Shown here one piece after another: positions 1 through 64,000 of a stretch of 64,000 nt of DNA. Every line of letters begins with the position of its first letter. Position 1 is the stretch's first letter. The translations under genes and the position numbers were made by a program. The stretch is from Mesorhizobium sp. M7A.F.Ca.US.008.03.1.1 (lineage in GTDB: Bacteria > Pseudomonadota > Alphaproteobacteria > Rhizobiales > Rhizobiaceae): positions 82,348-146,347 of the forward strand of contig NZ_RZRU01000014.1 in NCBI RefSeq assembly GCF_003997495.1, given 5' to 3'. The notes beneath the pieces are model-generated. The model searched no databases. It was not told the DNA's origin and worked only from the letters and a program-made list of their open reading frames with translations.

Positions 1-1
1 C

Positions 2-1465
2 GGCCAGATCTACGGCGCCAAGGTCGAAAGCGAGATGAGCCTGAAGACCGTCGATTTTCCGATCGACACGGCTTCCTTCGACGAAAAGAGCGACCTCTCC
101 GCCGACGAGGTGGAAAAGGTGGTGCGCGAAGCCGGCACCGACCTCAGCGACGGCGCGGTACAGGTCGCTTCGCTCCACTATGTCGACCCGCAGCGATTCG
201 GCGAAGCTTTTGCCGAGAGCATGGCCGGCTCCTACGACGTCAAGATCGTGCCGGAAAACGTCTCGGTGGCGCCGCGAGCCACCGTTGACGACCAAGCGCC
301 GGCTTTCGCCGAGGAAATCATCCCCTTCACCAAGGATCTCGACGTCACCGAGGCTTTTGCCGATTCGGGCTACACAGGTGAAGATGCCGCCGGAATGGCC
401 GAAGCCATCGCCAAGTTGCTCAATGCGACAGCGCTCAAGGCTGGAACCGTGCTGCGTGTCGGCCTCGAAGTTCACGGCGATGCCGCCAAGGTCGTGCGCA
501 CCAGCGTCTACGACCGGACCCAGCACATCGTCACCATCGCGCTCAACGATCGCGGCCAGTATGTGCCGTCGCAGGAACCGGATCCGAATCCCGAATTGCT
601 GACAGCCTTCGATGATTCGTCGGCGCCGGTCGTGGTGCGCGGCAACTTGCCCAACGTCTATGACGGCATCTACCGCGCCGCCTATTCCTACGGCATGTCC
701 AAGGCGATGACGCAGCGGTTGATCAAGCTGCTGGCGTCCGATGTCGACTTCCAGTCCCGCCTCAGCCCCGCCGACCGCATCGAAGTCCTGTTCTCGCAGC
801 CCGACGGCGACGACCAGACCTCGGACAGCTCCGAGCTTCTTTACGTCTCGGCGACGTTCGGCGGCCAGACCCGCAACTTCTACCGCTTCCAGATGCAGGA
901 CGGCGGCACCGACTATTTCGATGAGGACGGCTCGAGCGCCGAGCAGTTCCTGTTGCGCAATCCCCTGCCCGCCGGGAAATTCCGCTCCGGTTTCGGCGCC
1001 CGCAGGCATCCGATCCTCGGCTATGTCCGCATGCACACCGGCGTCGACTGGGCAGCCCCCATCGGCACGCCGATCATCGCCGCCGGCAACGGCACGGTGG
1101 AGAAGGTCGGCTGGGCCGGCGGTTACGGCAAGCAGATCATCATCCGCCACGCCAATGGCTACGAAACGTCCTACAATCACCAGAGCGCCTTTGCCAAAGG
1201 CATCGAACCGGGCGTGCACGTCCGCCAGGGCCAGACCATCGGCTTCCTCGGCCAGACCGGCCTCGCCACCGGCCCGCATCTTCACTACGAGCTGATCGTC
1301 AACGGCACCAAGGTTGATCCGATGCGTGTCCGCCTGCCGGTCGGCAAGGTGCTGAAGGGCGATGACCTCGTCGCCTTCAAGCGCGAGCGCGAGCGCATCG
1401 ACGAACTGCTGAAGCAGGAAGACAGCGATTCGCTGAAGGTTGCGAGCGCGAAGATCGACGGTTGA
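2..1465 (+). CDS. Secreted/envelope M23 family metallopeptidase (5' end outside window)
   Basis: Probable peptidoglycan endopeptidase of the LytM/M23 zinc family, cutting peptide cross-bridges in the periplasm. The frame is open from base 2, so the gene begins upstream of the window; an internal ATG lies at 35. The N-terminal two thirds is an extended region without a motif I recognise. The C-terminal M23 domain shows the zinc-ligand motif HTGVDW (about residue 334 counted from the ATG at 35) and the HLHYE motif (about 415), so the catalytic site is complete. A charged tail follows (RERERIDELLKQ). It converges on the MFS gene with only 7 bp between the stop codons. The family call is firm; the cleavage specificity is not visible. 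Confidence 0.9.
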   Translation, partial: GQIYGAKVESEMSLKTVDFPIDTASFDEKSDLSADEVEKVVREAGTDLSDGAVQVASLHYVDPQRFGEAFAESMAGSYDVKIVPENVSVAPRATVDDQAPAFAEEIIPFTKDLDVTEAFADSGYTGEDAAGMAEAIAKLLNATALKAGTVLRVGLEVHGDAAKVVRTSVYDRTQHIVTIALNDRGQYVPSQEPDPNPELLTAFDDSSAPVVVRGNLPNVYDGIYRAAYSYGMSKAMTQRLIKLLASDVDFQSRLSPADRIEVLFSQPDGDDQTSDSSELLYVSATFGGQTRNFYRFQMQDGGTDYFDEDGSSAEQFLLRNPLPAGKFRSGFGARRHPILGYVRMHTGVDWAAPIGTPIIAAGNGTVEKVGWAGGYGKQIIIRHANGYETSYNHQSAFAKGIEPGVHVRQGQTIGFLGQTGLATGPHLHYELIVNGTKVDPMRVRLPVGKVLKGDDLVAFKRERERIDELLKQEDSDSLKVASAKIDG

Positions 1466-1472
1466 TCCGCCT

Positions 1473-3032
1473 TCAGCCTGGCGTATTTTCGGCCTGTCGC
1501 GGCCATGGCAATCGATCACCGGGAATGGTCGCCCAGGCGATAACAGCCGCAAGCAGGCAAAGCAGCGCAGTCACCGAAGAAACCGCGGCAAACGCAACAT
1601 CGCTGGCGGCGAGCCTTGTCGCATCGATGGCCGGGGCAAGCCCGACTGGCGCCGGTTCACCAAATCCTGGGACGCCGGACGTTGCGTTCGCATCCAGTGC
1701 ATGCGCGTAGACCCATGCGGCGAGCGACCCCATCGCCGCCACCGCGATCAATCCGCCGATGCGCGAGACCGCATTGTTGATGCCCGAGGCCGCCCCCGTA
1801 TCCTTGTCTTCCACCGCCGTCATGATCGCGGTCGACAAAGGCGATACGACCAGAGCCATGCCGAGCCCCATCAGCCCCATCAGCGGGAATGTTCCCGTCC
1901 AGAAATTGTGGATCCCGGCGTAGGTGAGCAAGGCCAGCCCGGCAAACGCAAAAGCCACGATCAGGCTGCCGCAGGCGATCGGAAAACGCGGTCCGATCCG
2001 GTCCGACAGCTTGCCGACAGGTCCCGACAAAAGCGCGATCGATGCCGACAAGGGCAGGAAGATGAAGCCGACCTCGGCCGTGCTCAGCCCCCAGCCGGCG
2101 ATCAGCAGCATCGGCAGATAGAAAAGATTGGCCGACAGCGCAAAATAAAGGAAGAACGTGGCCACATTGGCGCCGGCGAAAGCACCGACACGAAACAGGC
2201 TGAGGTCGATCATCGGCTCGCGTTGCCGAAGCTCGAAGACGATGAAGACAGCCAGCAATACGACGCCTGCGGCGATGCTCGGCCCTGCCATGAGGCCCTC
2301 GCCGCTGCCGCTCATCGAGGTCAGCCCGTAGGCAAGCGCGCCGAAGGCCAATGTCGCGAGCGCTGCACCGCCGAGATCCAGGCTGCGTTTCTCCGTCGGC
2401 GTATCGCCCGGAACCTTGGCCAGCAGAAGCCAGATCGAAACAAGCCCGAGCGGCAGGTTGATGGCGAAGATCGCCCGCCAGATGCCGTCGCCGAAGGCCG
2501 ACAGCACGAAGCCGCCGAGCACCGGCCCAAGTGCCGTGGTCAGCGCCGAAGCCGCCGCCCAGATGCCGATAGCGCGGCCGCGTTCTTTCTTCGGGTAGGC
2601 CTTGGCGATGATGGCAAGGCTGCCTGGCACCATGATCGCCGCACCAATGCCCTGGACGGCGCGAAATGCGATCAGCACCACCGCATTCGGCGCCAGCGCA
2701 CAGGCAAGTGAGGCGACAATGAACAGCGCAATGCCGGCCACGAAGGCGCGGCGCAGTCCGAATCGGTCGCCGGCGGCACCCCCGGCCAGGATCAGCGCCG
2801 ACAGCGTCAACGCATAGGCATTGGAAATCCACTGCGCCTCGGCCAGGCTGGCGCCGAGATTGACGCGGATCGCCGGCGTGGCGATGGCCAGGATCGAGCC
2901 GTCTATGAAGCCAAGCGCCGAGGCCAGGATTGCCGCGATCAGCACAAATCGCCGCTGCGACTGCGGACAGAACGTCCCATTCATGACCGGGCTGGTCAGC
3001 GGGACGGCGGCAGCTTTACTCGGTGAATGCAT
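1473..3032 (-). CDS. MFS transporter, DHA2 (EmrB/QacA-like) drug-export type
   Basis: Inner-membrane proton-driven exporter of 519 aa, the length expected for 14-helix DHA2 permeases. Hydrophobic helices run through the whole protein after a roughly 25-residue hydrophilic N terminus. The loop after the second helix carries the MFS motif A (GDRFGLRRAF), and the first helix has the DHA2-like run FIDGSILAIATPAI. ATG at 3032 is the first start, with a weak AAGG upstream. MNGTF (start 2984) is an alternative. No periplasmic adaptor (EmrA type) gene and no regulator is adjacent, so the substrate is unknown. It stands alone between an M23 peptidase and an L,D-transpeptidase. Confidence 0.88.
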   Translation of the reverse strand: MHSPSKAAAVPLTSPVMNGTFCPQSQRRFVLIAAILASALGFIDGSILAIATPAIRVNLGASLAEAQWISNAYALTLSALILAGGAAGDRFGLRRAFVAGIALFIVASLACALAPNAVVLIAFRAVQGIGAAIMVPGSLAIIAKAYPKKERGRAIGIWAAASALTTALGPVLGGFVLSAFGDGIWRAIFAINLPLGLVSIWLLLAKVPGDTPTEKRSLDLGGAALATLAFGALAYGLTSMSGSGEGLMAGPSIAAGVVLLAVFIVFELRQREPMIDLSLFRVGAFAGANVATFFLYFALSANLFYLPMLLIAGWGLSTAEVGFIFLPLSASIALLSGPVGKLSDRIGPRFPIACGSLIVAFAFAGLALLTYAGIHNFWTGTFPLMGLMGLGMALVVSPLSTAIMTAVEDKDTGAASGINNAVSRIGGLIAVAAMGSLAAWVYAHALDANATSGVPGFGEPAPVGLAPAIDATRLAASDVAFAAVSSVTALLCLLAAVIAWATIPGDRLPWPRQAENTPG

Positions 3033-3252
3033 GAAACCTTGCTTAAACCCCTAGCGCACCGGCAACAACCAGCCAGTGGCTTGCTGTCGCTGAAACCAGC
3101 GATTTGGCAAGGGTCACACTCTGTCAGGGTGCAAATGGCACAGTCATGCTGGCCCCGTTGCGAGCAGCCGGCAGGAATTTCGATGAGGCGACTCCTGAAG
3201 CTCAGGCTTCATCCTGATCGCGCCGTTGGTCTATGCCGCCGCACTTCACAGT

Positions 3253-4758
3253 TCACTGCTGCGCAAGGTTATCGACTGAAGGTCCGCCGACAAACTCCAC
3301 CGTCACACCCGGCGAGACGAGTTTGGCCAGCTCACGCGCATCCCAGTTGGTCAGGCGCACGCAGCCATGGCTTTCGGTCTTGCCTATCTTCGACGGATCC
3401 GGTGTGCCGTGGATGCCGTAGGTCGGCTTATCCAGGGCGATCCAGACGGAGCCGACCGGACCGTTCGGGCCCGGCGGAATGGTCAGGACCTTGTCGTTTT
3501 GGCCCTGCTTGAAATTGATGCTGGGGTTGTAGGTATAGTTCGGATCGAGCGCGACGCGCGACACCGTGTGTATGCCGGACGGTGACGGCGTGTCCGATGA
3601 GCCGATGGTTGCGGGATAGGCCGCAACCAGTCTGCCGCCGGCGTCATAGGCGAAAACCTCTTTCTTATCCTTGTCGGCGACGATGCGGGCCACCGGCGTC
3701 GAAACCAGCCTGCCGAAATTGGCAACCTTGATGATCGTGCCGGGACGATTGAAATCGACGTCCGGGTTGAGCGCTTTGAGATAATTCTCGTCCATGTGGA
3801 AGCGCTCCGCCAGCGCCTCGGTCACCGACGTATAAGCCATGCGGTCGAGTTGCGCCTTCTGGCTGTAGTCTTCCGGGATCGACGCGACATAGGGACCGGC
3901 CGCATCCTCCGCTGTGATCGTGTAGTTGGCGAACGCATCGCCGCCGGATTGCGCGAGTGCCTCCTGGATGCCGACCGCATCGGTCGATCGCAGATTGCTG
4001 CCGGTGATCTGGTTGTAGGCGCCGAGCGCCTTGTCGACATTCGAACCGAAACGCCCGTCGATGACGCCAGGCGAAGCGCCACCCCGGTCGAGCAGCACCT
4101 GAAGGGCGGCGACATCCTGGCGCGCGCCCAGCGAAAGTGCCGGGGCAACAGTGGTCTTGTCGCCAGCCTTTGGCGGCAGAGCCGCCGGATCGGCGGGTGT
4201 TGCCGGCTGTGCAGGGTCTATCGAGGCCTCGTTCAGCGGCTGGCGCTTGATGGTACCCGGCTTTGCCGGCTGCGGCGCGTCGGGATAATTGTCGTCGTAG
4301 CTGCCATCGTCCTGCGGTGGGGGAGGATAGGCCTCGACGGAATTGTCCCCATAGGGATCGTATCCGTCCGCCGGCGGCGGGATAACCCGGCCTTCCTCTT
4401 CCAACTGCTTGCGGCGGAACCGCGCCATGTCTTCCGGATCGTCGAGATAGTAGCGGTCGTCGCCCTCGGGGGCGCGGCCCAGTTCGCGCAGTCGTGTCTC
4501 CCGGCGCAGGGCACGGCGGTCGAGCCGGGTCTGCGGCGGCTGGATGGCGATGACCTTGCCGGTATCGGCATCGACGATCACGCGGTTGCCCCTGGCGTCG
4601 TAGTAGATGTCGAGATTGCCGTCCTGGGCGACAAGGATGCCCCCGGTATCTGCGGCGCGGACAACCCTTGGCGCATCGTCCGTCGTCGGCGCGGCGAACG
4701 CCCCGGAAGACACAAGCCCGGCGGCTAGCGCCGAGAGGGCAAAGATCGTGCGGAACAT
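3253..4758 (-). CDS. L,D-transpeptidase (YkuD domain), secreted
   Basis: Periplasmic enzyme that forms 3-3 peptidoglycan cross-links or attaches proteins to peptidoglycan. I chose the ATG at 4758 because it begins a clear signal peptide (MFRTIFALSALAAGLVSSGAFA); the frame is open upstream to 4920, but that extension is not signal-like. Of 501 aa, the middle is a Pro/Asp-rich linker, followed by a peptidoglycan-binding-like segment (LGARQDVAALQVLLDRGG) and a C-terminal YkuD domain. The catalytic motif SHGCVRLTNWD supplies the nucleophilic Cys and the His; HGTPDP precedes it. It is monocistronic as far as I can see. Which of the many rhizobial paralogues this is cannot be told. Confidence 0.9.
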   Translation of the reverse strand: MFRTIFALSALAAGLVSSGAFAAPTTDDAPRVVRAADTGGILVAQDGNLDIYYDARGNRVIVDADTGKVIAIQPPQTRLDRRALRRETRLRELGRAPEGDDRYYLDDPEDMARFRRKQLEEEGRVIPPPADGYDPYGDNSVEAYPPPPQDDGSYDDNYPDAPQPAKPGTIKRQPLNEASIDPAQPATPADPAALPPKAGDKTTVAPALSLGARQDVAALQVLLDRGGASPGVIDGRFGSNVDKALGAYNQITGSNLRSTDAVGIQEALAQSGGDAFANYTITAEDAAGPYVASIPEDYSQKAQLDRMAYTSVTEALAERFHMDENYLKALNPDVDFNRPGTIIKVANFGRLVSTPVARIVADKDKKEVFAYDAGGRLVAAYPATIGSSDTPSPSGIHTVSRVALDPNYTYNPSINFKQGQNDKVLTIPPGPNGPVGSVWIALDKPTYGIHGTPDPSKIGKTESHGCVRLTNWDARELAKLVSPGVTVEFVGGPSVDNLAQQ

Positions 4759-4906
4759 GGTGGCCAAATTCTCCGGTCCGTAAATTTGCCGCCGCCGGCA
4801 GTGTTCTCTGGCGAACCCTTCGCCAGCAAACCAGTTACCCCACCATATGGTTCCAACATGAACCGGGCATGAAGATGGCGGTTTCCGGCGCCTTGAGGAA
4901 TATAGA

Positions 4907-5272
4907 CTAGCTTGCGGCAAGCCCCAATTCCCTGCGCGCCTGCCTGGTCAGTTTCAGGGCAACAAGGCGATGGCTCTCTCGCAGATAGTCCTTCAACGCG
5001 GCATCATCCATGCTCTGGCTTGTCCGACGCTGGATCCATGTCATGCCGCGCGAGGCAAGATAGGGCGCGGGCCGCAGGCCCGGCTGCTCCTTGAACACAT
5101 CATAGGCGATATCGGAGCATTTGAAGGTGACGAAGAGCTGCTGGCCCTGGTCCCAGCCGCCGATCGCGAAGACCTTGGCTCCAACCTTCCAGACATGGGC
5201 GCCGCCCCATTGGACAACGTGGCTCGTCCCGGGCAGCGAGGCGCAGAAGCCGTTGTAGTCGTCCAGCGTCAT
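4907..5272 (-). CDS. MmcQ/YjbR-like family protein
   Basis: Small protein of about 121 aa of the YjbR/MmcQ (CyaY-like fold) family. It shows the typical Trp/Lys-rich core (VQWGGAHVWKVGAKVFAIGG, then LFVTFKCSD) and the late W-Q motif (MTWIQ). The function is not established; a nucleic-acid-binding role has been proposed for the family. I chose ATG 5272 (MTLDDYNGFC), which follows a GGGGGCGGGG run. The frame continues to 5344, but that stretch is the palindromic repeat at 5290-5337 and is unlikely to be coding. The repeat sits 17 bp upstream of the start. The 3' end lies downstream of the transpeptidase start region, on the same strand. Confidence 0.75.
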   Translation of the reverse strand: MTLDDYNGFCASLPGTSHVVQWGGAHVWKVGAKVFAIGGWDQGQQLFVTFKCSDIAYDVFKEQPGLRPAPYLASRGMTWIQRRTSQSMDDAALKDYLRESHRLVALKLTRQARRELGLAAS

Positions 5273-5289
5273 CCCCGCCCCCCTTTTTA

Positions 5290-5337
5290 ATGCATGTCGC
5301 CCAAAAGTGGTCCCGGTTTTGGGAGAACGACATGCAT
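5290..5337. repeat. Short palindromic element, family A, copy 1
   Basis: A 48-bp element with terminal inverted repeats (ATGCATGTCG ... CGACATGCAT) and an inner pair, CCCAAAA and TTTTGGG. A second copy in the opposite orientation lies at 39644-39692 with the same termini and a diverged core. It lies 17 bp upstream of the YjbR-like start codon, so it should form a hairpin in that mRNA leader. Confidence 0.8.
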
Positions 5338-5350
5338 ATGACAAAGATCT

Positions 5351-5386
5351 AAAAACGCCGCGCGCCCAGGATGAACGCGCGGCGTT
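5351..5386 (-). terminator. Intrinsic terminator of clpB
   Basis: Perfect 10-bp stem ACGCCGCGCG / CGCGCGGCGT (5355-5364 and 5376-5385) with an 11-nt loop. On the minus strand it is followed by a run of U (aaaaa at 5351-5355). It begins just after the clpB stop codon. Confidence 0.88.
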
Positions 5387-5389
5387 GGA

Positions 5390-7996
5390 TCAGGCTGCCA
5401 CTTCCGCCGCGACGATCGTCGGCTTCGAGCGGAAGTTCAGCCGGTCGGAACCGGCTGTCACCTTGACGGTCGAGCCGTCGAGGATGTCGCCAAGCAGGAT
5501 CTTCTCCGCCAGCGGATCCTGCAATTCCTTCTGCATCACCCGCTTCAGCGGCCGCGCGCCATAGGCCGGGTCGTAACCCTTGGCGGCCAACCAGTCGACC
5601 GCCTCCTGGTCCAGCGACAGCGTGATCTTGCGGTCGACAAGCAGGCTCTCCAGCCGCTTGAGCTGGATCTCGACGATGCGGCCCATATCCTGCCGACGCA
5701 GCCGGTGGAACAGGATCACTTCGTCGACACGGTTGAGGAATTCCGGCCGGAACGATGCCCTGACGACGCTCATCACCTCGTCGCGAACCGCATCGACATC
5801 CTGGTCTTCGCCGAGATTGACGAGATATTCGGCGCCGAGATTCGACGTCATGATGATCAGCGTGTTGCGGAAATCGACCGTGCGGCCCTGCCCGTCGGTT
5901 AGCCGGCCGTCGTCGAGCACCTGCAACAGCACGTTGAACACGTCCGGATGCGCCTTCTCGATCTCGTCGAACAATACGACCTGATAGGGCCTGCGCCGCA
6001 CCGCTTCGGTCAGCGCACCGCCTTCCTCATAGCCGACATAGCCGGGAGGTGCGCCGATCAGCCGGGCGACCGAATGCTTTTCCATGAACTCCGACATGTC
6101 GATGCGCACCATCGCGCTCTCGTCGTCGAACAGGAAGCTCGCCAGCGCCTTGGTCAACTCGGTCTTGCCGACGCCCGTCGGCCCGAGAAACATGAAAGAG
6201 CCGATCGGTCGGTTCGGATCCTGCAAGCCCGCGCGGGCGCGCCGCACGGCCTTCGAGACAGCTTGCACCGCCTCGCCCTGGCCGACGACGCGCTTGCCGA
6301 TCTCGTCTTCCATGCGCAGCAGCTTGTCGCGCTCGCCCTGCAGCATCTTGTCGACCGGAATGCCGGTCCAGCGCGAGACGATATGGGCGACGTGGTCGGG
6401 GGTGACCACCTCTTCGACCATGCCGACCTTGCCGTCCTGGGCCTCGGCCTCCTTCAGCTTCTTCTCCAGCTCCGGGATCTTGCCATAGGCAAGCTCGCCG
6501 GCGCGCTGGAATTCACCCTTGCGCTGGGCAATGGCTAGGTCGTTGCGCGCCTCGTCGAGCTGCTTCTTCAGATCGGCGGCAAGCCCGAGCTTCTGCTTCT
6601 CGGCCTGCCATTTGGCGGTGATCTCGGTCGATTCCTCCTCAAGGCCGACGAGCTCCTTTTCCAGGCGGGCGAGCCTGTCTTTCGAAGCATCGTCCGTCTC
6701 GACCTTCAGCGCCTCGCGCTCGATCTTGAGCTGCATGATGCGGCGATCGATCTCGTCCAGCGCCTCGGGCTTGGAATCGACCTGCATGCGCAGCCGCGAT
6801 GCGGCTTCGTCGACCAGGTCGATCGCCTTATCCGGCAGGAAGCGGTCGGCGATGTAGCGGTTGGACAACGTCGCCGCCGCCACCAGCGCTGAATCCGAAA
6901 TGCGCACCTTGTGGTGTTGCTCGTACTTCTCCTTCAGGCCGCGCAGGATCGAGACGGTGTCTTCCACCGTCGGCTCGTCGACGAACACCGGCTGGAAGCG
7001 GCGGGCAAGCGCTGCATCCTTCTCGACATGCTTGCGATACTCGTCGAGCGTGGTGGCGCCGACGCAGTGCAACTCGCCCCGCGCCAAAGCCGGCTTCAAC
7101 AGGTTCGACGCATCCATGGCGCCATCCGCCTTGCCGGCGCCGACCAGCGTGTGCATCTCGTCGATGAACAGGATGATGTTGCCGTTGGCCGAGGTGACTT
7201 CGGAGAGCACGGCCTTCAGACGCTCCTCGAACTCGCCGCGATATTTGGCGCCGGCAATCAGCGCGCCCATGTCGAGCGCCATCAACTGCTTGTCCTTCAG
7301 CGATTCCGGTACGTCGCCATTGACGATGCGCAGCGCCAGGCCCTCGGCGATCGCCGTCTTGCCGACGCCGGGTTCGCCGATCAGCACGGGGTTGTTCTTG
7401 GTGCGGCGCGACAGCACCTGGATGGTGCGGCGGATCTCGTCGTCACGGCCGATCACGGGGTCCAGCTTGCCGGCGCGGGCATCGGCGGTCAGGTCGCGCG
7501 CGTATTTCTTCAGCGCGTCGTAGCCCTGTTCGGCACTCGCCGAATCGGCGGTGCGGCCCTTGCGGACATCGTTGATGACCTGGTTGAGCGCCTGCGCGGT
7601 GACGCCGGCCTTGGCCAGTATGTCTGATGTCTTGGCCGATTTCTCCATGGCGAGCGCCTGCAACAGCCGCTCCACCGTGACAAAGCTGTCGCCGGCCTTC
7701 TTGGCCAGTTCCTCGGCGGTCGAAAACACTTTTGCCAGCGGCTGCGCCAAGTAGAGCTGGCCATTGCCGCCCTCGACCTTGGGCATCGCTTCGAGCGCCG
7801 TCTCGACGCCAAGCTTGACGTCGCGGACGTTACCGCCGGCGCGTTCGATCAGCGACGCGGCCAGGCCCTCGTCGTCGTCGACGAGCACTTTCAGGATATG
7901 TTCAGGGGTGAATTGCTGGTGGTTGCGGGAAAGCGCCATAGTCTGCGCGGACTGGATAAAGCCGCGCACACGCTCCGAGTATTTCTCAAGGTTCAT
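5390..7996 (-). CDS. clpB: ATP-dependent disaggregase ClpB
   Basis: Hsp100 chaperone that works with DnaK to pull proteins out of aggregates. At 868 aa it has the full length and complete layout: an N-terminal Clp-N repeat domain (residues 1-145), first AAA+ module with Walker A GEPGVGKT (about 207-214) and Walker [11 protein letters not shown], a long coiled-coil middle domain (about 400-530), second AAA+ module with GPTGVGKT and [11 protein letters not shown], and the C-terminal ClpB D2-small domain. The start is ATG 7996 with GGAG upstream. A CTTGAG-N17-CCATAT motif at 8089-8117 fits the rhizobial RpoH consensus, so heat-shock control is likely. A strong terminator follows the stop. Confidence 0.97.
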
Positions 7997-8088
7997 ATCT
8001 GTCTCCTTCCATCACCGGCCCGCTGTGCGGCACCGGATCCGATTGCGGTGACGGACCCGCCCATTCGAGCCGGGTCCAGTTGAGGCTG

Positions 8089-8117
8089 ATATGGTGCACA
8101 GGCCCCGAACCCTCAAG
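8089..8117 (-). promoter_or_regulatory. RpoH (sigma-32)-type heat-shock promoter of clpB
   Basis: Minus-strand CTTGAG (8112-8117), 17-bp spacer, CCATAT (8089-8094), about 93 bp upstream of the clpB ATG. The known alphaproteobacterial RpoH consensus is CTTGAA-N16/17-CCANAT, giving a near-perfect match with one mismatch in the -35. Confidence 0.75.
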
Positions 8118-8160
8118 ACGTCTCGACATCGGCAACCGCATAATATTGCACGGCCGCCCA

Positions 8161-8190
8161 AACGAAAACGGCGGAGATTTCTCTCCGCCG
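8161..8190 (-). terminator. Intrinsic terminator of the DUF4167 gene
   Basis: Perfect 9-bp stem CGGCGGAGA / TCTCCGCCG (8169-8177, 8182-8190) with a 4-nt loop, followed on the minus strand by TTTTCGTTT. It lies about 25 bp past the stop codon of the DUF4167 gene. Confidence 0.85.
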
Positions 8191-8215
8191 TCCAATGCCT
8201 TGAAATGCCGTTCGA

Positions 8216-9163
8216 TCAGTTGTCGATATCGACGTTGACCGGTTGGGCGTTGCCGCTGTCGACCGTGGCCGCAGCCGCCTCGCCGGCGTCGGCCACGGAA
8301 TTGGCATTGTCACTACCGCCATCAACCTGATCGGCGTTGACGCGCGGGCGGCGCGGACGACGCGGGCGACGGGCAGCCCCGCTTTCGGCGGCCGCCTCGT
8401 TGAGTTCGGCCTGAGCGGCAAGACCTGCCGGGGAAAGGTTCTCGAACAACGGAGCCGGTTCGGCCGGCGCTACAGATTCGGTCGACGAAACGGCTTCGCC
8501 CTGAACCGGGGGCTCGTTGCTCTGGGGCTGACCACCCTGCTCCACAGGTGAACCAAAGTCGCGCTGGCCGTTCTGGCCATAACCGCCATTGGGGCGACGG
8601 TCGCGATTGCGCCCGCCATTGTTGTCGCGGCCACCATTGTTGCGCCCGCCATTGTTATCGCGGCTCTCGCGGCCACCTTCCCGGTTGAGCGCGACCTCGG
8701 CTGGCATGCCTTCGATAACCGGCTGCGGGCCGGCGCCATGGTTGACCACCGGAACCTGAGCATCGGAAACAGTGGTGCTGTTGTTGCCGCTATTGTCGAA
8801 ATCGTCGCGATCCTCGTCGCCGTCATCGTCGAAATCATCGCGATTCTGCTGCGCGTTCTGGATCGGCATCTGCGCCTGTGCGGCCGCAATGATGCGATTG
8901 TAATGCTCGGCGTGCTGGAGATAGTTCTCCGCCATGACCCGGTCGCCGGAGCTGTGAGAATCGCGGGCAAGGGTGGCGTATTTTTCGGCGATCTGCTGAG
9001 CCGAACCGCGGATTTTCACATCCGGGCCATTGCTCTCGTAGTTGCGCGTCAGGGGGTTTGGTCCCTTGCGGTTGTTGTTGTTATTATTATTGTTATTGTT
9101 ACCACCGCCGCCGCCATTATTGTTGCGACCGCGCATGCGCCTGTTCTGCTGTTGTGGCCTCAT
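8216..9163 (-). CDS. DUF4167 domain-containing protein with poly-Asn/Gly tracts
   Basis: Alphaproteobacterial protein of unknown function, 315 aa. The conserved DUF4167 domain covers about residues 35-100 (NPLTRNYESNGPDVKIRGSA, then AEKYATLARDSHSSGDRVMAENYLQHAEHYNRII), which is helical and probably a binding module. It is preceded by an Arg-rich start and a long Gly then Asn homopolymer, and followed by acidic, Asn/Arg/Gly-rich disordered sequence and an RRPRRPRRPR basic patch, suggesting RNA or ribosome contact. ATG 9163 is chosen over the TTG one codon upstream. It follows the prfA-prmC genes in the same direction, its usual neighbourhood in Rhizobiales. Confidence 0.85.
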   Translation of the reverse strand: MRPQQQNRRMRGRNNNGGGGGNNNNNNNNNNRKGPNPLTRNYESNGPDVKIRGSAQQIAEKYATLARDSHSSGDRVMAENYLQHAEHYNRIIAAAQAQMPIQNAQQNRDDFDDDGDEDRDDFDNSGNNSTTVSDAQVPVVNHGAGPQPVIEGMPAEVALNREGGRESRDNNGGRNNGGRDNNGGRNRDRRPNGGYGQNGQRDFGSPVEQGGQPQSNEPPVQGEAVSSTESVAPAEPAPLFENLSPAGLAAQAELNEAAAESGAARRPRRPRRPRVNADQVDGGSDNANSVADAGEAAAATVDSGNAQPVNVDIDN

Positions 9164-9420
9164 CAAACTCTCTTCATTTTGAAATTTTCGAAAAACTCTT
9201 CACGAACGGAGGCGCTCATGCAGCCAGCCGTTTCGTCTCTTCACCGGCGTTCGCCCGCATCGATTGCGTTGGCGCCACGTGCCATCCTGTTCCGGTTACA
9301 TCACTTGCCGGACGATTCCCGCACGAAGCTTGGGCATCGTTTGCGCAAGAAGGCAGCTATTTCCAAGGAAAACCGAATCGCTAAGAGCACTGCCTGCTTC
9401 GTCTCATCCGGTTAAGGCGA

Positions 9421-9449
9421 CCCTAGCCGCATTCCCCGGCATTGCCAAG
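9421..9449 (-). promoter_or_regulatory. Possible sigma-70 promoter of the DUF4167 gene
   Basis: Minus-strand CTTGGC-N17-CTAGGG (9444-9449 and 9421-9426) resembles the rhizobial consensus CTTGAC-N17-CTATAT. If used, it gives a leader of about 250 nt. The remainder of the 303-bp gap 9164-9466 shows no ORF or RNA structure that I can identify, apart from an A/T-rich patch at 9175-9195. Confidence 0.35.
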
Positions 9450-9466
9450 CGCTTTTTTGCACTGCG

Positions 9467-10345
9467 TCAAGGCTTTATCCTTTCAAAGACAATAACCCTG
9501 TCGTTTCCACCGAGGTCACGAAAAGCACCGCCCGGCACGTAGCCGGCTACAGCGAATATCTCGCAGACCTCGTTGCGTTGCGTATGGCCGATCTCGACCG
9601 CAATCCTGCCTTCAGTTTCCAAAAACCTTGCCGCTTCCGCGGCGATGGTTCTGTAGGGGTTCAGACCGTCCGCGCCGCCATCCAGGGCCAGGCGCGGGTC
9701 GAAATTGCGGACTTCGTCCTGCAGATTTCCAATGTCTTCCGTGGGTATATAGGGAGGGTTTGCGGCAATTACATGGTACCGGCCGGAAACTTTTTCGAAC
9801 CAGTCCGACTGCAGCGCCGTGAACCGGCCTGCAAGGCCCAGTTGCCCGGCATTACTGGCCGCGGTCGCCAGCGCACCCGCGGACAGATCGACGCCGGTAG
9901 CGTTAGCCGTCGGCACGACGCTGAGCAGCGCCAGCGCAATGGCGCCGGTGCCGGTGCCAAGATCGAGGATGCGGCACTCGCCTTCCCGCGCCGCAACTGC
10001 CTTGACGAAGGGCAATATCGCCTCGACCAGCGTTTCGGTATCCGGCCGCGGCTCCAGCGTTTCCGGCGACAGCGACAGGCGCAAACCGTAGAATTCACGA
10101 TAGCCGAGGATGCGATGCACCGGTTCGCCGCCAGCGCGGCGTCGCAAGGCGGCATCGATTTCGGCAACAGCGCCGGCGCCGAGCCTGCGTTCGGGGTCCG
10201 CAATGGCTTGCGTGCGGGTCGTGCCGGAAAAATGCTCGACGATCAGCCTCGCATCGAGCGCCTGATCATCGACAGCTGCGGCGGCAAGCCGAGCCTGTGC
10301 TTCCCGCAGCAACTGCCCCAGCGTCTCGGGCAGTTGATCAGCCAT
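9467..10345 (-). CDS. prmC: Peptide chain release factor N5-glutamine methyltransferase PrmC (HemK)
   Basis: SAM-dependent methyltransferase that methylates the GGQ glutamine of release factors RF1 and RF2. The 292-aa protein has an N-terminal helical substrate-binding domain (residues 1-100), the SAM-binding motif [15 protein letters not shown] (about 150-165) and the diagnostic NPPYIP motif (about 205), which positions the target glutamine. The start ATG 10345 lies 8 bp inside the 3' end of prfA, its substrate gene, so the two are translationally coupled. All signature motifs are intact. Confidence 0.95.
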
Positions 10346-11417
10346 CGATGCCGATGTCGGCGAGCAACTTCGACTGGTGATCGGCGATCAGCGCGTTGAT
10401 GATCTCGTCGAGTTCGCCCATCATCACCCGGTCGAGCTTGTAGAGCGTCAGATTGATACGATGGTCGGTGACGCGGCCTTGCGGAAAATTATAGGTGCGG
10501 ATGCGTTCCGAGCGGTCACCGGAACCGACCTGTGACTTGCGCGATTCGGAGCGCTCTTCATCCGCCTTGCCGCGTTCCAGGTCATAGAGCCGGGCGCGCA
10601 GGATCTGCATCGCCTTGGCGCGGTTCTGATGCTGCGATTTCTCAGCCTGAACGACCATGATGCCGGTCGGCAAATGGGTGATACGGACGGCCGAATCTGT
10701 GGTGTTGACGTGCTGGCCGCCCGAACCCGAGGCGCGCATCGTGTCGATGCGGATGTCCTCGGCCCTGATGTCGATGTCGACCTCTTCGGCTTCGGGCAGC
10801 ACCGCGACGGTTGCCGCCGACGTGTGGATGCGCCCGCTCGCCTCGGTTGCCGGCACGCGCTGCACCCGATGCACGCCGGATTCGAATTTCAGATGCGCAA
10901 AGACGCCCTTGCCCGACACCGTGGCGATGATTTCCTTGTAGCCGCCGGCATCGCCATCGCTGGCCGAGGCGGTCTCGAAACGCCAGCCGCGTTCGGCGGC
11001 GTAGCGTTCGTACATGCGAAACAGGTCGCCGGCAAAAAGCGCCGCCTCGTCTCCGCCGGTGCCGGCGCGGATTTCGAGAATGGCGTTCTTGTCGTCGGCG
11101 GCATCCCTGGGCAACAGCAGGATCTGGATGTCCTTCTGCAGCGCCTCGATGCGGTCCTCGACCTCCGGCAGTTCGGCCTCGGCGAGCGCCCGCATCTCGG
11201 CATCGGTGCCCTTGTCGGCAAGCATGGCTTCGAGGTCGGCCTGCTCATGTTCGGCCAGGCGCAGTGCCCTGACCTTGGCAACCATGTCCTGGATTTCGGC
11301 ATATTCGGACGCCATGCGCACATAGGCATCCGGCGCCGGGCCAGCCGACATCTGCGCTTCGAGCATCTCGAAACGCTTGACGACTTGATCCATACGATCG
11401 CGGGGCAAATTGACCAT
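10338..11417 (-). CDS. prfA: Peptide chain release factor 1 (RF1)
   Basis: Recognises UAA/UAG stop codons and triggers peptide release. Chosen start ATG 11417 ([17 protein letters not shown]) gives 359 aa, the normal RF1 length; the frame upstream to 11456 overlaps ptsP and is not needed. The anticodon-like tripeptide P-A-T occurs in [14 protein letters not shown], the catalytic GGQ in [16 protein letters not shown]. The N-terminal helical domain covers residues 1-110. It overlaps prmC by 8 bp and follows the ptsP stop by 10 bp, so ptsP-prfA-prmC reads as one transcription unit. Confidence 0.95.
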
Positions 11418-11427
11418 GATGAGGCTG

Positions 11428-13698
11428 CTACAACGGGATCGAACGGTCGTCGGCAAAAGCCTGCAGCAGCGCCCGCATCGGCAAGCCCTGCGCCGGCGCC
11501 ATCAGATTGTCGTCGAAGAACGCCTCCAACTCATCCAGCGGCAGTTCCGTCAGCATCGCCTTGACCGGACCGATCGAGGCCGGCGACATCGAGATCGAGC
11601 GGAAACCGAGACCGATCAGCGCCATCGCCGAAATCGGCTTGCCGGCGAGTTCGCCGCACAGGGTCACCGGCGTACTGTTGCGGACGCCGGCATCGGCGAT
11701 CTGCTTGAGCACCCGCAGGAAGGGCGCCGACAGCGTGTCGAAGCGGTTGGCCAGTTGCGTGTTGCCGCGGTCGACGGCCATGACGAACTGGAACAGGTCG
11801 TTCGAACCGACCGAGACGAAGTCGACCGCCTTCATCAATTCATCAAGCTGGAACAGCAGCGACGGCACTTCAAGCATCGCTCCCAGCTTGAGGCTGGTCG
11901 GCAAATGATGGGCAAAGCGCGAGAGATGCCGCACCTCGCGGTCGATGATCTCGCGCGCCTGGGCGATCTCGCCAAGCTCGGTCACCATCGGCAGCATCAG
12001 CTTGAGCTCGCGCCCGCCACTGGCCTTGAGCAAAGCGCGGATCTGGGTGCGCAGCAAGCCCGGCCGGTCGAGCGTCAGGCGGATCGCCCGCCAGCCAAGT
12101 GCCGGGTTCTCTTCCTGGATCGCTCCCTTGAAATAGGGCAGCACCTTGTCGCCGCCAATATCGATGGTGCGGAAGGTGACCGGCTTGCCGCGCGCCGCTT
12201 CGAGCACGTCGCGATAAAGCTTTTCCTGGGCCTCGGCCCGGGGAAAGGTGGAAGCGACCATGAATTGCAATTCGGTGCGGAACAGGCCGATGCCGGCCGC
12301 ACCCGCTTCGGCAAGCTGCGGCAGGTCGACGGCAAGACCCGCATTCATCAACAGGTCGACCTGGACACCATCCCTGGTCGTCGACGGCTTCTTGCGCAGC
12401 TCGCGGTAGACCTCTTGCCGGCGCGCCCTGAACCGCACTTTTTCGGCATAAGCGGCCTCGAGGTCGGGCTGCGGCCGCAAATGGATCACGCCCTCTTCGC
12501 CGTCGACGATGATGGCATCGCCGTTTTCCGCCATGGAAACGGCACCCTTCATCTGGCCGGCGACGGGGATGCCCATGGCACGCGCGACGATGACGACGTG
12601 GCTGGTCGCAGCGCCATCCTCAAGCACCAGCCCGCGCATCTTGTCGCGGGGATAATCGAGCAGTTCGGCAGCCCCCATCGAACGGGCGACGATGATGGCG
12701 TCCTTCGGCAGCGATGCCGCCACATCTTCCGGCCCGCGCCCCATCAGCTGGCGCAGCAGGCGGTTGGCGAGGTCGTCGAAATCGCTCATCCGCTCGCGCA
12801 GATAGGGATCGGTCATGTGCAGCATGCGGGCGCGCATGTCGCTCTGCACCTTTTCCACCGCGGCTTCCGCCGTCAGGCCGTTGCGGATGGCCTCTTCCAG
12901 CCGTCGCACCCAGCCGCGATCATTGGCGAACATGCGATAGGCTTCCAGCACCTGGCGATGCTCGCCCTCGAAGGCGACGTCGCGGCGCTCCAGCATGTCG
13001 TCGATGGACAGCCTGAGCGAGCTGAGTGAGGTCTCTAACCGGCGGACCTCTTCCTCGCTGTCTTCGTTGAACAGATTGGTGACGACGATGCGCGGCTCGT
13101 GCAGCACGACATGGCCAAGCCCGACGCCTTCATTGAAGGACAGGCCGGTGAAGCTGACAGGGCGGCGCAGATCGAGCTCGAGGCCGGGCCGGGTCAGCCG
13201 CGCCAGATCGCCGGTGGCGATCATCTCGGCAATCACCATCGCCGTGGTTTCCAGCGCCTCGACCTCGTCGTCGCGGTAGTGGCGCATGGTCTTGTTTTGC
13301 ACCACCAGCACGCCCAGCGTGCGCCCTGCCCGCAGCACCGGCACGCCGAGGAACGAGTTGTAGATCTCTTCCCCGGTCTCCGGCAGATAGGCGAAGGCCG
13401 GGTGTTCCTGCGCATTGGACAGGTTGAGCGGCCGCGCGCTGGCGGCGATCGTGCCGACCAGGCCTTGGCCCAGCCGCAACTGCGCCAGGTGGACGGCGTT
13501 CGGGTTCAGACCTTCGGTGGCGTAGAGTTCGAGCACCGAATCGGCGCGCAGCACATAGAGCGAGCAGACTTCCGCGACCATGTTCGAGGCGATGTCGCGC
13601 ACAATCCGGTCAAGCCGCTCCTGCGGCTCCAGCGGCTCCTGCATGAGCTCGCGGAGCCGTTTGAGCAAAACGCGCGGGCCACTGGCCTGATCACGCAT
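11428..13698 (-). CDS. ptsP: PEP-protein phosphotransferase PtsP (EI-Ntr)
   Basis: First enzyme of the nitrogen-related phosphotransferase system; it moves phosphate from PEP to NPr and on to EIIA-Ntr to control metabolism and transport. I chose ATG 13698 ([18 protein letters not shown]), giving 756 aa; the frame runs to 13743. Layout: an N-terminal GAF sensory domain (about residues 10-150), a PEP-utilising N-terminal domain, the phospho-His swivel motif [16 protein letters not shown], and the C-terminal PEP-binding TIM barrel with GIGLFRTE, the DIGGDK motif and GSNDLFQF. The GAF domain distinguishes EI-Ntr from sugar EI. No sugar PTS genes are nearby. Confidence 0.94.
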
Positions 13699-13781
13699 CG
13701 CGGCTTGTTCTCCAATGGGCATTCTGCCCGCCGCAGTTTCCACCGCGACCGGCGCACACGCAACAACTCAAATCGTTCTCG

Positions 13782-15035
13782 CTACTGCTTATCCAGACCG
13801 TAGACGGAATGCAAAGTACGAACCGCAAGTTCCGTATATGGACCGTCGATCAGGATGGAAATCTTGATCTCCGAGGTCGTGATGGCGCGGATGTTGATCG
13901 ATTTGTCGGCCAGCGCCTTGAAAGCGGTGGCGGCGACGCCGGCATGGCTCCTCATGCCGATGCCGATGACCGAGACCTTCGACATGCCGGCTTCCGACTG
14001 CACGACATCGTAGCCGATCGAGGCCTTGAGGCGTTCAAGCACGGCCAGCGCCTTGTCGACATCGCCCGACGGCACGGTGAAGGTCATGTCGGTGAACTTG
14101 CCGTCCTCGGAGATGTTCTGGACGATCATGTCGACGTTGATGTTGGCCTCGGCCAGCGGCCCGAAGATGCCGGCGGCAACGCCCGGCCGGTCGCCGACCC
14201 GGCGCAGCGAAATCTGCGCTTCATCCTTGGCGTAGGCAATTCCGGTGACGACCTGCTGTTCCACGATCTCTTCCTCGTCGCAAATAAGCGTTCCGGGCGG
14301 ATTGAGCAAATCCCCCATTCCGGGCGCGTCGGGATCGTCGAAGGACGACCGCACGAAGGTACGCACCCTGTGCACCATGGCAAGCTCGACCGAACGCACC
14401 TGCAGAACCTTGGCGCCGAGCGAGGCCATTTCAAGCATTTCCTCGAACGAGATCTTGGCCAGCCGCCGCGCCTTGGGCTCGATGCGCGGATCGGTGGTGT
14501 AGACCCCGTCGACGTCGGTGTAGATGTCGCAGCGATCGGCCTTGACCGCCGCGGCGATGGCAACCGCGCTGGTGTCGGAGCCGCCGCGGCCGAGCGTGGC
14601 GATGCGATTGTCCGGGCCGATGCCCTGGAACCCTGCGATCACCGCCACCTGGCCCTCGCCGAAGCGCTTGATCAGGAACGCGCCGTCGATGTCGAGGATG
14701 CGCGCTGCTCCATGCGCATTGTCGGTCTTGATCGGGATCTGCCAGCCCTGCCAGGAGCGGGCATGCACGCCCATGTTCTGCAAGGTGATGGCCAGAAGGC
14801 CGGCCGTGACCTGCTCGCCGGAAGCGACGACCGCGTCATATTCGCGTGCGTCATGCATTGGCGAGGCCTCACGCGTCCAGCCGACCAGTTCATTGGTCTT
14901 CCCGGCCATCGCCGAAACGACCACCGCCACCTCATGGCCGGCGTCGACCTCGCGTTTGACGTGACGCGCCACGTTGCGGATGCGGGCGATGTCGGCGACC
15001 GAGGTTCCGCCGAATTTCATCACGATGCGCGCCAT
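13782..15035 (-). CDS. lysC: Aspartate kinase
   Basis: Phosphorylates aspartate, the first step toward lysine, threonine and methionine. ATG 15035 begins the canonical MARIVMKFGGTSV, giving 417 aa; the long upstream open frame to 15800 is antisense to the histidine kinase and is rejected. The kinase domain has KFGGTS at the start, the LGRGGSDTSA motif (about residues 150-160) and DPRIEPKARRL. Two ACT regulatory domains occupy roughly 265-417, so feedback inhibition by end products is expected. A GC-rich perfect hairpin (15100-15117) lies in the upstream region. Confidence 0.95.
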   Translation of the reverse strand: MARIVMKFGGTSVADIARIRNVARHVKREVDAGHEVAVVVSAMAGKTNELVGWTREASPMHDAREYDAVVASGEQVTAGLLAITLQNMGVHARSWQGWQIPIKTDNAHGAARILDIDGAFLIKRFGEGQVAVIAGFQGIGPDNRIATLGRGGSDTSAVAIAAAVKADRCDIYTDVDGVYTTDPRIEPKARRLAKISFEEMLEMASLGAKVLQVRSVELAMVHRVRTFVRSSFDDPDAPGMGDLLNPPGTLICDEEEIVEQQVVTGIAYAKDEAQISLRRVGDRPGVAAGIFGPLAEANINVDMIVQNISEDGKFTDMTFTVPSGDVDKALAVLERLKASIGYDVVQSEAGMSKVSVIGIGMRSHAGVAATAFKALADKSINIRAITTSEIKISILIDGPYTELAVRTLHSVYGLDKQ

Positions 15036-15099
15036 GGGAGCGAAATGCCTTTGCCTGAAGCCGGATCCCGGCCAAAAGCCGGAATCCCGAAAAGCGGAA

Positions 15100-15117
15100 G
15101 GCCGGCTGATGCCGGCC
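15100..15117. other. GC-rich hairpin upstream of lysC
   Basis: Perfect inverted repeat GGCCGGC-TGAT-GCCGGCC about 65 bp upstream of the lysC ATG, in the divergent gap 15036-15266 to the histidine kinase. It has no U-run. It could be a leader hairpin or chance in GC-rich DNA. Nothing else is recognised in this gap. Confidence 0.35.
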
Positions 15118-15266
15118 GCTGAATGCGCGGCCTCCTTAGCCAAATGATGAAGGTTTCGCAAGGCTGGCGGCCGATTGCCGGCTCCAGAAGCCGGCATATT
15201 GCCTTCCGCCTCGGCGCCGCCTACGAAATGCTGCCTGCGGGGAATTCTTTTGGTTCGGCATAACAG

Positions 15267-17150
15267 ATGATGATTGCTCGTCTTCGACGCGCCATGCGAT
15301 GGCAATCGCTCCCGCTTGTCGCCGGCTTCGCCGTGCTGGCGCTGATTGTCGGCAGCCGGGCCATGCTGGTCGAGGAACAGCGGGCCAACCGCGCCGCCGC
15401 GCGCGAGGCAATCGAATATCAGCAATTGCTCTCGGGCCTGCTTTCCCTGGCGCAAGATGCCGAGAGCGGGCAGCGTGGCTACCTGCTGACTGGCGAGAAA
15501 TCCTATCTCGAACCCTATCAGCGCGCTGTCGGCGCCATTCCGGGGCAACTTGCCCGCATCGACAGCTTGACTGCCCCCGACGACCAGCTCGTCCAGCAGA
15601 TCAACCATATCAAGGACGCGCTTTCGCAAAAGCAGGCCGAACTGGCCGAGACGATTGCCCTGTACGACCAGGGCAATGCGACGAATGCGCTGGATCTGGT
15701 TCGCAGCGGCCAGGGCAAGGCCGTGATGGACGAAATCCGGACCAGCATGGATACGGTCCGACGCATCAGCGCCGCAGCCGTCGCCGCGCGCGACGCGCAT
15801 ACCGACGAGGTCGAGGCCTGGCTACGCATCGGTTCGCTGGCGGCGCTGCTGGCGATCTTCCTGCTTGCCGGCTACGCGATCAGGGAATCGCGCCGCCGCT
15901 TCCGTGAGGTTGCCGTTGCCCAGGATGAGTTGGTGCGCAAGAACGTCGCCCTCGGCAAGGAGATCGAGACGCGCGAAAGGGCCGAATCCCAGATCCGCCA
16001 GATGCACAAGATGGAGGCTGTCGGCCAGCTTACAGGTGGCATCGCCCACGATTTCAACAACATGCTGGCGGTGATCATCAGCGCCATGAACCTCGCCCAG
16101 CGCAAGCTGGCGCGCGGCGAGCACGACATCGCACAATTCATCGATGCGGCGATCGATGCCGCGACCCGTGCCGCCAATCTGACGGCCCGGCTGCTCGCCT
16201 TCTCGCGCCAGCAGCCGCTGGCGCCGCAGATCGTCGACGCCAACCGTCTGCTGACCGGGATGTCCGACCTGATCCGGCGCGCGCTCGGCGAAACCATCCG
16301 CATCGAAACGGTACTGGCGGGAGGCTTGTGGAAAACGCATGCCGACCCGAGCCAGATCGAGAACGCCGTTCTCAACCTGGCCGTCAACGCGCGCGACGCC
16401 ATGGGCGAGGATGGCAAGCTGACCATCGAGACCGCCAACAGCCATCTCGATGAGAGCTACGCCGCCGCCCATGCCGAAGTAGCGGCCGGCCAGTATGTGA
16501 TGATTGCCGTCAGCGACACCGGTTCGGGCATGACCCCCGATGTCATGGCCAAGGCCTTTGAACCCTTCTTCACCACCAAGCCCGTCAACAAGGGCACCGG
16601 CCTGGGATTGAGCCAGGTGTTCGGCTTCGTCAAACAGTCGGGCGGCCACGTCAATATCTATTCCGAACCCGGCGAAGGCACGACGATCAAGATCTACTTG
16701 CCGCGGTACTTCGGCGCCGAAGAGCCGGCCGTGCCCGCCGGGCGAGGCGACAGCCCCGCCGCATCGGTCACCGAAACGATCCTTGTCGTCGAGGATGATG
16801 CCCGCGTGAGGGTCTCCACCACCGAGGCCATACGCGAACTCGGATACACCGTCATTCATGCCGCGAGCGGCGAGGAAGCGTTGCAGAAACTGGCGGAGAG
16901 CCCGAACGTCACCCTTCTGTTCACCGACATCGTCATGCCCGTCATGAACGGCCGCAAGCTGGCGGAAGAGGCCGTTGCCCGCATGCCGCAACTGAAGGTG
17001 ATCTTCACCACCGGCTTCACCAGGAACGCCGTGGTCCACAACGGCGTGCTCGACCACGACGTGCATTTCCTGGCCAAGCCCTTCACCATCGAGCAACTGG
17101 CGGCGAAACTGCGTGACGTGCTCGGCACGACGCAGGTCGCAGCGGATTGA
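15267..17150 (+). CDS. CHASE3-domain hybrid histidine kinase with receiver domain
   Basis: Membrane-bound sensor kinase of 627 aa. A first transmembrane helix (residues about 14-34) and a second (about 187-204) bracket a periplasmic helical CHASE3-type domain (SGQRGYLLTGEKSYLEPYQ). A short coiled coil leads to the H-box GGIAHDFNNML with phospho-acceptor His261, then the ATPase boxes: N box NLAVNARDAMG (about 371), G1 DTGSGM and G2 GTGLGLS. A C-terminal receiver domain has the acidic pair EDD and phospho-acceptor Asp554 (FTDIVMP). The output partner is not encoded nearby. It is divergent from lysC and convergent with the glycolipid-binding-like gene (11 bp between ends). Confidence 0.92.
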   Translation: MMIARLRRAMRWQSLPLVAGFAVLALIVGSRAMLVEEQRANRAAAREAIEYQQLLSGLLSLAQDAESGQRGYLLTGEKSYLEPYQRAVGAIPGQLARIDSLTAPDDQLVQQINHIKDALSQKQAELAETIALYDQGNATNALDLVRSGQGKAVMDEIRTSMDTVRRISAAAVAARDAHTDEVEAWLRIGSLAALLAIFLLAGYAIRESRRRFREVAVAQDELVRKNVALGKEIETRERAESQIRQMHKMEAVGQLTGGIAHDFNNMLAVIISAMNLAQRKLARGEHDIAQFIDAAIDAATRAANLTARLLAFSRQQPLAPQIVDANRLLTGMSDLIRRALGETIRIETVLAGGLWKTHADPSQIENAVLNLAVNARDAMGEDGKLTIETANSHLDESYAAAHAEVAAGQYVMIAVSDTGSGMTPDVMAKAFEPFFTTKPVNKGTGLGLSQVFGFVKQSGGHVNIYSEPGEGTTIKIYLPRYFGAEEPAVPAGRGDSPAASVTETILVVEDDARVRVSTTEAIRELGYTVIHAASGEEALQKLAESPNVTLLFTDIVMPVMNGRKLAEEAVARMPQLKVIFTTGFTRNAVVHNGVLDHDVHFLAKPFTIEQLAAKLRDVLGTTQVAAD

Positions 17151-17161
17151 TCACAATCGCT

Positions 17162-17734
17162 TCAGTCTGACGCAGCAGCGCTTCTCCACAGGCCGGGATA
17201 GTCGACAACGAAGCCGTGCGGCGAGACGTTGAGGGTCTCGTCATAGCCGAACACCGGCGCGGCATAGGCGTAGCGAACCGTGTCGAGACGCCGGTAGGTC
17301 TGATCGAGGCGAACCAGGCTCAGTTCAGGGAAAGTCAGGTAGGCGGCCGGGGCAGGCGTCGCCTCCCCGATGCCGAGGCCATACCGGCGGATCGCCAACA
17401 GGTTCGATGCCGGTGTGAAGCCAAGATCGACATCGACAAGGCCGTCGACGCCCTGCTGGACTTCGCCGTTCAGCGTCCACTGGCCGTCCGAATCGCGTTC
17501 GATCGCATAATGCAGCTTGCTGGTGCCGAGAAAGCCGTCGATCCGCGCTGAACGCGTGCGCCAGCCGACATCGCAAATCACCTCGTAGCCAAGGCAGCAC
17601 GGCTTGCCATCCTGGATGAAGATGGCCTGTCCCTCGAGACTGTGCCCGACATTGGTCTGTGACAACAGACAGGCGTCGTGACCGTCCACGTCGAGGCGAT
17701 GCCAAAGGATCGAAGCCGTCTCCTGTTTCATCAT
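17162..17734 (-). CDS. Putative glycolipid-binding domain protein
   Basis: Cytoplasmic protein of about 190 aa matching the putative glycolipid-binding family (PF06475), beta-rich with no signal peptide or membrane helix. Supporting signatures are the start MMKQETASILWHRLD, an internal CLGYEVICDVGWRTRSA segment and the C-terminal YPGLWR. I chose the tandem ATG at 17734/17731 with GGAGG 5-8 nt upstream; the frame is open to 17782. The biological role of the family in bacteria is unclear. It is an isolated gene, transcribed away from ubiG. Confidence 0.72.
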   Translation of the reverse strand: MMKQETASILWHRLDVDGHDACLLSQTNVGHSLEGQAIFIQDGKPCCLGYEVICDVGWRTRSARIDGFLGTSKLHYAIERDSDGQWTLNGEVQQGVDGLVDVDLGFTPASNLLAIRRYGLGIGEATPAPAAYLTFPELSLVRLDQTYRRLDTVRYAYAAPVFGYDETLNVSPHGFVVDYPGLWRSAAASD

Positions 17735-17894
17735 GGTTTCCTCCAATTCAAATCCTGTCTCCTTTTCGCCCGGGCGGACCAATTGTGTTTCGATGGAGGT
17801 GCGTGACAGGTGACATGTCCTGACAGAGCCTGTTGCCTGGCAGGCAGAGGAAAATGCTGCCTTGACATTCGCGGCCTCACGCCCGACTTCCTAC

Positions 17895-17996
17895 CGCATG
17901 ACCCCGAAATCGAAGTCGATTTCGGAAAGGATCATGCGCAGAATCTAAAGTGCTACAGCGTCCTTTGCGCGTCCAGGAGGACGCGCGGCGCTGTAG
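17895..17996. repeat. Double palindromic element (family C) in the ubiG leader
   Basis: Two adjacent palindromes. The first (17895-17938) has termini CGCATGA / TCATGCG with inner arms CGAAATCGA / TCGATTTCG. The second (17953-17996) has arms CTACAGCG...GCGCGTCC and GGACGCGC...GCGCTGTAG. It resembles short Mesorhizobium intergenic repeats of the form GCATGATCCCG...GATCATGC. It ends 18 bp upstream of the ubiG ATG. Confidence 0.75.
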
Positions 17997-18014
17997 TGTC
18001 GAGGAGACCAACCG

Positions 18015-18764
18015 ATGCCAGAGCCCCGACGATCGACGATCGATGCCGGAGAAGTGGAACGCTTTTCCGCCCTTGCCGCCGAATGGTGGAACCCGAACGG
18101 CAAGTTCCGCCCCCTGCACAAATTCAATCCGGTCCGGCTGGCCTATATCCGCGACCAGATAGCGACGCGCTTCGGCCGTGACCCACGCGCTGCAAGGCCT
18201 TTCGAAGGCCTGCGCATCCTCGACATCGGCTGCGGCGGCGGCCTTCTGTGCGAGCCGATGGCGCGGCTTGGCGCCGAGGTTGTGGGCGCGGACGCCTCCG
18301 AAACCAACATCGAAGTGGCCAAGCTGCACGCTTCCGAGGGCAATGTCAGCGTCGACTATCGCGCCACGACGGCCGAGGATCTTGCCGACGCCGGCGAAAA
18401 ATTCGACGTCATCCTCAACATGGAAGTGGTCGAGCATGTCGCCGACATCGACCTGTTCGTCGTCAAATGCGGTGAGATGGTCCGGCCTGGCGGCATCATG
18501 TTCGTGGCCACCATCAACCGCACGCTGAAGGCGCTGGGCCTGGCCATCATCGGCGCCGAATATGTGCTGCGCTGGCTGCCGCGCGGCACCCACCAGTTCG
18601 GCAAGCTGGTGCGCCCGGAAGAACTCGAAAAGGCGCTTGGCGGTGCCGGCCTGACCATCATCGACCGCACCGGCGTCACCTACAATCCGCTTGCCGACCG
18701 CTGGGCGCGCTCGAAGGACATGGACGTCAACTACATGGTCCTGGCGGAAAAAGGCTCGGTCTGA
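18015..18764 (+). CDS. ubiG: Bifunctional ubiquinone O-methyltransferase UbiG
   Basis: SAM-dependent methyltransferase carrying out both O-methylations in ubiquinone synthesis. The 249-aa protein has the UbiG-specific N terminus ([25 protein letters not shown]), SAM motif [19 protein letters not shown] (about residues 75-90) and the later [11 protein letters not shown] and [12 protein letters not shown] segments. The start ATG 18015 has GAGGAG 8 nt upstream. In Rhizobiales ubiG often neighbours lysC, which fits its position here about 3 kb away. A double-hairpin repeat occupies the leader. It converges on the flavin reductase gene with 2 bp between stops. Confidence 0.95.
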
Positions 18765-18766
18765 TC

Positions 18767-19285
18767 TTATTCAGAATTCAACGGCCTGTAGCCGCCGCGC
18801 CAGTAGATCAGCGCCCGGCCGGCATCGGACGTGCGCACGGCCTCTACCGAACCGATGACGATGGAATGCGTGCCGCGATCGATCATCTCGTCGAGGCTGC
18901 AGTCGAAGGCGGCCACCGCATCCGAAAGCAATGAAGCTCCGGTCTTGAGCGTCATCCATTCGGCGCCCTCATAGCGGTCCTTGCCATTGATGCCACCAAA
19001 GCCGGAGAACCGCTCGGCCACGCGCTGATGCTGGGGGCCAAGCGAGTTGACGCCGAAATGCCGGTAGCGTTCGATCACCGGCCAGGTCGACGACGACCGG
19101 TTGACACAGGCGATCACCTTGGGCGGTTCGGCCGACAGCGAGACGACCGAAATGACCACCAGACCGGAGCGATCCTCGCCAGTGCCGGCGGTGATGACGC
19201 TGACATTGCCCACGATCAGCCGCATCGCGGCCCGAAAATCAGCTACACCGACAGGATTTGCCTCCGAAGTCGTTGGCTCGGTCAT
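18767..19285 (-). CDS. Flavin reductase (FMN-binding split-barrel) component
   Basis: Likely NAD(P)H:flavin oxidoreductase of the HpaC/DszD family that supplies reduced flavin to the monooxygenase encoded 9 bp upstream. The 172-aa protein shows the split-barrel core (SGLVVISVVSLSAEPPKVIACVNRSSST), the FGVNSL segment and the GxHSIVIGSVEAV strand (about residues 135-147). Start ATG 19285 has TAGGAG 6 nt upstream. With the LLM oxidoreductase it forms a two-component flavin-dependent monooxygenase operon, controlled from the divergent region at 20420-20529. Confidence 0.85.
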   Translation of the reverse strand: MTEPTTSEANPVGVADFRAAMRLIVGNVSVITAGTGEDRSGLVVISVVSLSAEPPKVIACVNRSSSTWPVIERYRHFGVNSLGPQHQRVAERFSGFGGINGKDRYEGAEWMTLKTGASLLSDAVAAFDCSLDEMIDRGTHSIVIGSVEAVRTSDAGRALIYWRGGYRPLNSE

Positions 19286-19294
19286 GGGTTTCTC

Positions 19295-20419
19295 CTAGGC
19301 CGCCGACTGCATGGCGGCCGGCGCGATACGGATGCCCCGCTGCTCGAGGATAGGCATGACGGTGTCGCGAAAATACGGGAACTCCTCGACATAGTCGACA
19401 AAGGACAGGGTCGAGCCGCGGAATCCTGCCTCGTGCAAGGCGGTGATCCCATCGGCAACCTGTTCGGGCGTGCCGGTGAGCGGGAAGCCGCCATGGCCCG
19501 CCGCCATCCGATCGCGGATGAGCGCCAGGAGGTCATGCGGGAACGACTGCGCATGGGCAAATTGCAGCCGCACCAGATTGTCGACCGCCGCCCAGTCGGC
19601 ATTGGCGCGGCCGAAATGCTCGAGATAATCCGTCGCTTCCTTCTCGGTCGGCCGGCAGACGACATGGGCAAAGGTCAGCACGTCGACAGTGCTGCCGGCC
19701 GCAATCGCCTGCTGCTTCAGCGCCGCGATCTCGTCCTTGGAGCGTGACAGGTCGATTGCCGGTGTGAACAGAAAGTCGGCATTGCGGACCGCAAATTTGC
19801 GGCCTTCTTCCGAGCCGGCGGCATTGAGGATTGGCAGGCGTGCCGACGGGCGCGGATCGCCAAGCACGTTCTTCAGCTTGAACCAGGTGCCGTCCCAGTC
19901 GAACGCCTCGGTGCGATCCCACAGCGCCCTGACGATGTCGAACCATTCCTGCGCATAGCCGTATCGTGTGATGTGATCATCGGGCAGCGTCAGCCCGAGC
20001 GCTTCATACTCGGGCTTGTTCCAGCCGGCGACGATGTTGAGGCCGATACGGCCGCGGCTGATCTGGTCGATAGTCGCCAATTGCTTGGCAACGACGACGG
20101 GATGATTGGCCGCCGTGTGGGTGGTGGCGAAAACCGTGATGTTGCGGGTGAGCGCCAGGAGTCCAGCGGCCCAGGTGATCGTCTCCAGGACATTGCCGTG
20201 AAAATTGGTCTCGCCGCCATAGCCGATCCAGCGGGCGATCGGCAGCATGAAGTCGATGCCGGCCTCGTCGAGCAGCTGCGCGAGCCGCAGATTGTTGTCC
20301 CAGGAACTGACCCATCGTTCGGGAACCTTGGTGACGGTCATGCCGCCGGAACAATTGGACGCGAAGGTTCCGAGAATGAAGGGCTGCGCATTGGCTGCGG
20401 TCTTGTCGAGCATGCTCAT
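19295..20419 (-). CDS. LLM-class flavin-dependent oxidoreductase (alkanesulfonate monooxygenase-like)
   Basis: Luciferase-like monooxygenase of about 374 aa that should use reduced flavin and oxygen to attack an organic substrate. It begins with the family-typical FILGTFASNCSGGMTVTK and has the TIM-barrel segments SRGRIGLNIVAGWNKPEYEALG and GTPEQVADGI. It resembles the SsuD/SfnG/RutA-type group that acts on sulfonates, sulfones or pyrimidines; which substrate applies is not visible. Start ATG 20419 (MSMLDKT) has GAGGAG 10 nt upstream; ATG 20413 is an alternative. It is co-transcribed with the flavin reductase and lies next to a 29-bp perfect palindrome, the likely operator for the divergent regulator. 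Confidence 0.88.
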   Translation of the reverse strand: MSMLDKTAANAQPFILGTFASNCSGGMTVTKVPERWVSSWDNNLRLAQLLDEAGIDFMLPIARWIGYGGETNFHGNVLETITWAAGLLALTRNITVFATTHTAANHPVVVAKQLATIDQISRGRIGLNIVAGWNKPEYEALGLTLPDDHITRYGYAQEWFDIVRALWDRTEAFDWDGTWFKLKNVLGDPRPSARLPILNAAGSEEGRKFAVRNADFLFTPAIDLSRSKDEIAALKQQAIAAGSTVDVLTFAHVVCRPTEKEATDYLEHFGRANADWAAVDNLVRLQFAHAQSFPHDLLALIRDRMAAGHGGFPLTGTPEQVADGITALHEAGFRGSTLSFVDYVEEFPYFRDTVMPILEQRGIRIAPAAMQSAA

Positions 20420-20447
20420 CGGTCGAGTTCTCCTCATTTTTGATTAT

Positions 20448-20476
20448 ATTTTATGATAGAAAGTCTATCATAAAAT
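20448..20476. promoter_or_regulatory. Perfect 29-bp palindromic operator between the monooxygenase operon and its regulator
   Basis: 13-bp arms ATTTTATGATAGA and TCTATCATAAAAT around a central AAG. It is strongly A/T-rich within GC-rich surroundings and lies 29 bp upstream of the oxidoreductase ATG and 54 bp upstream of the regulator ATG. It is a clear candidate binding site for the dimeric winged-helix regulator at 20530-21126. Confidence 0.85.
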
Positions 20477-20529
20477 CGTATGGACGCAATCGGCCGGATC
20501 GGCGCATGCTGCCAGGCGGGGAGACATGG

Positions 20530-21126
20530 ATGAACGACCGGCGAAAACCTTCGGATACGCAAGCCAATCTGCTGGATCGTGGCTGGCATCTGGCGCGGAC
20601 GCCGCTCGAAATCGATGTCGCCGAAATCGAATATGCGCTGATGCGCTCTTACGAGGCATTCGGCCACTGGCAGGCCGAATGCCTGGCGACAGTGATCGAG
20701 TTTTCCGCCAGCGGGCCGGAAAATGCGCTGCTCCACATCATCAGGATGAACGACCGGCCAAAGAGCATCCGCGATCTGGCACAGATGACCAACCGCGACG
20801 ACATTCCCAACATCCAATACAGTCTGCGCAAATTGCTCAAGGGTGGCCTGGTCAAGCGAACCGGCAGCGGCAGGGCCGGCGTCACCTACGAAGTCACGCC
20901 GCTCGGCTATCGCGTGACCGAACGCTATGCCGACATCCGTTGCGTCCTGCTCATCGAAGCGGTGACGCGCGTCCCGGAAATGGCGGCCAAGCTCGAGGAG
21001 GCGGCGCGCACGCTCGAGCTCATGACCGGCATCTATGAACAGGCGGCCCGCGCCGCGGCCACCCACCGACGCCGGCACCCAAGACCGGAACCCGGTGGCG
21101 AAAACAAAGAAACCGGTGCCGGCTGA
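20530..21126 (+). CDS. Winged-helix (MarR-like) transcriptional regulator of the flavin monooxygenase operon
   Basis: DNA-binding protein of 198 aa resembling the MarR-type predicted regulators of COG5631. The helix-turn-helix region is around residues 70-125 (MNDRPKSIRDLAQMTNRDD, then NIQYSLRKLLKGGLVKR), followed by a wing with TYEVTPLGYRVTERYADIR. A C-terminal helical segment probably dimerises. I chose ATG 20530 with GGGGAGA 5 nt upstream; an upstream TTG start at 20440 would translate the palindrome and is unlikely. It is divergent from the oxidoreductase, so it probably controls both genes through the operator. The effector is unknown. Confidence 0.78.
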   Translation: MNDRRKPSDTQANLLDRGWHLARTPLEIDVAEIEYALMRSYEAFGHWQAECLATVIEFSASGPENALLHIIRMNDRPKSIRDLAQMTNRDDIPNIQYSLRKLLKGGLVKRTGSGRAGVTYEVTPLGYRVTERYADIRCVLLIEAVTRVPEMAAKLEEAARTLELMTGIYEQAARAAATHRRRHPRPEPGGENKETGAG

Positions 21127-21139
21127 GGCACCAAGGCGC

Positions 21140-22054
21140 TCACGCCGCCTGGCTTTGCGCCTTCGTTATGGTCTGGCTTTGTGCCCTGGTGGTGATGAAA
21201 ACGCCGGCGGTGATGATGAGCGCGCCTGCCCAGGTCAGCAACTGATAGTGCTCGCCGAGGAAGATGGTTCCGGCAAACAGGCCGACGGCCGCCGCGACAT
21301 AGCCGATCTGGCTGAGATAGACCGGACCGCCAACCGCCTGCAGCCTAAAGAAGAAGGCAAACATCGCCGACGCCGACGCGACCTGCGCGACGACGACCAG
21401 CGGCACGACGCCGAGTGGCACGAAAGCCTTGCCGCCGAACAAGAGGAAAATGCCGACAAGCAGCATCGCCGCCGACGCCAGATGGCTGCCGACGGCAAGC
21501 TCGATCGGGCCGGTGCCGTCCGGCCAGTCGACCGTGCGATAGATGTTGCCGGCGGCAAGGCTGACCGGGATGAGCAACCCCATCGCCACCCAGAACAAAT
21601 CGGCCGGCTGGCCGGCCTCGCCGCGCGTCACCGCGACCATGACGGCGCCGACGAAGCCGACGGCGATGCCGACAATGCCCAGCATGTTGGGGCCCCGGAC
21701 GCGCAGCAGGATCGAGAACACCAAAGTGATGACCGGCGACAGCGTGAACATAATGCCGGTGTAGCCGGCGCCCAGATGCGGGATGGCCGAGAACATCAGG
21801 AGATTCGGCACGGCGTAGGAAACCGCAGCGGTGACGAAGAAATAGCGCAATTTGTGCGCGGTAAGCCGGACCCGCTTGCCGCGAGCCAAAAGCACGCACA
21901 GCAAGACCCCGCCGGCGCCGAGCGAGATGACGAAGGCCCAGACCATGGCCGGCACGCCGGCAGCCGTGGCGAGCTTGCCGAACGGCAGCGTCAGGCCGAG
22001 CAGGCCGCCGGTGACGACCAGCAGGCCGAGCGCCGAATCCCAGAGAAATTTCAT
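21140..22054 (-). CDS. DMT-superfamily (EamA) transporter
   Basis: Inner-membrane transporter of 304 aa with ten predicted helices in two EamA repeats (LGLLVVTGGLLGLTLPFG at the start; second repeat from about residue 165, WVAMGLLIPVSLAAGNIYRT). It is probably an exporter of small metabolites; the substrate is not determined. Start ATG 22054 (MKFLWDSALG) is chosen; the frame extends to 22090 without support. It is divergent from a MarR-type regulator starting about 70 bp away, suggesting local regulation. It converges on the winged-helix regulator with 13 bp between ends. Confidence 0.85.
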   Translation of the reverse strand: MKFLWDSALGLLVVTGGLLGLTLPFGKLATAAGVPAMVWAFVISLGAGGVLLCVLLARGKRVRLTAHKLRYFFVTAAVSYAVPNLLMFSAIPHLGAGYTGIMFTLSPVITLVFSILLRVRGPNMLGIVGIAVGFVGAVMVAVTRGEAGQPADLFWVAMGLLIPVSLAAGNIYRTVDWPDGTGPIELAVGSHLASAAMLLVGIFLLFGGKAFVPLGVVPLVVVAQVASASAMFAFFFRLQAVGGPVYLSQIGYVAAAVGLFAGTIFLGEHYQLLTWAGALIITAGVFITTRAQSQTITKAQSQAA

Positions 22055-22093
22055 GATCGAACCCTGTCGCGAGCGGCCCTTGGCCAGCATTGC

Positions 22094-22133
22094 ATCTTGC
22101 GGTAAGATAATGGAAAGATTCTTAATGTCAAGA
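22094..22133. promoter_or_regulatory. Paired inverted repeats between the DMT transporter and MarR regulator
   Basis: ATCTT-GCGGT-AAGAT (22094-22108) and TCTT-AATGTC-AAGA (22120-22133), centred about 26 bp apart, in the divergent gap. Both have the same TCTT/AAGA half sites, as expected for two binding sites of one dimer. The second overlaps the proposed regulator start, so autoregulation or a later start (22137 or 22140) is possible. Confidence 0.5.
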
Positions 22134-22637
22134 TATATGATGGTGAGACAGTTGGACAGGGCAGCAAGAGCGATCGAACAATGGAAGCGGGAGCGGCCCG
22201 ATCTGGACGTCTCGCCGATGGGCGTACTCGGGCGGCTGAACGAAGCCTCCTCGCTGATCGCCCGCGAGCGGCTCGCGCCGTTGTTCGCCCGCTATGGATT
22301 GCAGCCGGGAGAGTTCGATGTGCTTGCGACGCTGCGCCGCTCGGGATCACCTTACGCGCTGACGCCAACCGCGCTTTACGAAGCGACGATGGTGACGTCG
22401 GGCGCCATGACCAACCGGCTCGACCGACTGGAAACGTCCGGATTGATCATGCGGGGCCCACACCCCAACGATCGGCGCGGCATTGTCGTGCGGCTGACCG
22501 AAAAGGGTCTCGCTTTGATCGACGAGGCCGTTGGCGCCCATGTTGCCAACGAGCACGAGATTCTCGCGGGCCTGACGCCGGCCGAACGGGAGACGCTCTC
22601 TCGGCTGCTTGAGAAATTGATCGGGAGTGTGAGCTAG
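22125..22637 (+). CDS. MarR-family transcriptional regulator
   Basis: Winged-helix regulator of 170 aa. The MarR core is clear: an N-terminal dimerisation helix (LGRLNEASSLIARERLAPLFARYGL), recognition region FDVLATLRRSG...LTPTALYEATMVTSGAMTNRLDRLE (about residues 60-105), and the wing GLIMRGPHPNDRRGIVVRLTEKG with the conserved D-R-R. Start ATG 22125 (MSRYMMVRQ) has GGAAAG 7 nt upstream; 22110, 22137 and 22140 are alternatives. It is divergent from the DMT transporter, which it probably controls. Confidence 0.85.
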   Translation: MSRYMMVRQLDRAARAIEQWKRERPDLDVSPMGVLGRLNEASSLIARERLAPLFARYGLQPGEFDVLATLRRSGSPYALTPTALYEATMVTSGAMTNRLDRLETSGLIMRGPHPNDRRGIVVRLTEKGLALIDEAVGAHVANEHEILAGLTPAERETLSRLLEKLIGSVS

Positions 22638-22642
22638 CCGGG

Positions 22643-23197
22643 TCAGTTCGTAGGCTGCCGCGAGAACCGGCGCCGGTGTTTCCAGCGCCGGAATGATACG
22701 GTGAGGTCGACAAGCCGGGTCGGCATGTTGAGATAGAGCAGAGCATCTCGCAAACCGCTGAGATAGCGCTCACTCATCGCCTTGTCGGAAAAGTCCGGCA
22801 TGGCCTCGAGTGTCGCTTCGGCTTGCTGGCTCCGGCCCTTTCCCGTCGGCAATCTGGCCGCAAAGGCTATTTCTCGACGCAGACAGACCTGCTCCACGCG
22901 ATCCCGCAGCGCCTCTTCGTAGCCAATACCGCATCGCATAAGCCGCGCGTGGGTGGCCTCGTGGACGATAATCGAAGCGACCAATTCCGGCGTCGTCTCT
23001 TCGCTAATGATATGGCGCTCGTCCAATTCGCACGCCTTGGAAGAGTTCGCCCATTGCGCGACGGAAGCAGGAAGGGTTGTGACGAATACCTGTCTTACGT
23101 CCCCAAGCAGCCGTCTGTAGCGCACTGGATCAAAATCACGAATAAGGTGAAGCGCGTCGACGATCTTGTCAGTGCCCTTGTCGCTGATGATGAGCAA
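22643..23197 (-). CDS. Hypothetical protein with HExxH zinc-peptidase-like motif
   Basis: Unrecognised soluble protein of 184 aa. The sequence HEATHARL (about residues 77-84) is an HExxH zinc-binding motif inside a helix, the hallmark of zincin metallopeptidases; a downstream Glu-rich helix (GYEEALRDRVEQVCLRREIAF) could give the third ligand. No signal peptide. Only a TTG start (23197) without a good ribosome site is available. The frame stays open upstream to a TAG at 23237 and looks coding (VKLSGTRTVDG), so the 5' end may be damaged or the start misplaced. It follows the DUF1178 gene on the same strand and converges on marR. The peptidase role is inference. Confidence 0.6.
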   Translation of the reverse strand: MLIISDKGTDKIVDALHLIRDFDPVRYRRLLGDVRQVFVTTLPASVAQWANSSKACELDERHIISEETTPELVASIIVHEATHARLMRCGIGYEEALRDRVEQVCLRREIAFAARLPTGKGRSQQAEATLEAMPDFSDKAMSERYLSGLRDALLYLNMPTRLVDLTVSFRRWKHRRRFSRQPTN

Positions 23198-23319
23198 TCC
23201 GTCGACCGTTCGGGTACCGCTAAGCTTAACGGCGCCCTAGCGGGCCAATCGGCCAACGACGGCTCTTATGCTTCCTCGCGGCTCAATCGCTTCTGGGTCG
23301 CGCAAAGCTCCCTCGGAAC

Positions 23320-23745
23320 TCAGTTGCGGTCGTCTGGAAACACCGGGATCGGCATGAACTCGACGCCGTCCTCGGCCAGGCTCTTGGCTTCTTCCAGCGT
23401 CGCCTCGCCATAGATGCCGCGCGGGTCGCTCTCGCCGAAATGGATCTTTCGCGCTTCCTCGGCAAACTTGTCGCCGACATAGTCGGCATTCTCGCGCACC
23501 TTCTCGGCCATCGCCTTCAACTGCGCCAGAGCCTGCTTCTGCGCCTCGCCCATGGCCAGCGCTATGGTTTCCTGCTTGCGCGCCGTGGAGACGGCCGGCG
23601 CCATCAGCGCTTTCTGCACCTTGTGCGAACCACAGGTCGGGCAATCGACAAAGCCGCGCTTCTTCTGGGTGTCGAAATCGTCGTTGCTGCGGAACCAGCC
23701 TTCGAATTCGTGCTCGTGCTCGCAGATCAGGGCAAAACGGATCAA
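23320..23745 (-). CDS. DUF1178 family protein
   Basis: Conserved alphaproteobacterial and betaproteobacterial protein of 141 aa, function unknown. It begins MIRFALICEHEHEFEGWFRS and has a zinc-ribbon-like CPTCGSHKVQKALMAP (about residues 35-50), then a charged helix (EAQKQALAQLKAMAEKVRENADYVG). The C terminus GIYGEATLEEAKSLAEDGVEFMPIPV is typical of the family. The start ATG 23745 overlaps the stop of the nitrilase-like gene (3742-side ATGA overlap at 23742-23745), so it is translationally coupled to it; the nitrilase-grxC-comF neighbourhood is the usual one in Rhizobiales. Confidence 0.9.
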   Translation of the reverse strand: MIRFALICEHEHEFEGWFRSNDDFDTQKKRGFVDCPTCGSHKVQKALMAPAVSTARKQETIALAMGEAQKQALAQLKAMAEKVRENADYVGDKFAEEARKIHFGESDPRGIYGEATLEEAKSLAEDGVEFMPIPVFPDDRN

Positions 23746-24608
23746 GAGGCCGCACCCCTGAGCCGCGGCGCTACGCCCAAGCCGGCATTGACGACGAAAT
23801 CCCGCGCATTCCTGAGATTGGGGATCTTCTTGCGCGCGGCAAGCGACTGCGCCGGGTCGATCTCGGCGACGATCACCGCCGGCTCGTCATGCGCGGCTTC
23901 CGCGATGATATGGCCCCACGGATCGACGATCAGCGAATGACCGTAGGTCTCGCGGCCATCCTCATGCAAGCCGCCCTGCGCGGCGGCGACGACATAGGCG
24001 CCGTTCTCGATGGCGCGGGCCCTGAGAAGCACGTGCCAGTGCGCCTCACCCGTCTGGCGGGTGAAAGCGGCCGGTACGGAAAGCAGATCTGCGCCGGCCA
24101 GTGCCTCGGCGCGGAAGAGTTGCGGAAAGCGCAGATCGTAGCAAACGGCGAAGCCGAGCTTTGCACCCTCGATCTCGGTGACGACGGCCTCCGTGCCCGG
24201 TTCGTAAGCCGCGGATTCGCGCCAGCTCTCGCCATTGTCGAGATCGACGTCGAACATGTGGATCTTGTCGTAGGTGGCGAGCGTGGCACCGTCCGGCCCG
24301 AACAGCAGCGCCCGGTTGGCGAGCTTGCCGTCGGCGCGCAGGATGGCGGTCGAGCCGATATGCAGGAAGACGCCGAGTTCGCTCGCCAGCTTGCGCGCGG
24401 TCGAGACGATGATGTCCTTGTCCTCGGAGGTGAAGGAGGCGGCACGCGCTTCCTTGTCGCGGATCAGCGCGCCGGTCATTTCCGGCGTCTGGATATAGGT
24501 CGCGCCCTGGCTCGCGGCTTCGCGCACCAGCCGTTGGAGATCGACCGCGTTGCGCTCGGGGCTCTCGCCTGAACGCATCTGGATCGCAGCGGCTTTGAAA
24601 ACACCCAT
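23742..24608 (-). CDS. Carbon-nitrogen hydrolase (nitrilase superfamily, Nit1/YafV-type amidase)
   Basis: Amide hydrolase of 288 aa. The Glu-Lys-Cys catalytic triad is visible: Glu in YIQTPEMTG (about residue 44), Lys in YDKIHMFDVDL (about 114) and Cys in FAVCYDLRFPQLF (about 155). It resembles the NitFhit/Nit1 branch, which removes deaminated glutathione by hydrolysis; that role fits the glutaredoxin gene directly upstream but is inference. Start ATG 24608 (MGVFKAAAIQM) has GAGGGA 6-7 nt upstream; the ATG two codons earlier is too close to it. It begins 10 bp after the grxC stop. Confidence 0.88.
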   Translation of the reverse strand: MGVFKAAAIQMRSGESPERNAVDLQRLVREAASQGATYIQTPEMTGALIRDKEARAASFTSEDKDIIVSTARKLASELGVFLHIGSTAILRADGKLANRALLFGPDGATLATYDKIHMFDVDLDNGESWRESAAYEPGTEAVVTEIEGAKLGFAVCYDLRFPQLFRAEALAGADLLSVPAAFTRQTGEAHWHVLLRARAIENGAYVVAAAQGGLHEDGRETYGHSLIVDPWGHIIAEAAHDEPAVIVAEIDPAQSLAARKKIPNLRNARDFVVNAGLGVAPRLRGAAS

Positions 24609-24618
24609 CGTCATTCCC

Positions 24619-24888
24619 TCAGTTCGTCGCGCCGTTGGCGAGCAGTTTGTCCAGCCGGCCGTCGGCCTCCAGCTCGTGGAGGTCGTCGCAGCCGCCGACA
24701 TGCGTGTCGCCGATGAAAATCTGCGGAAAGGTCGAGCGACCGTGGGCGCGGGAAATCATCTCCTGGCGCAGTTCCGGCGAGAAGGAGGCATCGTGCTCGG
24801 TAAAGGCGACGCCCTTGCGCTCGAGCAGCCGCTTGGCTGCCGTGCAATAGCCGCACATCATGCGGGTGTAGATGGTGACATCGGCCAT
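24619..24888 (-). CDS. grxC: Glutaredoxin 3 (GrxC type)
   Basis: Small thiol oxidoreductase of 89 aa that reduces disulfides with glutathione. Instead of the common CPYC it has CGYC (MMCGYCTAAKRLLERKG, residues about 12-15), still with both cysteines. The cis-Pro loop STFPQIFIG and the glutathione-binding GGCDDLHELE follow. Dithiol glutaredoxin is therefore intact. It lies in a compact operon comF-grxC-nitrilase-DUF1178 on the minus strand; ComF ends 27 bp upstream. Confidence 0.94.
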   Translation of the reverse strand: MADVTIYTRMMCGYCTAAKRLLERKGVAFTEHDASFSPELRQEMISRAHGRSTFPQIFIGDTHVGGCDDLHELEADGRLDKLLANGATN

Positions 24889-24915
24889 GACGAATTTCCG
24901 CTGTTCGTTGCCGAC

Positions 24916-25716
24916 TTATATAGTCGCGGACTCGTCCGCCCGGAAGTCCCCCGGCAACACACGGGCAAAGGTCAGCACGTCGACGGCGCCCGCACCTCCC
25001 CTCTTCAGCGCCTTGGTGGCGGAACGCACCGTGGCGCCGGTCGTGTAGACATCGTCGATCAAAAGCACCCTGCGGCCGGCGATCTCGATTTCCGCCTCGG
25101 CGGGTACCCGAAAGGCGGCCCGCACATTTTCCTCGCGCTCGCTGCGCTCCAGCCCGACCTGCTGGCGGGTGAGTTTCACGCGCTGCACCGCCGAGGGGGC
25201 GAAGGGCAATTGACTGAGCGCCGAGACCGCCCTTGCCAGTTCCGCCGACTGGTTGAACCGTCGCCTGAAAAAGCGCCGCCAGTGCAGCGGCACCGGCACC
25301 ACCACATCCGCCTCGGCGATGAGATCGGCACCCGCACGCACCATCCAGCGCGCCATCCAAGGTGCCAGATCCGTGCGATCCTGGTATTTCAACCCTTGCA
25401 CCATCTGGCGGGCGACGCCGGAATAGGCGACCGCCGCCCGCGCCCGCTCGAAAGGCGGCGGATCGGCAATCGCCTCGGCCGACAGAAAGCCTTCGCCCAT
25501 ATGGTGGGTGAACGGCGTACCCATGACAGGGCACCATGGCCGCTCCAGCAGCCTGAGCTTCGGCCAGCAGGTGCCGCACAGCACGCCCGGCTGCGAGACG
25601 TGCCGGCGGCAACCGGCGCAGACCGGCGGGAACAGCATACGCGCCGGCCAGCCGAGGGCTGACCGGGCGAAACGCTTGATCTCGCTGGGCTTGATCTTGG
25701 GCATCGGATCGGCCAC
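24916..25716 (-). CDS. ComF family protein (phosphoribosyltransferase-like)
   Basis: 266-aa ComF/GntX-type protein, a PRTase-fold family linked to DNA uptake in competent bacteria but of unclear role in rhizobia. A zinc-ribbon-like N terminus (FPPVCAGCRRHVSQPGVLCGTC) is followed by the PRTase part: VVVPVPLHWRR and the PRPP-binding motif VLLIDDVYTTGATV (about residues 215-228), and VDVLTFARV at the end. GTG 25716 is chosen because GGAG lies 10 nt upstream; ATG 25704 is the alternative. It is divergent from the methyltransferase gene (77-bp gap). Confidence 0.88.
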   Translation of the reverse strand: MADPMPKIKPSEIKRFARSALGWPARMLFPPVCAGCRRHVSQPGVLCGTCWPKLRLLERPWCPVMGTPFTHHMGEGFLSAEAIADPPPFERARAAVAYSGVARQMVQGLKYQDRTDLAPWMARWMVRAGADLIAEADVVVPVPLHWRRFFRRRFNQSAELARAVSALSQLPFAPSAVQRVKLTRQQVGLERSEREENVRAAFRVPAEAEIEIAGRRVLLIDDVYTTGATVRSATKALKRGGAGAVDVLTFARVLPGDFRADESATI

Positions 25717-25793
25717 GTGGTTGGTTCTCCGTGCCAGGTATACCAACTATATCAGGGCGTGGACAAACAAGGATCTGCCCGTTGCAGCCGATA

Positions 25794-26657
25794 ATGGATA
25801 CCTCTCTGTGGCTGGCGCACAAGCGGCGCGCGCTTGCCCATCCGATTGACGGCGCGGACTTCCTCATGCGCCGCACGGCCGAGGACCTTGCCGACCGGCT
25901 GGGCGCCGTCGAGCGCAGGTTCGTCAAGGCGGCCGTGCTGTTTTGCCAGACGCCGGCTGCAGCCGAAACGCTCGCCGAAAGCGGCAAGGTCGCCGACATT
26001 GTCCGCGTCGAGCCGGATACGGCTTTCCTGAGCGGTGGCGGCGCCGGCTTGATCGCGCCACTGGAAACCGTGCCGTTCGAAGCGGAAAGCCTCGATCTGG
26101 CGGTGTCGCTCTTGTCGCTGCAGGCCATGAACGACATCCCAGGCATGCTGATCCAGATCCGCCGCGCGTTGCGGCCGGATGGGCTTTTCCTCGGCGCCTT
26201 TGCCGGCGCCGGTACGCTGTTCGAGTTGCGCGAAAGCCTGCTTGCGGCCGAGACCGAGCTTTACGGCGGCGCCAGCCCGCGTGTCGCCCCGTTCACCGAC
26301 GTGCGCGATGCCGGTGCGCTGCTGCAGCGCGCCGGTCTCGCTCTGCCGGTTGCCGACGTCGAGACGGTGACGGTGCGCTATGCCAGCCTGTTTGATCTTA
26401 TGGCGGATTTGCGGGCCATGGGCGAAACCAATGCGCTCACCGATCGCAGCCGGCGGCCGGGCTCGCGCAAGCTGTTTGCCCGTGCGGCGGAAATCTACGC
26501 CGAGCGGTTTTCCGACCCCGACGGGCGCGTGAGGGCAAGTTTCTCGATTGTCTGGATGTCCGGCTGGGCGCCCGACGCTTCGCAGCAAAAGCCGCTGAAG
26601 CCGGGGGCTGCCAAGGTTTCGCTGAAGGCAATCCTGGAGGCGCCCGACGGGCAATGA
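25794..26657 (+). CDS. Class I SAM-dependent methyltransferase, BioC/NDUFAF5-like
   Basis: Protein of 287 aa starting MDTSLWLAHKRRALAHP. It resembles the alphaproteobacterial group annotated as BioC-like or NDUFAF5-like: a conserved start with DFLMRRTAEDLADRL, then motif regions ESLDLAVSLLSLQAMNDIPGML and ALRPDGLFLGAF (about residues 100-145). The usual glycine-rich SAM loop is degenerate here, so catalytic activity is not certain; mitochondrial relatives hydroxylate or assemble complex I. Start ATG 25794 is chosen over the in-frame start at 25731, which lacks support. It is followed by the Flp pilin gene on the opposite strand. Confidence 0.78.
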   Translation: MDTSLWLAHKRRALAHPIDGADFLMRRTAEDLADRLGAVERRFVKAAVLFCQTPAAAETLAESGKVADIVRVEPDTAFLSGGGAGLIAPLETVPFEAESLDLAVSLLSLQAMNDIPGMLIQIRRALRPDGLFLGAFAGAGTLFELRESLLAAETELYGGASPRVAPFTDVRDAGALLQRAGLALPVADVETVTVRYASLFDLMADLRAMGETNALTDRSRRPGSRKLFARAAEIYAERFSDPDGRVRASFSIVWMSGWAPDASQQKPLKPGAAKVSLKAILEAPDGQ

Positions 26658-26686
26658 CCCTGCCCGCAAGCGCGGAAAAGTGTGGA

Positions 26687-26872
26687 TCAGGGAGTGGCTG
26701 CGAAAGCGTTCGCAAGCTTGCTGTTGTTGTCGCTGAACAGCCAGATGATCCCATCGCGGACATCGCCGATACCGCCGACGATGGCCAGCGACAGCACGGC
26801 GATGATCACGCCATATTCGACGGCCGTGGCGCCGGTCTCGTCGTTCAGAAAATCCTGCAGCACCGCTTTCAT
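26687..26872 (-). CDS. Flp-family type IVb pilin
   Basis: 61-aa prepilin. The short leader ends in the processing site (FLNDETGATAVEYGVIIAVL): a prepilin peptidase would cut after the Gly, leaving ATAVEYG with the invariant Glu at mature position 5, followed by the hydrophobic helix that packs the fibre. It would be assembled by a Tad machine and used in surface adhesion. No Tad assembly gene is in the window, so this is an orphan pilin here. Downstream is nothing but the methyltransferase in the opposite direction. Confidence 0.92.
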   Translation of the reverse strand: MKAVLQDFLNDETGATAVEYGVIIAVLSLAIVGGIGDVRDGIIWLFSDNNSKLANAFAATP

Positions 26873-26981
26873 GGCCTCAACCCCTCTGTCCGGGACCTTA
26901 GAGCCGACCTGTTAAGAAAGGTTAACGGCAAAGGCTTAACAGGCGGTGAAACCGCCGCCTTTCCGAAATCTCTTAACCATG

Positions 26982-27296
26982 TCAGCAGTCGCCGCTGCTG
27001 CTGCCATTGGACCTGATGATGCAGACCGAGCTCGGCTGTGGCTGCAGCACGCTGCGGCGCAGCGTGTAGGTTTCGCGATGGCCGATCGAGCCTGTCGCCG
27101 CCATGTCGAGCCCGCCGAAACCATCACGGGCCGACAGCGAGCGTGTCTGGCTGTCGAGCAAAGGGGTTGCGATCAGCGCAAGCGCCACCGCGGCCGAACC
27201 GAACAGAAGCGTGATGCGCAATATGCCCATGCCCGCATCGGCGGCGCGAAAGCCGCGCTCGGGCCGGATCGAGTCCCAATCCCTGTCTAGGCTCAT
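26982..27296 (-). CDS. Small single-membrane-helix protein, hypothetical
   Basis: 104-aa protein of unknown function. Start ATG 27296 (MSLDRDWDSIRPERGFRAAD) has GGGGAG 7 nt upstream. An N-terminal cytoplasmic segment is followed by one transmembrane helix (GILRITLLFGSAAVALALIAT, about residues 24-44) and a periplasmic tail ending SVCIIRSNGSSSGDC with two Cys. It lies 109 bp upstream of the Flp pilin gene on the same strand; the pairing might be functional, but nothing in the sequence shows it. Confidence 0.65.
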   Translation of the reverse strand: MSLDRDWDSIRPERGFRAADAGMGILRITLLFGSAAVALALIATPLLDSQTRSLSARDGFGGLDMAATGSIGHRETYTLRRSVLQPQPSSVCIIRSNGSSSGDC

Positions 27297-27426
27297 GCTA
27301 TCGCTCCCCGGCAAATCGACGGCTCGGCCGCGAACGGCCATGCTTCAATTTTTCATGACGAGATAAATCTTCCATTAACGCTGCCTGATACGATGCCTCG
27401 TCCAGGACGCTACCGGGCGGGAGCCC

Positions 27427-27849
27427 TCAGAGAAGATCGATGAGGAACGGGATCAGCGGCGCATCGGCCGGCGGCATCGGATAGTCGCGCATCTGCTTCG
27501 GCCGCACCCATTTCAGTGTCTGCCCTTCCCTGGGCTGCGCGATACCGCGAAAGCGGCGGCAGATGAACAGCGGCATCAGCAGGTGGAAATCGTCGTAGGA
27601 ATGACTGGCGAAAGTGAGCGGCGCCAGACACGGGATGTCGGTTTCGATGCCGATTTCCTCATGCAGTTCGCGAATGATGCATTGTTCGGGCGTCTCGCCC
27701 GGCTCGACCTTGCCGCCGGGAAATTCCCACAGCCCGGCAAGTTGCTTGCCCTGAGGCCGCTGCGCCAAAAGCACCCGGCCGTCGGCATCGACCAGCGCGC
27801 AGGCGGCGACCAGCAGCAGGCGCTTGCCGGCGGTCACGACCTCATTCAT
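27427..27849 (-). CDS. mutT: 8-oxo-dGTP diphosphatase MutT
   Basis: Nudix hydrolase of 140 aa that removes oxidised guanine nucleotides from the pool. The Nudix box is complete: GKVEPGETPEQCIIRELHEE followed by IGIE (about residues 44-67). The MutT-like features are the strand VLLAQRPQGKQLAGLWEFPGG and the late W in LKWVRPKQM. ATG 27849 overlaps the 3' end of the GNAT gene by 8 bp, so it is coupled to the argJ-GNAT-mutT unit. This argJ-mutT neighbourhood is typical of Rhizobiales. Confidence 0.93.
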   Translation of the reverse strand: MNEVVTAGKRLLLVAACALVDADGRVLLAQRPQGKQLAGLWEFPGGKVEPGETPEQCIIRELHEEIGIETDIPCLAPLTFASHSYDDFHLLMPLFICRRFRGIAQPREGQTLKWVRPKQMRDYPMPPADAPLIPFLIDLL

Positions 27850-28624
27850 GACCCGGCGGCCGGCGGTAGTGGTAGCGATAGACTTCCTCGAAGCCGAGCG
27901 AATGGTAGAGCGCCAGCGCCGGCACATTGTTGGCCTCGACCTGCAGCCAGGCTTCCCGCGCACCCCGCAGCCGTGCCCATTTCAGTGCAGACAGGATCAG
28001 GTTGCGGCCGTGACCCCTGTTGCGTGCCGACTTGTCGGTGGCGACCTCGAACAGGCCGGCGAGATCGCCGTCATGCACGCAGATCAGCGTCGCCAGCGCT
28101 TCGGCTCCATCTTCGAGCGCGAACAGCCCGGCTTCGGGCTGGATGGCGCCGATGATCTCCGACAGGCCGGGCCGCAGCGAAACATCCGAACCGCTGACCT
28201 TGAGCGACGCGCCGATGAAGCGGCTGATGTCCTTGAGCGGGATCTGGTCCATGGCGGCGTCGAGTTGCGCGTCGGCCAGCGGCAGCCGCATGACAAGAGA
28301 CTCGTCGAACCGGCTCCAGCCCTCGCGGTCGAGATGGCCGGCGAGATCGGGACCCGACAGCGGCGACATGCGGAACGTCAGCGGCCTGCCATAGGCATCG
28401 AAACGACGGCTGGCCCGGCCGATACGGTCGGCAATGTGCTGGGTGTCGCCGGGATCGAGCGGATTGACCGAGTTCAGCCGCTTGGCCGGATGGCCGGCGG
28501 TCAGCCGCACCACCCAGGTGCCGTCATAGTGGACGGCGGCCGCCGGCCAGGCGCGAAAGCCGGCCGCCTCGTAGCGGCGTACGATCGCCAGCATGCTTGC
28601 CGGATGCCTGGAGCTCAAAACCAT
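27842..28624 (-). CDS. GNAT family N-acetyltransferase
   Basis: Two-part protein of 260 aa with the acetyltransferase domain at the C terminus: acetyl-CoA motif A as VATDKSARNRGHGRNLILSA (about residues 195-214) and motif B region AWLQVEANNVPALALYHSLGFEEVYRYHYR, which is typical of RimI-like enzymes. The start ATG 28624 shares bases with the argJ stop (TGATG), so translation is coupled. The N-terminal half is a degenerate GNAT-like region. The substrate is unknown. Confidence 0.88.
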   Translation of the reverse strand: MVLSSRHPASMLAIVRRYEAAGFRAWPAAAVHYDGTWVVRLTAGHPAKRLNSVNPLDPGDTQHIADRIGRASRRFDAYGRPLTFRMSPLSGPDLAGHLDREGWSRFDESLVMRLPLADAQLDAAMDQIPLKDISRFIGASLKVSGSDVSLRPGLSEIIGAIQPEAGLFALEDGAEALATLICVHDGDLAGLFEVATDKSARNRGHGRNLILSALKWARLRGAREAWLQVEANNVPALALYHSLGFEEVYRYHYRRPPGHE

Positions 28625-29865
28625 CAGCTCCGATAATCGCCATTGATGGCGACATATTCCTTGGTGAGATCGCAGGTCCACACCGTCGCCTTGCCGCGGC
28701 CGATGCCGATATCGGCTCGGATGCGGATGTCGTCGCGCTTCATGTAGGCCGACGTCGCGGCCTCGGAATAGCCGGGATCGCGCTCGCCTTCGTGCGCCAG
28801 CCTGTTGTCGCCGAACCAGATCGACAGCCGGTCGCGATCGGCGGGTTCGCCGGCCTTGCCGACGGCCATGACGACGCGGCCCCAATTGGCGTCCTCGCCG
28901 GCGACCGCTGTCTTGACCAGCGGCGAATTGGCGATCGACAGCGCGATGCGCTTGGCCGAGCGCGCCGATTTGGCGCCGGTGACGGTGACTTCGACCTGCT
29001 TGCGAGCGCCTTCGCCGTCGCGCACCACCTGCAGCGCCAGCGATTTCAGCACCTTGCCGAGCGCCCGACGGAACGCGCCGAGACGGGCATCCTTGGCATC
29101 GGTTATCTCCGGCGCGCCGCGCCTGGCGGCCTTGCCGGTGGCGAAGATCAGCAGCGTGTCGCTGGTCGAGGTGTCGCTGTCGACGGTGACCGCGTTGAAA
29201 GTCCTGGCCGTGCCGCGCGACAATAGGTCCTGCAGGACAGGGGCGGCGATCGGCGCGTCGGTGGCGATGAAGGAGAGCATCGTCGCCATGTCGGGCGCGA
29301 TCATGCCGGCGCCCTTGGAAATGCCGTTGATGGTGACATCGGTGTCGCCGAGCTTGACGGTCGCGGTCGACACTTTCGGATAGGTATCCGTGGTCATGAT
29401 CGCCTTTGCCGCTTCGGTCCAGAACTCGGGCTTGCCGTTGCTGACCAGCCCCGCGAGCAGATGGCTGAATTTGCTGGTGTCGAGCGGCTCGCCGATGACG
29501 CCGGTCGAAGCCAGGAAAACCTCCGCTGCCGTGCAGCCGGCCGCCTTCGCCGCCGCCTCGCCGGTCAGCGCGGTCGACTCGCGGCCTTTCTTGCCGGTGA
29601 AGGCGTTGGCGTTGCCGGAATTGACGACCAGCACCCGCGCCTTGCCCGCGCCGAGATTCTGCCGGCAGAAGTCGACTGGCGCCGAGGGGCATTTCGATTT
29701 CGTGAACACGCCGGCGACCGCGGTGCCTTCATCGAAGACCATGGTCAAAAGATCGGTGCGGTTCTTGTACTTTATCCCGGCTTCGGCGGTGGCGATGCGC
29801 ACCCCCTCGATTTCTGGCATTTTCGGGTATTTCTTCGGCGCAAGCGGCGAAATCGTCGTGGACAT
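28624..29865 (-). CDS. argJ: Bifunctional glutamate N-acetyltransferase / amino-acid acetyltransferase ArgJ
   Basis: Arginine-biosynthesis enzyme that moves acetyl from N-acetylornithine to glutamate and can also use acetyl-CoA. 413 aa from ATG 29865 ([15 protein letters not shown]). It self-cleaves before a conserved Thr to give alpha and beta chains; that site is visible in [19 protein letters not shown] (the T of ATML, about residue 190). The C terminus [20 protein letters not shown] carries the family end. It is the first gene of argJ-GNAT-mutT, and is divergent from the caspase-like gene. Confidence 0.96.
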
Positions 29866-30036
29866 GGAGGCCTCGGGCGGGAAAAATCGCAAGGGAAGGC
29901 CGGTTTGCCCGATAGACCGCGCCGGCGCAAGGGCGTTTTCGTCGCTCTTGTCCGGGAGCTCGAACTCGCCCGGAGTTAAGCCTGCACCTCAAATCCGTTG
30001 GCGTCGGCGGGGCCGATGGCGTTATGATCCTGTCCC

Positions 30037-31266
30037 ATGGGCAGGCTTGCGATCCTCGCATGGGCATTTCTGGGACTTTTGCTGCTGAGCGCGGATGCGC
30101 AGCCGCAACGGCGGGTGGCGCTTGTCATCGGCAACGGCACTTACGCCGAAGCCGGCACGCTCGCCAATCCTGTGAACGACGCCCTCGACATCGCCGACAA
30201 GCTGCGCTCGATCGGCTTCGAGGTCATCGAGGGCAATGATCTCGGCAAGCGCGAACTCGAACGCAGCATCGGCGCGTTTTCCGATGCGCTCCAGGGCGCC
30301 GGCGTCGGGCTTTTCTACTATGCCGGCCACGGCCTGCAGGTCGACGGGCGCAACTACATCGTGCCGGTCGACGCCAGGCTGGACGTGCCGGTCAAGCTGC
30401 AGTTAGAGGCCGTGCCGATCGACGAAGTCCTCGACATCATGGAACAGCAGACCAAGGTCAGCCTGGTGTTTCTGGATGCCTGCCGCAACAACCCGTTTGC
30501 GCGCAGCCTCAGCCGCACCGCCACCACGCGCTCGGCGGCGGCGCTGGCCGGGCTGGCGCAGTTCGATTCGACGCGCGGCTCGTTCATCGCCTTCTCGACG
30601 GCACCTGGCGCGGTCGCCATGGACGGAAGCGGACGCAACTCGCCTTTCGCCGCCGCCCTGCTGCGCCACATCGCCGAGCCCGGCCAGAGCATCAACGACA
30701 TGATGATCGCGGTGCGCCGCGACGTGGTTTCGCAAACCCGCGAGGCCCAGCGCCCCTGGGAGCAGGGCTCGCTGCTCGAACGCTTCGAATTCGTCTCGGA
30801 CGGACAACCCGCCCAGCCACAAACGCCGGCCGCGGCGCCGGCGGCTTCGACGGAAGTCGCCGTACTTGAACGCTCCGTCGGCGACGACAAGGGATCGATC
30901 GAGAAATTCCTTCGCCAGGATTATCTGACGCCGGACACCGGGGCGATGAGTGAGACCGTCAAACGGCTCTACGGCCCAACCGCCATCATCTTCGGAACCC
31001 GCTACGACTCCGGTGCCATCGTCAAGGTCAAGGCCGACTGGTTCGCGCAGTGGGCTTCCTGGTCGCTAAGCATGGTATCGGGCAGCCTGGAAGTCGCTCC
31101 GCATGGCGCGGACCGTGCCGAGGTCGTCTTTGCGATGCGCTACGACTATGTGCCGAAGGACAAGTCGGCGGCACGCCTGACCGGCAAGGCGCGCGTCACG
31201 CTTGGGCTGATCAAGGCCGACGGCGGCTGGCGTATCGAATCCGAGACATCGCAAGCCATGCAGTAG
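30037..31266 (+). CDS. Secreted caspase-like (peptidase C14 / metacaspase) protein
   Basis: 409-aa protein with a signal peptide (MGRLAILAWAFLGLLLLSADA). The caspase p20-like domain covers about residues 24-245: VALVIGNGTY at the start, catalytic His98 in YYAGHG and catalytic Cys149 in LDACRNNPF. The dyad is intact. A Pro/Ala linker (PQTPAAAPAAST) leads to a C-terminal domain of about 120 aa (RLYGPTAIIFGTRYDSG) of no family I know. Export would place a caspase-fold protease in the periplasm. It lies between argJ and the parvulin gene with a TetR gene. The substrate and trigger are unknown. Confidence 0.88.
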   Translation: MGRLAILAWAFLGLLLLSADAQPQRRVALVIGNGTYAEAGTLANPVNDALDIADKLRSIGFEVIEGNDLGKRELERSIGAFSDALQGAGVGLFYYAGHGLQVDGRNYIVPVDARLDVPVKLQLEAVPIDEVLDIMEQQTKVSLVFLDACRNNPFARSLSRTATTRSAAALAGLAQFDSTRGSFIAFSTAPGAVAMDGSGRNSPFAAALLRHIAEPGQSINDMMIAVRRDVVSQTREAQRPWEQGSLLERFEFVSDGQPAQPQTPAAAPAASTEVAVLERSVGDDKGSIEKFLRQDYLTPDTGAMSETVKRLYGPTAIIFGTRYDSGAIVKVKADWFAQWASWSLSMVSGSLEVAPHGADRAEVVFAMRYDYVPKDKSAARLTGKARVTLGLIKADGGWRIESETSQAMQ

Positions 31267-31339
31267 ACATCGCCCGATGGCCGATCCGATGGTGGCAGCC
31301 AGTTTGTGCCGGCCGCATTCATGTCGATAGGAATTTATT

Positions 31340-31368
31340 CTTGACCCATGAGGGCAGCTATGCTACCT
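31340..31368 (+). promoter_or_regulatory. Candidate sigma-70 promoter of a small RNA
   Basis: CTTGAC-N17-CTACCT (31340-31345 and 31363-31368) matches the rhizobial consensus CTTGAC-N17-CTATAT except for two bases in the -10. It lies in the 316-bp gap 31267-31582 and is about 50 nt upstream of an intrinsic terminator. Confidence 0.5.
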
Positions 31369-31374
31369 TTTCGC

Positions 31375-31426
31375 CCATGGTGCTGATTTGCGCCAGTGAC
31401 CCGCCGCCCCGGCGGGTTTTTGCTTC
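31375..31426 (+). ncRNA. Candidate ~50-nt small RNA ending in an intrinsic terminator
   Basis: Between the proposed start (about 31375) and the terminator U-run (31417-31426) is a short transcript with no start of its own apart from a tiny 17-codon ORF (ATG 31379). The 3' end is a CCCGCC / GGCGGG hairpin with T5. It could equally be a terminator of the caspase gene 130 bp upstream, in which case there is no RNA gene. Confidence 0.35.
31400..31426 (+). terminator. Intrinsic terminator downstream of the caspase-like gene
   Basis: Stem CCCGCC (31400-31405) / GGCGGG (31411-31416) with a GCCCC loop, then TTTTTGCTTCTT. It ends 130 bp past the caspase stop and ahead of the TetR gene. Confidence 0.8.
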
Positions 31427-31582
31427 TTGATGCTCAACCGGTGCGCCGGCGAAGCTCCGACGGCCCCCCGTTATTTGTCCTATCCCGACCATACCAGCCT
31501 CCAGCAGCTTGAAAACGCGCCGTTTCGTTTGAGCGTCGGGTCACCTATATTGCCGGCGATAGTGTTGGCGAGGACGACAGAG

Positions 31583-32182
31583 ATGGCCGAGGACGCCGAT
31601 CCGGCGCGCAGATCGATCGGTGCGCGGCGCAACCCCGACAGCGCCGATGCCATTCTCCAAGCCGCCGAGGCCGTGCTGGTCGAGGCCGGTTATGCCGGTT
31701 TCTCGATCGAGGCGGTGGCGCGCCGGGCCCGCGCCGGCAAACCCACCATCTATCGCTGGTGGCCGAGCAAGGCGGCGTTGCTGCTTGAGGTCTATCAGCG
31801 CCAGAAGCGCGTCGATGTTCCCGATACCGGGCGACTGGAGGAGGATCTCGTCGGCTTCCTGAGGAACCTGTTCACCCACTGGCGCGAGACATCGTCGGGA
31901 AGCGTTTTCCGGTCGCTGATCGCCGAGGCACAGTCGGACGAGACCGCTGCCGCGGCCCTTGCCGACTACTCACTAGGCCGACGGTCCCATACCGGCCAGA
32001 TCGTCGAACGCGCCAAGGCAAGGGGCGAAATCCCGGCCGGCGTCGATTCAGCTGTTGTCGCCGACCTGATCGCCTCCTTCGCCTGGAGACATCTGTTGAC
32101 CAACCGCCTCGACGAGGACGAGGCGACCATCCGCAAGGCGGTCAACTACGTGATGCGAGGCATAGCGGCGCCCGCCCCCTAA
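31583..32182 (+). CDS. TetR/AcrR-family transcriptional regulator
   Basis: 199-aa regulator. The N-terminal helix-turn-helix is complete: DAILQAAEAVLVEAGYAGFSIEAVARRARAGKPTIYRWWPSKAAL (about residues 22-67). The C-terminal part resembles the TetR_C_16-type ligand domain (GSVFRSLIAEAQSDETAAAALADYSLGRR). ATG 31583 is used; no neighbouring gene is divergent, so the target is not obvious; the caspase gene upstream is the only same-strand neighbour. It converges on the parvulin gene through a bidirectional terminator. Confidence 0.9.
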   Translation: MAEDADPARRSIGARRNPDSADAILQAAEAVLVEAGYAGFSIEAVARRARAGKPTIYRWWPSKAALLLEVYQRQKRVDVPDTGRLEEDLVGFLRNLFTHWRETSSGSVFRSLIAEAQSDETAAAALADYSLGRRSHTGQIVERAKARGEIPAGVDSAVVADLIASFAWRHLLTNRLDEDEATIRKAVNYVMRGIAAPAP

Positions 32183-32195
32183 AAATACGGCAATG

Positions 32196-32236
32196 AAAAA
32201 GGGCGCGGCAACCCCTGGCTGCCGCGCCCTTTTCAA
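32196..32236. terminator. Bidirectional intrinsic terminator between tetR and the parvulin gene
   Basis: 11-bp stem AGGGCGCGGCA / TGCCGCGCCCT (32200-32210 and 32220-32230), with A-run on the left and T-run on the right, so it can end both convergent transcripts. It lies 18 bp past the tetR stop and 20 bp past the parvulin stop. Confidence 0.9.
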
Positions 32237-32249
32237 AAAGCTATCAGTC

Positions 32250-33167
32250 TTACTTGGCGCTTTCCAGCGTATCGACCGCCTTCTTCAGGTTCGCGTCGGG
32301 GATCTCGATCTTGGCGCCGGCGCGCAGCGACTTGACCAGCGCGAAATATTTGTCGCGGATGACCGCCTGCTTGGCCTGGTCCTTGACGTCGTCGAAGGCC
32401 GGCGGCTGCTTGGTGCGCTTGTCCTCGAGCTTGATGACATGCCAGCCGAACTGCGTTTGCACCGGCTGCTCGGTGTATTTGCCGACCTCGAGCGCGGAGG
32501 CCGCCTTGTCGAACTCCGGCACCATCTGGCCAGGTCCGAACCAGCCGAGATCGCCGCCGCTGGTCTTGCCTGACGGATCGCTGGTGTGCTCGTTGGCGAG
32601 CTTCTGGAAGTCGGCGCCGCCGTCGAGCTGCTTGATGATGGCCTCGGCCTCTTCCTTCGTCTTCACGAGGATGTGACGGGCATGCAGCTCGTTGGTGGGC
32701 GGCGTGTTGGCGATTTCCTGGTCGTAGCGGGCGCGGACCTCGGCGTCGGTGACCTTGTCGACGACACCCTTCTCGACCATCTCGCCATGCAGCGCGCGCT
32801 GCTGCAGGAAGGCCATGCGGCGCTGGAAGTCGGGATCCTTGTCGAGCCCGGTGGTGACCGCCTGGGCGGCCATGACGCGGATCTCGATGGCAGCCGAAAG
32901 GGCGGCGGCACGGCGCTGCTCGGGCGGCAATTGCGCGAACTGCTGCGACAATTCCCCTTCGGCAAGCACCAGATCTGCTTCGGTCAGGGGCTGGCCGTTG
33001 ACCGTGGCGATAACCTTATTCGGATCGACCGGTGCCGCGGCCGGTGCTGCTGCATCCGCCGGAGCGGGAGCGGTTTGCTGCGCCATCAGCGGCGAGAGCG
33101 AAAGGGCCGACAGGCCGACGGCCAAGCCAAGGCTGGCGAGCGACGCGCGGCGAAACAACAGGGACAT
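32250..33167 (-). CDS. Peptidyl-prolyl cis-trans isomerase, parvulin type (PrsA/SurA-like), secreted
   Basis: 305-aa foldase with a signal peptide (MSLLFRRASLASLGLAVGLSALS, cut near MAQQ). It has an N-terminal chaperone segment (VIATVNGQPLTEADLVLAE) and a parvulin rotamase domain (about residues 160-255: LHARHILVKTKEEAEAIIKQ, GDLGWFGPGQMVPEFDKA, GWHVIKLEDKR). It likely assists folding of exported proteins after SecA-driven export; secA is divergent, with its promoter in the shared gap. Start ATG 33167 is chosen over the open frame to 33266. Confidence 0.93.
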   Translation of the reverse strand: MSLLFRRASLASLGLAVGLSALSLSPLMAQQTAPAPADAAAPAAAPVDPNKVIATVNGQPLTEADLVLAEGELSQQFAQLPPEQRRAAALSAAIEIRVMAAQAVTTGLDKDPDFQRRMAFLQQRALHGEMVEKGVVDKVTDAEVRARYDQEIANTPPTNELHARHILVKTKEEAEAIIKQLDGGADFQKLANEHTSDPSGKTSGGDLGWFGPGQMVPEFDKAASALEVGKYTEQPVQTQFGWHVIKLEDKRTKQPPAFDDVKDQAKQAVIRDKYFALVKSLRAGAKIEIPDANLKKAVDTLESAK

Positions 33168-33259
33168 AGGGTGACTCCGGTGGGGATTGTTAAGAGGGGT
33201 GCTTCCAGATCGGCCAGATTGTGGCGGAATTTGGCGCAGCCAGCAGGGCCGGCGCGGCG

Positions 33260-33288
33260 TTGACATCAGTTGAGCCCCCTCTTATCTG
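33260..33288 (+). promoter_or_regulatory. Sigma-70 promoter of secA
   Basis: TTGACA (33260-33265), 17-bp spacer, TATCTG (33283-33288). The -35 is a perfect match to TTGACA. Start of transcription is expected near 33295, giving a leader of about 120 nt. Confidence 0.7.
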
Positions 33289-33300
33289 TCCAACGACTTT

Positions 33301-33330
33301 GCGTCCAGAACCGTTTTCCGGACGCTTTTT
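33301..33330 (+). terminator. Terminator-like hairpin in the secA leader (possible attenuator)
   Basis: Stem GCGTCC (33301-33306) / GGACGC (33320-33325) directly followed by TTTTTGTGTTTG. A second perfect hairpin, CCACGT-TC-ACGTGG, lies at 33339-33352. The first has the form of an intrinsic terminator but sits between the promoter and the secA start, so it could make secA transcription conditional. Confidence 0.5.
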
Positions 33331-33413
33331 GTGTTTGTCCACGTTCACGTGGAATTGATGGGGCCGGCCGGCGCTCATCTCAAGATTGAGAATTCTATCG
33401 AAAGGACCATCGG

Positions 33414-36146
33414 ATGGTCAGTCTCGGCGGTCTCGCCCGTAAGGTTTTCGGTTCCTCCAACGACCGTCGGGTCAAATCGACCCGGCCTCGTGTCGAGGCG
33501 ATCAACGCCATGGAAAACGAGATGCGGGCGCTTTCCGACGAGGAGTTGGTCGGCCGCACCGCAAAATTCCGCCAGGACATCGCCAACGGCGCCACGCTCG
33601 ACGACCTGTTGGTGCCGGCCTTTGCCACCGCCCGCGAGGCGGCGCGCCGCGTGCTCGGCATGCGCCCCTTCGATGTCCAGCTGATCGGCGGCATGGTGCT
33701 GCACAATGGCGGCATTGCCGAGATGCGCACCGGCGAGGGCAAGACCCTGGTCGCGACGCTGCCGGTCTACCTCAACGCGCTCGCCGGCAAGGGCGTCCAC
33801 GTCGTCACCGTCAACGACTATCTGGCCACCCGCGACTCCGAATGGATGGGCCGCGTCTACAAGTTCCTCGGCCTCTCGGTCGGCGTCATCGTCCACGGCC
33901 TGTCCGACGAGGAGCGCAGCGCCGCCTACGCCGCCGATGTCACCTACGCCACCAACAATGAGCTCGGCTTCGACTATCTCAGAGACAACATGAAATACGA
34001 GCGCGCCCAGATGGTGCAGCGCGGTCACAATTACGCGATCGTCGACGAAGTCGATTCCATCCTGGTCGACGAGGCGCGCACGCCGCTGATCATTTCCGGT
34101 CCGCTCGAGGACCGTTCGGAAATGTACAACACCATCGACACCTTCATCATCCAGCTGCAGCCGCAGGATTATGAGATCGACGAGAAGCAGAAGACCTCGA
34201 TCTTCACCGAGGAAGGCACCGAGAAGCTCGAGAACCTTCTGCGCGACGCCGGCCTGCTCAAGGGCGAGTCGCTCTACGACGTCGAGAACGTCGCCATCGT
34301 CCACCACGTCAACAACGCGCTGAAGGCGCACCGGCTGTTCCAGAAGGACAAGGACTATATCGTGCGCAACGGCGAGATCGTCATCATCGACGAGTTCACC
34401 GGCCGCATGATGCCAGGCCGCCGCTATTCGGAAGGCCTGCACCAGGCGCTCGAAGCCAAGGAGCATGTGGCGATCCAGCCGGAGAACCAGACGCTGGCCT
34501 CCGTCACCTTCCAGAACTATTTCCGCCTCTACAAGAAGCTATCCGGCATGACCGGCACGGCGCTGACCGAGGCCGAGGAATTCGGCAACATCTACGGCCT
34601 CGAAGTCACCGAGATCCCGACCAATCTGCCGGTCGTGCGCATCGACGAGGACGACGAGGTCTATCGGACGGTCGAGGAGAAATACAAGGCGATCGTCAGG
34701 GAGATCCGCGAAGCCAGCGCCAAGGGCCAGCCGACGCTGGTCGGCACCACTTCCATCGAAAAGTCCGAGCAGCTGGCCGAGCGCCTGCGCAAGGAAGGCT
34801 TCACCGATTTCGAAGTGCTGAACGCCCGCCATCACGAGCGCGAGGCGGCGATCGTCGCCCAGGCCGGCAAGCCCGGCGCCATCACCATCGCCACCAACAT
34901 GGCCGGCCGCGGCACCGACATCAAGCTCGGCGGCAATGCCGAGATGCGCATCGAAGATGAACTCGGCGACATGCCGGCCGGACCCGAGCGCGAGGCGCGG
35001 GAGAAGGAAATTATTGCCGACATCGAGCGGCTGAAGGAAAAGGCACTGGCCGCCGGCGGCCTCTATGTGCTGGCCACCGAGCGCCACGAATCGCGCCGCA
35101 TCGACAACCAGTTGCGCGGCCGTTCCGGCCGTCAGGGCGACCCCGGCCGCTCGAAATTCTTCCTGTCGCTGCAGGACGATCTGATGCGCATCTTCGGCTC
35201 CGAGCGCATGGACGGCATGCTGCAGAAGCTCGGCCTCAAGGAAGACGAGGCGATCATCCATCCGTGGATCAACAAGGCGCTGGAAAAGGCGCAGAAGAAG
35301 GTCGAGGCGCGCAACTTCGACATCCGCAAGAACCTTTTGAAATATGACGACGTCTCCAACGACCAGCGCAAGGTGGTGTTCGAGCAGCGCATCGAACTGA
35401 TGGACGGCGAAGGCCTTTCCGAAACGATCGCCGAGATGCGCGAGGGCGTCATCGACGAGATCGTCGCCAAGGCCATTCCCGAAAACGCCTATGCCGAGCA
35501 GTGGAACGTTGCCGGGCTGAAGGCCGAGATCGCCGAGTTCCTGAACCTCGACCTGCCGGTCGAGGACTGGGCCAAGGAAGAGGGCATCGCCGAGGACGAC
35601 ATCCGCGAGCGCATCGCGCAGGCCGCCGAAGCCGCCGCCAAGGAGCGCGCCGAGCGTTTTGGCCCCGAGGTGATGAATTACGTCGAGCGCTCGGTTGTAC
35701 TGCAGACGCTCGACCATCTGTGGCGCGAGCACATCGTCAATCTCGACCATCTGCGTTCGGTCGTGGGCTTCCGCGGCTACGCCCAGCGCGATCCGCTGCA
35801 GGAGTATAAGGGCGAGGCGTTCGAGCTGTTCCAGGCCATGCTGGGCAATCTGCGCCAGGCCGTCACCGCGCAGTTGATGCGCGTCGAACTGGTCCGCCAG
35901 GCCGCTGAAGCGCCGCCTCCGGAAGCCCCCGACATGTTCGGCACCCATATTGACGGCACAACCGGCGAGAACGACTTCGAAGGCGGCGAAACCGCTCTCC
36001 TGGTCCGCCCGGAGACAACCGCCGTCGTCGCCCCCGAAGACCGCGATCCCAACAACCAGGCCACCTGGGGCAAGGTCGGCCGCAACGAAGCCTGCCCCTG
36101 CGGCTCCGGCAAGAAATACAAGCACTGCCACGGCGCGTTCGCGTAA
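33414..36146 (+). CDS. secA: Preprotein translocase ATPase SecA
   Basis: Motor that drives unfolded proteins through SecYEG. 910 aa, complete: nucleotide-binding fold 1 with Walker A GEGKT ([16 protein letters not shown], about residue 105), [19 protein letters not shown], then the second fold with [14 protein letters not shown] and [30 protein letters not shown], and the C-terminal zinc-binding tail [14 protein letters not shown] for SecB contact. The start ATG 33414 has AAAGGA 7 nt upstream. A terminator-like leader hairpin precedes it. It is divergent from a periplasmic foldase. Confidence 0.97.
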
Positions 36147-36159
36147 GGCGCGCTTCTTT

Positions 36160-36281
36160 CCTTCTCCCCGTCACTATACGGGGAGAAGGTGCCCGAAGGG
36201 CGGATGAGGGGCGGCGCTGACGGTCGAGATTGACCGATCTCCCCACCTGAGGGGGAGATGGCCGGCAGGCCAGAGGGGGGC
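36160..36281. repeat. RIME-like rhizobial intergenic mosaic element, copy 1
   Basis: Two palindromes: CCTTCTCCCCGT / ACGGGGAGAAGG (36160-36189) and ATCTCCCC / GGGGGAGAT (36237-36259), joined by GCCCGAAGGGCGGATGAGGGG. This layout fits the RIME elements known from rhizobia. It starts 14 bp after the secA stop and may act as its terminator. The first palindrome recurs in reverse at 36514-36543. Confidence 0.75.
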
Positions 36282-36490
36282 GCTGTCCCGCTGACCAAGC
36301 CGCCTTCAGCCGCACCATTTCGGCCTCGAACTCGAACTTCAGCTGCGCGGCTTCTTCTTCCGGCAGCCAAAGCACCATCTGTGGCACTATCTTGATAGAG
36401 CCGGGTGCTGTCCTGATCCCAGGGCAACGTTTCCGCGCTGCGCGCCTCGGCGACGATGAAACAGCGGCGCAAATCTCCCACCGCCCGCGC
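36282..36490 (-). pseudogene. Possible decayed ORF between two RIME-like copies
   Basis: Minus-strand frames contain two protein-like stretches in different frames: FIVAEARSAETLPWDQDS, and MVLWLPEEEAAQLKFEFEAE followed by MVRLKAA. A frameshift between them would join them into one small gene. Neither has a clean start or family match. The segment is flanked by inverted RIME-like copies (36160-36281 and 36491-36543), so it may be a relic trapped between them. This accounts for the 477-bp gap 36147-36623. Confidence 0.3.
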
Positions 36491-36543
36491 CGCCCCTCAT
36501 CCGCCTGCCGGCACCTTCTCCCCGTATAGTGACGGGGAGAAGG
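36491..36543. repeat. RIME-like element, copy 2 (inverted, partial)
   Basis: CGCCCCTCATCCGCCTGCC then the palindrome CCTTCTCCCCGT / ACGGGGAGAAGG (36514-36543). Its loop ATAGTG is the reverse complement of the CACTAT loop of copy 1, so it is an inverted copy. The second palindrome of copy 1 is missing. Confidence 0.75.
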
Positions 36544-36623
36544 CATCCCCCACCCAACCGTTTCTTAATGTGTCTCCGCTACACAGAACCCCGAAAAGAA
36601 GCGGAAAACGGAGAGAAATCGGG

Positions 36624-38024
36624 GTGCGCTTTTCCGCGGCCACGACTGCCGGGCGGTTCTTGCCGCAGCGTTGGGCGCTGCGCATGGAGCCGTTGCTTGG
36701 CCGCATCGATGCCGTGCTGTTCACCGCCGACGAGCGCGGCGAGGCGAGCCGCATGTCGGTCATCGCCTTCTCGGTCCGCATCGTCAGCGCCGTCATCGCC
36801 TTCGTCAGCCAGGTGCTGATGGCACGCTGGATGGGCTCGTTCGAGTACGGCATCTTCGTCCTCGTCTGGGTGACGATGGTCATCGTCGGAAACCTCGCCT
36901 GCCTGGGCTTCCACACCTCCGTCATCCGCTACATTCCCGAATACCGCGAGCGCGGCTTGATGGATGAGTTGCGCGGCATCGTGCTGGCCAGCCGCCTGTT
37001 CGTGCTGATCGCCTCCACGCTGATCGCCGGGCTCGGCGCGCTCGGCGTCTGGCTGGCGGCACCATGGATCGAAAACTACTATGTGATACCGTTCATCCTC
37101 GGCGTCATCTGCCTGCCGATGATTGCCATGTCCGACCTTTTGTCGGGCCTGGCACGCGCCAACAGCTGGGCGCTGTTTGCCCTGTCGCCGACCTATCTGG
37201 TGCGGCCGGTGCTGATCCTGCTGTTCATGGCGCTGATGCTGTTCGCGGGCTACGCACCCGATGCCAGGACCGCCATCTTCGCCTCGATCGCCGCCACTTA
37301 CGTCACCACGCTGGGACAACTCGTCGGTGTCACCCAGCGCATGGAACGGCAGATCCCGGCTGGGCCGATGAAGGTCCATTTCGCGCAATGGTTCATCGTT
37401 TCGCTGCCGATCTTCCTGGTCGAGAGCTTCTTCTTCCTGCTGACCAATGCCGACGTGCTGATGGTCGGGGCCTATATGGACCCCAACGACGTCGCCGTCT
37501 ATTTCGCCACGGTGAAGACGCTGGCGCTGGTCCATTTCGTCTACTTCGCCGTCAAGGCCGGCGTCGCCCAGCGCTATGCGCAGTTCACCCATGGCGACCC
37601 GAAAAGGCTCGCCGCCTTCGCCCGCGAGACGGTGTCGTGGACGTTCTGGCCTTCGCTTTTGATGGCGCTGCTGGTGCTGGCCCTCGGCGAGCCGATGCTG
37701 GTGCTGTTCGGCCCGGAATTCACATCAGGCTATCCCTTGCTGTTCCTGCTCGTCTTCGGCGTCGCGGCGCGGGCCGCCGTCGGCCCTTGCGAAAGCCTGC
37801 TGACGATGAGCGGCAACCAGAACATCTGCGCCGCCGTCTATGCCATGACGCTGGCCTTCAACATCGCCCTCAACGTGGTGCTGATCCCGATGTTCGGCCT
37901 GTGGGGCGCGGCGATGGCCACCGCCTTTGCCATGATCTTCGAAGCCGGCGCGCTGTCCTTCACGGTGTGGCGCAAGCTCGGCATCGTCATGCTTATCTTC
38001 GTGCCTGCGAAAGGAGCCGCGTGA
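36624..38024 (+). CDS. Polysaccharide/lipopolysaccharide flippase (Wzx-like, MATE-related)
   Basis: Inner-membrane protein of 466 aa with about 12-14 helices, related to the Wzx/RfbX polysaccharide flippases. Start GTG 36624 has GGAGAG 7 nt upstream; the open frame to 36456 reads through a RIME repeat and is rejected. Signature segments are RIVSAVIAFVSQVLMARWMG (helix 1) and a conserved FGPEFTSGYPLL near the end. It overlaps the next gene by the TGATG junction at 38024, so the two are coupled, and a pairing of lipid-linked oligosaccharide flipping with modification is suggested. No glycosyltransferase is nearby. Confidence 0.85.
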   Translation: MRFSAATTAGRFLPQRWALRMEPLLGRIDAVLFTADERGEASRMSVIAFSVRIVSAVIAFVSQVLMARWMGSFEYGIFVLVWVTMVIVGNLACLGFHTSVIRYIPEYRERGLMDELRGIVLASRLFVLIASTLIAGLGALGVWLAAPWIENYYVIPFILGVICLPMIAMSDLLSGLARANSWALFALSPTYLVRPVLILLFMALMLFAGYAPDARTAIFASIAATYVTTLGQLVGVTQRMERQIPAGPMKVHFAQWFIVSLPIFLVESFFFLLTNADVLMVGAYMDPNDVAVYFATVKTLALVHFVYFAVKAGVAQRYAQFTHGDPKRLAAFARETVSWTFWPSLLMALLVLALGEPMLVLFGPEFTSGYPLLFLLVFGVAARAAVGPCESLLTMSGNQNICAAVYAMTLAFNIALNVVLIPMFGLWGAAMATAFAMIFEAGALSFTVWRKLGIVMLIFVPAKGAA

Positions 38025-39304
38025 TGGCTGCCATCCCGTTGCTTGAGGAAACCAGCGGCGGCACGGCCGGCGCCATGGTGTCCGGCCTTGCCGGACTGAC
38101 CCGCGACGCCGACCCTGCCCATATCGAGATCCTCGCCAACAACCGGCCCGAGCGCAAACTCGCCATCTACCCGGCGTCGGCCGGCTTCGACCTTGTCGAG
38201 GAACTGGACTATCTCTGCGCCCGCACGGTCGAGCCCAACGTTTTCTTCAACCCGCGTTTCCTGGCGCCGGCCATGCCCCGGCTGGAGGATCGCGAGGTGC
38301 GCCTGGCGGTCATCCGCGACGGCGACGAATACCGCAACCGGCTGCGCCTTCTGGTGCCGTTCTCGGTGGAACGGCCGGTGGTGCCGCTCGGCGTGCCGGT
38401 CATGCGTACATGGTCGAGCCCGTTCGGTCCGCTTGGCACGCCGCTGGTCGACCGCGACGACCCGGTCGGCGTCGTCGAGGACTTCTTCTCGATGCTGTCG
38501 CGACCGCACCTCAAGCTGCCGAAAGTGTTCGTCCTGGCCGATATAAGGCTCGACGGTCCGGTGGCGAGCCTGCTTGCCACCGTGGCCGAGACGCGCGGCC
38601 TGATGCTGGTCACCACCGGCCAGACCCAGCGCCCGGCGCTGGAGAGCGAAGCCGATGGCGACGATTATCTGAAGGCCTCGCTGCGCTCGCATCATTATCG
38701 CGAGTTCCGCCGCCTGAAGCGCCGCCTTGGCGATCTCGGCAAGCTTGAGCATGTCGTGGCGCGCGGGCCTGAAGACATCCGCCATGCCATCGAAGGCTTC
38801 CTGACGCTGGAAGCGGCCGGCTGGAAAGGCCGCGAACGCACCGCCATGGCGATCGACCGCTACCGCGCCGCCTTCGCTCGCGAAGCCGTGCACCGGCTGG
38901 CCGAGCAGGACATGTGCCGCATCCATTCGCTGACGCTCGATGGCCGCACCATCGCCTGCCTGATCGTCTTCGTCGAAGCCGGCGTCGCCTATACCTGGAA
39001 GACGGCCTATGACGAGACGCTGGCTTCCTATTCGCCCGGCACGCTGCTGATGATCGAGGTGACGCGGCAGCATCTCGACGATCCCAACATCATGATGAGC
39101 GATTCCTGCGCCGTGCCCGACCACCCGGTGATGAGCCGGCTTTGGGCCGAGCGCAAGCCGATGGGCACGCTGGTGATCGGCCTAACCCCGGACGCCGACC
39201 GCCTGACCCGCCAGGCCGCCTCGCAGCTGCATCTCTACCGCGAAACCCGCAACATGGCCCGCCTGCTGCGCAACCGGATGAAGAGCTTGTTGGGGCGGCG
39301 GTAG
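38024..39304 (+). CDS. GNAT-type acyltransferase, CelD/BcsL-like (PF13480)
   Basis: 426-aa cytoplasmic protein of the CelD/BcsL group of GNAT enzymes, which are often coded with exopolysaccharide or cellulose genes and presumed to acylate sugars or aminoacylate. The C-terminal half carries the acyltransferase core: KASLRSHHYREFRRLKRRLG, EGFLTLEAAGWKGRERTA (about residues 245-275) and TLLMIEVTRQHLDDPN (about 345-360). The N-terminal half (EELDYLCARTVEPNVFFNPRFL) is a second, degenerate GNAT-like part. It overlaps the flippase stop (TGATG at 38022-38026). The substrate is not visible; envelope polysaccharide is inference from the neighbour. Confidence 0.8.
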   Translation: MAAIPLLEETSGGTAGAMVSGLAGLTRDADPAHIEILANNRPERKLAIYPASAGFDLVEELDYLCARTVEPNVFFNPRFLAPAMPRLEDREVRLAVIRDGDEYRNRLRLLVPFSVERPVVPLGVPVMRTWSSPFGPLGTPLVDRDDPVGVVEDFFSMLSRPHLKLPKVFVLADIRLDGPVASLLATVAETRGLMLVTTGQTQRPALESEADGDDYLKASLRSHHYREFRRLKRRLGDLGKLEHVVARGPEDIRHAIEGFLTLEAAGWKGRERTAMAIDRYRAAFAREAVHRLAEQDMCRIHSLTLDGRTIACLIVFVEAGVAYTWKTAYDETLASYSPGTLLMIEVTRQHLDDPNIMMSDSCAVPDHPVMSRLWAERKPMGTLVIGLTPDADRLTRQAASQLHLYRETRNMARLLRNRMKSLLGRR

Positions 39305-39346
39305 GACCCGTCCAGGGTTGTGGATTGGCTGCGGGAGAAAAAAGAG

Positions 39347-39431
39347 TGGTGCCCCTAGCCGGAATCGAACCAGCACTCCTTGCGGAACTCGATTTTGAGT
39401 CGAGCGCGTCTACCAATTCCGCCATAGGGGC
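39347..39431 (-). tRNA. tRNA-Leu (CAA)
   Basis: Minus-strand cloverleaf of 85 nt with acceptor arms GCCCCTA / TAGGGGC and encoded CCA. The anticodon loop reads CT-CAA-AA, giving anticodon CAA (39395-39397), which decodes UUG. The T-arm GGTTCGATTCC is intact and the variable arm is long, as expected for leucine. Confidence 0.95.
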
Positions 39432-39643
39432 TCAGGCCGGGCGGCCTGGATGGCGCGGGACTATACGGTTGGAGGCCTGTTCGTCAACTGGCCAATTCGC
39501 CGGCACCTCGGATGCGACCAAACTGCGCCTTTCGATTTCGTGAAGGGGCTGCCATTGTGCAGCGCGGAAAATCTTTCTAGACAGGCGGCGCATCAAGGTG
39601 CTGCACGTCAGAAGGGACGGATGGCGCGCTTTGGTCTTGTTTT

Positions 39644-39692
39644 GTGCATGCCGTTGTCCCGAAACCGCTGCGCTCCTTTGGGCGACATGCAT
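39644..39692. repeat. Short palindromic element, family A, copy 2
   Basis: 49-bp element whose reverse complement begins ATGCATGTCGCCCAAA and ends CGGCATGCAC, the same family as 5290-5337. Its core (GCGCAGCGGTTT) is also found in the family B element at 49984. It ends 11 bp upstream of the YqaA-like start codon, just before its GGAG. Confidence 0.8.
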
Positions 39693-39703
39693 TAGGAGTG
39701 CCG

Positions 39704-40291
39704 ATGCTTCGCGGACTTTACGACTGGACCTTGTCGCTGGCGGCCCGCAAATCCGCCGAATGGTGGCTGGCCTTCATCGCTTTCGTCGAGAGCTCGGTGT
39801 TCCTGGTGCCGGCCGACGTGCTCTACCTTCCGATGGCGCTGTCGCGGCCGGATCGCGCCTACCGCTACGCGCTGATCGCCACCCTCGCCTCGGTGCTGGG
39901 CGGCATCGCCGGCTGGTTTATCGGCCACTACGCCTATGACGCGGTGGCGAGGCCGATCCTCGAATTCTACGGCAAATATGACGAATTCGAAGCGCTGCGC
40001 ACCTCGTCGGGCGTCGGCTTCATCATCCTGATGCTGATCACGTCCGGGGCTGCCCACCTGCCGCCGATCAAGGTGGTGACGATCCTGTCCGGCGTCATCG
40101 GCGTCAATCTGCTGCTGTTCATTGGACTTGCCATCGTCGCGCGCGGCGCCCGCTTCCTGCTTTTGGCATGGCTGCTGCGCCGCTATGGCGAATCCATCAA
40201 GGACTTCATCGAGAAGCGTCTTGGCATGATCGCTGGTGCCGGAGCGGCTGCCCTGATTTTGCTCTATATAACGGCCAAATACGCCCTCTGA
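39704..40291 (+). CDS. YqaA/DedA-like inner-membrane protein
   Basis: 195-aa protein with about 4-5 membrane helices. The early segment SLAARKSAEWWLAFIAFVESSVFLVPADVLYLPMAL and SVLGGIAGWFIGHYAYDAV resemble the SNARE-associated/DedA family (VTT domain), of which YqaA is a small member; the function is probably lipid or membrane-potential homeostasis. Start ATG 39704 has TAGGAG 5 nt upstream; a start at 39644 would translate the repeat. It precedes the dsbB-like gene by 36 bp on the same strand. Confidence 0.86.
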   Translation: MLRGLYDWTLSLAARKSAEWWLAFIAFVESSVFLVPADVLYLPMALSRPDRAYRYALIATLASVLGGIAGWFIGHYAYDAVARPILEFYGKYDEFEALRTSSGVGFIILMLITSGAAHLPPIKVVTILSGVIGVNLLLFIGLAIVARGARFLLLAWLLRRYGESIKDFIEKRLGMIAGAGAAALILLYITAKYAL

Positions 40292-40327
40292 ACACAGCCC
40301 ATCGCGAGCCGGACGGAGCCGATTGAA

Positions 40328-40846
40328 ATGACAGCGACCATGAATGCCGACACCGGGCGCCAGCGGACGCGAACGGCCCTGTTCCTCGCCGTCGCCATGG
40401 CCGCCACCGTCGGCTCGGCGCTCGGCTTCCAGTATCTCGGCGGCTACATTCCTTGCCATCTCTGCCTCGAACAGCGCACGCCCTACTACATCGGCGTGCC
40501 GCTGATGGTGCTGGCGGTGATTGCATCGATGCTGCACGCACCGGCCTGGCTGACGCGCGGCTTGCTGGCTGTCGGCGGCCTGCTGATGCTCTATGGCCTC
40601 TATCTCGGCGTCTACCACTCCGGCGTCGAATGGCAGTGGTGGGCCGGCCCGACCGATTGCACCGCGGGCGCCGGACCGGTGGACACCGGCGGCAAGGGCG
40701 TGCTCGACGCGCTCGACAAATTCGTGCCGCCATCCTGCGACAAGGCCGCACTGCGCATCCTCGGCCTGTCGCTGGCCGGCTGGAACGCCATCGCTAGCCT
40801 GGTCCTGGCCGCCGTCGCCTTCCGCGGCGCCCTCACCCGCGATTGA
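40328..40846 (+). CDS. Disulfide bond formation protein B (DsbB-like)
   Basis: 172-aa four-helix membrane protein that reoxidises DsbA by passing electrons to quinone. The quinone-side Cys pair is in PCHLCLEQR (residues about 43-46); the periplasmic pair is TDC (about 112) and SCDK (about 138), spaced as in DsbB. The start ATG 40328 is followed by an N-terminal extension before the first helix. It is in tandem with the YqaA-like gene (36-bp gap). No dsbA is in the window. Confidence 0.9.
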   Translation: MTATMNADTGRQRTRTALFLAVAMAATVGSALGFQYLGGYIPCHLCLEQRTPYYIGVPLMVLAVIASMLHAPAWLTRGLLAVGGLLMLYGLYLGVYHSGVEWQWWAGPTDCTAGAGPVDTGGKGVLDALDKFVPPSCDKAALRILGLSLAGWNAIASLVLAAVAFRGALTRD

Positions 40847-40866
40847 GCAAACAGCTTGGGGCTTGC

Positions 40867-41130
40867 TTAGACCTGTTCGACCCTAAGGATGTGCATCGCT
40901 CCGTGTTCTCCGAGATATGTGGCGAGACAGTCCCAGAATTCGTCGAGCAGCGCCTTGCCATCAGCGTCAAAGTCATTTCGAGCGATAAGCAGAAGTTTCC
41001 CGGCTACATAAGTGCAGCTAGGGCCATCGTGCCAAGTCCTATGGACACGAAATTCTTCCTCTATGTCGGCGGCAGCTTGCGGACCTAACGCTGGCGCAAC
41101 GTCAAGGCACTCAATCGTAATCTCGTACAT
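40867..41130 (-). CDS. Small hypothetical protein
   Basis: 87-aa cytoplasmic acidic protein (start MYEITIECLDVAPALG, ATG 41130). It contains no family motif that I recognise and has a mixed alpha/beta look (CTYVAGKLLLIARNDFDADGKALL). Codon use fits a real gene, and it lies 35 bp downstream of the HNH endonuclease gene on the same strand, so it may share its transcript. A ribosome site is weak. Confidence 0.5.
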   Translation of the reverse strand: MYEITIECLDVAPALGPQAAADIEEEFRVHRTWHDGPSCTYVAGKLLLIARNDFDADGKALLDEFWDCLATYLGEHGAMHILRVEQV

Positions 41131-41165
41131 GCCTCGGCTGTCCGCCCCAACGTACGGCGCCAATC

Positions 41166-41723
41166 CTACGGCTCCAACTCGACATCCCAGTACAGATAAT
41201 CCATCCAGCTCTCATGCAGATGGTTGGGCGGGAACAGGCGGCCATTGTTGTGCAAATCGTGCACCGTCGGCTGGAAGGGCTTCTGCAGCGGCCACATCTT
41301 GGCATGCGCCGGCATCATGCCGCCCTTCCTGAGATTGCAGGGCGAGCAGGCGGCAACGACATTCTCCCATGTCGTGGCACCCCCACGGTGGCGGGGAACG
41401 ACATGATCGAAGGTCAGGTCCTCCGGCGTGCCGCAATACTGGCACTGGAAACGGTCGCGCAGGAAGACGTTGAAGCGGGTGAAGGCCGGATGCCTGGACG
41501 GCTTCACATAGGCCTTCAGGCTGACCACGCTCGGCAGCTTCATCGAGAAGGTCGGCGAGGAGACGGCGTGCTCGTATTCGGCGACGATGTTCACCCGGTC
41601 GAGGAACACCGCCTTGATGGCGTCCTGCCAGGACCAGAGCGACAAGGGGTAATAGCTGAGCGGACGGTAATCCGCATTCAGCACAAGTGCTGGAAGCCCA
41701 TCCGGAGATACGGCAACCGTCAC
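41166..41723 (-). CDS. HNH endonuclease
   Basis: 185-aa protein with a C-terminal HNH nuclease fold: zinc Cys pair CQYC (about residue 95), then LTFDHVVPRHRGG (metal His), WENVVAACSPCNLRKGG (Asn and second Cys pair). The start is a GTG (41723) with AAGGAGG 5 nt upstream, an excellent site. The N-terminal part (ALVLNADYRPLSYYPLSLWSWQDAI) is the widely conserved form found in many proteobacteria; it is a host HNH gene and not mobile. The cellular role is not known. Confidence 0.92.
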   Translation of the reverse strand: MTVAVSPDGLPALVLNADYRPLSYYPLSLWSWQDAIKAVFLDRVNIVAEYEHAVSSPTFSMKLPSVVSLKAYVKPSRHPAFTRFNVFLRDRFQCQYCGTPEDLTFDHVVPRHRGGATTWENVVAACSPCNLRKGGMMPAHAKMWPLQKPFQPTVHDLHNNGRLFPPNHLHESWMDYLYWDVELEP

Positions 41724-41851
41724 GTGTTTACCTCCTTGGTTCTAGACCCGAACGGCGCGGATACTGTAAGCCCGACATGACAGGGATGTGAAGCGGATTG
41801 TCGCGTCGCCTAAGCGCCAAAAATGCGCGATTTTTATGATTTTTTGCGGAT

Positions 41852-42493
41852 TCAGGCCGGCGGCGCCGCGTCCCGCCCTCTGGTTTCACGATAATAGGAC
41901 CAGAAAAGCCGCGATGCGACACCTCGCCACGGGCTCCATGATTCGGCCAATACGATCAGTGTCTTCTCCGGCGGACGCGGCTCGATGCCGAGCGCGTGGC
42001 CGACCGCGCTCTGCAGCGCGACGTCGCGCGCGGGGAAGATGTCGGGGTGTCCGGCGGCAAACAACAGGTACACTTCCGCCGTCCACGGGCCGATGCCGGA
42101 CACCGCCGTCATCGTCGTGATCGCCTCCTCGGCATCGAGCGAACAGAGGTGATGCAGGTCGAGGCCGTCGACCACGGCCTGGGCAACAGCGATCAGGCCG
42201 CGCTGCTTCGGCCGCGACAGGCCGGCCTCGCGAAACGTCTCCTCGCCGGCTGCAAGGATCGCCTGCGGCGTCAGCGGATCGACGAGCTTGGTCAGCCGGC
42301 CGAAGATCGCATCGGCACTGGCGCGGGACACCTGCTGCGAGACGACGATCGACGCCAGACTCCTGAAGCCAGGCTCGGAAAGCCTGAGCGGCACCTCGCC
42401 GGCCATGCCGCGCACTTTTTCCAGGCGCGGGTCGATCACGCAAAGCGCATCGAGCCCCCGGGCAATGTCGTCTGATGTCGCGATGCGCTGCAT
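41852..42493 (-). CDS. DNA-3-methyladenine glycosylase II (AlkA-like)
   Basis: 213-aa base-excision repair enzyme of the HhH-GPD family that removes alkylated bases. Visible: LASIVVSQQVSRASADAIFGRL near the start, the helix-hairpin-helix VSGIGPWTAEVYLLF (about residues 130-144) and the catalytic Asp in FPARDVALQ (about 156). ATG 42493 is chosen; the upstream frame to 42583 overlaps gluQ. It is divergent from gluQ (74-bp gap). Confidence 0.93.
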   Translation of the reverse strand: MQRIATSDDIARGLDALCVIDPRLEKVRGMAGEVPLRLSEPGFRSLASIVVSQQVSRASADAIFGRLTKLVDPLTPQAILAAGEETFREAGLSRPKQRGLIAVAQAVVDGLDLHHLCSLDAEEAITTMTAVSGIGPWTAEVYLLFAAGHPDIFPARDVALQSAVGHALGIEPRPPEKTLIVLAESWSPWRGVASRLFWSYYRETRGRDAAPPA

Positions 42494-42567
42494 GCTTTCT
42501 TGTTCCTGAACCGGCGGCACGGTAGCAATTGGCAAAACCGCTGCACAACCCGATTGCCGCCGCTGAG

Positions 42568-43443
42568 ATGACACTCCTGACATTCCGCTTCGCCCCCAGC
42601 CCCAACGGCGACCTGCATCTCGGCCACGCCTATTCGGCGCTGCTCAACCAGAAGCTGGCGGCAAGGGCGGACGGCCGCCTGCTGCTGCGCATCGAGGACA
42701 TCGACACGACGCGCTGCACGCCGCAATTCGAAGCAGGCGTGCTTGCCGACCTGAAATGGCTGGGGCTTAGCTGGGAAGAGCCGGTGCGCCGCCAATCCGA
42801 ACATTTCGCCGGATACCAGGCGGTGCTCGAGCGGCTGGTCCGGGAGGAACTCGTCTATCCCGCCTTCATGAGCCGTGGCGAGATCCGCGCCTTCATCACC
42901 GGCAGCGAAAAGCGTGGCCGCGACTGGCCGCGTGACCCCGACGGCGTTCCGCTCTATCCCGCCGCCGACAAGGCGCTGCCGCTGAAGGAACGCCAGCGGC
43001 GGATCGCCGAGAACACGCCCTTCGCCTGGCGGCTGGATGTCGATGCCGCCATGGCGCGCGTTGGCAAGGACCTTTCATGGATAGAATTCGTCGATGAGAC
43101 GCTTTCCGCGACGCGCTCCGCCGACGCTCGTCCGCAGGACTGGGGCGACGTGATCGTGGCACGCCGCGACATTCCGACCAGCTATCACCTCGCCGTTGTC
43201 TTGGACGATGCGCTGCAAGGCGTCAGCCACGTCGTGCGCGGCCAGGATCTGTTTTCCGCCACCGGCGTGCAGCGCCTGCTGCAGCAACTCCTTGATCTGC
43301 CGCAGCCTGCCTATTTCCATCATCGCCTCATCCTCGGGCCGGACGGACGAAAGCTGTCAAAGAGCTTCAGTGACACCGGCCTTGCCGTATTGCGCCATGC
43401 CGGCGCATCGCCTGACGACATCAGGCGGATGGTCGGACTTTGA
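42568..43443 (+). CDS. gluQ: Glutamyl-Q tRNA(Asp) synthetase
   Basis: Truncated glutamyl-tRNA synthetase paralogue that attaches glutamate to the queuosine base of tRNA-Asp. 291 aa, lacking the anticodon-binding domain. The HIGH-type motif is HLGH (RFAPSPNGDLHLGHAYSALL) and the second motif is KLSKS. The Cys-rich zinc region of E. coli GluQ is not obvious here. Start ATG 42568 (MTLLTFRFAPS) is used; the TTG at 42529 is an alternative. No queuosine biosynthesis gene is nearby. Confidence 0.92.
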   Translation: MTLLTFRFAPSPNGDLHLGHAYSALLNQKLAARADGRLLLRIEDIDTTRCTPQFEAGVLADLKWLGLSWEEPVRRQSEHFAGYQAVLERLVREELVYPAFMSRGEIRAFITGSEKRGRDWPRDPDGVPLYPAADKALPLKERQRRIAENTPFAWRLDVDAAMARVGKDLSWIEFVDETLSATRSADARPQDWGDVIVARRDIPTSYHLAVVLDDALQGVSHVVRGQDLFSATGVQRLLQQLLDLPQPAYFHHRLILGPDGRKLSKSFSDTGLAVLRHAGASPDDIRRMVGL

Positions 43444-43587
43444 GCCCGGTGAGACCAGGGACCCCCTAGATGCGCCGGGCGTTGAATTCCGGTGATCTAT
43501 GGATCAACCGTTTCGCTTTGCGCGCCGGGGTGAAGGGGATTAGAGGATCGCCACGGCAATTCTCTCCAGCGCGGCGGTCTCCGGAAC

Positions 43588-44481
43588 ATGCACAGCATCA
43601 AACGGTTCATCCCCGCCACCTTCGTCGTCCTGTGGGCGACCGGCTTCATCGGCGCGCGCTACGCCATGCCTTGGGCGGAACCATTCACCTTCCTCGCCGC
43701 GCGTTTCGTCATCGCCGCGATCCTGCTGGCCGTCCTGATGCTTGTGCTGGGTTCGAAAAGAGCCACCCGCGAGGAGGCGCTGCATGCCACCGGCGCCGGC
43801 ATCCTGATGCACGGCGTCTATCTCGGCGCCGTCTTCTGGGCCATCCACAGGGGCATGCCGGCCGGCTTTTCGGCCCTGATCGTCGGCCTGCAGCCGCTGA
43901 TCACGGCGGTGCTGGCCGGCAAGTTCCTCGGCGAGGCGATCCTGCCGCGCCACTGGCTTGGCCTTGGCATCGGCCTCATCGGCATCGTCATCGTGCTGTG
44001 GCCGAAGCTCGGCGCGCTCGGCGGCGGCGTGACCGCGGCTACACTGACCGCGTCTCTAGTCTCGGTGCTCGGCATGAGCGCCGGCACCATCTGGCAAAAG
44101 CGCTTCGCTTCCGGCGGCGACCTCGTCGCGGCGACCATGTGGCAATATATCGGCGGTGGTTCGCTGATGCTCCTCGCCTCACTCGCCTTCGAGACGCACA
44201 CAGTCGTCATCAACGGCGAACTGATCTTCGCCATGGCCTGGCTGGTGCTGGTGCTGTCGCTCGGCGCCATCTTCCTGCTGATGGTGATGATCCGCGACGG
44301 CGAGATGTCGAAAGTGGCCTCGCTGTTCTACCTGGTGCCGGCGGTGACGGCGATCATCGCCTGGGCCCTGTTCGACGAGCAGCTCAACGCGCTGCAGATT
44401 GCCGGCATGGCCATCACCACATTCGGCGTTGGCCTGGCGACGGCGAGGCCGAACAGAGGAATTGAAGAACTGAAGAACTGA
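43588..44481 (+). CDS. DMT-superfamily (EamA) transporter
   Basis: 297-aa inner-membrane transporter with ten helices in two EamA repeats (FIPATFVVLWATGFIGARYA, then AATLTASLVSVLGMSAGTIW at about residue 150). It is a probable exporter of amino acids or other small metabolites, substrate unknown. It ends in an acidic tail (EELKN). The 3' flank is an unusual repeat array (44455-44550) that overlaps the last codons and could act as terminator. The gap to gluQ (43444-43587) shows nothing I recognise. Confidence 0.86.
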   Translation: MHSIKRFIPATFVVLWATGFIGARYAMPWAEPFTFLAARFVIAAILLAVLMLVLGSKRATREEALHATGAGILMHGVYLGAVFWAIHRGMPAGFSALIVGLQPLITAVLAGKFLGEAILPRHWLGLGIGLIGIVIVLWPKLGALGGGVTAATLTASLVSVLGMSAGTIWQKRFASGGDLVAATMWQYIGGGSLMLLASLAFETHTVVINGELIFAMAWLVLVLSLGAIFLLMVMIRDGEMSKVASLFYLVPAVTAIIAWALFDEQLNALQIAGMAITTFGVGLATARPNRGIEELKN

Positions 44482-44550
44482 AGAATTCGGGTTCCTCAAT
44501 TTCTCAGGTTCCTCAATTCCTCAATTCTCCAGCTCTTCAATTCCTCTTTT
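44455..44550. repeat. Inverted repeat with internal tandem repeats at the end of the DMT gene
   Basis: 14-bp perfect arms AGAGGAATTGAAGA (44455-44468) and TCTTCAATTCCTCT (44534-44547), the latter followed by T's. Between them are short tandem units (GAACTGAA repeated; TTCCTCAAT repeated). The left arm begins inside the last codons of the DMT gene. Confidence 0.75.
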
Positions 44551-44570
44551 CCTATCCGCCCAGCATCGAC

Positions 44571-45422
44571 TCACCCGACTCGGGCGCGCGCCTCCAGATA
44601 GCGGCTGATCGCGGCATTGAGTTCGCCGCCGAGGATGAAGATCGCCGACACCATGTAGAGGAAGACCACGGCGATCATGATCGAGGCCAAGCCGGCATAA
44701 GTCGTCACATAGGACGAGAAGTGGTCGAGGTAGGTGGCGAAGATGGTCGAGCCGATAAGCCATGCCGCCAGCGTGAAGACGATGCCCGGCACCAGCGAGA
44801 CGAAGCGGCGCTTGCCCGCCGGCAGCCAGAAATGCACGGCAAACAATCCGCCGACAATGACCGCCGAAGCGATGACGTAACGCCATAGGGTGATGGTGCC
44901 CATATAGGGCTTGATCCAGTCGATATGGGCTTCGGCGAGACGCGCCAGCAGCGGCGCGAACACCAGGAGCACGCTGATCGCCAGGAAACCGGCCGTGGCG
45001 ATGAGAACGAAGATGATGCTCTGCACCCGGCGGTAGATGATGCCGCGCGTTTCCGAGACGCGGTAGGCGCGGTTGAGCGACGTGCGCAGCGCCTCGATGC
45101 CGTTCGACGCAAAATAGGCCGCAAGCACCACACCATAGGTCAAAAGGTCGGTGCGCCTGACGGTCAGCACATTGAGCACTTCGCGCGCGATCGGCTTGGC
45201 GATCTGTTCGGGCCAGGTGTCGAAGACCAGATGCACGGCCGTGTCGGAGAATGCCTGCGCGCCGAGGAAGCTCGCCAGCGTCGTCGCGAAGATCAGGAAC
45301 GGGAACAGCGCCATCAGCGATGTGATCGCCAGATGGCTGGCCATCGCCCAGCCGTCATCGGTGTTGAAATGGCCAAGCGCGTCGTAGAGGACCCGCTTGA
45401 GGGCTACGATCTTCCGCAACAA
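44571..45422 (-). CDS. YihY/virulence factor BrkB family membrane protein
   Basis: 283-aa protein with about six membrane helices. The hallmarks are HFNTDDGWAMASHLAITSLMALFPFLIF (start of the family domain), FASNGIEALRTSLNRAYRV in the middle, and the C-terminal YTTYAGLASIMIAVVFLYMVSAIFILGGELNA. No ATG is in range; TTG 45422 is chosen with GGAGGG 8 nt upstream, an ideal site, and gives the size normal for YihY. The upstream open frame to 45656 is antisense to the SDR gene. The function is unknown, perhaps a transporter or regulator of envelope. It is divergent from the SDR gene. Confidence 0.88.
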   Translation of the reverse strand: MLRKIVALKRVLYDALGHFNTDDGWAMASHLAITSLMALFPFLIFATTLASFLGAQAFSDTAVHLVFDTWPEQIAKPIAREVLNVLTVRRTDLLTYGVVLAAYFASNGIEALRTSLNRAYRVSETRGIIYRRVQSIIFVLIATAGFLAISVLLVFAPLLARLAEAHIDWIKPYMGTITLWRYVIASAVIVGGLFAVHFWLPAGKRRFVSLVPGIVFTLAAWLIGSTIFATYLDHFSSYVTTYAGLASIMIAVVFLYMVSAIFILGGELNAAISRYLEARARVG

Positions 45423-45477
45423 GAACCGCGCCCTCCAATTGTCTCCACGCCGGGAATATGGGAAGGGATTGCGGCAA

Positions 45478-46344
45478 ATGGCAACCCTTGGCGAAACCAC
45501 GAACAGTGCGGCGCAGAAGTTGCGCTCGATTATCATCACCGGTGCGTCTTCGGGAATAGGCGCGCACTGCGCCCGCGCGTTGAAGGCGGAAGGCTGGCGG
45601 GTGTTCGCGACGGCGCGCAAGCCGCAGGACATCGCCGCGCTCGAAGCCGATGGCATCGAGGCCTTCTATCTCGATTATTGCGAGCCGGACTCCATTGCCG
45701 CGCTGGTGACGGCGGTGCTCGACCGCACCGGCGGCCGGCTCGACGCGCTGTTCAACAATGGCGCCTATGCTCAGCCGGGCGCCGTCGAGGATCTGCCCGT
45801 TGCGGCGCTCAAGCAGCAGTTCGAGGCGAATTTCTTCGGCTGGCATGATCTGACCCGCCGGCTGGTGCCGGTGATGCGCCGCCAGGGTCAGGGCCGCATC
45901 GTCCACTGCTCGTCGATCCTCGGCCTGACGCCAGTGCGTTTTCGCGGCGCCTATTCGGCGTCGAAGCACGCCCTGGAGGCCCTGATGCTCTGCCAGCGCC
46001 AGGAACTGGCCGGCAGCGGCGTCCATGTTTCGCTGATCGAGCCGGGGCCGGTGAAGTCAAAGATCGCCAGCAATGGCCTCATTTGGTTTCTCAGCAACAT
46101 CGACCACGAGAATTCCGTGCACCGCGTGGACTATGCGGCGCAACTCGAGCGGCTGCGGGCCGGCGGCAGCCAATCGGCCTTGAAGCCGGGGCCGGAAGTG
46201 GTTTACGCGGCGCTCCGCCATGCACTTCTGTCGCGGCGCCCGCGCCCACACTATGTGGTAACAGTGCCGGCCAGGATCGGTGCGGTGCTCAAACGCATCC
46301 TGCCTGCATCGATGCTTTACCGCATCCTTGCCAAACGCGCCTGA
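45478..46344 (+). CDS. SDR family oxidoreductase
   Basis: Short-chain dehydrogenase of 288 aa. The Rossmann motif is TGASSGIGAHCARAL (about residues 22-36), followed by NNGAYAQPG (about 98) and the catalytic Ser-Tyr-Lys: Ser in HCSSILG and YSASK (Tyr and Lys). The substrate cannot be told; the C-terminal RIGAVLKRILPASMLYRIL is long and amphipathic. Start ATG 45478 has GGAAGGG 10 nt upstream. It heads a run of same-strand genes: HIG1-like (23 bp after), adenosyltransferase, rhomboid, etf. Confidence 0.9.
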   Translation: MATLGETTNSAAQKLRSIIITGASSGIGAHCARALKAEGWRVFATARKPQDIAALEADGIEAFYLDYCEPDSIAALVTAVLDRTGGRLDALFNNGAYAQPGAVEDLPVAALKQQFEANFFGWHDLTRRLVPVMRRQGQGRIVHCSSILGLTPVRFRGAYSASKHALEALMLCQRQELAGSGVHVSLIEPGPVKSKIASNGLIWFLSNIDHENSVHRVDYAAQLERLRAGGSQSALKPGPEVVYAALRHALLSRRPRPHYVVTVPARIGAVLKRILPASMLYRILAKRA

Positions 46345-46367
46345 ATCAACCGAACTGGGAACACACC

Positions 46368-46559
46368 ATGGCATCCGTCTTCAATATTCTCGCCATTCTG
46401 GTCATGGTCGCCGTGGTGATCGTGCTGGTTCGCGGCCTCATCAACATGATGCGCGGCGGCTCCGGCGTCACCTCCAACAAGCTGATGCAGGCACGAGTCA
46501 TGCTGCAGGCCGTGGCGCTGGTGCTGATCCTGCTGGCGGTGTATTTCACCCGCAAGTGA
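46368..46559 (+). CDS. Twin-transmembrane small protein (HIG1-domain-like)
   Basis: 63-aa protein with two membrane helices (MASVFNILAILVMVAVVIVLV, and the helix after LMQARVMLQAVALVLILLAVY) joined by a basic loop with GSGVTSNKLMQARV. The loop and spacing match the hypoxia-induced (HIG1) family, which includes the twin-membrane cytochrome oxidase factors. Its role is probably respiratory. It lies between the SDR gene and the adenosyltransferase gene with short gaps (23 and 25 bp). Confidence 0.8.
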   Translation: MASVFNILAILVMVAVVIVLVRGLINMMRGGSGVTSNKLMQARVMLQAVALVLILLAVYFTRK

Positions 46560-46584
46560 GGATGCCGGCGGCCGGGGAGGCGAA

Positions 46585-47166
46585 ATGGTCAAGCTCAACA
46601 AGATCTACACCCGCACCGGCGATGATGGCACCACGGGTCTCGGCACCGGCGAACGGCGACTGAAATCCGACCTGCGGGTGGACGCCTATGGCACGGTCGA
46701 CGAGGCCAATGCCTGCATCGGCATCGCCCGGGTCCACACGGCCGCGACCCACCCCTCGATCGACGCCATGCTTTCCCGCATCCAGAACGATCTTTTCGAC
46801 CTCGGCGCCGATCTCGCCGTGCCCGACGACGGCAAGCCGCTCGGCTATGAGCCGCTTCGCATCATCGCCGTGCAGACCGACCGGGTCGAAAAGGACATCG
46901 ACCTGCTCAACAAGGAACTTCAGCCGCTCAAATCCTTCGTGCTCAATGGCGGCACGCCGGCGGCGGCGGCACTTCACCTTGCCCGTACCGTGGCAAGGCG
47001 AGCCGAAAGGCTGATGGTGGCACTGGCCCAGGACCCGGACGAGCACGTCAACCGCGACGGACTGAAATACATCAACCGCGTCTCGGATTTCCTGTTTGTC
47101 GCCGCCCGGGCGGTCAATGACAACGGAAACGCCGACGTGCTATGGGTTCCCGGCAAGAACCGCTGA
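46585..47166 (+). CDS. Cob(I)alamin adenosyltransferase, PduO type
   Basis: 193-aa corrinoid adenosyltransferase making adenosylcobalamin from cob(I)alamin and ATP. The start VKLNKIYTRTGDDGTTGLGTGERRLKSD is the nucleotide-binding N terminus; the RTVARRAERLMVAL helix and the C-terminal RVSDFLFVAARAVN (the Phe and Arg of the cobalamin pocket) complete the family. Start ATG 46585 has GGGGAGG 4 nt upstream. No cobalamin riboswitch precedes it (only 25 bp gap). It is usual next to the HIG1-like gene and etf in Rhizobiales. Confidence 0.94.
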   Translation: MVKLNKIYTRTGDDGTTGLGTGERRLKSDLRVDAYGTVDEANACIGIARVHTAATHPSIDAMLSRIQNDLFDLGADLAVPDDGKPLGYEPLRIIAVQTDRVEKDIDLLNKELQPLKSFVLNGGTPAAAALHLARTVARRAERLMVALAQDPDEHVNRDGLKYINRVSDFLFVAARAVNDNGNADVLWVPGKNR

Positions 47167-47194
47167 TTGTCGAAAGCGGAAGAGGGCCTGGGGC

Positions 47195-47995
47195 ATGTTC
47201 ATCCCGCTTTACGACACCAACAGGCTGCGGCACATCCGCCTTCAATATGTGACGATCGGGCTGATCGTGGTCAACGCCCTGGTCTACCTCGCCACCGCGC
47301 TTGGCGGCGAGAGTTTCTCCAATGCCGCCGTCCTTGGCCTGGGCTTCATCCCGTCGGTCGTCCATGACACCGCCGAGCTCGATCCCCGTTTTATCGTCAT
47401 CCCCGAAAGCCTGAGCTACCTCACCTATTCCTTCCTGCATGCCGACATCTTCCACCTCGGCGGCAACATGCTGTTCCTGTGGGTGTTCGGCGACAATGTC
47501 GAGGATGCGCTGGGCCACATCCGCTACCTCATCTTCTACCTGTTGTGCGCCGTCGCCGGAGCCGCCTTCCAGGGGCTCGTCGCCTGGGATTCGCAGGTGC
47601 CACTGATCGGCGCCTCGGGCGCCATCGCCGGCGTGGTCGTCGCCTATCTGATCCTTTATCCCAGGGTGAAGGTCTGGGTGTTGGCCTTTGCCCGTATCCC
47701 GCTGCGCATTCCGGCGTTCATTCCGCTCATCCTGTGGGTGCTGTTCCAGGTGGTGATGTTTGCCGCCGGCGGCGAGGATCAGATTTCCTGGGCCTGCCAC
47801 ATCGGCGGCATCATCGCCGGCGCCGTTCTGGTGCTCGTTTTGCGCAGCCGCGGCGTGCCGCTTTTTGCCGGCGCTGACGACGAGGCTGCGGTCGCCGCTC
47901 CCAACCAGCCGCAGCCCACCGCCGAGCCGTTGGCGCCTGAACCACCCGCCGCGACGCCGCGCTGGGGGCGCGGAAACGCTTCCAGTTCGGACTGA
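47195..47995 (+). CDS. Rhomboid-family intramembrane serine protease
   Basis: 266-aa membrane protease with six predicted helices. Catalytic Ser is in IGASGAIAG (about residue 147) and catalytic His in WACHIGGIIAG (about 202). A conserved HxxxN region, FLHADIFHLGGNMLFLWVFG, lies before them. The C terminus is a Pro/Ala/Gln-rich tail. ATG 47195 has AGAGGG 8 nt upstream. The active site is intact. It follows the adenosyltransferase gene by 28 bp. The substrate is unknown. Confidence 0.92.
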   Translation: MFIPLYDTNRLRHIRLQYVTIGLIVVNALVYLATALGGESFSNAAVLGLGFIPSVVHDTAELDPRFIVIPESLSYLTYSFLHADIFHLGGNMLFLWVFGDNVEDALGHIRYLIFYLLCAVAGAAFQGLVAWDSQVPLIGASGAIAGVVVAYLILYPRVKVWVLAFARIPLRIPAFIPLILWVLFQVVMFAAGGEDQISWACHIGGIIAGAVLVLVLRSRGVPLFAGADDEAAVAAPNQPQPTAEPLAPEPPAATPRWGRGNASSSD

Positions 47996-48177
47996 ACCGA
48001 TTTGAGCCGCTTGCAGCGTATTGACGTGCAGGGTTGCCGCAACTACGGAAACGTCTCCGCCGCAGCCTAAGGCGGGCAGAAGACCAGAATTTCCATCCGA
48101 AATGTCGGCTTTCGACAACTCCGAACGGGCGCAGGCTGCTATAGCGCGCCCAACTAGCGTGAAGAGGTGACAGGCAA

Positions 48178-48927
48178 ATGAAGATCCTTGTGCCCGTGAA
48201 GCGGGTTGTGGATGCGAACGTCAAGGTTCGCGTGAAGGCTGATGGTTCGGCGGTGGAGCTGGCCAACGTCAAGATGGCGATGAACCCGTTCGACGAAATC
48301 GCGGTGGAAGAGGCGATCCGGCTTAAGGAAGCCGGCAAGGCGGAAGAAATCATCGTCGTCTCGATCGGCCCGCAGCAGGCGCAGGAAACCCTGCGCACCG
48401 CGCTCGCCATGGGTGCCGACCGCGCCATCCTGGTCAAGACCGACGAACAGACCGAGCCGCTCGGCGTCGCCAAGGTGCTGAAGGGCGTCGTCGACGCCGA
48501 GCAGCCCGGCCTCGTCATCCTCGGCAAGCAGGCGATCGACGACGATTCCAACCAGACCGGCCAGATGCTGGCAGCACTGCTTGGCTGGGCGCAGGGCACC
48601 TTCGCTTCCAAGATCGTGCTCGACGGCGACAAGGCCAAGGTGACGCGCGAAGTCGACGGCGGCCTGCAGACCGTGGAACTGAAGATGCCGGTGATCGTCA
48701 CCGCCGACCTTCGCCTCAACCAGCCGCGCTATGCCTCGCTGCCCAACATCATGAAGGCCAAGAAGAAGCAGCTCGACGAGAAAACCCCGGCCGACTACGG
48801 CGCCGACGTCAAGCCGCGCCTGAAGGTCATCAAGACCGAGGAGCCGAGTGGCCGCAAGGCAGGCGTTAAGGTCAAGAGCGTCGCCGAGCTGGTCGACAAG
48901 CTGAAAAACGAAGCCGGCGTATTGTAA
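48178..48927 (+). CDS. etfB: Electron transfer flavoprotein beta subunit
   Basis: 249-aa EtfB, which carries AMP in the ETF heterodimer and passes electrons from acyl-CoA dehydrogenases to ETF-ubiquinone oxidoreductase. Signatures: [20 protein letters not shown] start, the [16 protein letters not shown] segment and the recognition loop [17 protein letters not shown] (about residues 180-196). Start has GAGGTGA 8 nt upstream. etfA follows after 24 bp. No acyl-CoA dehydrogenase is adjacent, but a 3-hydroxyacyl-CoA dehydrogenase follows. Confidence 0.97.
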
Positions 48928-48951
48928 GCGGTCAGGAAAGGAACAAGAAAA

Positions 48952-49881
48952 ATGACAATTCTCCTCATCGCCGAACACGACAACGCAACGCTTTCCGATC
49001 AGACCGCCAAGGCGCTTTCGGCGGCTCTGCAGATCGGCTCGGACGTGCATGTTCTGGTTGCCGGCAAGGGGGCCAAGCCGGCAGCGGATGCCGCCGCCAA
49101 GCTGAAGGGCGTGAGCAAGGTGCTGCTCGCCGAAGCCGACGAACTCGCCGAGCGCCTCGCCGAACCGACGGCGGCGCTGGTCGTGTCGCTAGCCGGCGCT
49201 TACGACACCATCATCGCGCCGGCGACTTCGTCGGGCAAGAATGTCGCGCCGCGCGTGGCTGCGCTCCTCGATGTCGCGCAGGTGTCCGAGATTATCGAAG
49301 TCGTATCGCCCGACACCTTCAAGCGGCCGATCTATGCCGGCAACGCCATCCAGACGGTGCAGTCGAGCGACGCCAAGAAGGTGATCACGGTGCGCACGGC
49401 GTCCTTCCAGGCAGCTCCCGAGGGCGGCTCGGCGGCGGTCGAGAGCATCAAGGCGGCACCCAACCCCGGCCTGTCCACCTTCGTCGAGAACAAGCTTTCC
49501 GAGACCGACCGTCCGGAGCTGACCTCGGCCAAGATCATCATCTCGGGCGGCCGTGCGCTGGGTTCGGCGGAGAAGTTCCAGGAAGTCATCCTGCCGGTCG
49601 CCGACAAGCTCGGTGCAGCCGTCGGCGCCTCCCGCGCCGCGGTCGATGCCGGCTATGCGCCGAACGACTGGCAGGTCGGCCAGACCGGCAAGGTGGTTGC
49701 CCCCGATCTCTACATCGCGGTGGGCATCTCCGGCGCTATCCAGCACCTCGCCGGCATGAAGGATTCGAAGGTCATCGTCGCCATCAACAAGGACGAGGAG
49801 GCGCCGATTTTCCAGGTTGCCGACTACGGCCTTGTCGGCGATCTCTTCGTCATTCTGCCGGAGCTGCAAAAGGCGCTTTGA
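48952..49881 (+). CDS. etfA: Electron transfer flavoprotein alpha subunit
   Basis: 309-aa EtfA holding the FAD. The C-terminal FAD domain has SGGRALGS...(about 203), [41 protein letters not shown], which includes the flavin-binding QTGK and the SGAIQH motif. It pairs with etfB 24 bp upstream, and a terminator at 49912-49946 ends the unit before the dehydrogenase gene 234 bp downstream. Confidence 0.97.
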
Positions 49882-49911
49882 CGCTCTCTGCCAAAGCGTA
49901 TTAAATAGTGA

Positions 49912-49946
49912 GGGGTGGGGTAGACGAAGTCGCCCCGCCCTTTTAG
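49912..49946 (+). terminator. Intrinsic terminator of etfBA
   Basis: GGGTGGGG / CCCCGCCC stem with a loop of about 11 nt (49913-49940), ending in TTTTAG. It lies 32 bp past the etfA stop. Confidence 0.75.
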
Positions 49947-49983
49947 TTTGCACTGCACAAAAACCAGGCCACAAAGGCCAAAA

Positions 49984-50061
49984 GCAATTCCAGCAAAGTG
50001 CGCAGCGGTTTTCCCGGGAAAAGCGCGTAGCGCTTTCCCTAGGGAATTGCGATAAAACAAA
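49984..50061. repeat. Short palindromic element, family B, copy 1 (with nested hairpin)
   Basis: Termini GCAATTCC / GGAATTGC, core AGTGCGCAGCGGTTTTCCCG, and tail GATAAAACAAA. An extra near-palindrome, GGGAAAAGCGC-GTA-GCGCTTTCCC (50016-50039), is inserted between core and right terminus. Copy 2 at 58579-58633 lacks the insert. It lies 53 bp upstream of the hydroxyacyl-CoA dehydrogenase start. Confidence 0.8.
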
Positions 50062-50114
50062 AGGTGGCGCGCTTTCGCATTTCATGCGGAAGGGCTCCGG
50101 ACGGGATCGGTGTA

Positions 50115-50993
<879 letters not shown>

Positions 50994-51050
50994 GCGGATC
51001 GTCGGCGCAAATCAGGGACAAGCCTTTCGGATGAGCGGTGACAGGCTCGA

Positions 51051-53110
51051 TCAGGAGGCCGCCGCCAGCGGCTCTGTCCGGCCATCCACGATCTGGGCGT
51101 CGGGCGCCACGGAAACACAGCCACGGCCCGCCGCCTTGGCCGCATAGCAGGCCGCATCGGCTCTCGCGATGATCTCGTCGACCTCGCCGCAATTGGCGTT
51201 GATCGCAGCCAGCCCGATGCTGGCGCCGATCACGTGAGGACGGCCGTCCCAGGTGAAGTCCAGCCCGCCGATCGCATCGATGATGGAGCGTGCCGCGATT
51301 TTGGCGCCGGCTGCCGAACCCGATTTCAGAATGACCGCGAATTCGTCGCCACCGAGGCGAGCAACAATGTCGTCTGGACCAAGCACGCGCGAATGGCCTG
51401 GGCAACCCGCTTCAGCAGCGCGTCTCCCGCCGCGTGGCCGCCCGTGTCGTTGACCAGTTTGAAGTGGTCGAGATCGATGAACATGAACTGATGTCCGGCG
51501 CCTCCGACCGACTTTGTCGTGTCGCCGACCGACTTTGTCGTATCTCCGACCGACTCTGTCGTGTCGGCGGTGCCGACCTTGCGCACCTGGCCGACCAAGT
51601 CCTCCATGGCGCGGATGAAGCTCGAGCGGTTGGCAAGGCCGGTCAGCGCATCGTGTGCCGCGGCGTGGGCGAGCTGGCGCTGCAGTGCGCGCGCATCGGT
51701 AAAGTCCTGGAAAACGATGACCAGTCCGCAGAATTCGTTCCGCTCGTTGATGATCGGCGACACGACCTGACGGATGCTGCAGCGCGTGTCGTCGCGCCGG
51801 ATGAGAACGGCGCGGCTGTTCTGGTCGGCGGGCGCATGAACGCCAACCGCGGGCCGAGTCACGCCGATCCTGTGCCCCGTCTCCTCGTCGACCGCCCAGT
51901 AGACATGGCCAAGCATCTTGCCGAGAGCCTCGCCGCCGGCAACACCGGTCAGCTTTTCGGCGACCGGGTTCACGAAGGTGATACGGTTTGCGGCATCGGT
52001 GCAGATGACGGCATCGCCGATCGATTGCAACGTCACCCTCAGCCGCTCCTTTTCATCGGCAAGCATTGCCGCCGACACGGTGAGGTGTGCTTCGGCCTCC
52101 TTGCGCCGGGTGATGTCGGTCAGGCTGCCAATGGCCCTGATCAGCCGTCCGTCCTCGTCGCGCTCGATGGCTTTGCCGCGGTCGAGGAACCACATCCAGT
52201 GGCCCTCCTTGTGGCGCATCCTGAACTCGGCCTCAAAGAACGGTGTTTTGCCCTCGAGATGAGCGCGATCGGCTTCGGCGACAGTCTCGCGATCGTCGGG
52301 ATGGATCATCGTCAGCCAGCGGTCGGTGTCGCCATCGAGCTCGCCATCCGCATAGCCCAGCATCTTGACCCAGGTCGAGGAATAGGTCGTGCCGCCCTTG
52401 CGCATGTCGAGGTCCCAGACCCCTTGGCCGGCACCGGCCAGGGCGAAATTCCAACGCGTTTCCGCTTCGGCAATGCGCGCCTCGGCCTGCTTGCGCGCGT
52501 CGATGTTCTCGATTTGCGAGACGAGATAGAGCGGGCGGCCGCTGGTCTCATCGCGAATGACCGAACCGGCAAGATGAGCCCAGACGGGCGTTCCGTCCTT
52601 GCGGAGATAACGCTTCTCGAAATGGAAGGAATTGACCGTGCCCGCCTTCAGATCGTCCATCGTCTCCCGCCCGATCAGCAGATCGTCGGGATGGGTGATC
52701 TGGAAGAAAGTCAGCGCCTCGATCTCTTCGCTTGTGTAGCCAAGCATGGCGGCGAAGGCCGGATTGGTCTGGCGGATGCGACCGTCGAGACCGACAACGA
52801 CGATGCCGATCGCAGAATCCTCCATGGCACGGCGGAAGCGCAGCTCGCTCTCGGCGATCTGCTGGCGATCCCTGCTGGTCCTGCGGATGGACAGGGCGGC
52901 GAGGAACAGCGCGCCCGCCGCCACCGCCACCGCGATCTGCAGGCAGAGTTTCAAGGCTTCGGTGCCGAGATTCAGGCGCGACAGCAGGATCGAGGTCGCC
53001 AGCACGCCCAGGCCGGCGACGAGCAACGCCAGCCCCGCATGCCCAAGAGATTTTCGGCTGGTCAATCCTCGCCACATCACGATACGTGCCACCCCCGTGC
53101 GCAAACGCAT
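51051..53110 (-). pseudogene. PAS-GGDEF diguanylate cyclase, frameshifted in the GGDEF domain
   Basis: Membrane-anchored sensor: two N-terminal helices (AGLALLVAGLGVLATSILL; ALKLCLQIAVAVAAGALFLAAL), three PAS domains (about residues 85-450), then GGDEF. The frame from 53110 reads through DALTGLANR and FIDLDHFKLVNDTGGHAAGD to LKRVAQAIRAC (about 51386) and then runs out of frame. The missing continuation, with VLGPDDIVARLGGDEFAVIL, is in another frame (51051-51386). One lost base at that point explains it. A three-unit 21-bp repeat (51504-51566) adds residues within the GGDEF domain. The active GGDEF motif itself is intact. A sequencing error is possible. Confidence 0.75.
51504..51566. repeat. 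21-bp tandem repeat (3 units) inside the GGDEF coding region
   Basis: Units starting CCGACCGACT at 51504, 51525 and 51546, each 21 bp with one to four differences. On the coding strand they give three near-copies of T-T-x-S-V-G-D (GDTTESV, GDTTKSV). They lie between the ANR and FIDLDHF segments of the GGDEF domain and keep the frame. Confidence 0.9.
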
Positions 53111-53245
53111 GTTTCTCGCACCAACCTTGACGGATCGATTTTAAGGAAAGGTTGCGTCCGGCCTGCCGGCGCCATCGCTAACCGGCAAACAATTGCCGGC
53201 ATGATTAAGGATCGGTGTGCATGGGCTCGCGATCGTGGCGGAACG

Positions 53246-53884
53246 CTACCAGCGTACGAAAAACCGTCCGCCGAGCGCGCCGAGCAATGCCAGCGCTGCG
53301 ATCGCTATCGTGTACCAGGTGGCGACGAAAAGCGGCGAGTCGTCGAAGCAGTGAGCGGCATAGAAGGTTGCCGCCAACCCGCCGGCGAGCAGGCCCGCCA
53401 CCGCACCGGCAAGCACCGGCCGTGTCGGCGCGCCATAGCGCAGCATCCACAGGAAGATGGCAAGCGGACCGAGGCCGATCAGCGGGATGAAGCCCATGCA
53501 GATCATCATGTTGGAGCCGACCATCCTTGTGCCCCACAGCGCCTCCGGCACCATGAAAAGCTCCAGGACCACCGCCACGGCTACCAGCAGCGGTGCGGCA
53601 AGCATCCCTGCCATCGCCCGACCTGTCGAGGCGCCCGGCGTCGACAAAGCGCGGATCAGGGCGAAGGCGCTGACGGCAAGCACGATGGTGAAAACGAATT
53701 TGGAAAGAAAGCGCATCGTGTGCGCGGCTGCCATGAAGTCCGGGCGCGGGCCGATGGTCAGCAGGAAAACGACGGCCGCGATGACCGCAGCCGCGCCGGC
53801 GGCCATCCACCAGGCTGCTTGTAGCGGCATCGCCTTGCTGCTTGCATCGGCGTCCAGCGCCTTGATGAGATCGTCCGTCCTCAT
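53246..53884 (-). CDS. nrsF: Anti-sigma factor NrsF (DUF1109)
   Basis: 212-aa membrane protein of the NrsF/DUF1109 family that binds and inactivates the SigF sigma factor encoded 1 bp upstream. After an N-terminal cytoplasmic segment (MRTDDLIKALDADA) there are six predicted helices; conserved elements include the RPDF after helix 1, FMVPEALWGTRMVG, and the two cysteines, in MMICMGFIPLIGLGPLAIF and the late AAHCFDDSPLF, that in relatives sense metals or oxidants. The pair is an operon, sigF-nrsF. Confidence 0.86.
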   Translation of the reverse strand: MRTDDLIKALDADASSKAMPLQAAWWMAAGAAAVIAAVVFLLTIGPRPDFMAAAHTMRFLSKFVFTIVLAVSAFALIRALSTPGASTGRAMAGMLAAPLLVAVAVVLELFMVPEALWGTRMVGSNMMICMGFIPLIGLGPLAIFLWMLRYGAPTRPVLAGAVAGLLAGGLAATFYAAHCFDDSPLFVATWYTIAIAALALLGALGGRFFVRW

Positions 53885-53885
53885 G

Positions 53886-54437
53886 TCATTCCCGCCCGAA
53901 TCGCCCCTGCCCGAATCGCTTGGCTATCGCGGCAAGTCCACGATGCAGCGACACACGCACCGCCGTCTCGCTGATGCCGAACTTTGCCGCCGTCTCACCG
54001 ATGGACCGCCCTTCCACCGACACGGCCGAGACCACGGAGCGCTGCGCCGGCGACAGGCCGTCCAATGCCCGGTTGATGTCGCGCTCGCTGACGGTCTCGA
54101 TTTCCGGCTCGGCGAATGTCTCGGCGATATCGTCGACGTCGATCTCGATGCGCCGTCCTCGCCGCCGGAACGCATCGATCAGCTTGAAGCGGGCGATCGC
54201 GTAGATCCACGGCAACACCGGCGCATCCTGACGCCAGGTATGTCGTTTTACATGAATGGCCAGCAAGGTTTCCTGCACGACATCCTCGGGATCGACCCCG
54301 CCCTGCACGATCTTGCGCCTGGCAAAACCGCGAACCAGCGCGGCGATCCGGTGCAGAAAGTCGGCGTAAGCCCTTTCATCTCCCGCGATCGCGGCCCGCA
54401 TCAGCCGGGAAAGTTCGGCCTCATCCTTGCCGCTCAC
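53886..54437 (-). CDS. sigF: ECF sigma factor of SigF type
   Basis: 183-aa extracytoplasmic-function sigma factor. Region 2 (YADFLHRIAALVRGFARRKI, then DPEDVVQETLLAIHVKRHTW, about residues 20-70) and region 4 (LSPAQRSVVSAVSVEGRSIGETAAKFGISETAVRVSLHRGLAAI, about 128-172) are complete. The GTG start 54437 has GGGGAG 9 nt upstream. A GTAACA-N16-CGAA promoter at 54457-54482 matches the Caulobacter SigF promoter form, so autoregulation is likely. It is followed after 1 bp by the anti-sigma factor gene. Confidence 0.88.
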   Translation of the reverse strand: MSGKDEAELSRLMRAAIAGDERAYADFLHRIAALVRGFARRKIVQGGVDPEDVVQETLLAIHVKRHTWRQDAPVLPWIYAIARFKLIDAFRRRGRRIEIDVDDIAETFAEPEIETVSERDINRALDGLSPAQRSVVSAVSVEGRSIGETAAKFGISETAVRVSLHRGLAAIAKRFGQGRFGRE

Positions 54438-54456
54438 AAGAGTTCACTCCCCGATT

Positions 54457-54482
54457 TTCGCGTCTCGGCGCTGATTTGTTAC
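54457..54482 (-). promoter_or_regulatory. Autoregulatory SigF-type promoter
   Basis: Minus-strand GTAACA (54477-54482), 16-bp spacer, CGAA (54457-54460), 20 bp upstream of the sigF start codon. In Caulobacter the SigF regulon promoters have GTAACC-N16-CGAA. Confidence 0.75.
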
Positions 54483-54616
54483 GTGGCCGGCGAAATAATG
54501 TCCAAGCCAAACTGTCGGCAAATCACGAAAGTTTGCGGCATCGCCGAGCCGTGAGCATCACGCGGAATTGTCCGTGCGGCACCGACCTTTGCACTTCAGC
54601 GACCGATTGAAGCACA

Positions 54617-54641
54617 TCAACAATGTTGACTATCGCTGTCA
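54617..54641 (+). promoter_or_regulatory. RirA-type iron-responsive operator upstream of the iron transporter
   Basis: TGA-CTATCGCTG-TCA (54627-54641) is the rhizobial iron-responsive operator form TGA-N9-TCA. It overlaps the perfect palindrome TCAACAATGTTGA (54617-54629) and a possible TTGACT -35 (54626-54631). It lies 57 bp upstream of the binding-protein ATG. Confidence 0.65.
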
Positions 54642-54698
54642 TGTATCGATAGGTGCAACCGTGACAGACGCAAGCCCCCCAAGATCGAGGACAATGCC

Positions 54699-55706
54699 AT
54701 GAAATACGCTCTTTCCACCCTCGTCGGCGCCACCGCGCTGGCAATCAGCCTGATCGGCGGCCCGGCGATGGCGGAAGATGATGGGATCATTGTCTACAAC
54801 GCCCAGCACGAAAGCCTGACCAAGGCATGGGCCGAAGGCTTCACCAAGGAAACCGGCATCAAGGTTACCGTGCGCAACGGTGGCGACAGCGATTTCTCCA
54901 ACCAGATCGTCGCCGAGGGTTCTGCTTCGCCGGCCGACGTCTTCCTGACGGAAAACTCGCCGGCCATGGTCCTGGTCGAGACATCAGGCCTGTTCGCGCC
55001 GGTCGACGCCGACACGCTGGCACAGGTTCCCCAGGACTATCAGCCGGCCAGCGGCAAATGGGTTGGCGTCGCCGCGCGCAGCACGGTCTTTGCCTACAAC
55101 AAGACCAAGCTGACCGCCGAGCAGCTGCCCAAGTCGATGCTTGACCTCGCCGATCCGAGCTGGAAGGGCCGTTGGGCTGCCTCCCCGTCGGGCGCCGATT
55201 TCCAGGCCATCGTCAGTGCCCTGCTCCAGCTCAAGGGCGAAGCCGCTACCGCCGACTGGCTGAAGGCGATGAAAACCAACTTCACCGCCTACAAGGGCAA
55301 CAGCACGGTGATGAAGGCGGTCAATGCCGGCGAGATCGAGGGCGGCGTGATCTACCACTATTACTACTTCGGCGATCAGGCCAAGACCGGTGAAAACAGC
55401 GGGAATGTCGAGCTGCACTATTTCAAGAATCAGGATCCGGGCGCATTCGTTTCGATCTCCGGCGGCGGCGTGCTGGCCTCGAGCAAGCATCCGAAGGAAG
55501 CCCAAGCCTTCCTGAAATGGGTGACCGGCAAGGGCGGCCAAGACGTGCTGAAATCAGGCGATTCCTTCGAATACGCGGTCGGCAAGGGTGCGGAGTCCAA
55601 TCCGAAGCTGGTGCCGCTCGCCGACCTGCAGGCGCCGAAGGTCGATGCCACGACGCTGAACTCCAAGAAGGTCACCGACCTGATGACGGCAGCCGGCTTG
55701 CTTTAG
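54699..55706 (+). CDS. Ferric-iron ABC transporter substrate-binding protein (FbpA/AfuA-like)
   Basis: 335-aa periplasmic binding protein with a signal peptide (MKYALSTLVGATALAISLIGG ... PAMA). The iron-site tyrosines are seen in IYHYYYFGDQ (about residues 215-224). The start of the mature protein, IIVYNAQHESLTKAWAEGF, is typical for this family. ATG 54699 has GAGG 8 nt upstream. It heads an operon with permease and ATPase genes, but a strong intrinsic terminator follows it. A RirA-type operator precedes it, fitting repression by iron. Confidence 0.92.
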   Translation: MKYALSTLVGATALAISLIGGPAMAEDDGIIVYNAQHESLTKAWAEGFTKETGIKVTVRNGGDSDFSNQIVAEGSASPADVFLTENSPAMVLVETSGLFAPVDADTLAQVPQDYQPASGKWVGVAARSTVFAYNKTKLTAEQLPKSMLDLADPSWKGRWAASPSGADFQAIVSALLQLKGEAATADWLKAMKTNFTAYKGNSTVMKAVNAGEIEGGVIYHYYYFGDQAKTGENSGNVELHYFKNQDPGAFVSISGGGVLASSKHPKEAQAFLKWVTGKGGQDVLKSGDSFEYAVGKGAESNPKLVPLADLQAPKVDATTLNSKKVTDLMTAAGLL

Positions 55707-55739
55707 TTGCCATTCCTCCTAAAAGGACAACCAACCACG

Positions 55740-55781
55740 CTCCCGCGGGAATTCGCCTTCCGCGGGAGTGATTTTGTTTTT
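55740..55781 (+). terminator. Terminator between the iron-binding protein and permease genes
   Basis: 9-bp stem CTCCCGCGG / CCGCGGGAG (55740-55748 and 55760-55768) with a U-rich tail TGATTTTGTTTTT. It lies 33 bp past the binding-protein stop, within the operon, so some read-through is needed for the permease and ATPase genes. Confidence 0.88.
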
Positions 55782-55811
55782 CGAGATGGCATTCGTCGAT
55801 GACGACACGCT

Positions 55812-57461
55812 GTGTTCCCGACCGCGATCGCGGTCCTTCAACTGCTGCCGCTGGACGGCAACGGCACGGCGTCTGACCTGATGCAGTCCGCGGTCGATCT
55901 CGCGCGCTCGGGCCTGCCTTCGGGCACAGGCCGAAGGGCCCGGCGACGCGCACCGCTTTGGCTGGTCATCACCGCCATCTTCGTTGCGCTGCTGGCGCTG
56001 GTGCCGCTTGCCTTCATCATCTGGATCGCGGTGCAGACCGGCTGGGAAACCGTCTCGGCGCTGGTCTTCCGGCCGCGCGTCGGCGAGCTTCTGGTCAACA
56101 CTGTCCTGCTGGTGTTGCTGACCGTGCCGATCGCCATCGTGCTGTCGGTTGCGCTGGCCTGGCTGACCGAGCGCAGCGACCTGCCGGGCGCCCGGCTCTG
56201 GGCCTGGCTGTGCGTGGCGCCGCTTGCCATTCCCGCTTTCGTGCACAGCTATGCCTGGATCACCATGGTGCCAGGATTGCACGGCCTGTGGGCCGGCGTG
56301 CTGGTTTCCGTGATCGCTTATTTCCCGTTCCTGTATCTGCCGGTATCGGCGGCGTTGCGCCGTCTCGATCCCGCCCTCGAGGACGCCGCCGCCGCACTCG
56401 GCCTTGGGCCCCGGCGCGTGTTCTGGCGGGTCGTGCTGCCGCAATTGCGGCTCGCCATCTGCGGCGGCTCGCTGCTGGTCGGCCTGCATCTGCTGGCCGA
56501 ATACGGCCTCTATGTCTTCATCCGCTTCGACACCTTCACCACGGCGATCGTCGACCAGTTCCAGTCGACCTTCAACGGACCGGCCGCCAACATGCTGGCT
56601 GGCGTGCTGGTCAGCTGCTGCTTCGTGCTGCTCGGCCTCGAAGTGCTGGTGCGCGGCGAGGAGCGCTATGCCCGTGTCGGCTCCGGCGCGGCGCGCCATC
56701 AGCAGCGCACGAGCCTCGGACGCGCCACCATCCCGAGCCTGCTCTTGCTTGTCGTCACCTCGCTTTTGGCGCTCGGCGTGCCGTTCGTCACCATTGGCGG
56801 CTGGCTTGCCGCCGGCGGCGCCGCCGTCTGGCGCCTGGACGAAATCGGCCTGGCGCTTGGCCAGACGCTGTTCCTGGCGCTCGCCGGCGCATTGCTGGCC
56901 ACCGTCGCCGCCATGCCGATGGCCTGGATCTCGATCCGCGCGCCGGGGCCATTGCAGCGTCTTCTGGAGGGCTGCAACTACATTGTCGGCTCGCTGCCGG
57001 GGGTTGTCATTGCGCTGGCGCTGGTCACCATCACGGTGCGCATCGTGCTGCCGCTCTACCAGACCCTGTTCACCATCCTGGTGGCCTATGCGCTGATGTT
57101 CCTGCCGCGCGCGCTGGTCAGCCTGCGGGCGTCGATCGCACAGGCGCCGGTCGAACTCGAACGCGCCGCTTCCAGCCTCGGCCGGCCGCCGCTGCAGGCG
57201 TTGTGGTCGACGACGATCCGCCTGTCGGCGCCGGGTGCCGCGGCCGGCATGGCGCTGGTGGGGCTCGGCATCATGAACGAACTGACCGCCACCCAGATGC
57301 TGGCGCCCAACGGCACCCGCACACTGGCGATGGCGTTCTGGTCCTATAGCGGTGAGATTGATTATGCATCGGCGGCACCTTACGCCTTCATCATGGTGGC
57401 GATATCGCTACCCTTGACCTGGCTGCTCTATGTCCAGTCGAAACGGATGGCCGGACGATGA
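55812..57461 (+). CDS. Ferric-iron ABC transporter permease (FbpB-like, fused)
   Basis: 549-aa permease with about 12 helices: two fused BPD_transp_1 halves, as usual in FbpB. Two EAA-type loops are seen: [30 protein letters not shown] (about residues 180-210) and [29 protein letters not shown] (about 440-468). GTG 55812 is the first start, with a poor ribosome site; ATG 55881 is an alternative. It overlaps the ATPase start by 4 bp (ATGA at 57458), so these are coupled. Confidence 0.9.
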
Positions 57462-58540
57462 GCTTTCTCGAAATCAGCGGCCTGCACAAGCAATACGGCC
57501 CGGTGGCGGCCCTTGCCGGCGTCGACCTGAGCGTCGCCAGCGGCAGCCGCACGGCGATTGTCGGTCCTTCCGGCTGCGGCAAGACGACCTTGCTGCGGCT
57601 GATTGCCGGCTTCGAGGCGCCGGATCAGGGGCACATCACGCTCGACGGTGCGATATTGGCCAATGGCGGCGCTGCAGTGCCGGCATATCGTCGAGGCATC
57701 GGCGTGGTGGCGCAGGATGGTGCCCTGTTCCCGCATCTGACCATTGGCGACAATATCGGTTTCGGCATGGGCCGCGGCGAGGACAAGCGGGCTGAGCGCA
57801 TCGTCGAACTCGCCTATATCGTCGGCCTCGACAAGGCGATCCTCAAACGCCGCCCGCACGAGCTTTCCGGCGGCCAGCAGCAGCGTGTGGCGTTGGCCCG
57901 GGCCATGGCGATGAAGCCCAGGCTGATGCTTCTCGATGAGCCGTTCTCGGCACTCGATACCGGCCTGCGCGCCTCGATGCGCAAGGCGGTGGCCGAGCTT
58001 CTGGAAGCTGCCGGCATCACCACCATCCTGGTGACGCACGACCAGGCCGAAGCGCTGTCCTTCGCCAGCCAGGTCGCTGTGATGCGCGACGGCAAGTTCT
58101 CGCAAATCGGCACGCCGCGCGAGCTCTATCTCAAGCCGAAGGACAGGATGATCGCCGAATTCCTCGGCGACGCAATCATCCTGCCGGCAAAGATATCGGG
58201 CGGTTTCGCCAACTCGCCGCTCGGCCGCATCGCGGTGGACACCAATGACAGCCGCGATATCGCCCGCATCATGCTGCGGCCGGAGCAGATCGCCTTGAAG
58301 AGAACGTCGCGTGAGGGTATGTCCGGCACCTCGGACATGCTGTTCGGCGAAGTGACGGAATCGGAATTCGCCGGCTCGATGTGCACGGTCGCGGTGCGGC
58401 TCTTGAACAATGCCGATCCGCCCGATGCGGCAGCGATCGGCAACACGCCGCTTGTCCTGCGCAAACCGGGCATGGACGCGCCGGCGGTCGGCGAGATCGT
58501 CCGGCTGACCGTATCGGGAAAGGCGCATGTCTTCGCCTGA
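57458..58540 (+). CDS. Ferric-iron ABC transporter ATP-binding protein (FbpC-like)
   Basis: 360-aa ATPase that powers iron(III) import. Walker [14 protein letters not shown] (about residues 36-48), signature [15 protein letters not shown] (about 138-152), Walker [13 protein letters not shown], and the H-loop [11 protein letters not shown]-terminal TOBE-like regulatory domain ([15 protein letters not shown] and RPEQIALKR) matches the FbpC/PotA group. It starts inside the end of the permease gene. The 3' end faces ugpC, with a palindromic repeat between the stops. Confidence 0.94.
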
Positions 58541-58578
58541 AGGCCGTACGCGGGTAACCTGGGCATATCTTTTGGAGA

Positions 58579-58633
58579 GCAATTCCAGGAAAAGTGTGAC
58601 ACGGTTTTCCGTCCGGAATTGCGTCAAAACAAA
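58579..58633. repeat. Short palindromic element, family B, copy 2
   Basis: Termini GCAATTCC / GGAATTGC (58579-58622), core AAAGTGTGACACGGTTTTCC and tail GTCAAAACAAA. It fills the gap between the convergent fbpC and ugpC stops and ends 4 bp before the latter, so it may also act as a terminator hairpin. Confidence 0.8.
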
Positions 58634-58636
58634 GCG

Positions 58637-59695
58637 TTAGACTCGCTTTCCGGCCTGATCGAACCAGTGCAGCTTTTCTGCCTTGGCAACCACGCGCAAT
58701 TGGTTGCCAACCGTGGCGGTGGCGCGACCCGCGACCCGCACGACGATCCTGCTGCCGCCTGCAGCACAGTGAAGGAAACTTTCGGCGCCTACCGGTTCGA
58801 CTGCCTCGACCAGCGCCGGCAGGACGAGCGCGCCGGACGGTGCCTCGACCCCGAAGGTGACGTCGGCATCCTCGGGGCGGAAGCCGAGCGTGACGGCGTT
58901 CGCAGGCGCAAATTCAATCGTCTTGCCGTCAGCCAGCGCCGGACCAGCCGGCCCTTGCGAAAGGGGCAGCAGATTCATCGGCGGAGCGCCAATGAAGGAC
59001 GCGACGAAGGTCGAGGCCGGCCTTTCGTAGACGTCGAGCGGCGCCCCCACCTGCTCGACCAGTCCGGCATTCATCACGACGAGGATGTCGGCTAGCGTCA
59101 TCGCCTCGAGCTGGTCATGGGTGACATAGACCGACGTGACGCCAAGCGAGCGCTGCAGGTTCTTTATCTCGACGCGCATCTGGCCACGCAATTTGGCGTC
59201 GAGATTGGAGAGCGGCTCGTCGAACAGGAAAACCCTCGGGTTGCGCACAATGGCGCGACCCATGGCGACACGCTGGCGCTGGCCGCCGGAAAGCTCGCGC
59301 GGGCGGCGGTCGAGCAGCGCCGAAAGTTCCAGTATTTTCGCCGTCGCGCGGACCCGGCTGTCGATCTCATCTTTCGGCGTGCCGCGGTTGCGCAGCCCAT
59401 AGGCCATGTTGTCGTAGACTTTCATATGCGGATAGAGCGCGTAGTTCTGGAACACCATGGCGATGTCACGCTCGGTCGGACCGATTGAGTTTACGATCTT
59501 GCCGTCGATCGCAACTGTTCCCGAGGAGATGGTTTCGAGCCCGGCGATCATTCTGAGCAGCGTGGACTTGCCGCAACCCGATGGGCCGACCAGCACGCAA
59601 AGCTCCTTGTCGGGAACTGCGATTGAAACGCCCTTCACGGCCTCGAAACCGCTGGGGTAGATCTTCTTCACATCCTTTAGATCGACGGTCGCCAT
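58637..59695 (-). CDS. ugpC: sn-glycerol-3-phosphate-type ABC transporter ATP-binding protein UgpC
   Basis: 352-aa ATPase of the MalK/UgpC group. Walker [14 protein letters not shown] (about residues 37-49), signature [20 protein letters not shown] (about 133-152), Walker [14 protein letters not shown]-loop [13 protein letters not shown], and a C-terminal MalK-like OB domain ([12 protein letters not shown]). It is the last gene of ugpBAEC on the minus strand and starts 7 bp after the ugpE stop. Confidence 0.92.
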
Positions 59696-59702
59696 CAGCT
59701 TC

Positions 59703-60551
59703 TCACTTTTCGGAATCGACCAGGCCGCGAACGAACCAGCGTTGCATCAGCACCACGACCAGGATCGGCGGCACGATGGCCAGCATCGCCGTAACCATGA
59801 CCAGGTGCCATTGCGTATCGGCATCGGCGAAGGAAACCATCTTTCTGAGCGCGATGACGATCGTGTTCATGTTGCTGCTGTTGGTGACAAGCAACGGCCA
59901 CAGATACTGTGTCCAGCCATAAATGAAGAGGATGACGAACAGCGCCGCGATATTTGTTCGCGACAGCGGCAACAGGATATCGAAGAAGAAGCGCCACGGC
60001 CCCGCACCGTCAACACGCGCCGCCTCCACCAGCTCACCTGGAATGGTCATGAAAAACTGTCGAAACAGCAATGTGGCGGTGGCCGAGGCAATCAGCGGGA
60101 TGATCAGGCCGGCATAGGTGTCGATCATGCCGAGATCGACCATCACCTTGTAGGTCGGCAGGATGCGCACCTCGACGGGAAGCATCAAAGTGATGAAGAT
60201 CAGCCAGAAGAAGGTCATGCGCAGCGGAAAGCGGAAAAATACGATCGCGTAGGCCGACAGGATCGAGATGAAGATCTTTCCCACCGCGATGCCGAGCGCC
60301 ATGACCGTGGTGTTGAGCAGCAGCCTGCCGACGCTGACGCCGCCGATACGGCCGACACCGCCGAACAGCGCTTCGGTGTAATTGTTCCAGAACTGATCGC
60401 CGGGCAGGAGCGGCAATGGCGGCCTGAGGATCGTTTGCAGCGTCTGCGTCGAGGCAACGAATGTGTAGTAGATCGGGAAGGCGACGATCAGTATGCCGAG
60501 GATCAGCACGACGTGGGCGATGACGGTGCGGAGCGGTGACTGGCCGATCAT
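59703..60551 (-). CDS. ugpE: ABC transporter permease UgpE
   Basis: 282-aa inner-membrane permease with six helices (first: [19 protein letters not shown]). The EAA motif is [23 protein letters not shown] (about residues 176-198). Its start at 60551 is 9 bp after the ugpA stop. With ugpA it forms the membrane channel for glycerol-3-phosphate or its diesters. Confidence 0.92.
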
Positions 60552-60560
60552 CGCTCGCCC

Positions 60561-61445
60561 TCAGCCGTAATGGACTTTGCGTTCCACATAGCGGAACTGG
60601 ATGGCCGTGAGCGAGATGACGATGATCATCAGGATGACCGATTGCGCCGCCGAGTCACCGAGGATCAGATTGACGAAGCCGTCATTGTAGACCTTGTAGA
60701 CCAGCGTCTCGGTCGTCTTGCCCGGACCGCCCCCGGTGACGGCATGGACGATGCCGAACGTGTCGAACAGGGCATAGACGGTGTTGACGACCAGCAGGAA
60801 GAAGGTCGTCGGCGCAAGCAGCGGGAAGACGATGGTCCAGAATCGCTTGGTCTCGCCGGCGCCGTCCATCGCCGCCGCCTCGATCAAGGCTTTCGGCACC
60901 GCCTGCAGACCGGCGACGAAAAACAGGAAATTGTAGCTGATCTGCTTCCAGGCAGCGGCGGACACCAGCAGGATCATGGCGTGGGTGCCGTTGAGCAGTG
61001 GATCCCAGGCGATGCCGAAACTCCTCAGCATGTAGGCCAGCGACCCGATCGACGGGTTGAAGAGGAACAGCCACAGCATACCGGCAATCGCCGGCGCCAC
61101 CGCGTAGGGCCAGATCAAGAGCGTGCGGTAAAGACCTTTGCCGCGCACCACCTTCTCTGCCATGACCGCAAGCAGGAGCGCCACGCACATGGCGACGATA
61201 GCGGTCGCAAGGGAAAACACCACCGTGACCTTGATCGAGTTTAGGTAGGCCGGATCGGCAAGCACTTTCCTGAAATTGGCGAACCAGACGAACTTGGTCC
61301 TCAGCCCGAACGGATCCTGCCTGAGCATGGATTGGTAAAACGCCTGACCGGCCGGCCAGTAGAAAAAAACGAGCGTGATGGCCAGTTGCGGCGCCACCAG
61401 CAGGTAGGGAAGGACCTTGTTGGGAAACACGACGCGAGGGGTCAC
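60561..61445 (-). CDS. ugpA: ABC transporter permease UgpA
   Basis: 294-aa permease with six helices. The EAA-like loop is [25 protein letters not shown] (about residues 203-227). GTG 61445 is chosen ([20 protein letters not shown]), with GGAG 7 nt upstream; a start at 61481 lies in the leader hairpin region. A terminator-like stem-loop (61566-61587) lies between ugpB and ugpA, so ugpA expression may be less than ugpB. Confidence 0.92.
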
Positions 61446-61565
61446 GGAGCCACTCCGAGGTGATGAGGCGGGCGGCACCATGCGGCACCCCTCTCCGCCA
61501 AGATGGCTTTGATGAGCGTTTCGGATTCGGCATCATCGACCATTGGCGAAATCGCAAGACACGGC

Positions 61566-61587
61566 AAAACTCCCCTCGCCGAGGGGA
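61566..61587 (-). terminator. Terminator-like hairpin between ugpB and ugpA
   Basis: Perfect TCCCCTC-GCC-GAGGGGA (61571-61587); on the minus strand it is followed by GTTTT. It lies about 53 bp past the ugpB stop and 120 bp before ugpA. This is the same layout as in the iron operon. Confidence 0.7.
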
Positions 61588-61639
61588 AATGCCTGGCAGG
61601 ACAGGTGGGTACGCCGTAGAGCAAGGACCTGCGCTCGCT

Positions 61640-62950
61640 CTAATTCCCCAACGCTTCCTTGATTGCGGCGTTGCCACGCGTAACCGCATTGTCGAGCGCC
61701 TGCTGCGCGGTTTGCTGGCCGGCGAGCATCTTCTCGAATTCCTCGTTCTGGATATCGCGCACCTGCGGCAGGTTCGGCAGACGTACGCCCTTCGAATTGT
61801 CGGTCGGCGCCTTACCCGTCATTTGCAGGATCGGTGTCTCGCGACCGATGTTCTTGTCATAGAAACCGGATTTCTTGGTCGCTTCATAAGCCGCCAGCGT
61901 TACCGGCAGATAACCCGATTTCTGGTGCAGGTATTCCTGCACATCGGTCTTCGACAAGTAGGCGAAGAAGGCCGCGACGCCCTTGTATTCCTCGTCGGAT
62001 TTGTCTGCGAAAACCCACAGGCTGGCGCCGCCCGGCGTCGTGTTCTGCGGCGCCCCCTTGGCGTCGCTGTCATAGGGCAATTGGCCGATGCCGTAATTCA
62101 TGCCGGACTTGACGATATCGCCAAGTCCGCCGGAGGATTCGGTCATGATCCCGCATTCGCCCGCAAGGAATATTTGCTTGGCTTCGGAGGTGCGGCCGCC
62201 ATATTTGAAGGTGCCGTCCTTGGCGAGGTCTGCGAGCGCCTGGAAATGGTTGACGAAAATCGGCGCATTGATCTTGAGCTCGACATCGCCGCCGGCCAGA
62301 CCGTTCTGCTGGGTGGCCCATGACACGTCATTCCACGCCGCGAAATTCTCCAGATGGATCCAGGTCAGCCAGGTCGAGGTGTAGCCGCAAGCGGCGGCGC
62401 CGCTCGCCTTGATCTTCTTGGCGTCTTCCCACACCTCATTCCAGGTCTTGGGTGGGCTGTCGACGTCGAGACCAGCCTTCTTGAAGATATCCTTGTTGTA
62501 ATAAAGGATCGGCGAGGAGGAGTTGTAGGGGAAGGAGAGCATGGTGCCGTCCGGCTTCGAATAATAGCCGACTATGCCTGGCAGATACTGGCTCTTGTCG
62601 AAGGTCATTCCTGCGCTGGTCAACACATCGGCTGCCGGCTTGATTGCGCCTTCGGCTGCCATCATCACGCCCGTGCCGACGTCGAACACCTGGATAATGT
62701 CTGGGGCCTGGCCCGCGCGGTAGGCGGCAATGCCGGCATTCAGCGTCTCGGGATACGTGCCTTTGAACACCGGAACGAGCTCATAGTCGCTCTGGCTGGC
62801 ATTGAAATCTTTGGAGATCTTGTCGACAACTTCAGCATTGGCGCCGGTCATGGCGTGCCACCAGCTGATCTGCGTGACAGCAAAAGCGGAGGTTGAGGAA
62901 AGCAGCATAAAGGTGGCGGCAACACCGGCCGCGAAGCCGAAGGACTTCAT
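61640..62950 (-). CDS. ugpB: sn-glycerol-3-phosphate-type ABC transporter substrate-binding protein UgpB
   Basis: 436-aa periplasmic binding protein with a signal peptide (MKSFGFAAGVAATFMLLSSTSAFA). Typical UgpB sequence: ISWWHAMTGANAEVVDKISKDFNASQSDYE near the mature start, LSFPYNSSSPILYYNKDIFKKAGLD (about residues 130-155) and GGASLWVFADKSDEEYKGVAAFFAYL (about 305-330). It heads ugpBAEC. In E. coli the system is phosphate-starvation controlled; I see no clear pho box upstream. Confidence 0.94.
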   Translation of the reverse strand: MKSFGFAAGVAATFMLLSSTSAFAVTQISWWHAMTGANAEVVDKISKDFNASQSDYELVPVFKGTYPETLNAGIAAYRAGQAPDIIQVFDVGTGVMMAAEGAIKPAADVLTSAGMTFDKSQYLPGIVGYYSKPDGTMLSFPYNSSSPILYYNKDIFKKAGLDVDSPPKTWNEVWEDAKKIKASGAAACGYTSTWLTWIHLENFAAWNDVSWATQQNGLAGGDVELKINAPIFVNHFQALADLAKDGTFKYGGRTSEAKQIFLAGECGIMTESSGGLGDIVKSGMNYGIGQLPYDSDAKGAPQNTTPGGASLWVFADKSDEEYKGVAAFFAYLSKTDVQEYLHQKSGYLPVTLAAYEATKKSGFYDKNIGRETPILQMTGKAPTDNSKGVRLPNLPQVRDIQNEEFEKMLAGQQTAQQALDNAVTRGNAAIKEALGN

Positions 62951-63313
62951 GTTTCATCTCCCGTTTGTCATTGGCGAAAGGGGGCACTCCCGCGAAGGCA
63001 ATATGTGTCGCTCATGACAATCAGACAACGGTTTTGTTGCAGATCGACGAACTTCACCCTTTACCTCACGCAACGCTCGCCTCCGCTTGGAGGCATGGAA
63101 AGCGATGCGGTTAGCCGGCTTAGCGGGACAACAAGCGCGCCAGGAACCACCGTCGGGACTGCCAAACTGGCTTTCGGCGTGTCAGCCCTGATTGCAGCCG
63201 CTGCAACCCGAAGAGACACGTCAGAGTTGCATGCGACTTTATCGATCCCTCAACGGCAAAGCGCTACTCAATCCTGCTGCCCTGTTTATTTCCAATAGAT
63301 CAGGTGAAATAAA
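62951..63313. other. 363-bp divergent intergenic region (ugpB / MHYT gene)
   Basis: No gene, RNA or repeat family recognised. It holds one perfect hairpin, GCCTCC-GCTT-GGAGGC (63079-63094), without a U-run, and must contain the ugpB promoter and, near the right end, the MHYT gene promoter. AAGGG/AGGTGA-type ribosome sites lie at each end. Confidence 0.5.
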
Positions 63314-64000
63314 ATGCTGACGGTCTACAATTGTATCGTCAACGAGCACGATCTGAGACTGGTCGCACTCGCCGCGCTGATCTGCGGAATTTCCTGTTTC
63401 TCTGCCGTCAACCTGCTTCATCACATAAGCCGCTCCACAGATCGGAACCGGCTTGCCTGGCTGATGATCGCGGCCACTTCGACCGGTTTCGGCATCTGGG
63501 CAACGCACTTCATCGCCATGCTCGCATTCACACCGGGCATACCCAGTGCCTATGATCCCGCACTCTCCGCGCTTTCGCTCGCTGCTTCGGTCACTTTGAC
63601 GGCAGCCGGCATGTGGATCGCCACCTTGCGGGACGAGTTCGATTATCATCTCGTCGGCGGCGCCGTGCTGGGCGGCGGTATCGCGGCGATGCACTACATC
63701 GGCATGGCGGCGTTCGAGGTCCAAGGCCGCATCGAGTGGAACCTGTTGCTTGTCGCCGTTTCCCTGCTGGCCGGCGTGACGCTCGCGGCGCTGGCGCTGC
63801 GTGTCGTGCAGCGCCGCCCCTCCTTGAAGGCGACATCCGGCGGCGCGGTGCTGCTGACGCTGGCGATCTGCACCTTGCATTTCATCGGTATGGGTGCCGT
63901 CTCGATCTTCCCCGATTCCTCGATCGTCATATCCGAATACACGATCGAGCCGACCTCGCAGGCTTTCGCGGCCGCCGCCGCCACACTCGTGATCCTGGTT
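63314..64000 (+). CDS. MHYT-domain signalling protein (3' end outside window; probably a diguanylate cyclase/phosphodiesterase)
   Basis: The frame runs open to the window end (229 codons). The N-terminal MHYT membrane sensor is clear: MHYT-like triplets WATHFIAM (about residues 57-64), AMHYIGM (about 127-133) and TLHFIGM (about 190-196) alternate with hydrophobic helices, with the conserved His/Met that bind metal or sense gas. In relatives MHYT is linked to GGDEF/EAL output. ATG 63314 has AGGTGA 6-7 nt upstream. Only the sensor part is in the window. Confidence 0.88.
   Translation, partial: MLTVYNCIVNEHDLRLVALAALICGISCFSAVNLLHHISRSTDRNRLAWLMIAATSTGFGIWATHFIAMLAFTPGIPSAYDPALSALSLAASVTLTAAGMWIATLRDEFDYHLVGGAVLGGGIAAMHYIGMAAFEVQGRIEWNLLLVAVSLLAGVTLAALALRVVQRRPSLKATSGGAVLLTLAICTLHFIGMGAVSIFPDSSIVISEYTIEPTSQAFAAAAATLVILV

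Follow-up and report, generated by a model that had tools for sequence, protein, structure and literature searches.

Why would a caspase-family protease with a probable export signal be encoded, together with a regulator of the TetR family, between argJ and the gene of a parvulin foldase in Mesorhizobium? Did the two genes arrive as one accessory module, as the original prediction thought possible, or do they have separate histories? And what is the domain that follows the protease? In the window (the whole stretch of DNA that was analysed, 64,000 nucleotides, G000:C4:82348-146347), Pfam bears out the neighbours that had been named for the caspase gene (argJ, the TetR gene and the foldase), and the locus reads as follows.

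28624–29892, minus strand: argJ, divergent neighbour of the caspase gene (PF01960, E 3.5e-139)
30037–31266, plus strand: caspase-family (orthocaspase) gene, 409 amino acids (PF00656, E 2.5e-42), product probably exported
31398–31418, plus strand: terminator-like hairpin after the caspase gene, weak (consensus scan)
31507–31582, plus strand: conserved stretch immediately before tetR, perhaps a promoter or operator (blastn)
31583–32182, plus strand: gene of a tetR-family regulator, 199 amino acids (PF00440 and PF16859)
32250–33266, minus strand: ppi, the neighbouring parvulin foldase gene (PF13616/PF00639)
33414–36146, plus strand: secA (Pfam)

Within the caspase gene, the following parts can be told apart.

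30037–30102, plus strand: signal-peptide-like N-terminus, residues 1–22, with a putative ADA-Q cleavage site (rule-based check)
30109–30786, plus strand: caspase domain, residues 25–250 (PF00656), with the dyad His98/Cys149 and a median pairwise dN/dS of 0.052
30787–30855, plus strand: Pro/Ala-rich linker, about residues 251–273 (pLDDT below 50 at residues 257–282; dN/dS)
30856–31263, plus strand: NTF2-like (SnoaL-type) C-terminal domain (AF2 pLDDT 90.9; VIA; Foldseek; SnoaL_3)

Is this a working protease? The PF00656 match scores 145.6 bits against a curated cut-off of 21.4, which places the protein in caspase family C14. The caspase fold with an intact His98/Cys149 pair that had been claimed for it is upheld, neither residue varying in an alignment of 51 full-length orthologues. 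The genus accounts for 46 of these sequences, counting that of the window, and four other genera for the remaining 5; alignment A1 combines 34 of these 51 with two distant caspases. Given this conservation, it seems reasonable to regard the protein as a cysteine protease that would act through His98 and Cys149. The alternative, a pseudo-caspase devoid of proteolytic activity, has precedents in the 18.9% of alphaproteobacterial orthocaspases that carry a substituted His–Cys dyad according to the available part of PMC6426788. It is nevertheless very improbable here, as not only the dyad but also two acidic residues of the presumed S1 pocket, Asp48 and Asp147, are invariant in 51/51 orthologues, and the caspase domain is under strong purifying selection.

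Which bonds would such a protease cut? The paracaspase MALT1 is the best PDB match to the caspase domain by sequence (E 6.6e-15; profile E 1.1e-19) and also by fold, where VIA gives it Z 23.5 (rmsd 3.1, 214 aligned) ahead of caspase-6 (Z 21.4). In the sequence alignment, Asp48 and Asp147 coincide with the MALT1 S1 acids Asp365 and Asp462. The P1 specificity of MALT1 is thought to be due to these two residues together with Glu500, and the enzyme needs dimerisation, as stated in the portion of PMC4357240 at hand. Because Asp48 and Asp147 match the acidic S1 residues of the paracaspase, cleavage would most likely take place after Arg or Lys. Asp196, also invariant in the 51 orthologues, is only a candidate for the equivalent of Glu500. 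The likeness to MALT1 has its bounds: the window protein is bacterial and probably exported, and an NTF2-like domain stands in place of Ig. A Pfam scan of the window protein up to E 0.1 finds no Ig domain, which leaves it outside the MALT1-type paracaspases. A profile match to caspase-7, in its C-terminal part and at residues 176–233, hints at a possible p10-like portion; the orthocaspase scheme in the accessible text of PMC6426788 draws the prokaryotic form with a p20 domain and no separate p10. The full-length protein was modelled with moderate confidence (mean pLDDT 75, pTM 0.57).

Where would the protease act? The N-terminus combines a hydrophobic core with an A-x-A site, and 48 of the 51 orthologue N-termini pass a script of simple rules; each of the other three misses one rule. 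Judged from these N-termini, the protein is probably exported to the periplasm by a Sec-type route. The original prediction took the export of a caspase-type protease to be uncommon, a view that the related caspases do not support: by eye, 19 of 21 have a hydrophobic signal-like N-terminus in a set that was chosen and is not random (homologues from G000, G009, G012–G014, G336 and G393, with start codons picked by script near the expected place). In the part of PMC3501461 available, 46 of 398 caspase-domain-only sequences are reported to have one N-terminal helix that may be a signal peptide. Export of a caspase would therefore be no surprise, since signal-like starts are usual among the related caspases and the helix has been reported before.

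The window's genome (G000) has seven PF00656 matches, and the five of its six other caspases that were read share with the window protein both the caspase domain and a signal-like start. They differ from it in their C-terminal parts, which are Sel1/TPR, PG_binding_1 or none (SH3 in another genus). Three caspase genes of G000, all with signal-like starts, lie within about 9 kb (L230, G000:C11:205000-220000); in addition to the caspase domain, Sel1/TPR was found in one, PG_binding_1 in another and nothing in the third. A similar trio is seen in G009 (L237), a same-genus genome with 17 matches to the caspase; the 20 other genomes covered by the same search have 0–12. Orthocaspases are abundant in Alphaproteobacteria, as far as the sections of PMC3501461 and PMC6426788 consulted go. 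The window protein is like these prokaryotic orthocaspases (C14, PF00656) in its caspase domain and His–Cys dyad; it differs by its NTF2-like C-terminal domain, as none is named among the domain partners in the text of section 8 of PMC3501461. No description of a caspase–NTF2/SnoaL protein or of this gene was recognised in the literature searched, which covers few subscription papers. The locus would be a rather ordinary representative of the exported orthocaspases, which form a large group; its domain architecture was not found described in that literature.

An anti-phage caspase system was also considered and rejected: NF047832 (NCBIfam, EACC1) reaches 45 bits against a cut-off of 140, the PADLOC model 'caspase' matches with E 3.6e-8 over positions 5–190 of 453 only and comes with no cut-off, and there are no system partners, the neighbours being argJ and tetR.

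What is the C-terminal domain? It had been called unfamiliar, a label that does not survive the homologue search and structure comparison, which identify an NTF2/SnoaL-like fold. Modelled in isolation, the domain adopts the NTF2-like cone fold with an AF2 pLDDT of 90.9. VIA matches the model to 4gb5 (Z 15.8, rmsd 2.0, 126 aligned) and 3ef8 (Z 15.5), and Foldseek to 3gzr (E 1.3e-6). SnoaL_3 scores 22.4 bits on the isolated domain against a cut-off of 22; on the whole protein its match, at residues 324–402, is weak and falls below the cut-off at 19.4 bits. At E up to 0.1, SnoaL_3 is matched by 26 of the 28 C-terminal domains (out of the 51) that make up alignment A2. On the strength of the models, the domain is a predicted member of the NTF2-like superfamily, of the SnoaL type.

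The domain is rare in the genomes sampled. A profile search finds distant relatives in Alphaproteobacteria, and the counts are 9 of 394 genomes in the family, at least 8 of 397 in the order and at least 5 of 385 in the class, with the window's genome included in each; the last two are minimum counts, from profile searches that scored up to 10 first-look candidates per genome. In the class, a second profile (A4) adds no genome to the 5 of 385 found with A3. Lys332, Gly383 and Glu403 are invariant across the distant NTF2-like set, and no PDB sequence match was found with the profile of this set. The A2 profile did not find the domain on other caspases in the stretches searched of G000, G009, G012, G013 and G014. 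Two caspases of another genus, of a different and probably exported type, carry a distant relative of it (L228 and L229), with SH3 domains in L228, the one scanned. The domain is also found in shorter proteins with signal-like starts (L286–L291, L294) and in two larger proteins (L292 and L295). Two more proteins, L285:377-1480 and L293:709-1824, have signal-like starts and the same NTF2-like domain at the C-terminus, and look ClpP-like by eye. This label is weak: PF00574 gives E 0.013 for L285, below cut-off, and the label is otherwise a motif reading by eye; L293 has no PF00574 match and no relevant PDB match.

What would an NTF2-like domain do on a protease? Enzymes acting on small molecules and small-molecule binders are numerous among NTF2-like proteins, and a fold match alone shows no function. 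The association (hub) domains of CaMKII rank among the top matches of the C-terminal domain in both VIA (Z 13.1–13.6) and Foldseek. CaMKII has the order enzyme, linker, NTF2-like domain, which is also the order in the window protein. The predicted fold is the same as that of the CaMKII hub and other NTF2-like proteins, but identity is only about 9–19% in the rows listed and the enzyme of the window is a protease, not a kinase. We favour a domain that dimerises and/or binds a ligand, and in doing so would bring protease domains together. It is quite possible, if somewhat doubtful, that the domain is instead a ligand sensor or targeting domain which recruits or localises the protease and does not oligomerise it. 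Such a role would fit the distant relatives of the domain, some of which stand alone as proteins with signal-like starts and others of which are attached to further exported proteins; it would also fit the small-molecule enzymes among the best structural neighbours, such as scytalone dehydratase and LinA. Nothing decisive speaks against it, although the CaMKII hub domains also rank among the top matches.

Did the caspase gene and tetR arrive together? To place them in the genus, argJ was located in 144 of 146 genomes and up to 5 kb upstream of it was read, less where contigs end; 139 of the 146 genomes pass quality, and the 7 that do not (<90% complete or >5% contaminated) were kept in the counts. 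An intact caspase gene with tetR is present at 45 of the 144 loci, window included, and without tetR at one (G141). Two loci have a frame-broken caspase gene with tetR (G040, G087) and five a caspase remnant with tetR (G071, G044, G125, G001, G022), the one in G071 being weak (22 residues, E 3e-4). In 78 there is tetR and no detectable caspase, and in 13 neither gene. Among eight relatives from other genera, four have ppi at most about 1.1 kb away from argJ and neither a tetR nor a caspase match in the interval, three have no ppi match, and in G017 a tetR–ppi–secA series begins 2.7 kb from argJ. At one argJ locus (G005:C1:3209918-3211170), argJ matches in two overlapping frames, suggesting a frameshift or an assembly error. 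From the locus counts within the genus and in the other genera, argJ–ppi–secA is the older order, tetR an older addition and the caspase gene a later one. The closeness of argJ and the foldase gene that had been proposed is thus seen in half of the other-genus relatives and in the 13 genus loci with neither gene.

The spacer between the caspase gene and tetR gives further hints. The tetR gene more likely starts at ATG 31583 than at TTG 31427: a start codon stands at that residue in 108 of the 109 genus loci whose tetR match begins there, and the longer reading is ruled out in 65 of the 109 because of in-frame stops within 52 codons upstream. With 31267–31583 as blastn query, 38 of 151 loci match, mostly over 31507–31582, and they include loci with and without the caspase gene. 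In 13 of the 151 loci, tetR is separated from the caspase gene, which is intact in 10 of them, broken in 1 and a remnant in 2, by an MFS transporter gene on the strand opposite to tetR (L078 of G028, L091, L094, L098, L101, L106, L108, L111–L113, L115, L116 and L121); the window itself has no MFS match. The MFS gene of L078 is broken across two reading frames. A divergent pair of TetR and MFS genes is a usual layout for a regulated pump. Since the MFS gene stands divergent from tetR in these 13 loci, tetR more plausibly belongs to the MFS pump, and it is probably a neighbour of the caspase gene rather than its partner. A TTGACC...TATGCT-like pair (by eye) followed by the terminator-like hairpin can be seen between the two genes at 31341–31420. 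A small RNA gene at this place was dropped as a candidate: the consensus scan calls no promoter, terminator-like sites occur at near chance number (2 found against 1.3 expected in shuffles), and beyond the part next to tetR the spacer has blastn matches in the closest relatives only. An Rfam scan over 28000–36500 found no known RNA family between genes, its single match lying inside secA and far below the gathering score.

How and when did the caspase gene come to this site? In a tree of argJ, ppi and secA with 152 rows (the 144 genus loci and 8 from other genera), all caspases found, intact or decayed, fall in one clade of 84 genomes and at the same site; the clade has an SH-aLRT support of 90 only, in a quick tree. 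A single gain in this clade needs 10 losses if remnants and broken copies count as present, or 14 with intact copies only. Caspase distances follow flank distances (Mantel r 0.80, a value reached in 0 of 2000 permutations). Median pairwise dN/dS, leaving out pairs with dS outside 0.1–1.5, is 0.139 for the signal peptide, 0.184 for the C-terminal domain and 0.273 for the linker (residues 251–274). The five other-genus orthologues, with 63–67% identity, sit in other neighbourhoods, next to dnaK (L223), a D-Ala-D-Ala-ligase-like gene (L224) or HNH/VOC-like genes (L225, L226) by eye, with unassigned neighbours for the fifth (L227). No match to argJ, tetR, ppi or secA was found around them (L276–L280; about 3.2 kb upstream and 1–4 kb downstream). 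Because these orthologues sit in differing places, the neighbours reveal no function. Of 268 matching plasmid records none covers 80% of the query, and the rows listed match the caspase part, about residues 24–253.

In favour of a joint accessory insertion, with TetR as the regulator of the caspase gene, tetR lies downstream on the same strand in 45 of the 46 loci with an intact caspase gene. Half of that proposal stands: the caspase gene is an addition and not core, being intact in 46 of 144 loci. The other half, a joint insertion with tetR, is largely refuted by the loci with tetR and no caspase and by the divergent MFS gene that separates the two. Moreover, tetR occurs outside and below the caspase clade on the tree, a relative of it lies beside ppi–secA in G017, G141 has the caspase gene alone, and the other-genus orthologues lack tetR in the flanks searched, all of which makes a single module hardly credible. 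The gene tetR is an older neighbour and probably an independent one. Could the caspase gene instead have entered the same spot several times by horizontal transfer? Its patchy presence, with at least 11 state changes when remnants count as present and 14 with intact copies only, points that way, as do the differing neighbourhoods in other genera and the conflict of 5 of 22 well-supported caspase splits with flank splits. Because of these conflicts, some exchange between lineages is likely. Several gains are unlikely all the same, in view of the constant site (in 44 of the 45 other carriers, 137–164 bp separate the starts of the caspase gene and argJ; in G008 the distance is 261 bp), the remnants at the same spot in five genomes and the caspase distances that track those of the flanks. 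A single arrival remains the preferred history: the gene probably came to lie beside argJ in an ancestor of the 84-genome clade. From there its descent would have been largely vertical, with strong purifying selection and about 10–14 losses. An old acquisition, since lost from many relatives, seems to describe the gene better than half of a newly inserted pair.

The explanation that we propose, with roughly even confidence as a whole, is a periplasmic Arg/Lys-specific orthocaspase of a Mesorhizobium lineage with an NTF2-like dimerising or ligand-binding hub, which arrived once, was lost repeatedly and is independent of tetR. A Sec-type signal peptide would carry the orthocaspase to the periplasm; there, the caspase domain would cleave after Arg or Lys, tied through the Pro/Ala-rich linker to an NTF2-like domain that would most likely pair the protease domains or bind a ligand. 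A wider idea, which we regard as speculative and rather improbable, is that of an alphaproteobacterial family of periplasmic proteases which share one NTF2-like hub, reused on caspase and ClpP-like folds, and in which the caspase form is switched on by hub-driven dimerisation or ligand binding, an extracytoplasmic counterpart of the activation logic of CaMKII and MALT1. If true, one periplasmic NTF2-like domain reused on unrelated proteases would point to an unrecognised regulatory part.

Exported bacterial caspases appear numerous, and few functions are given for them in the literature examined. A small two-domain protein, strongly conserved and intact in its active site, whose compact partner domain is modelled with confidence, would offer a practical model for how such enzymes switch on, and the many natural losses, decayed copies in close relatives included, provide ready-made comparisons.
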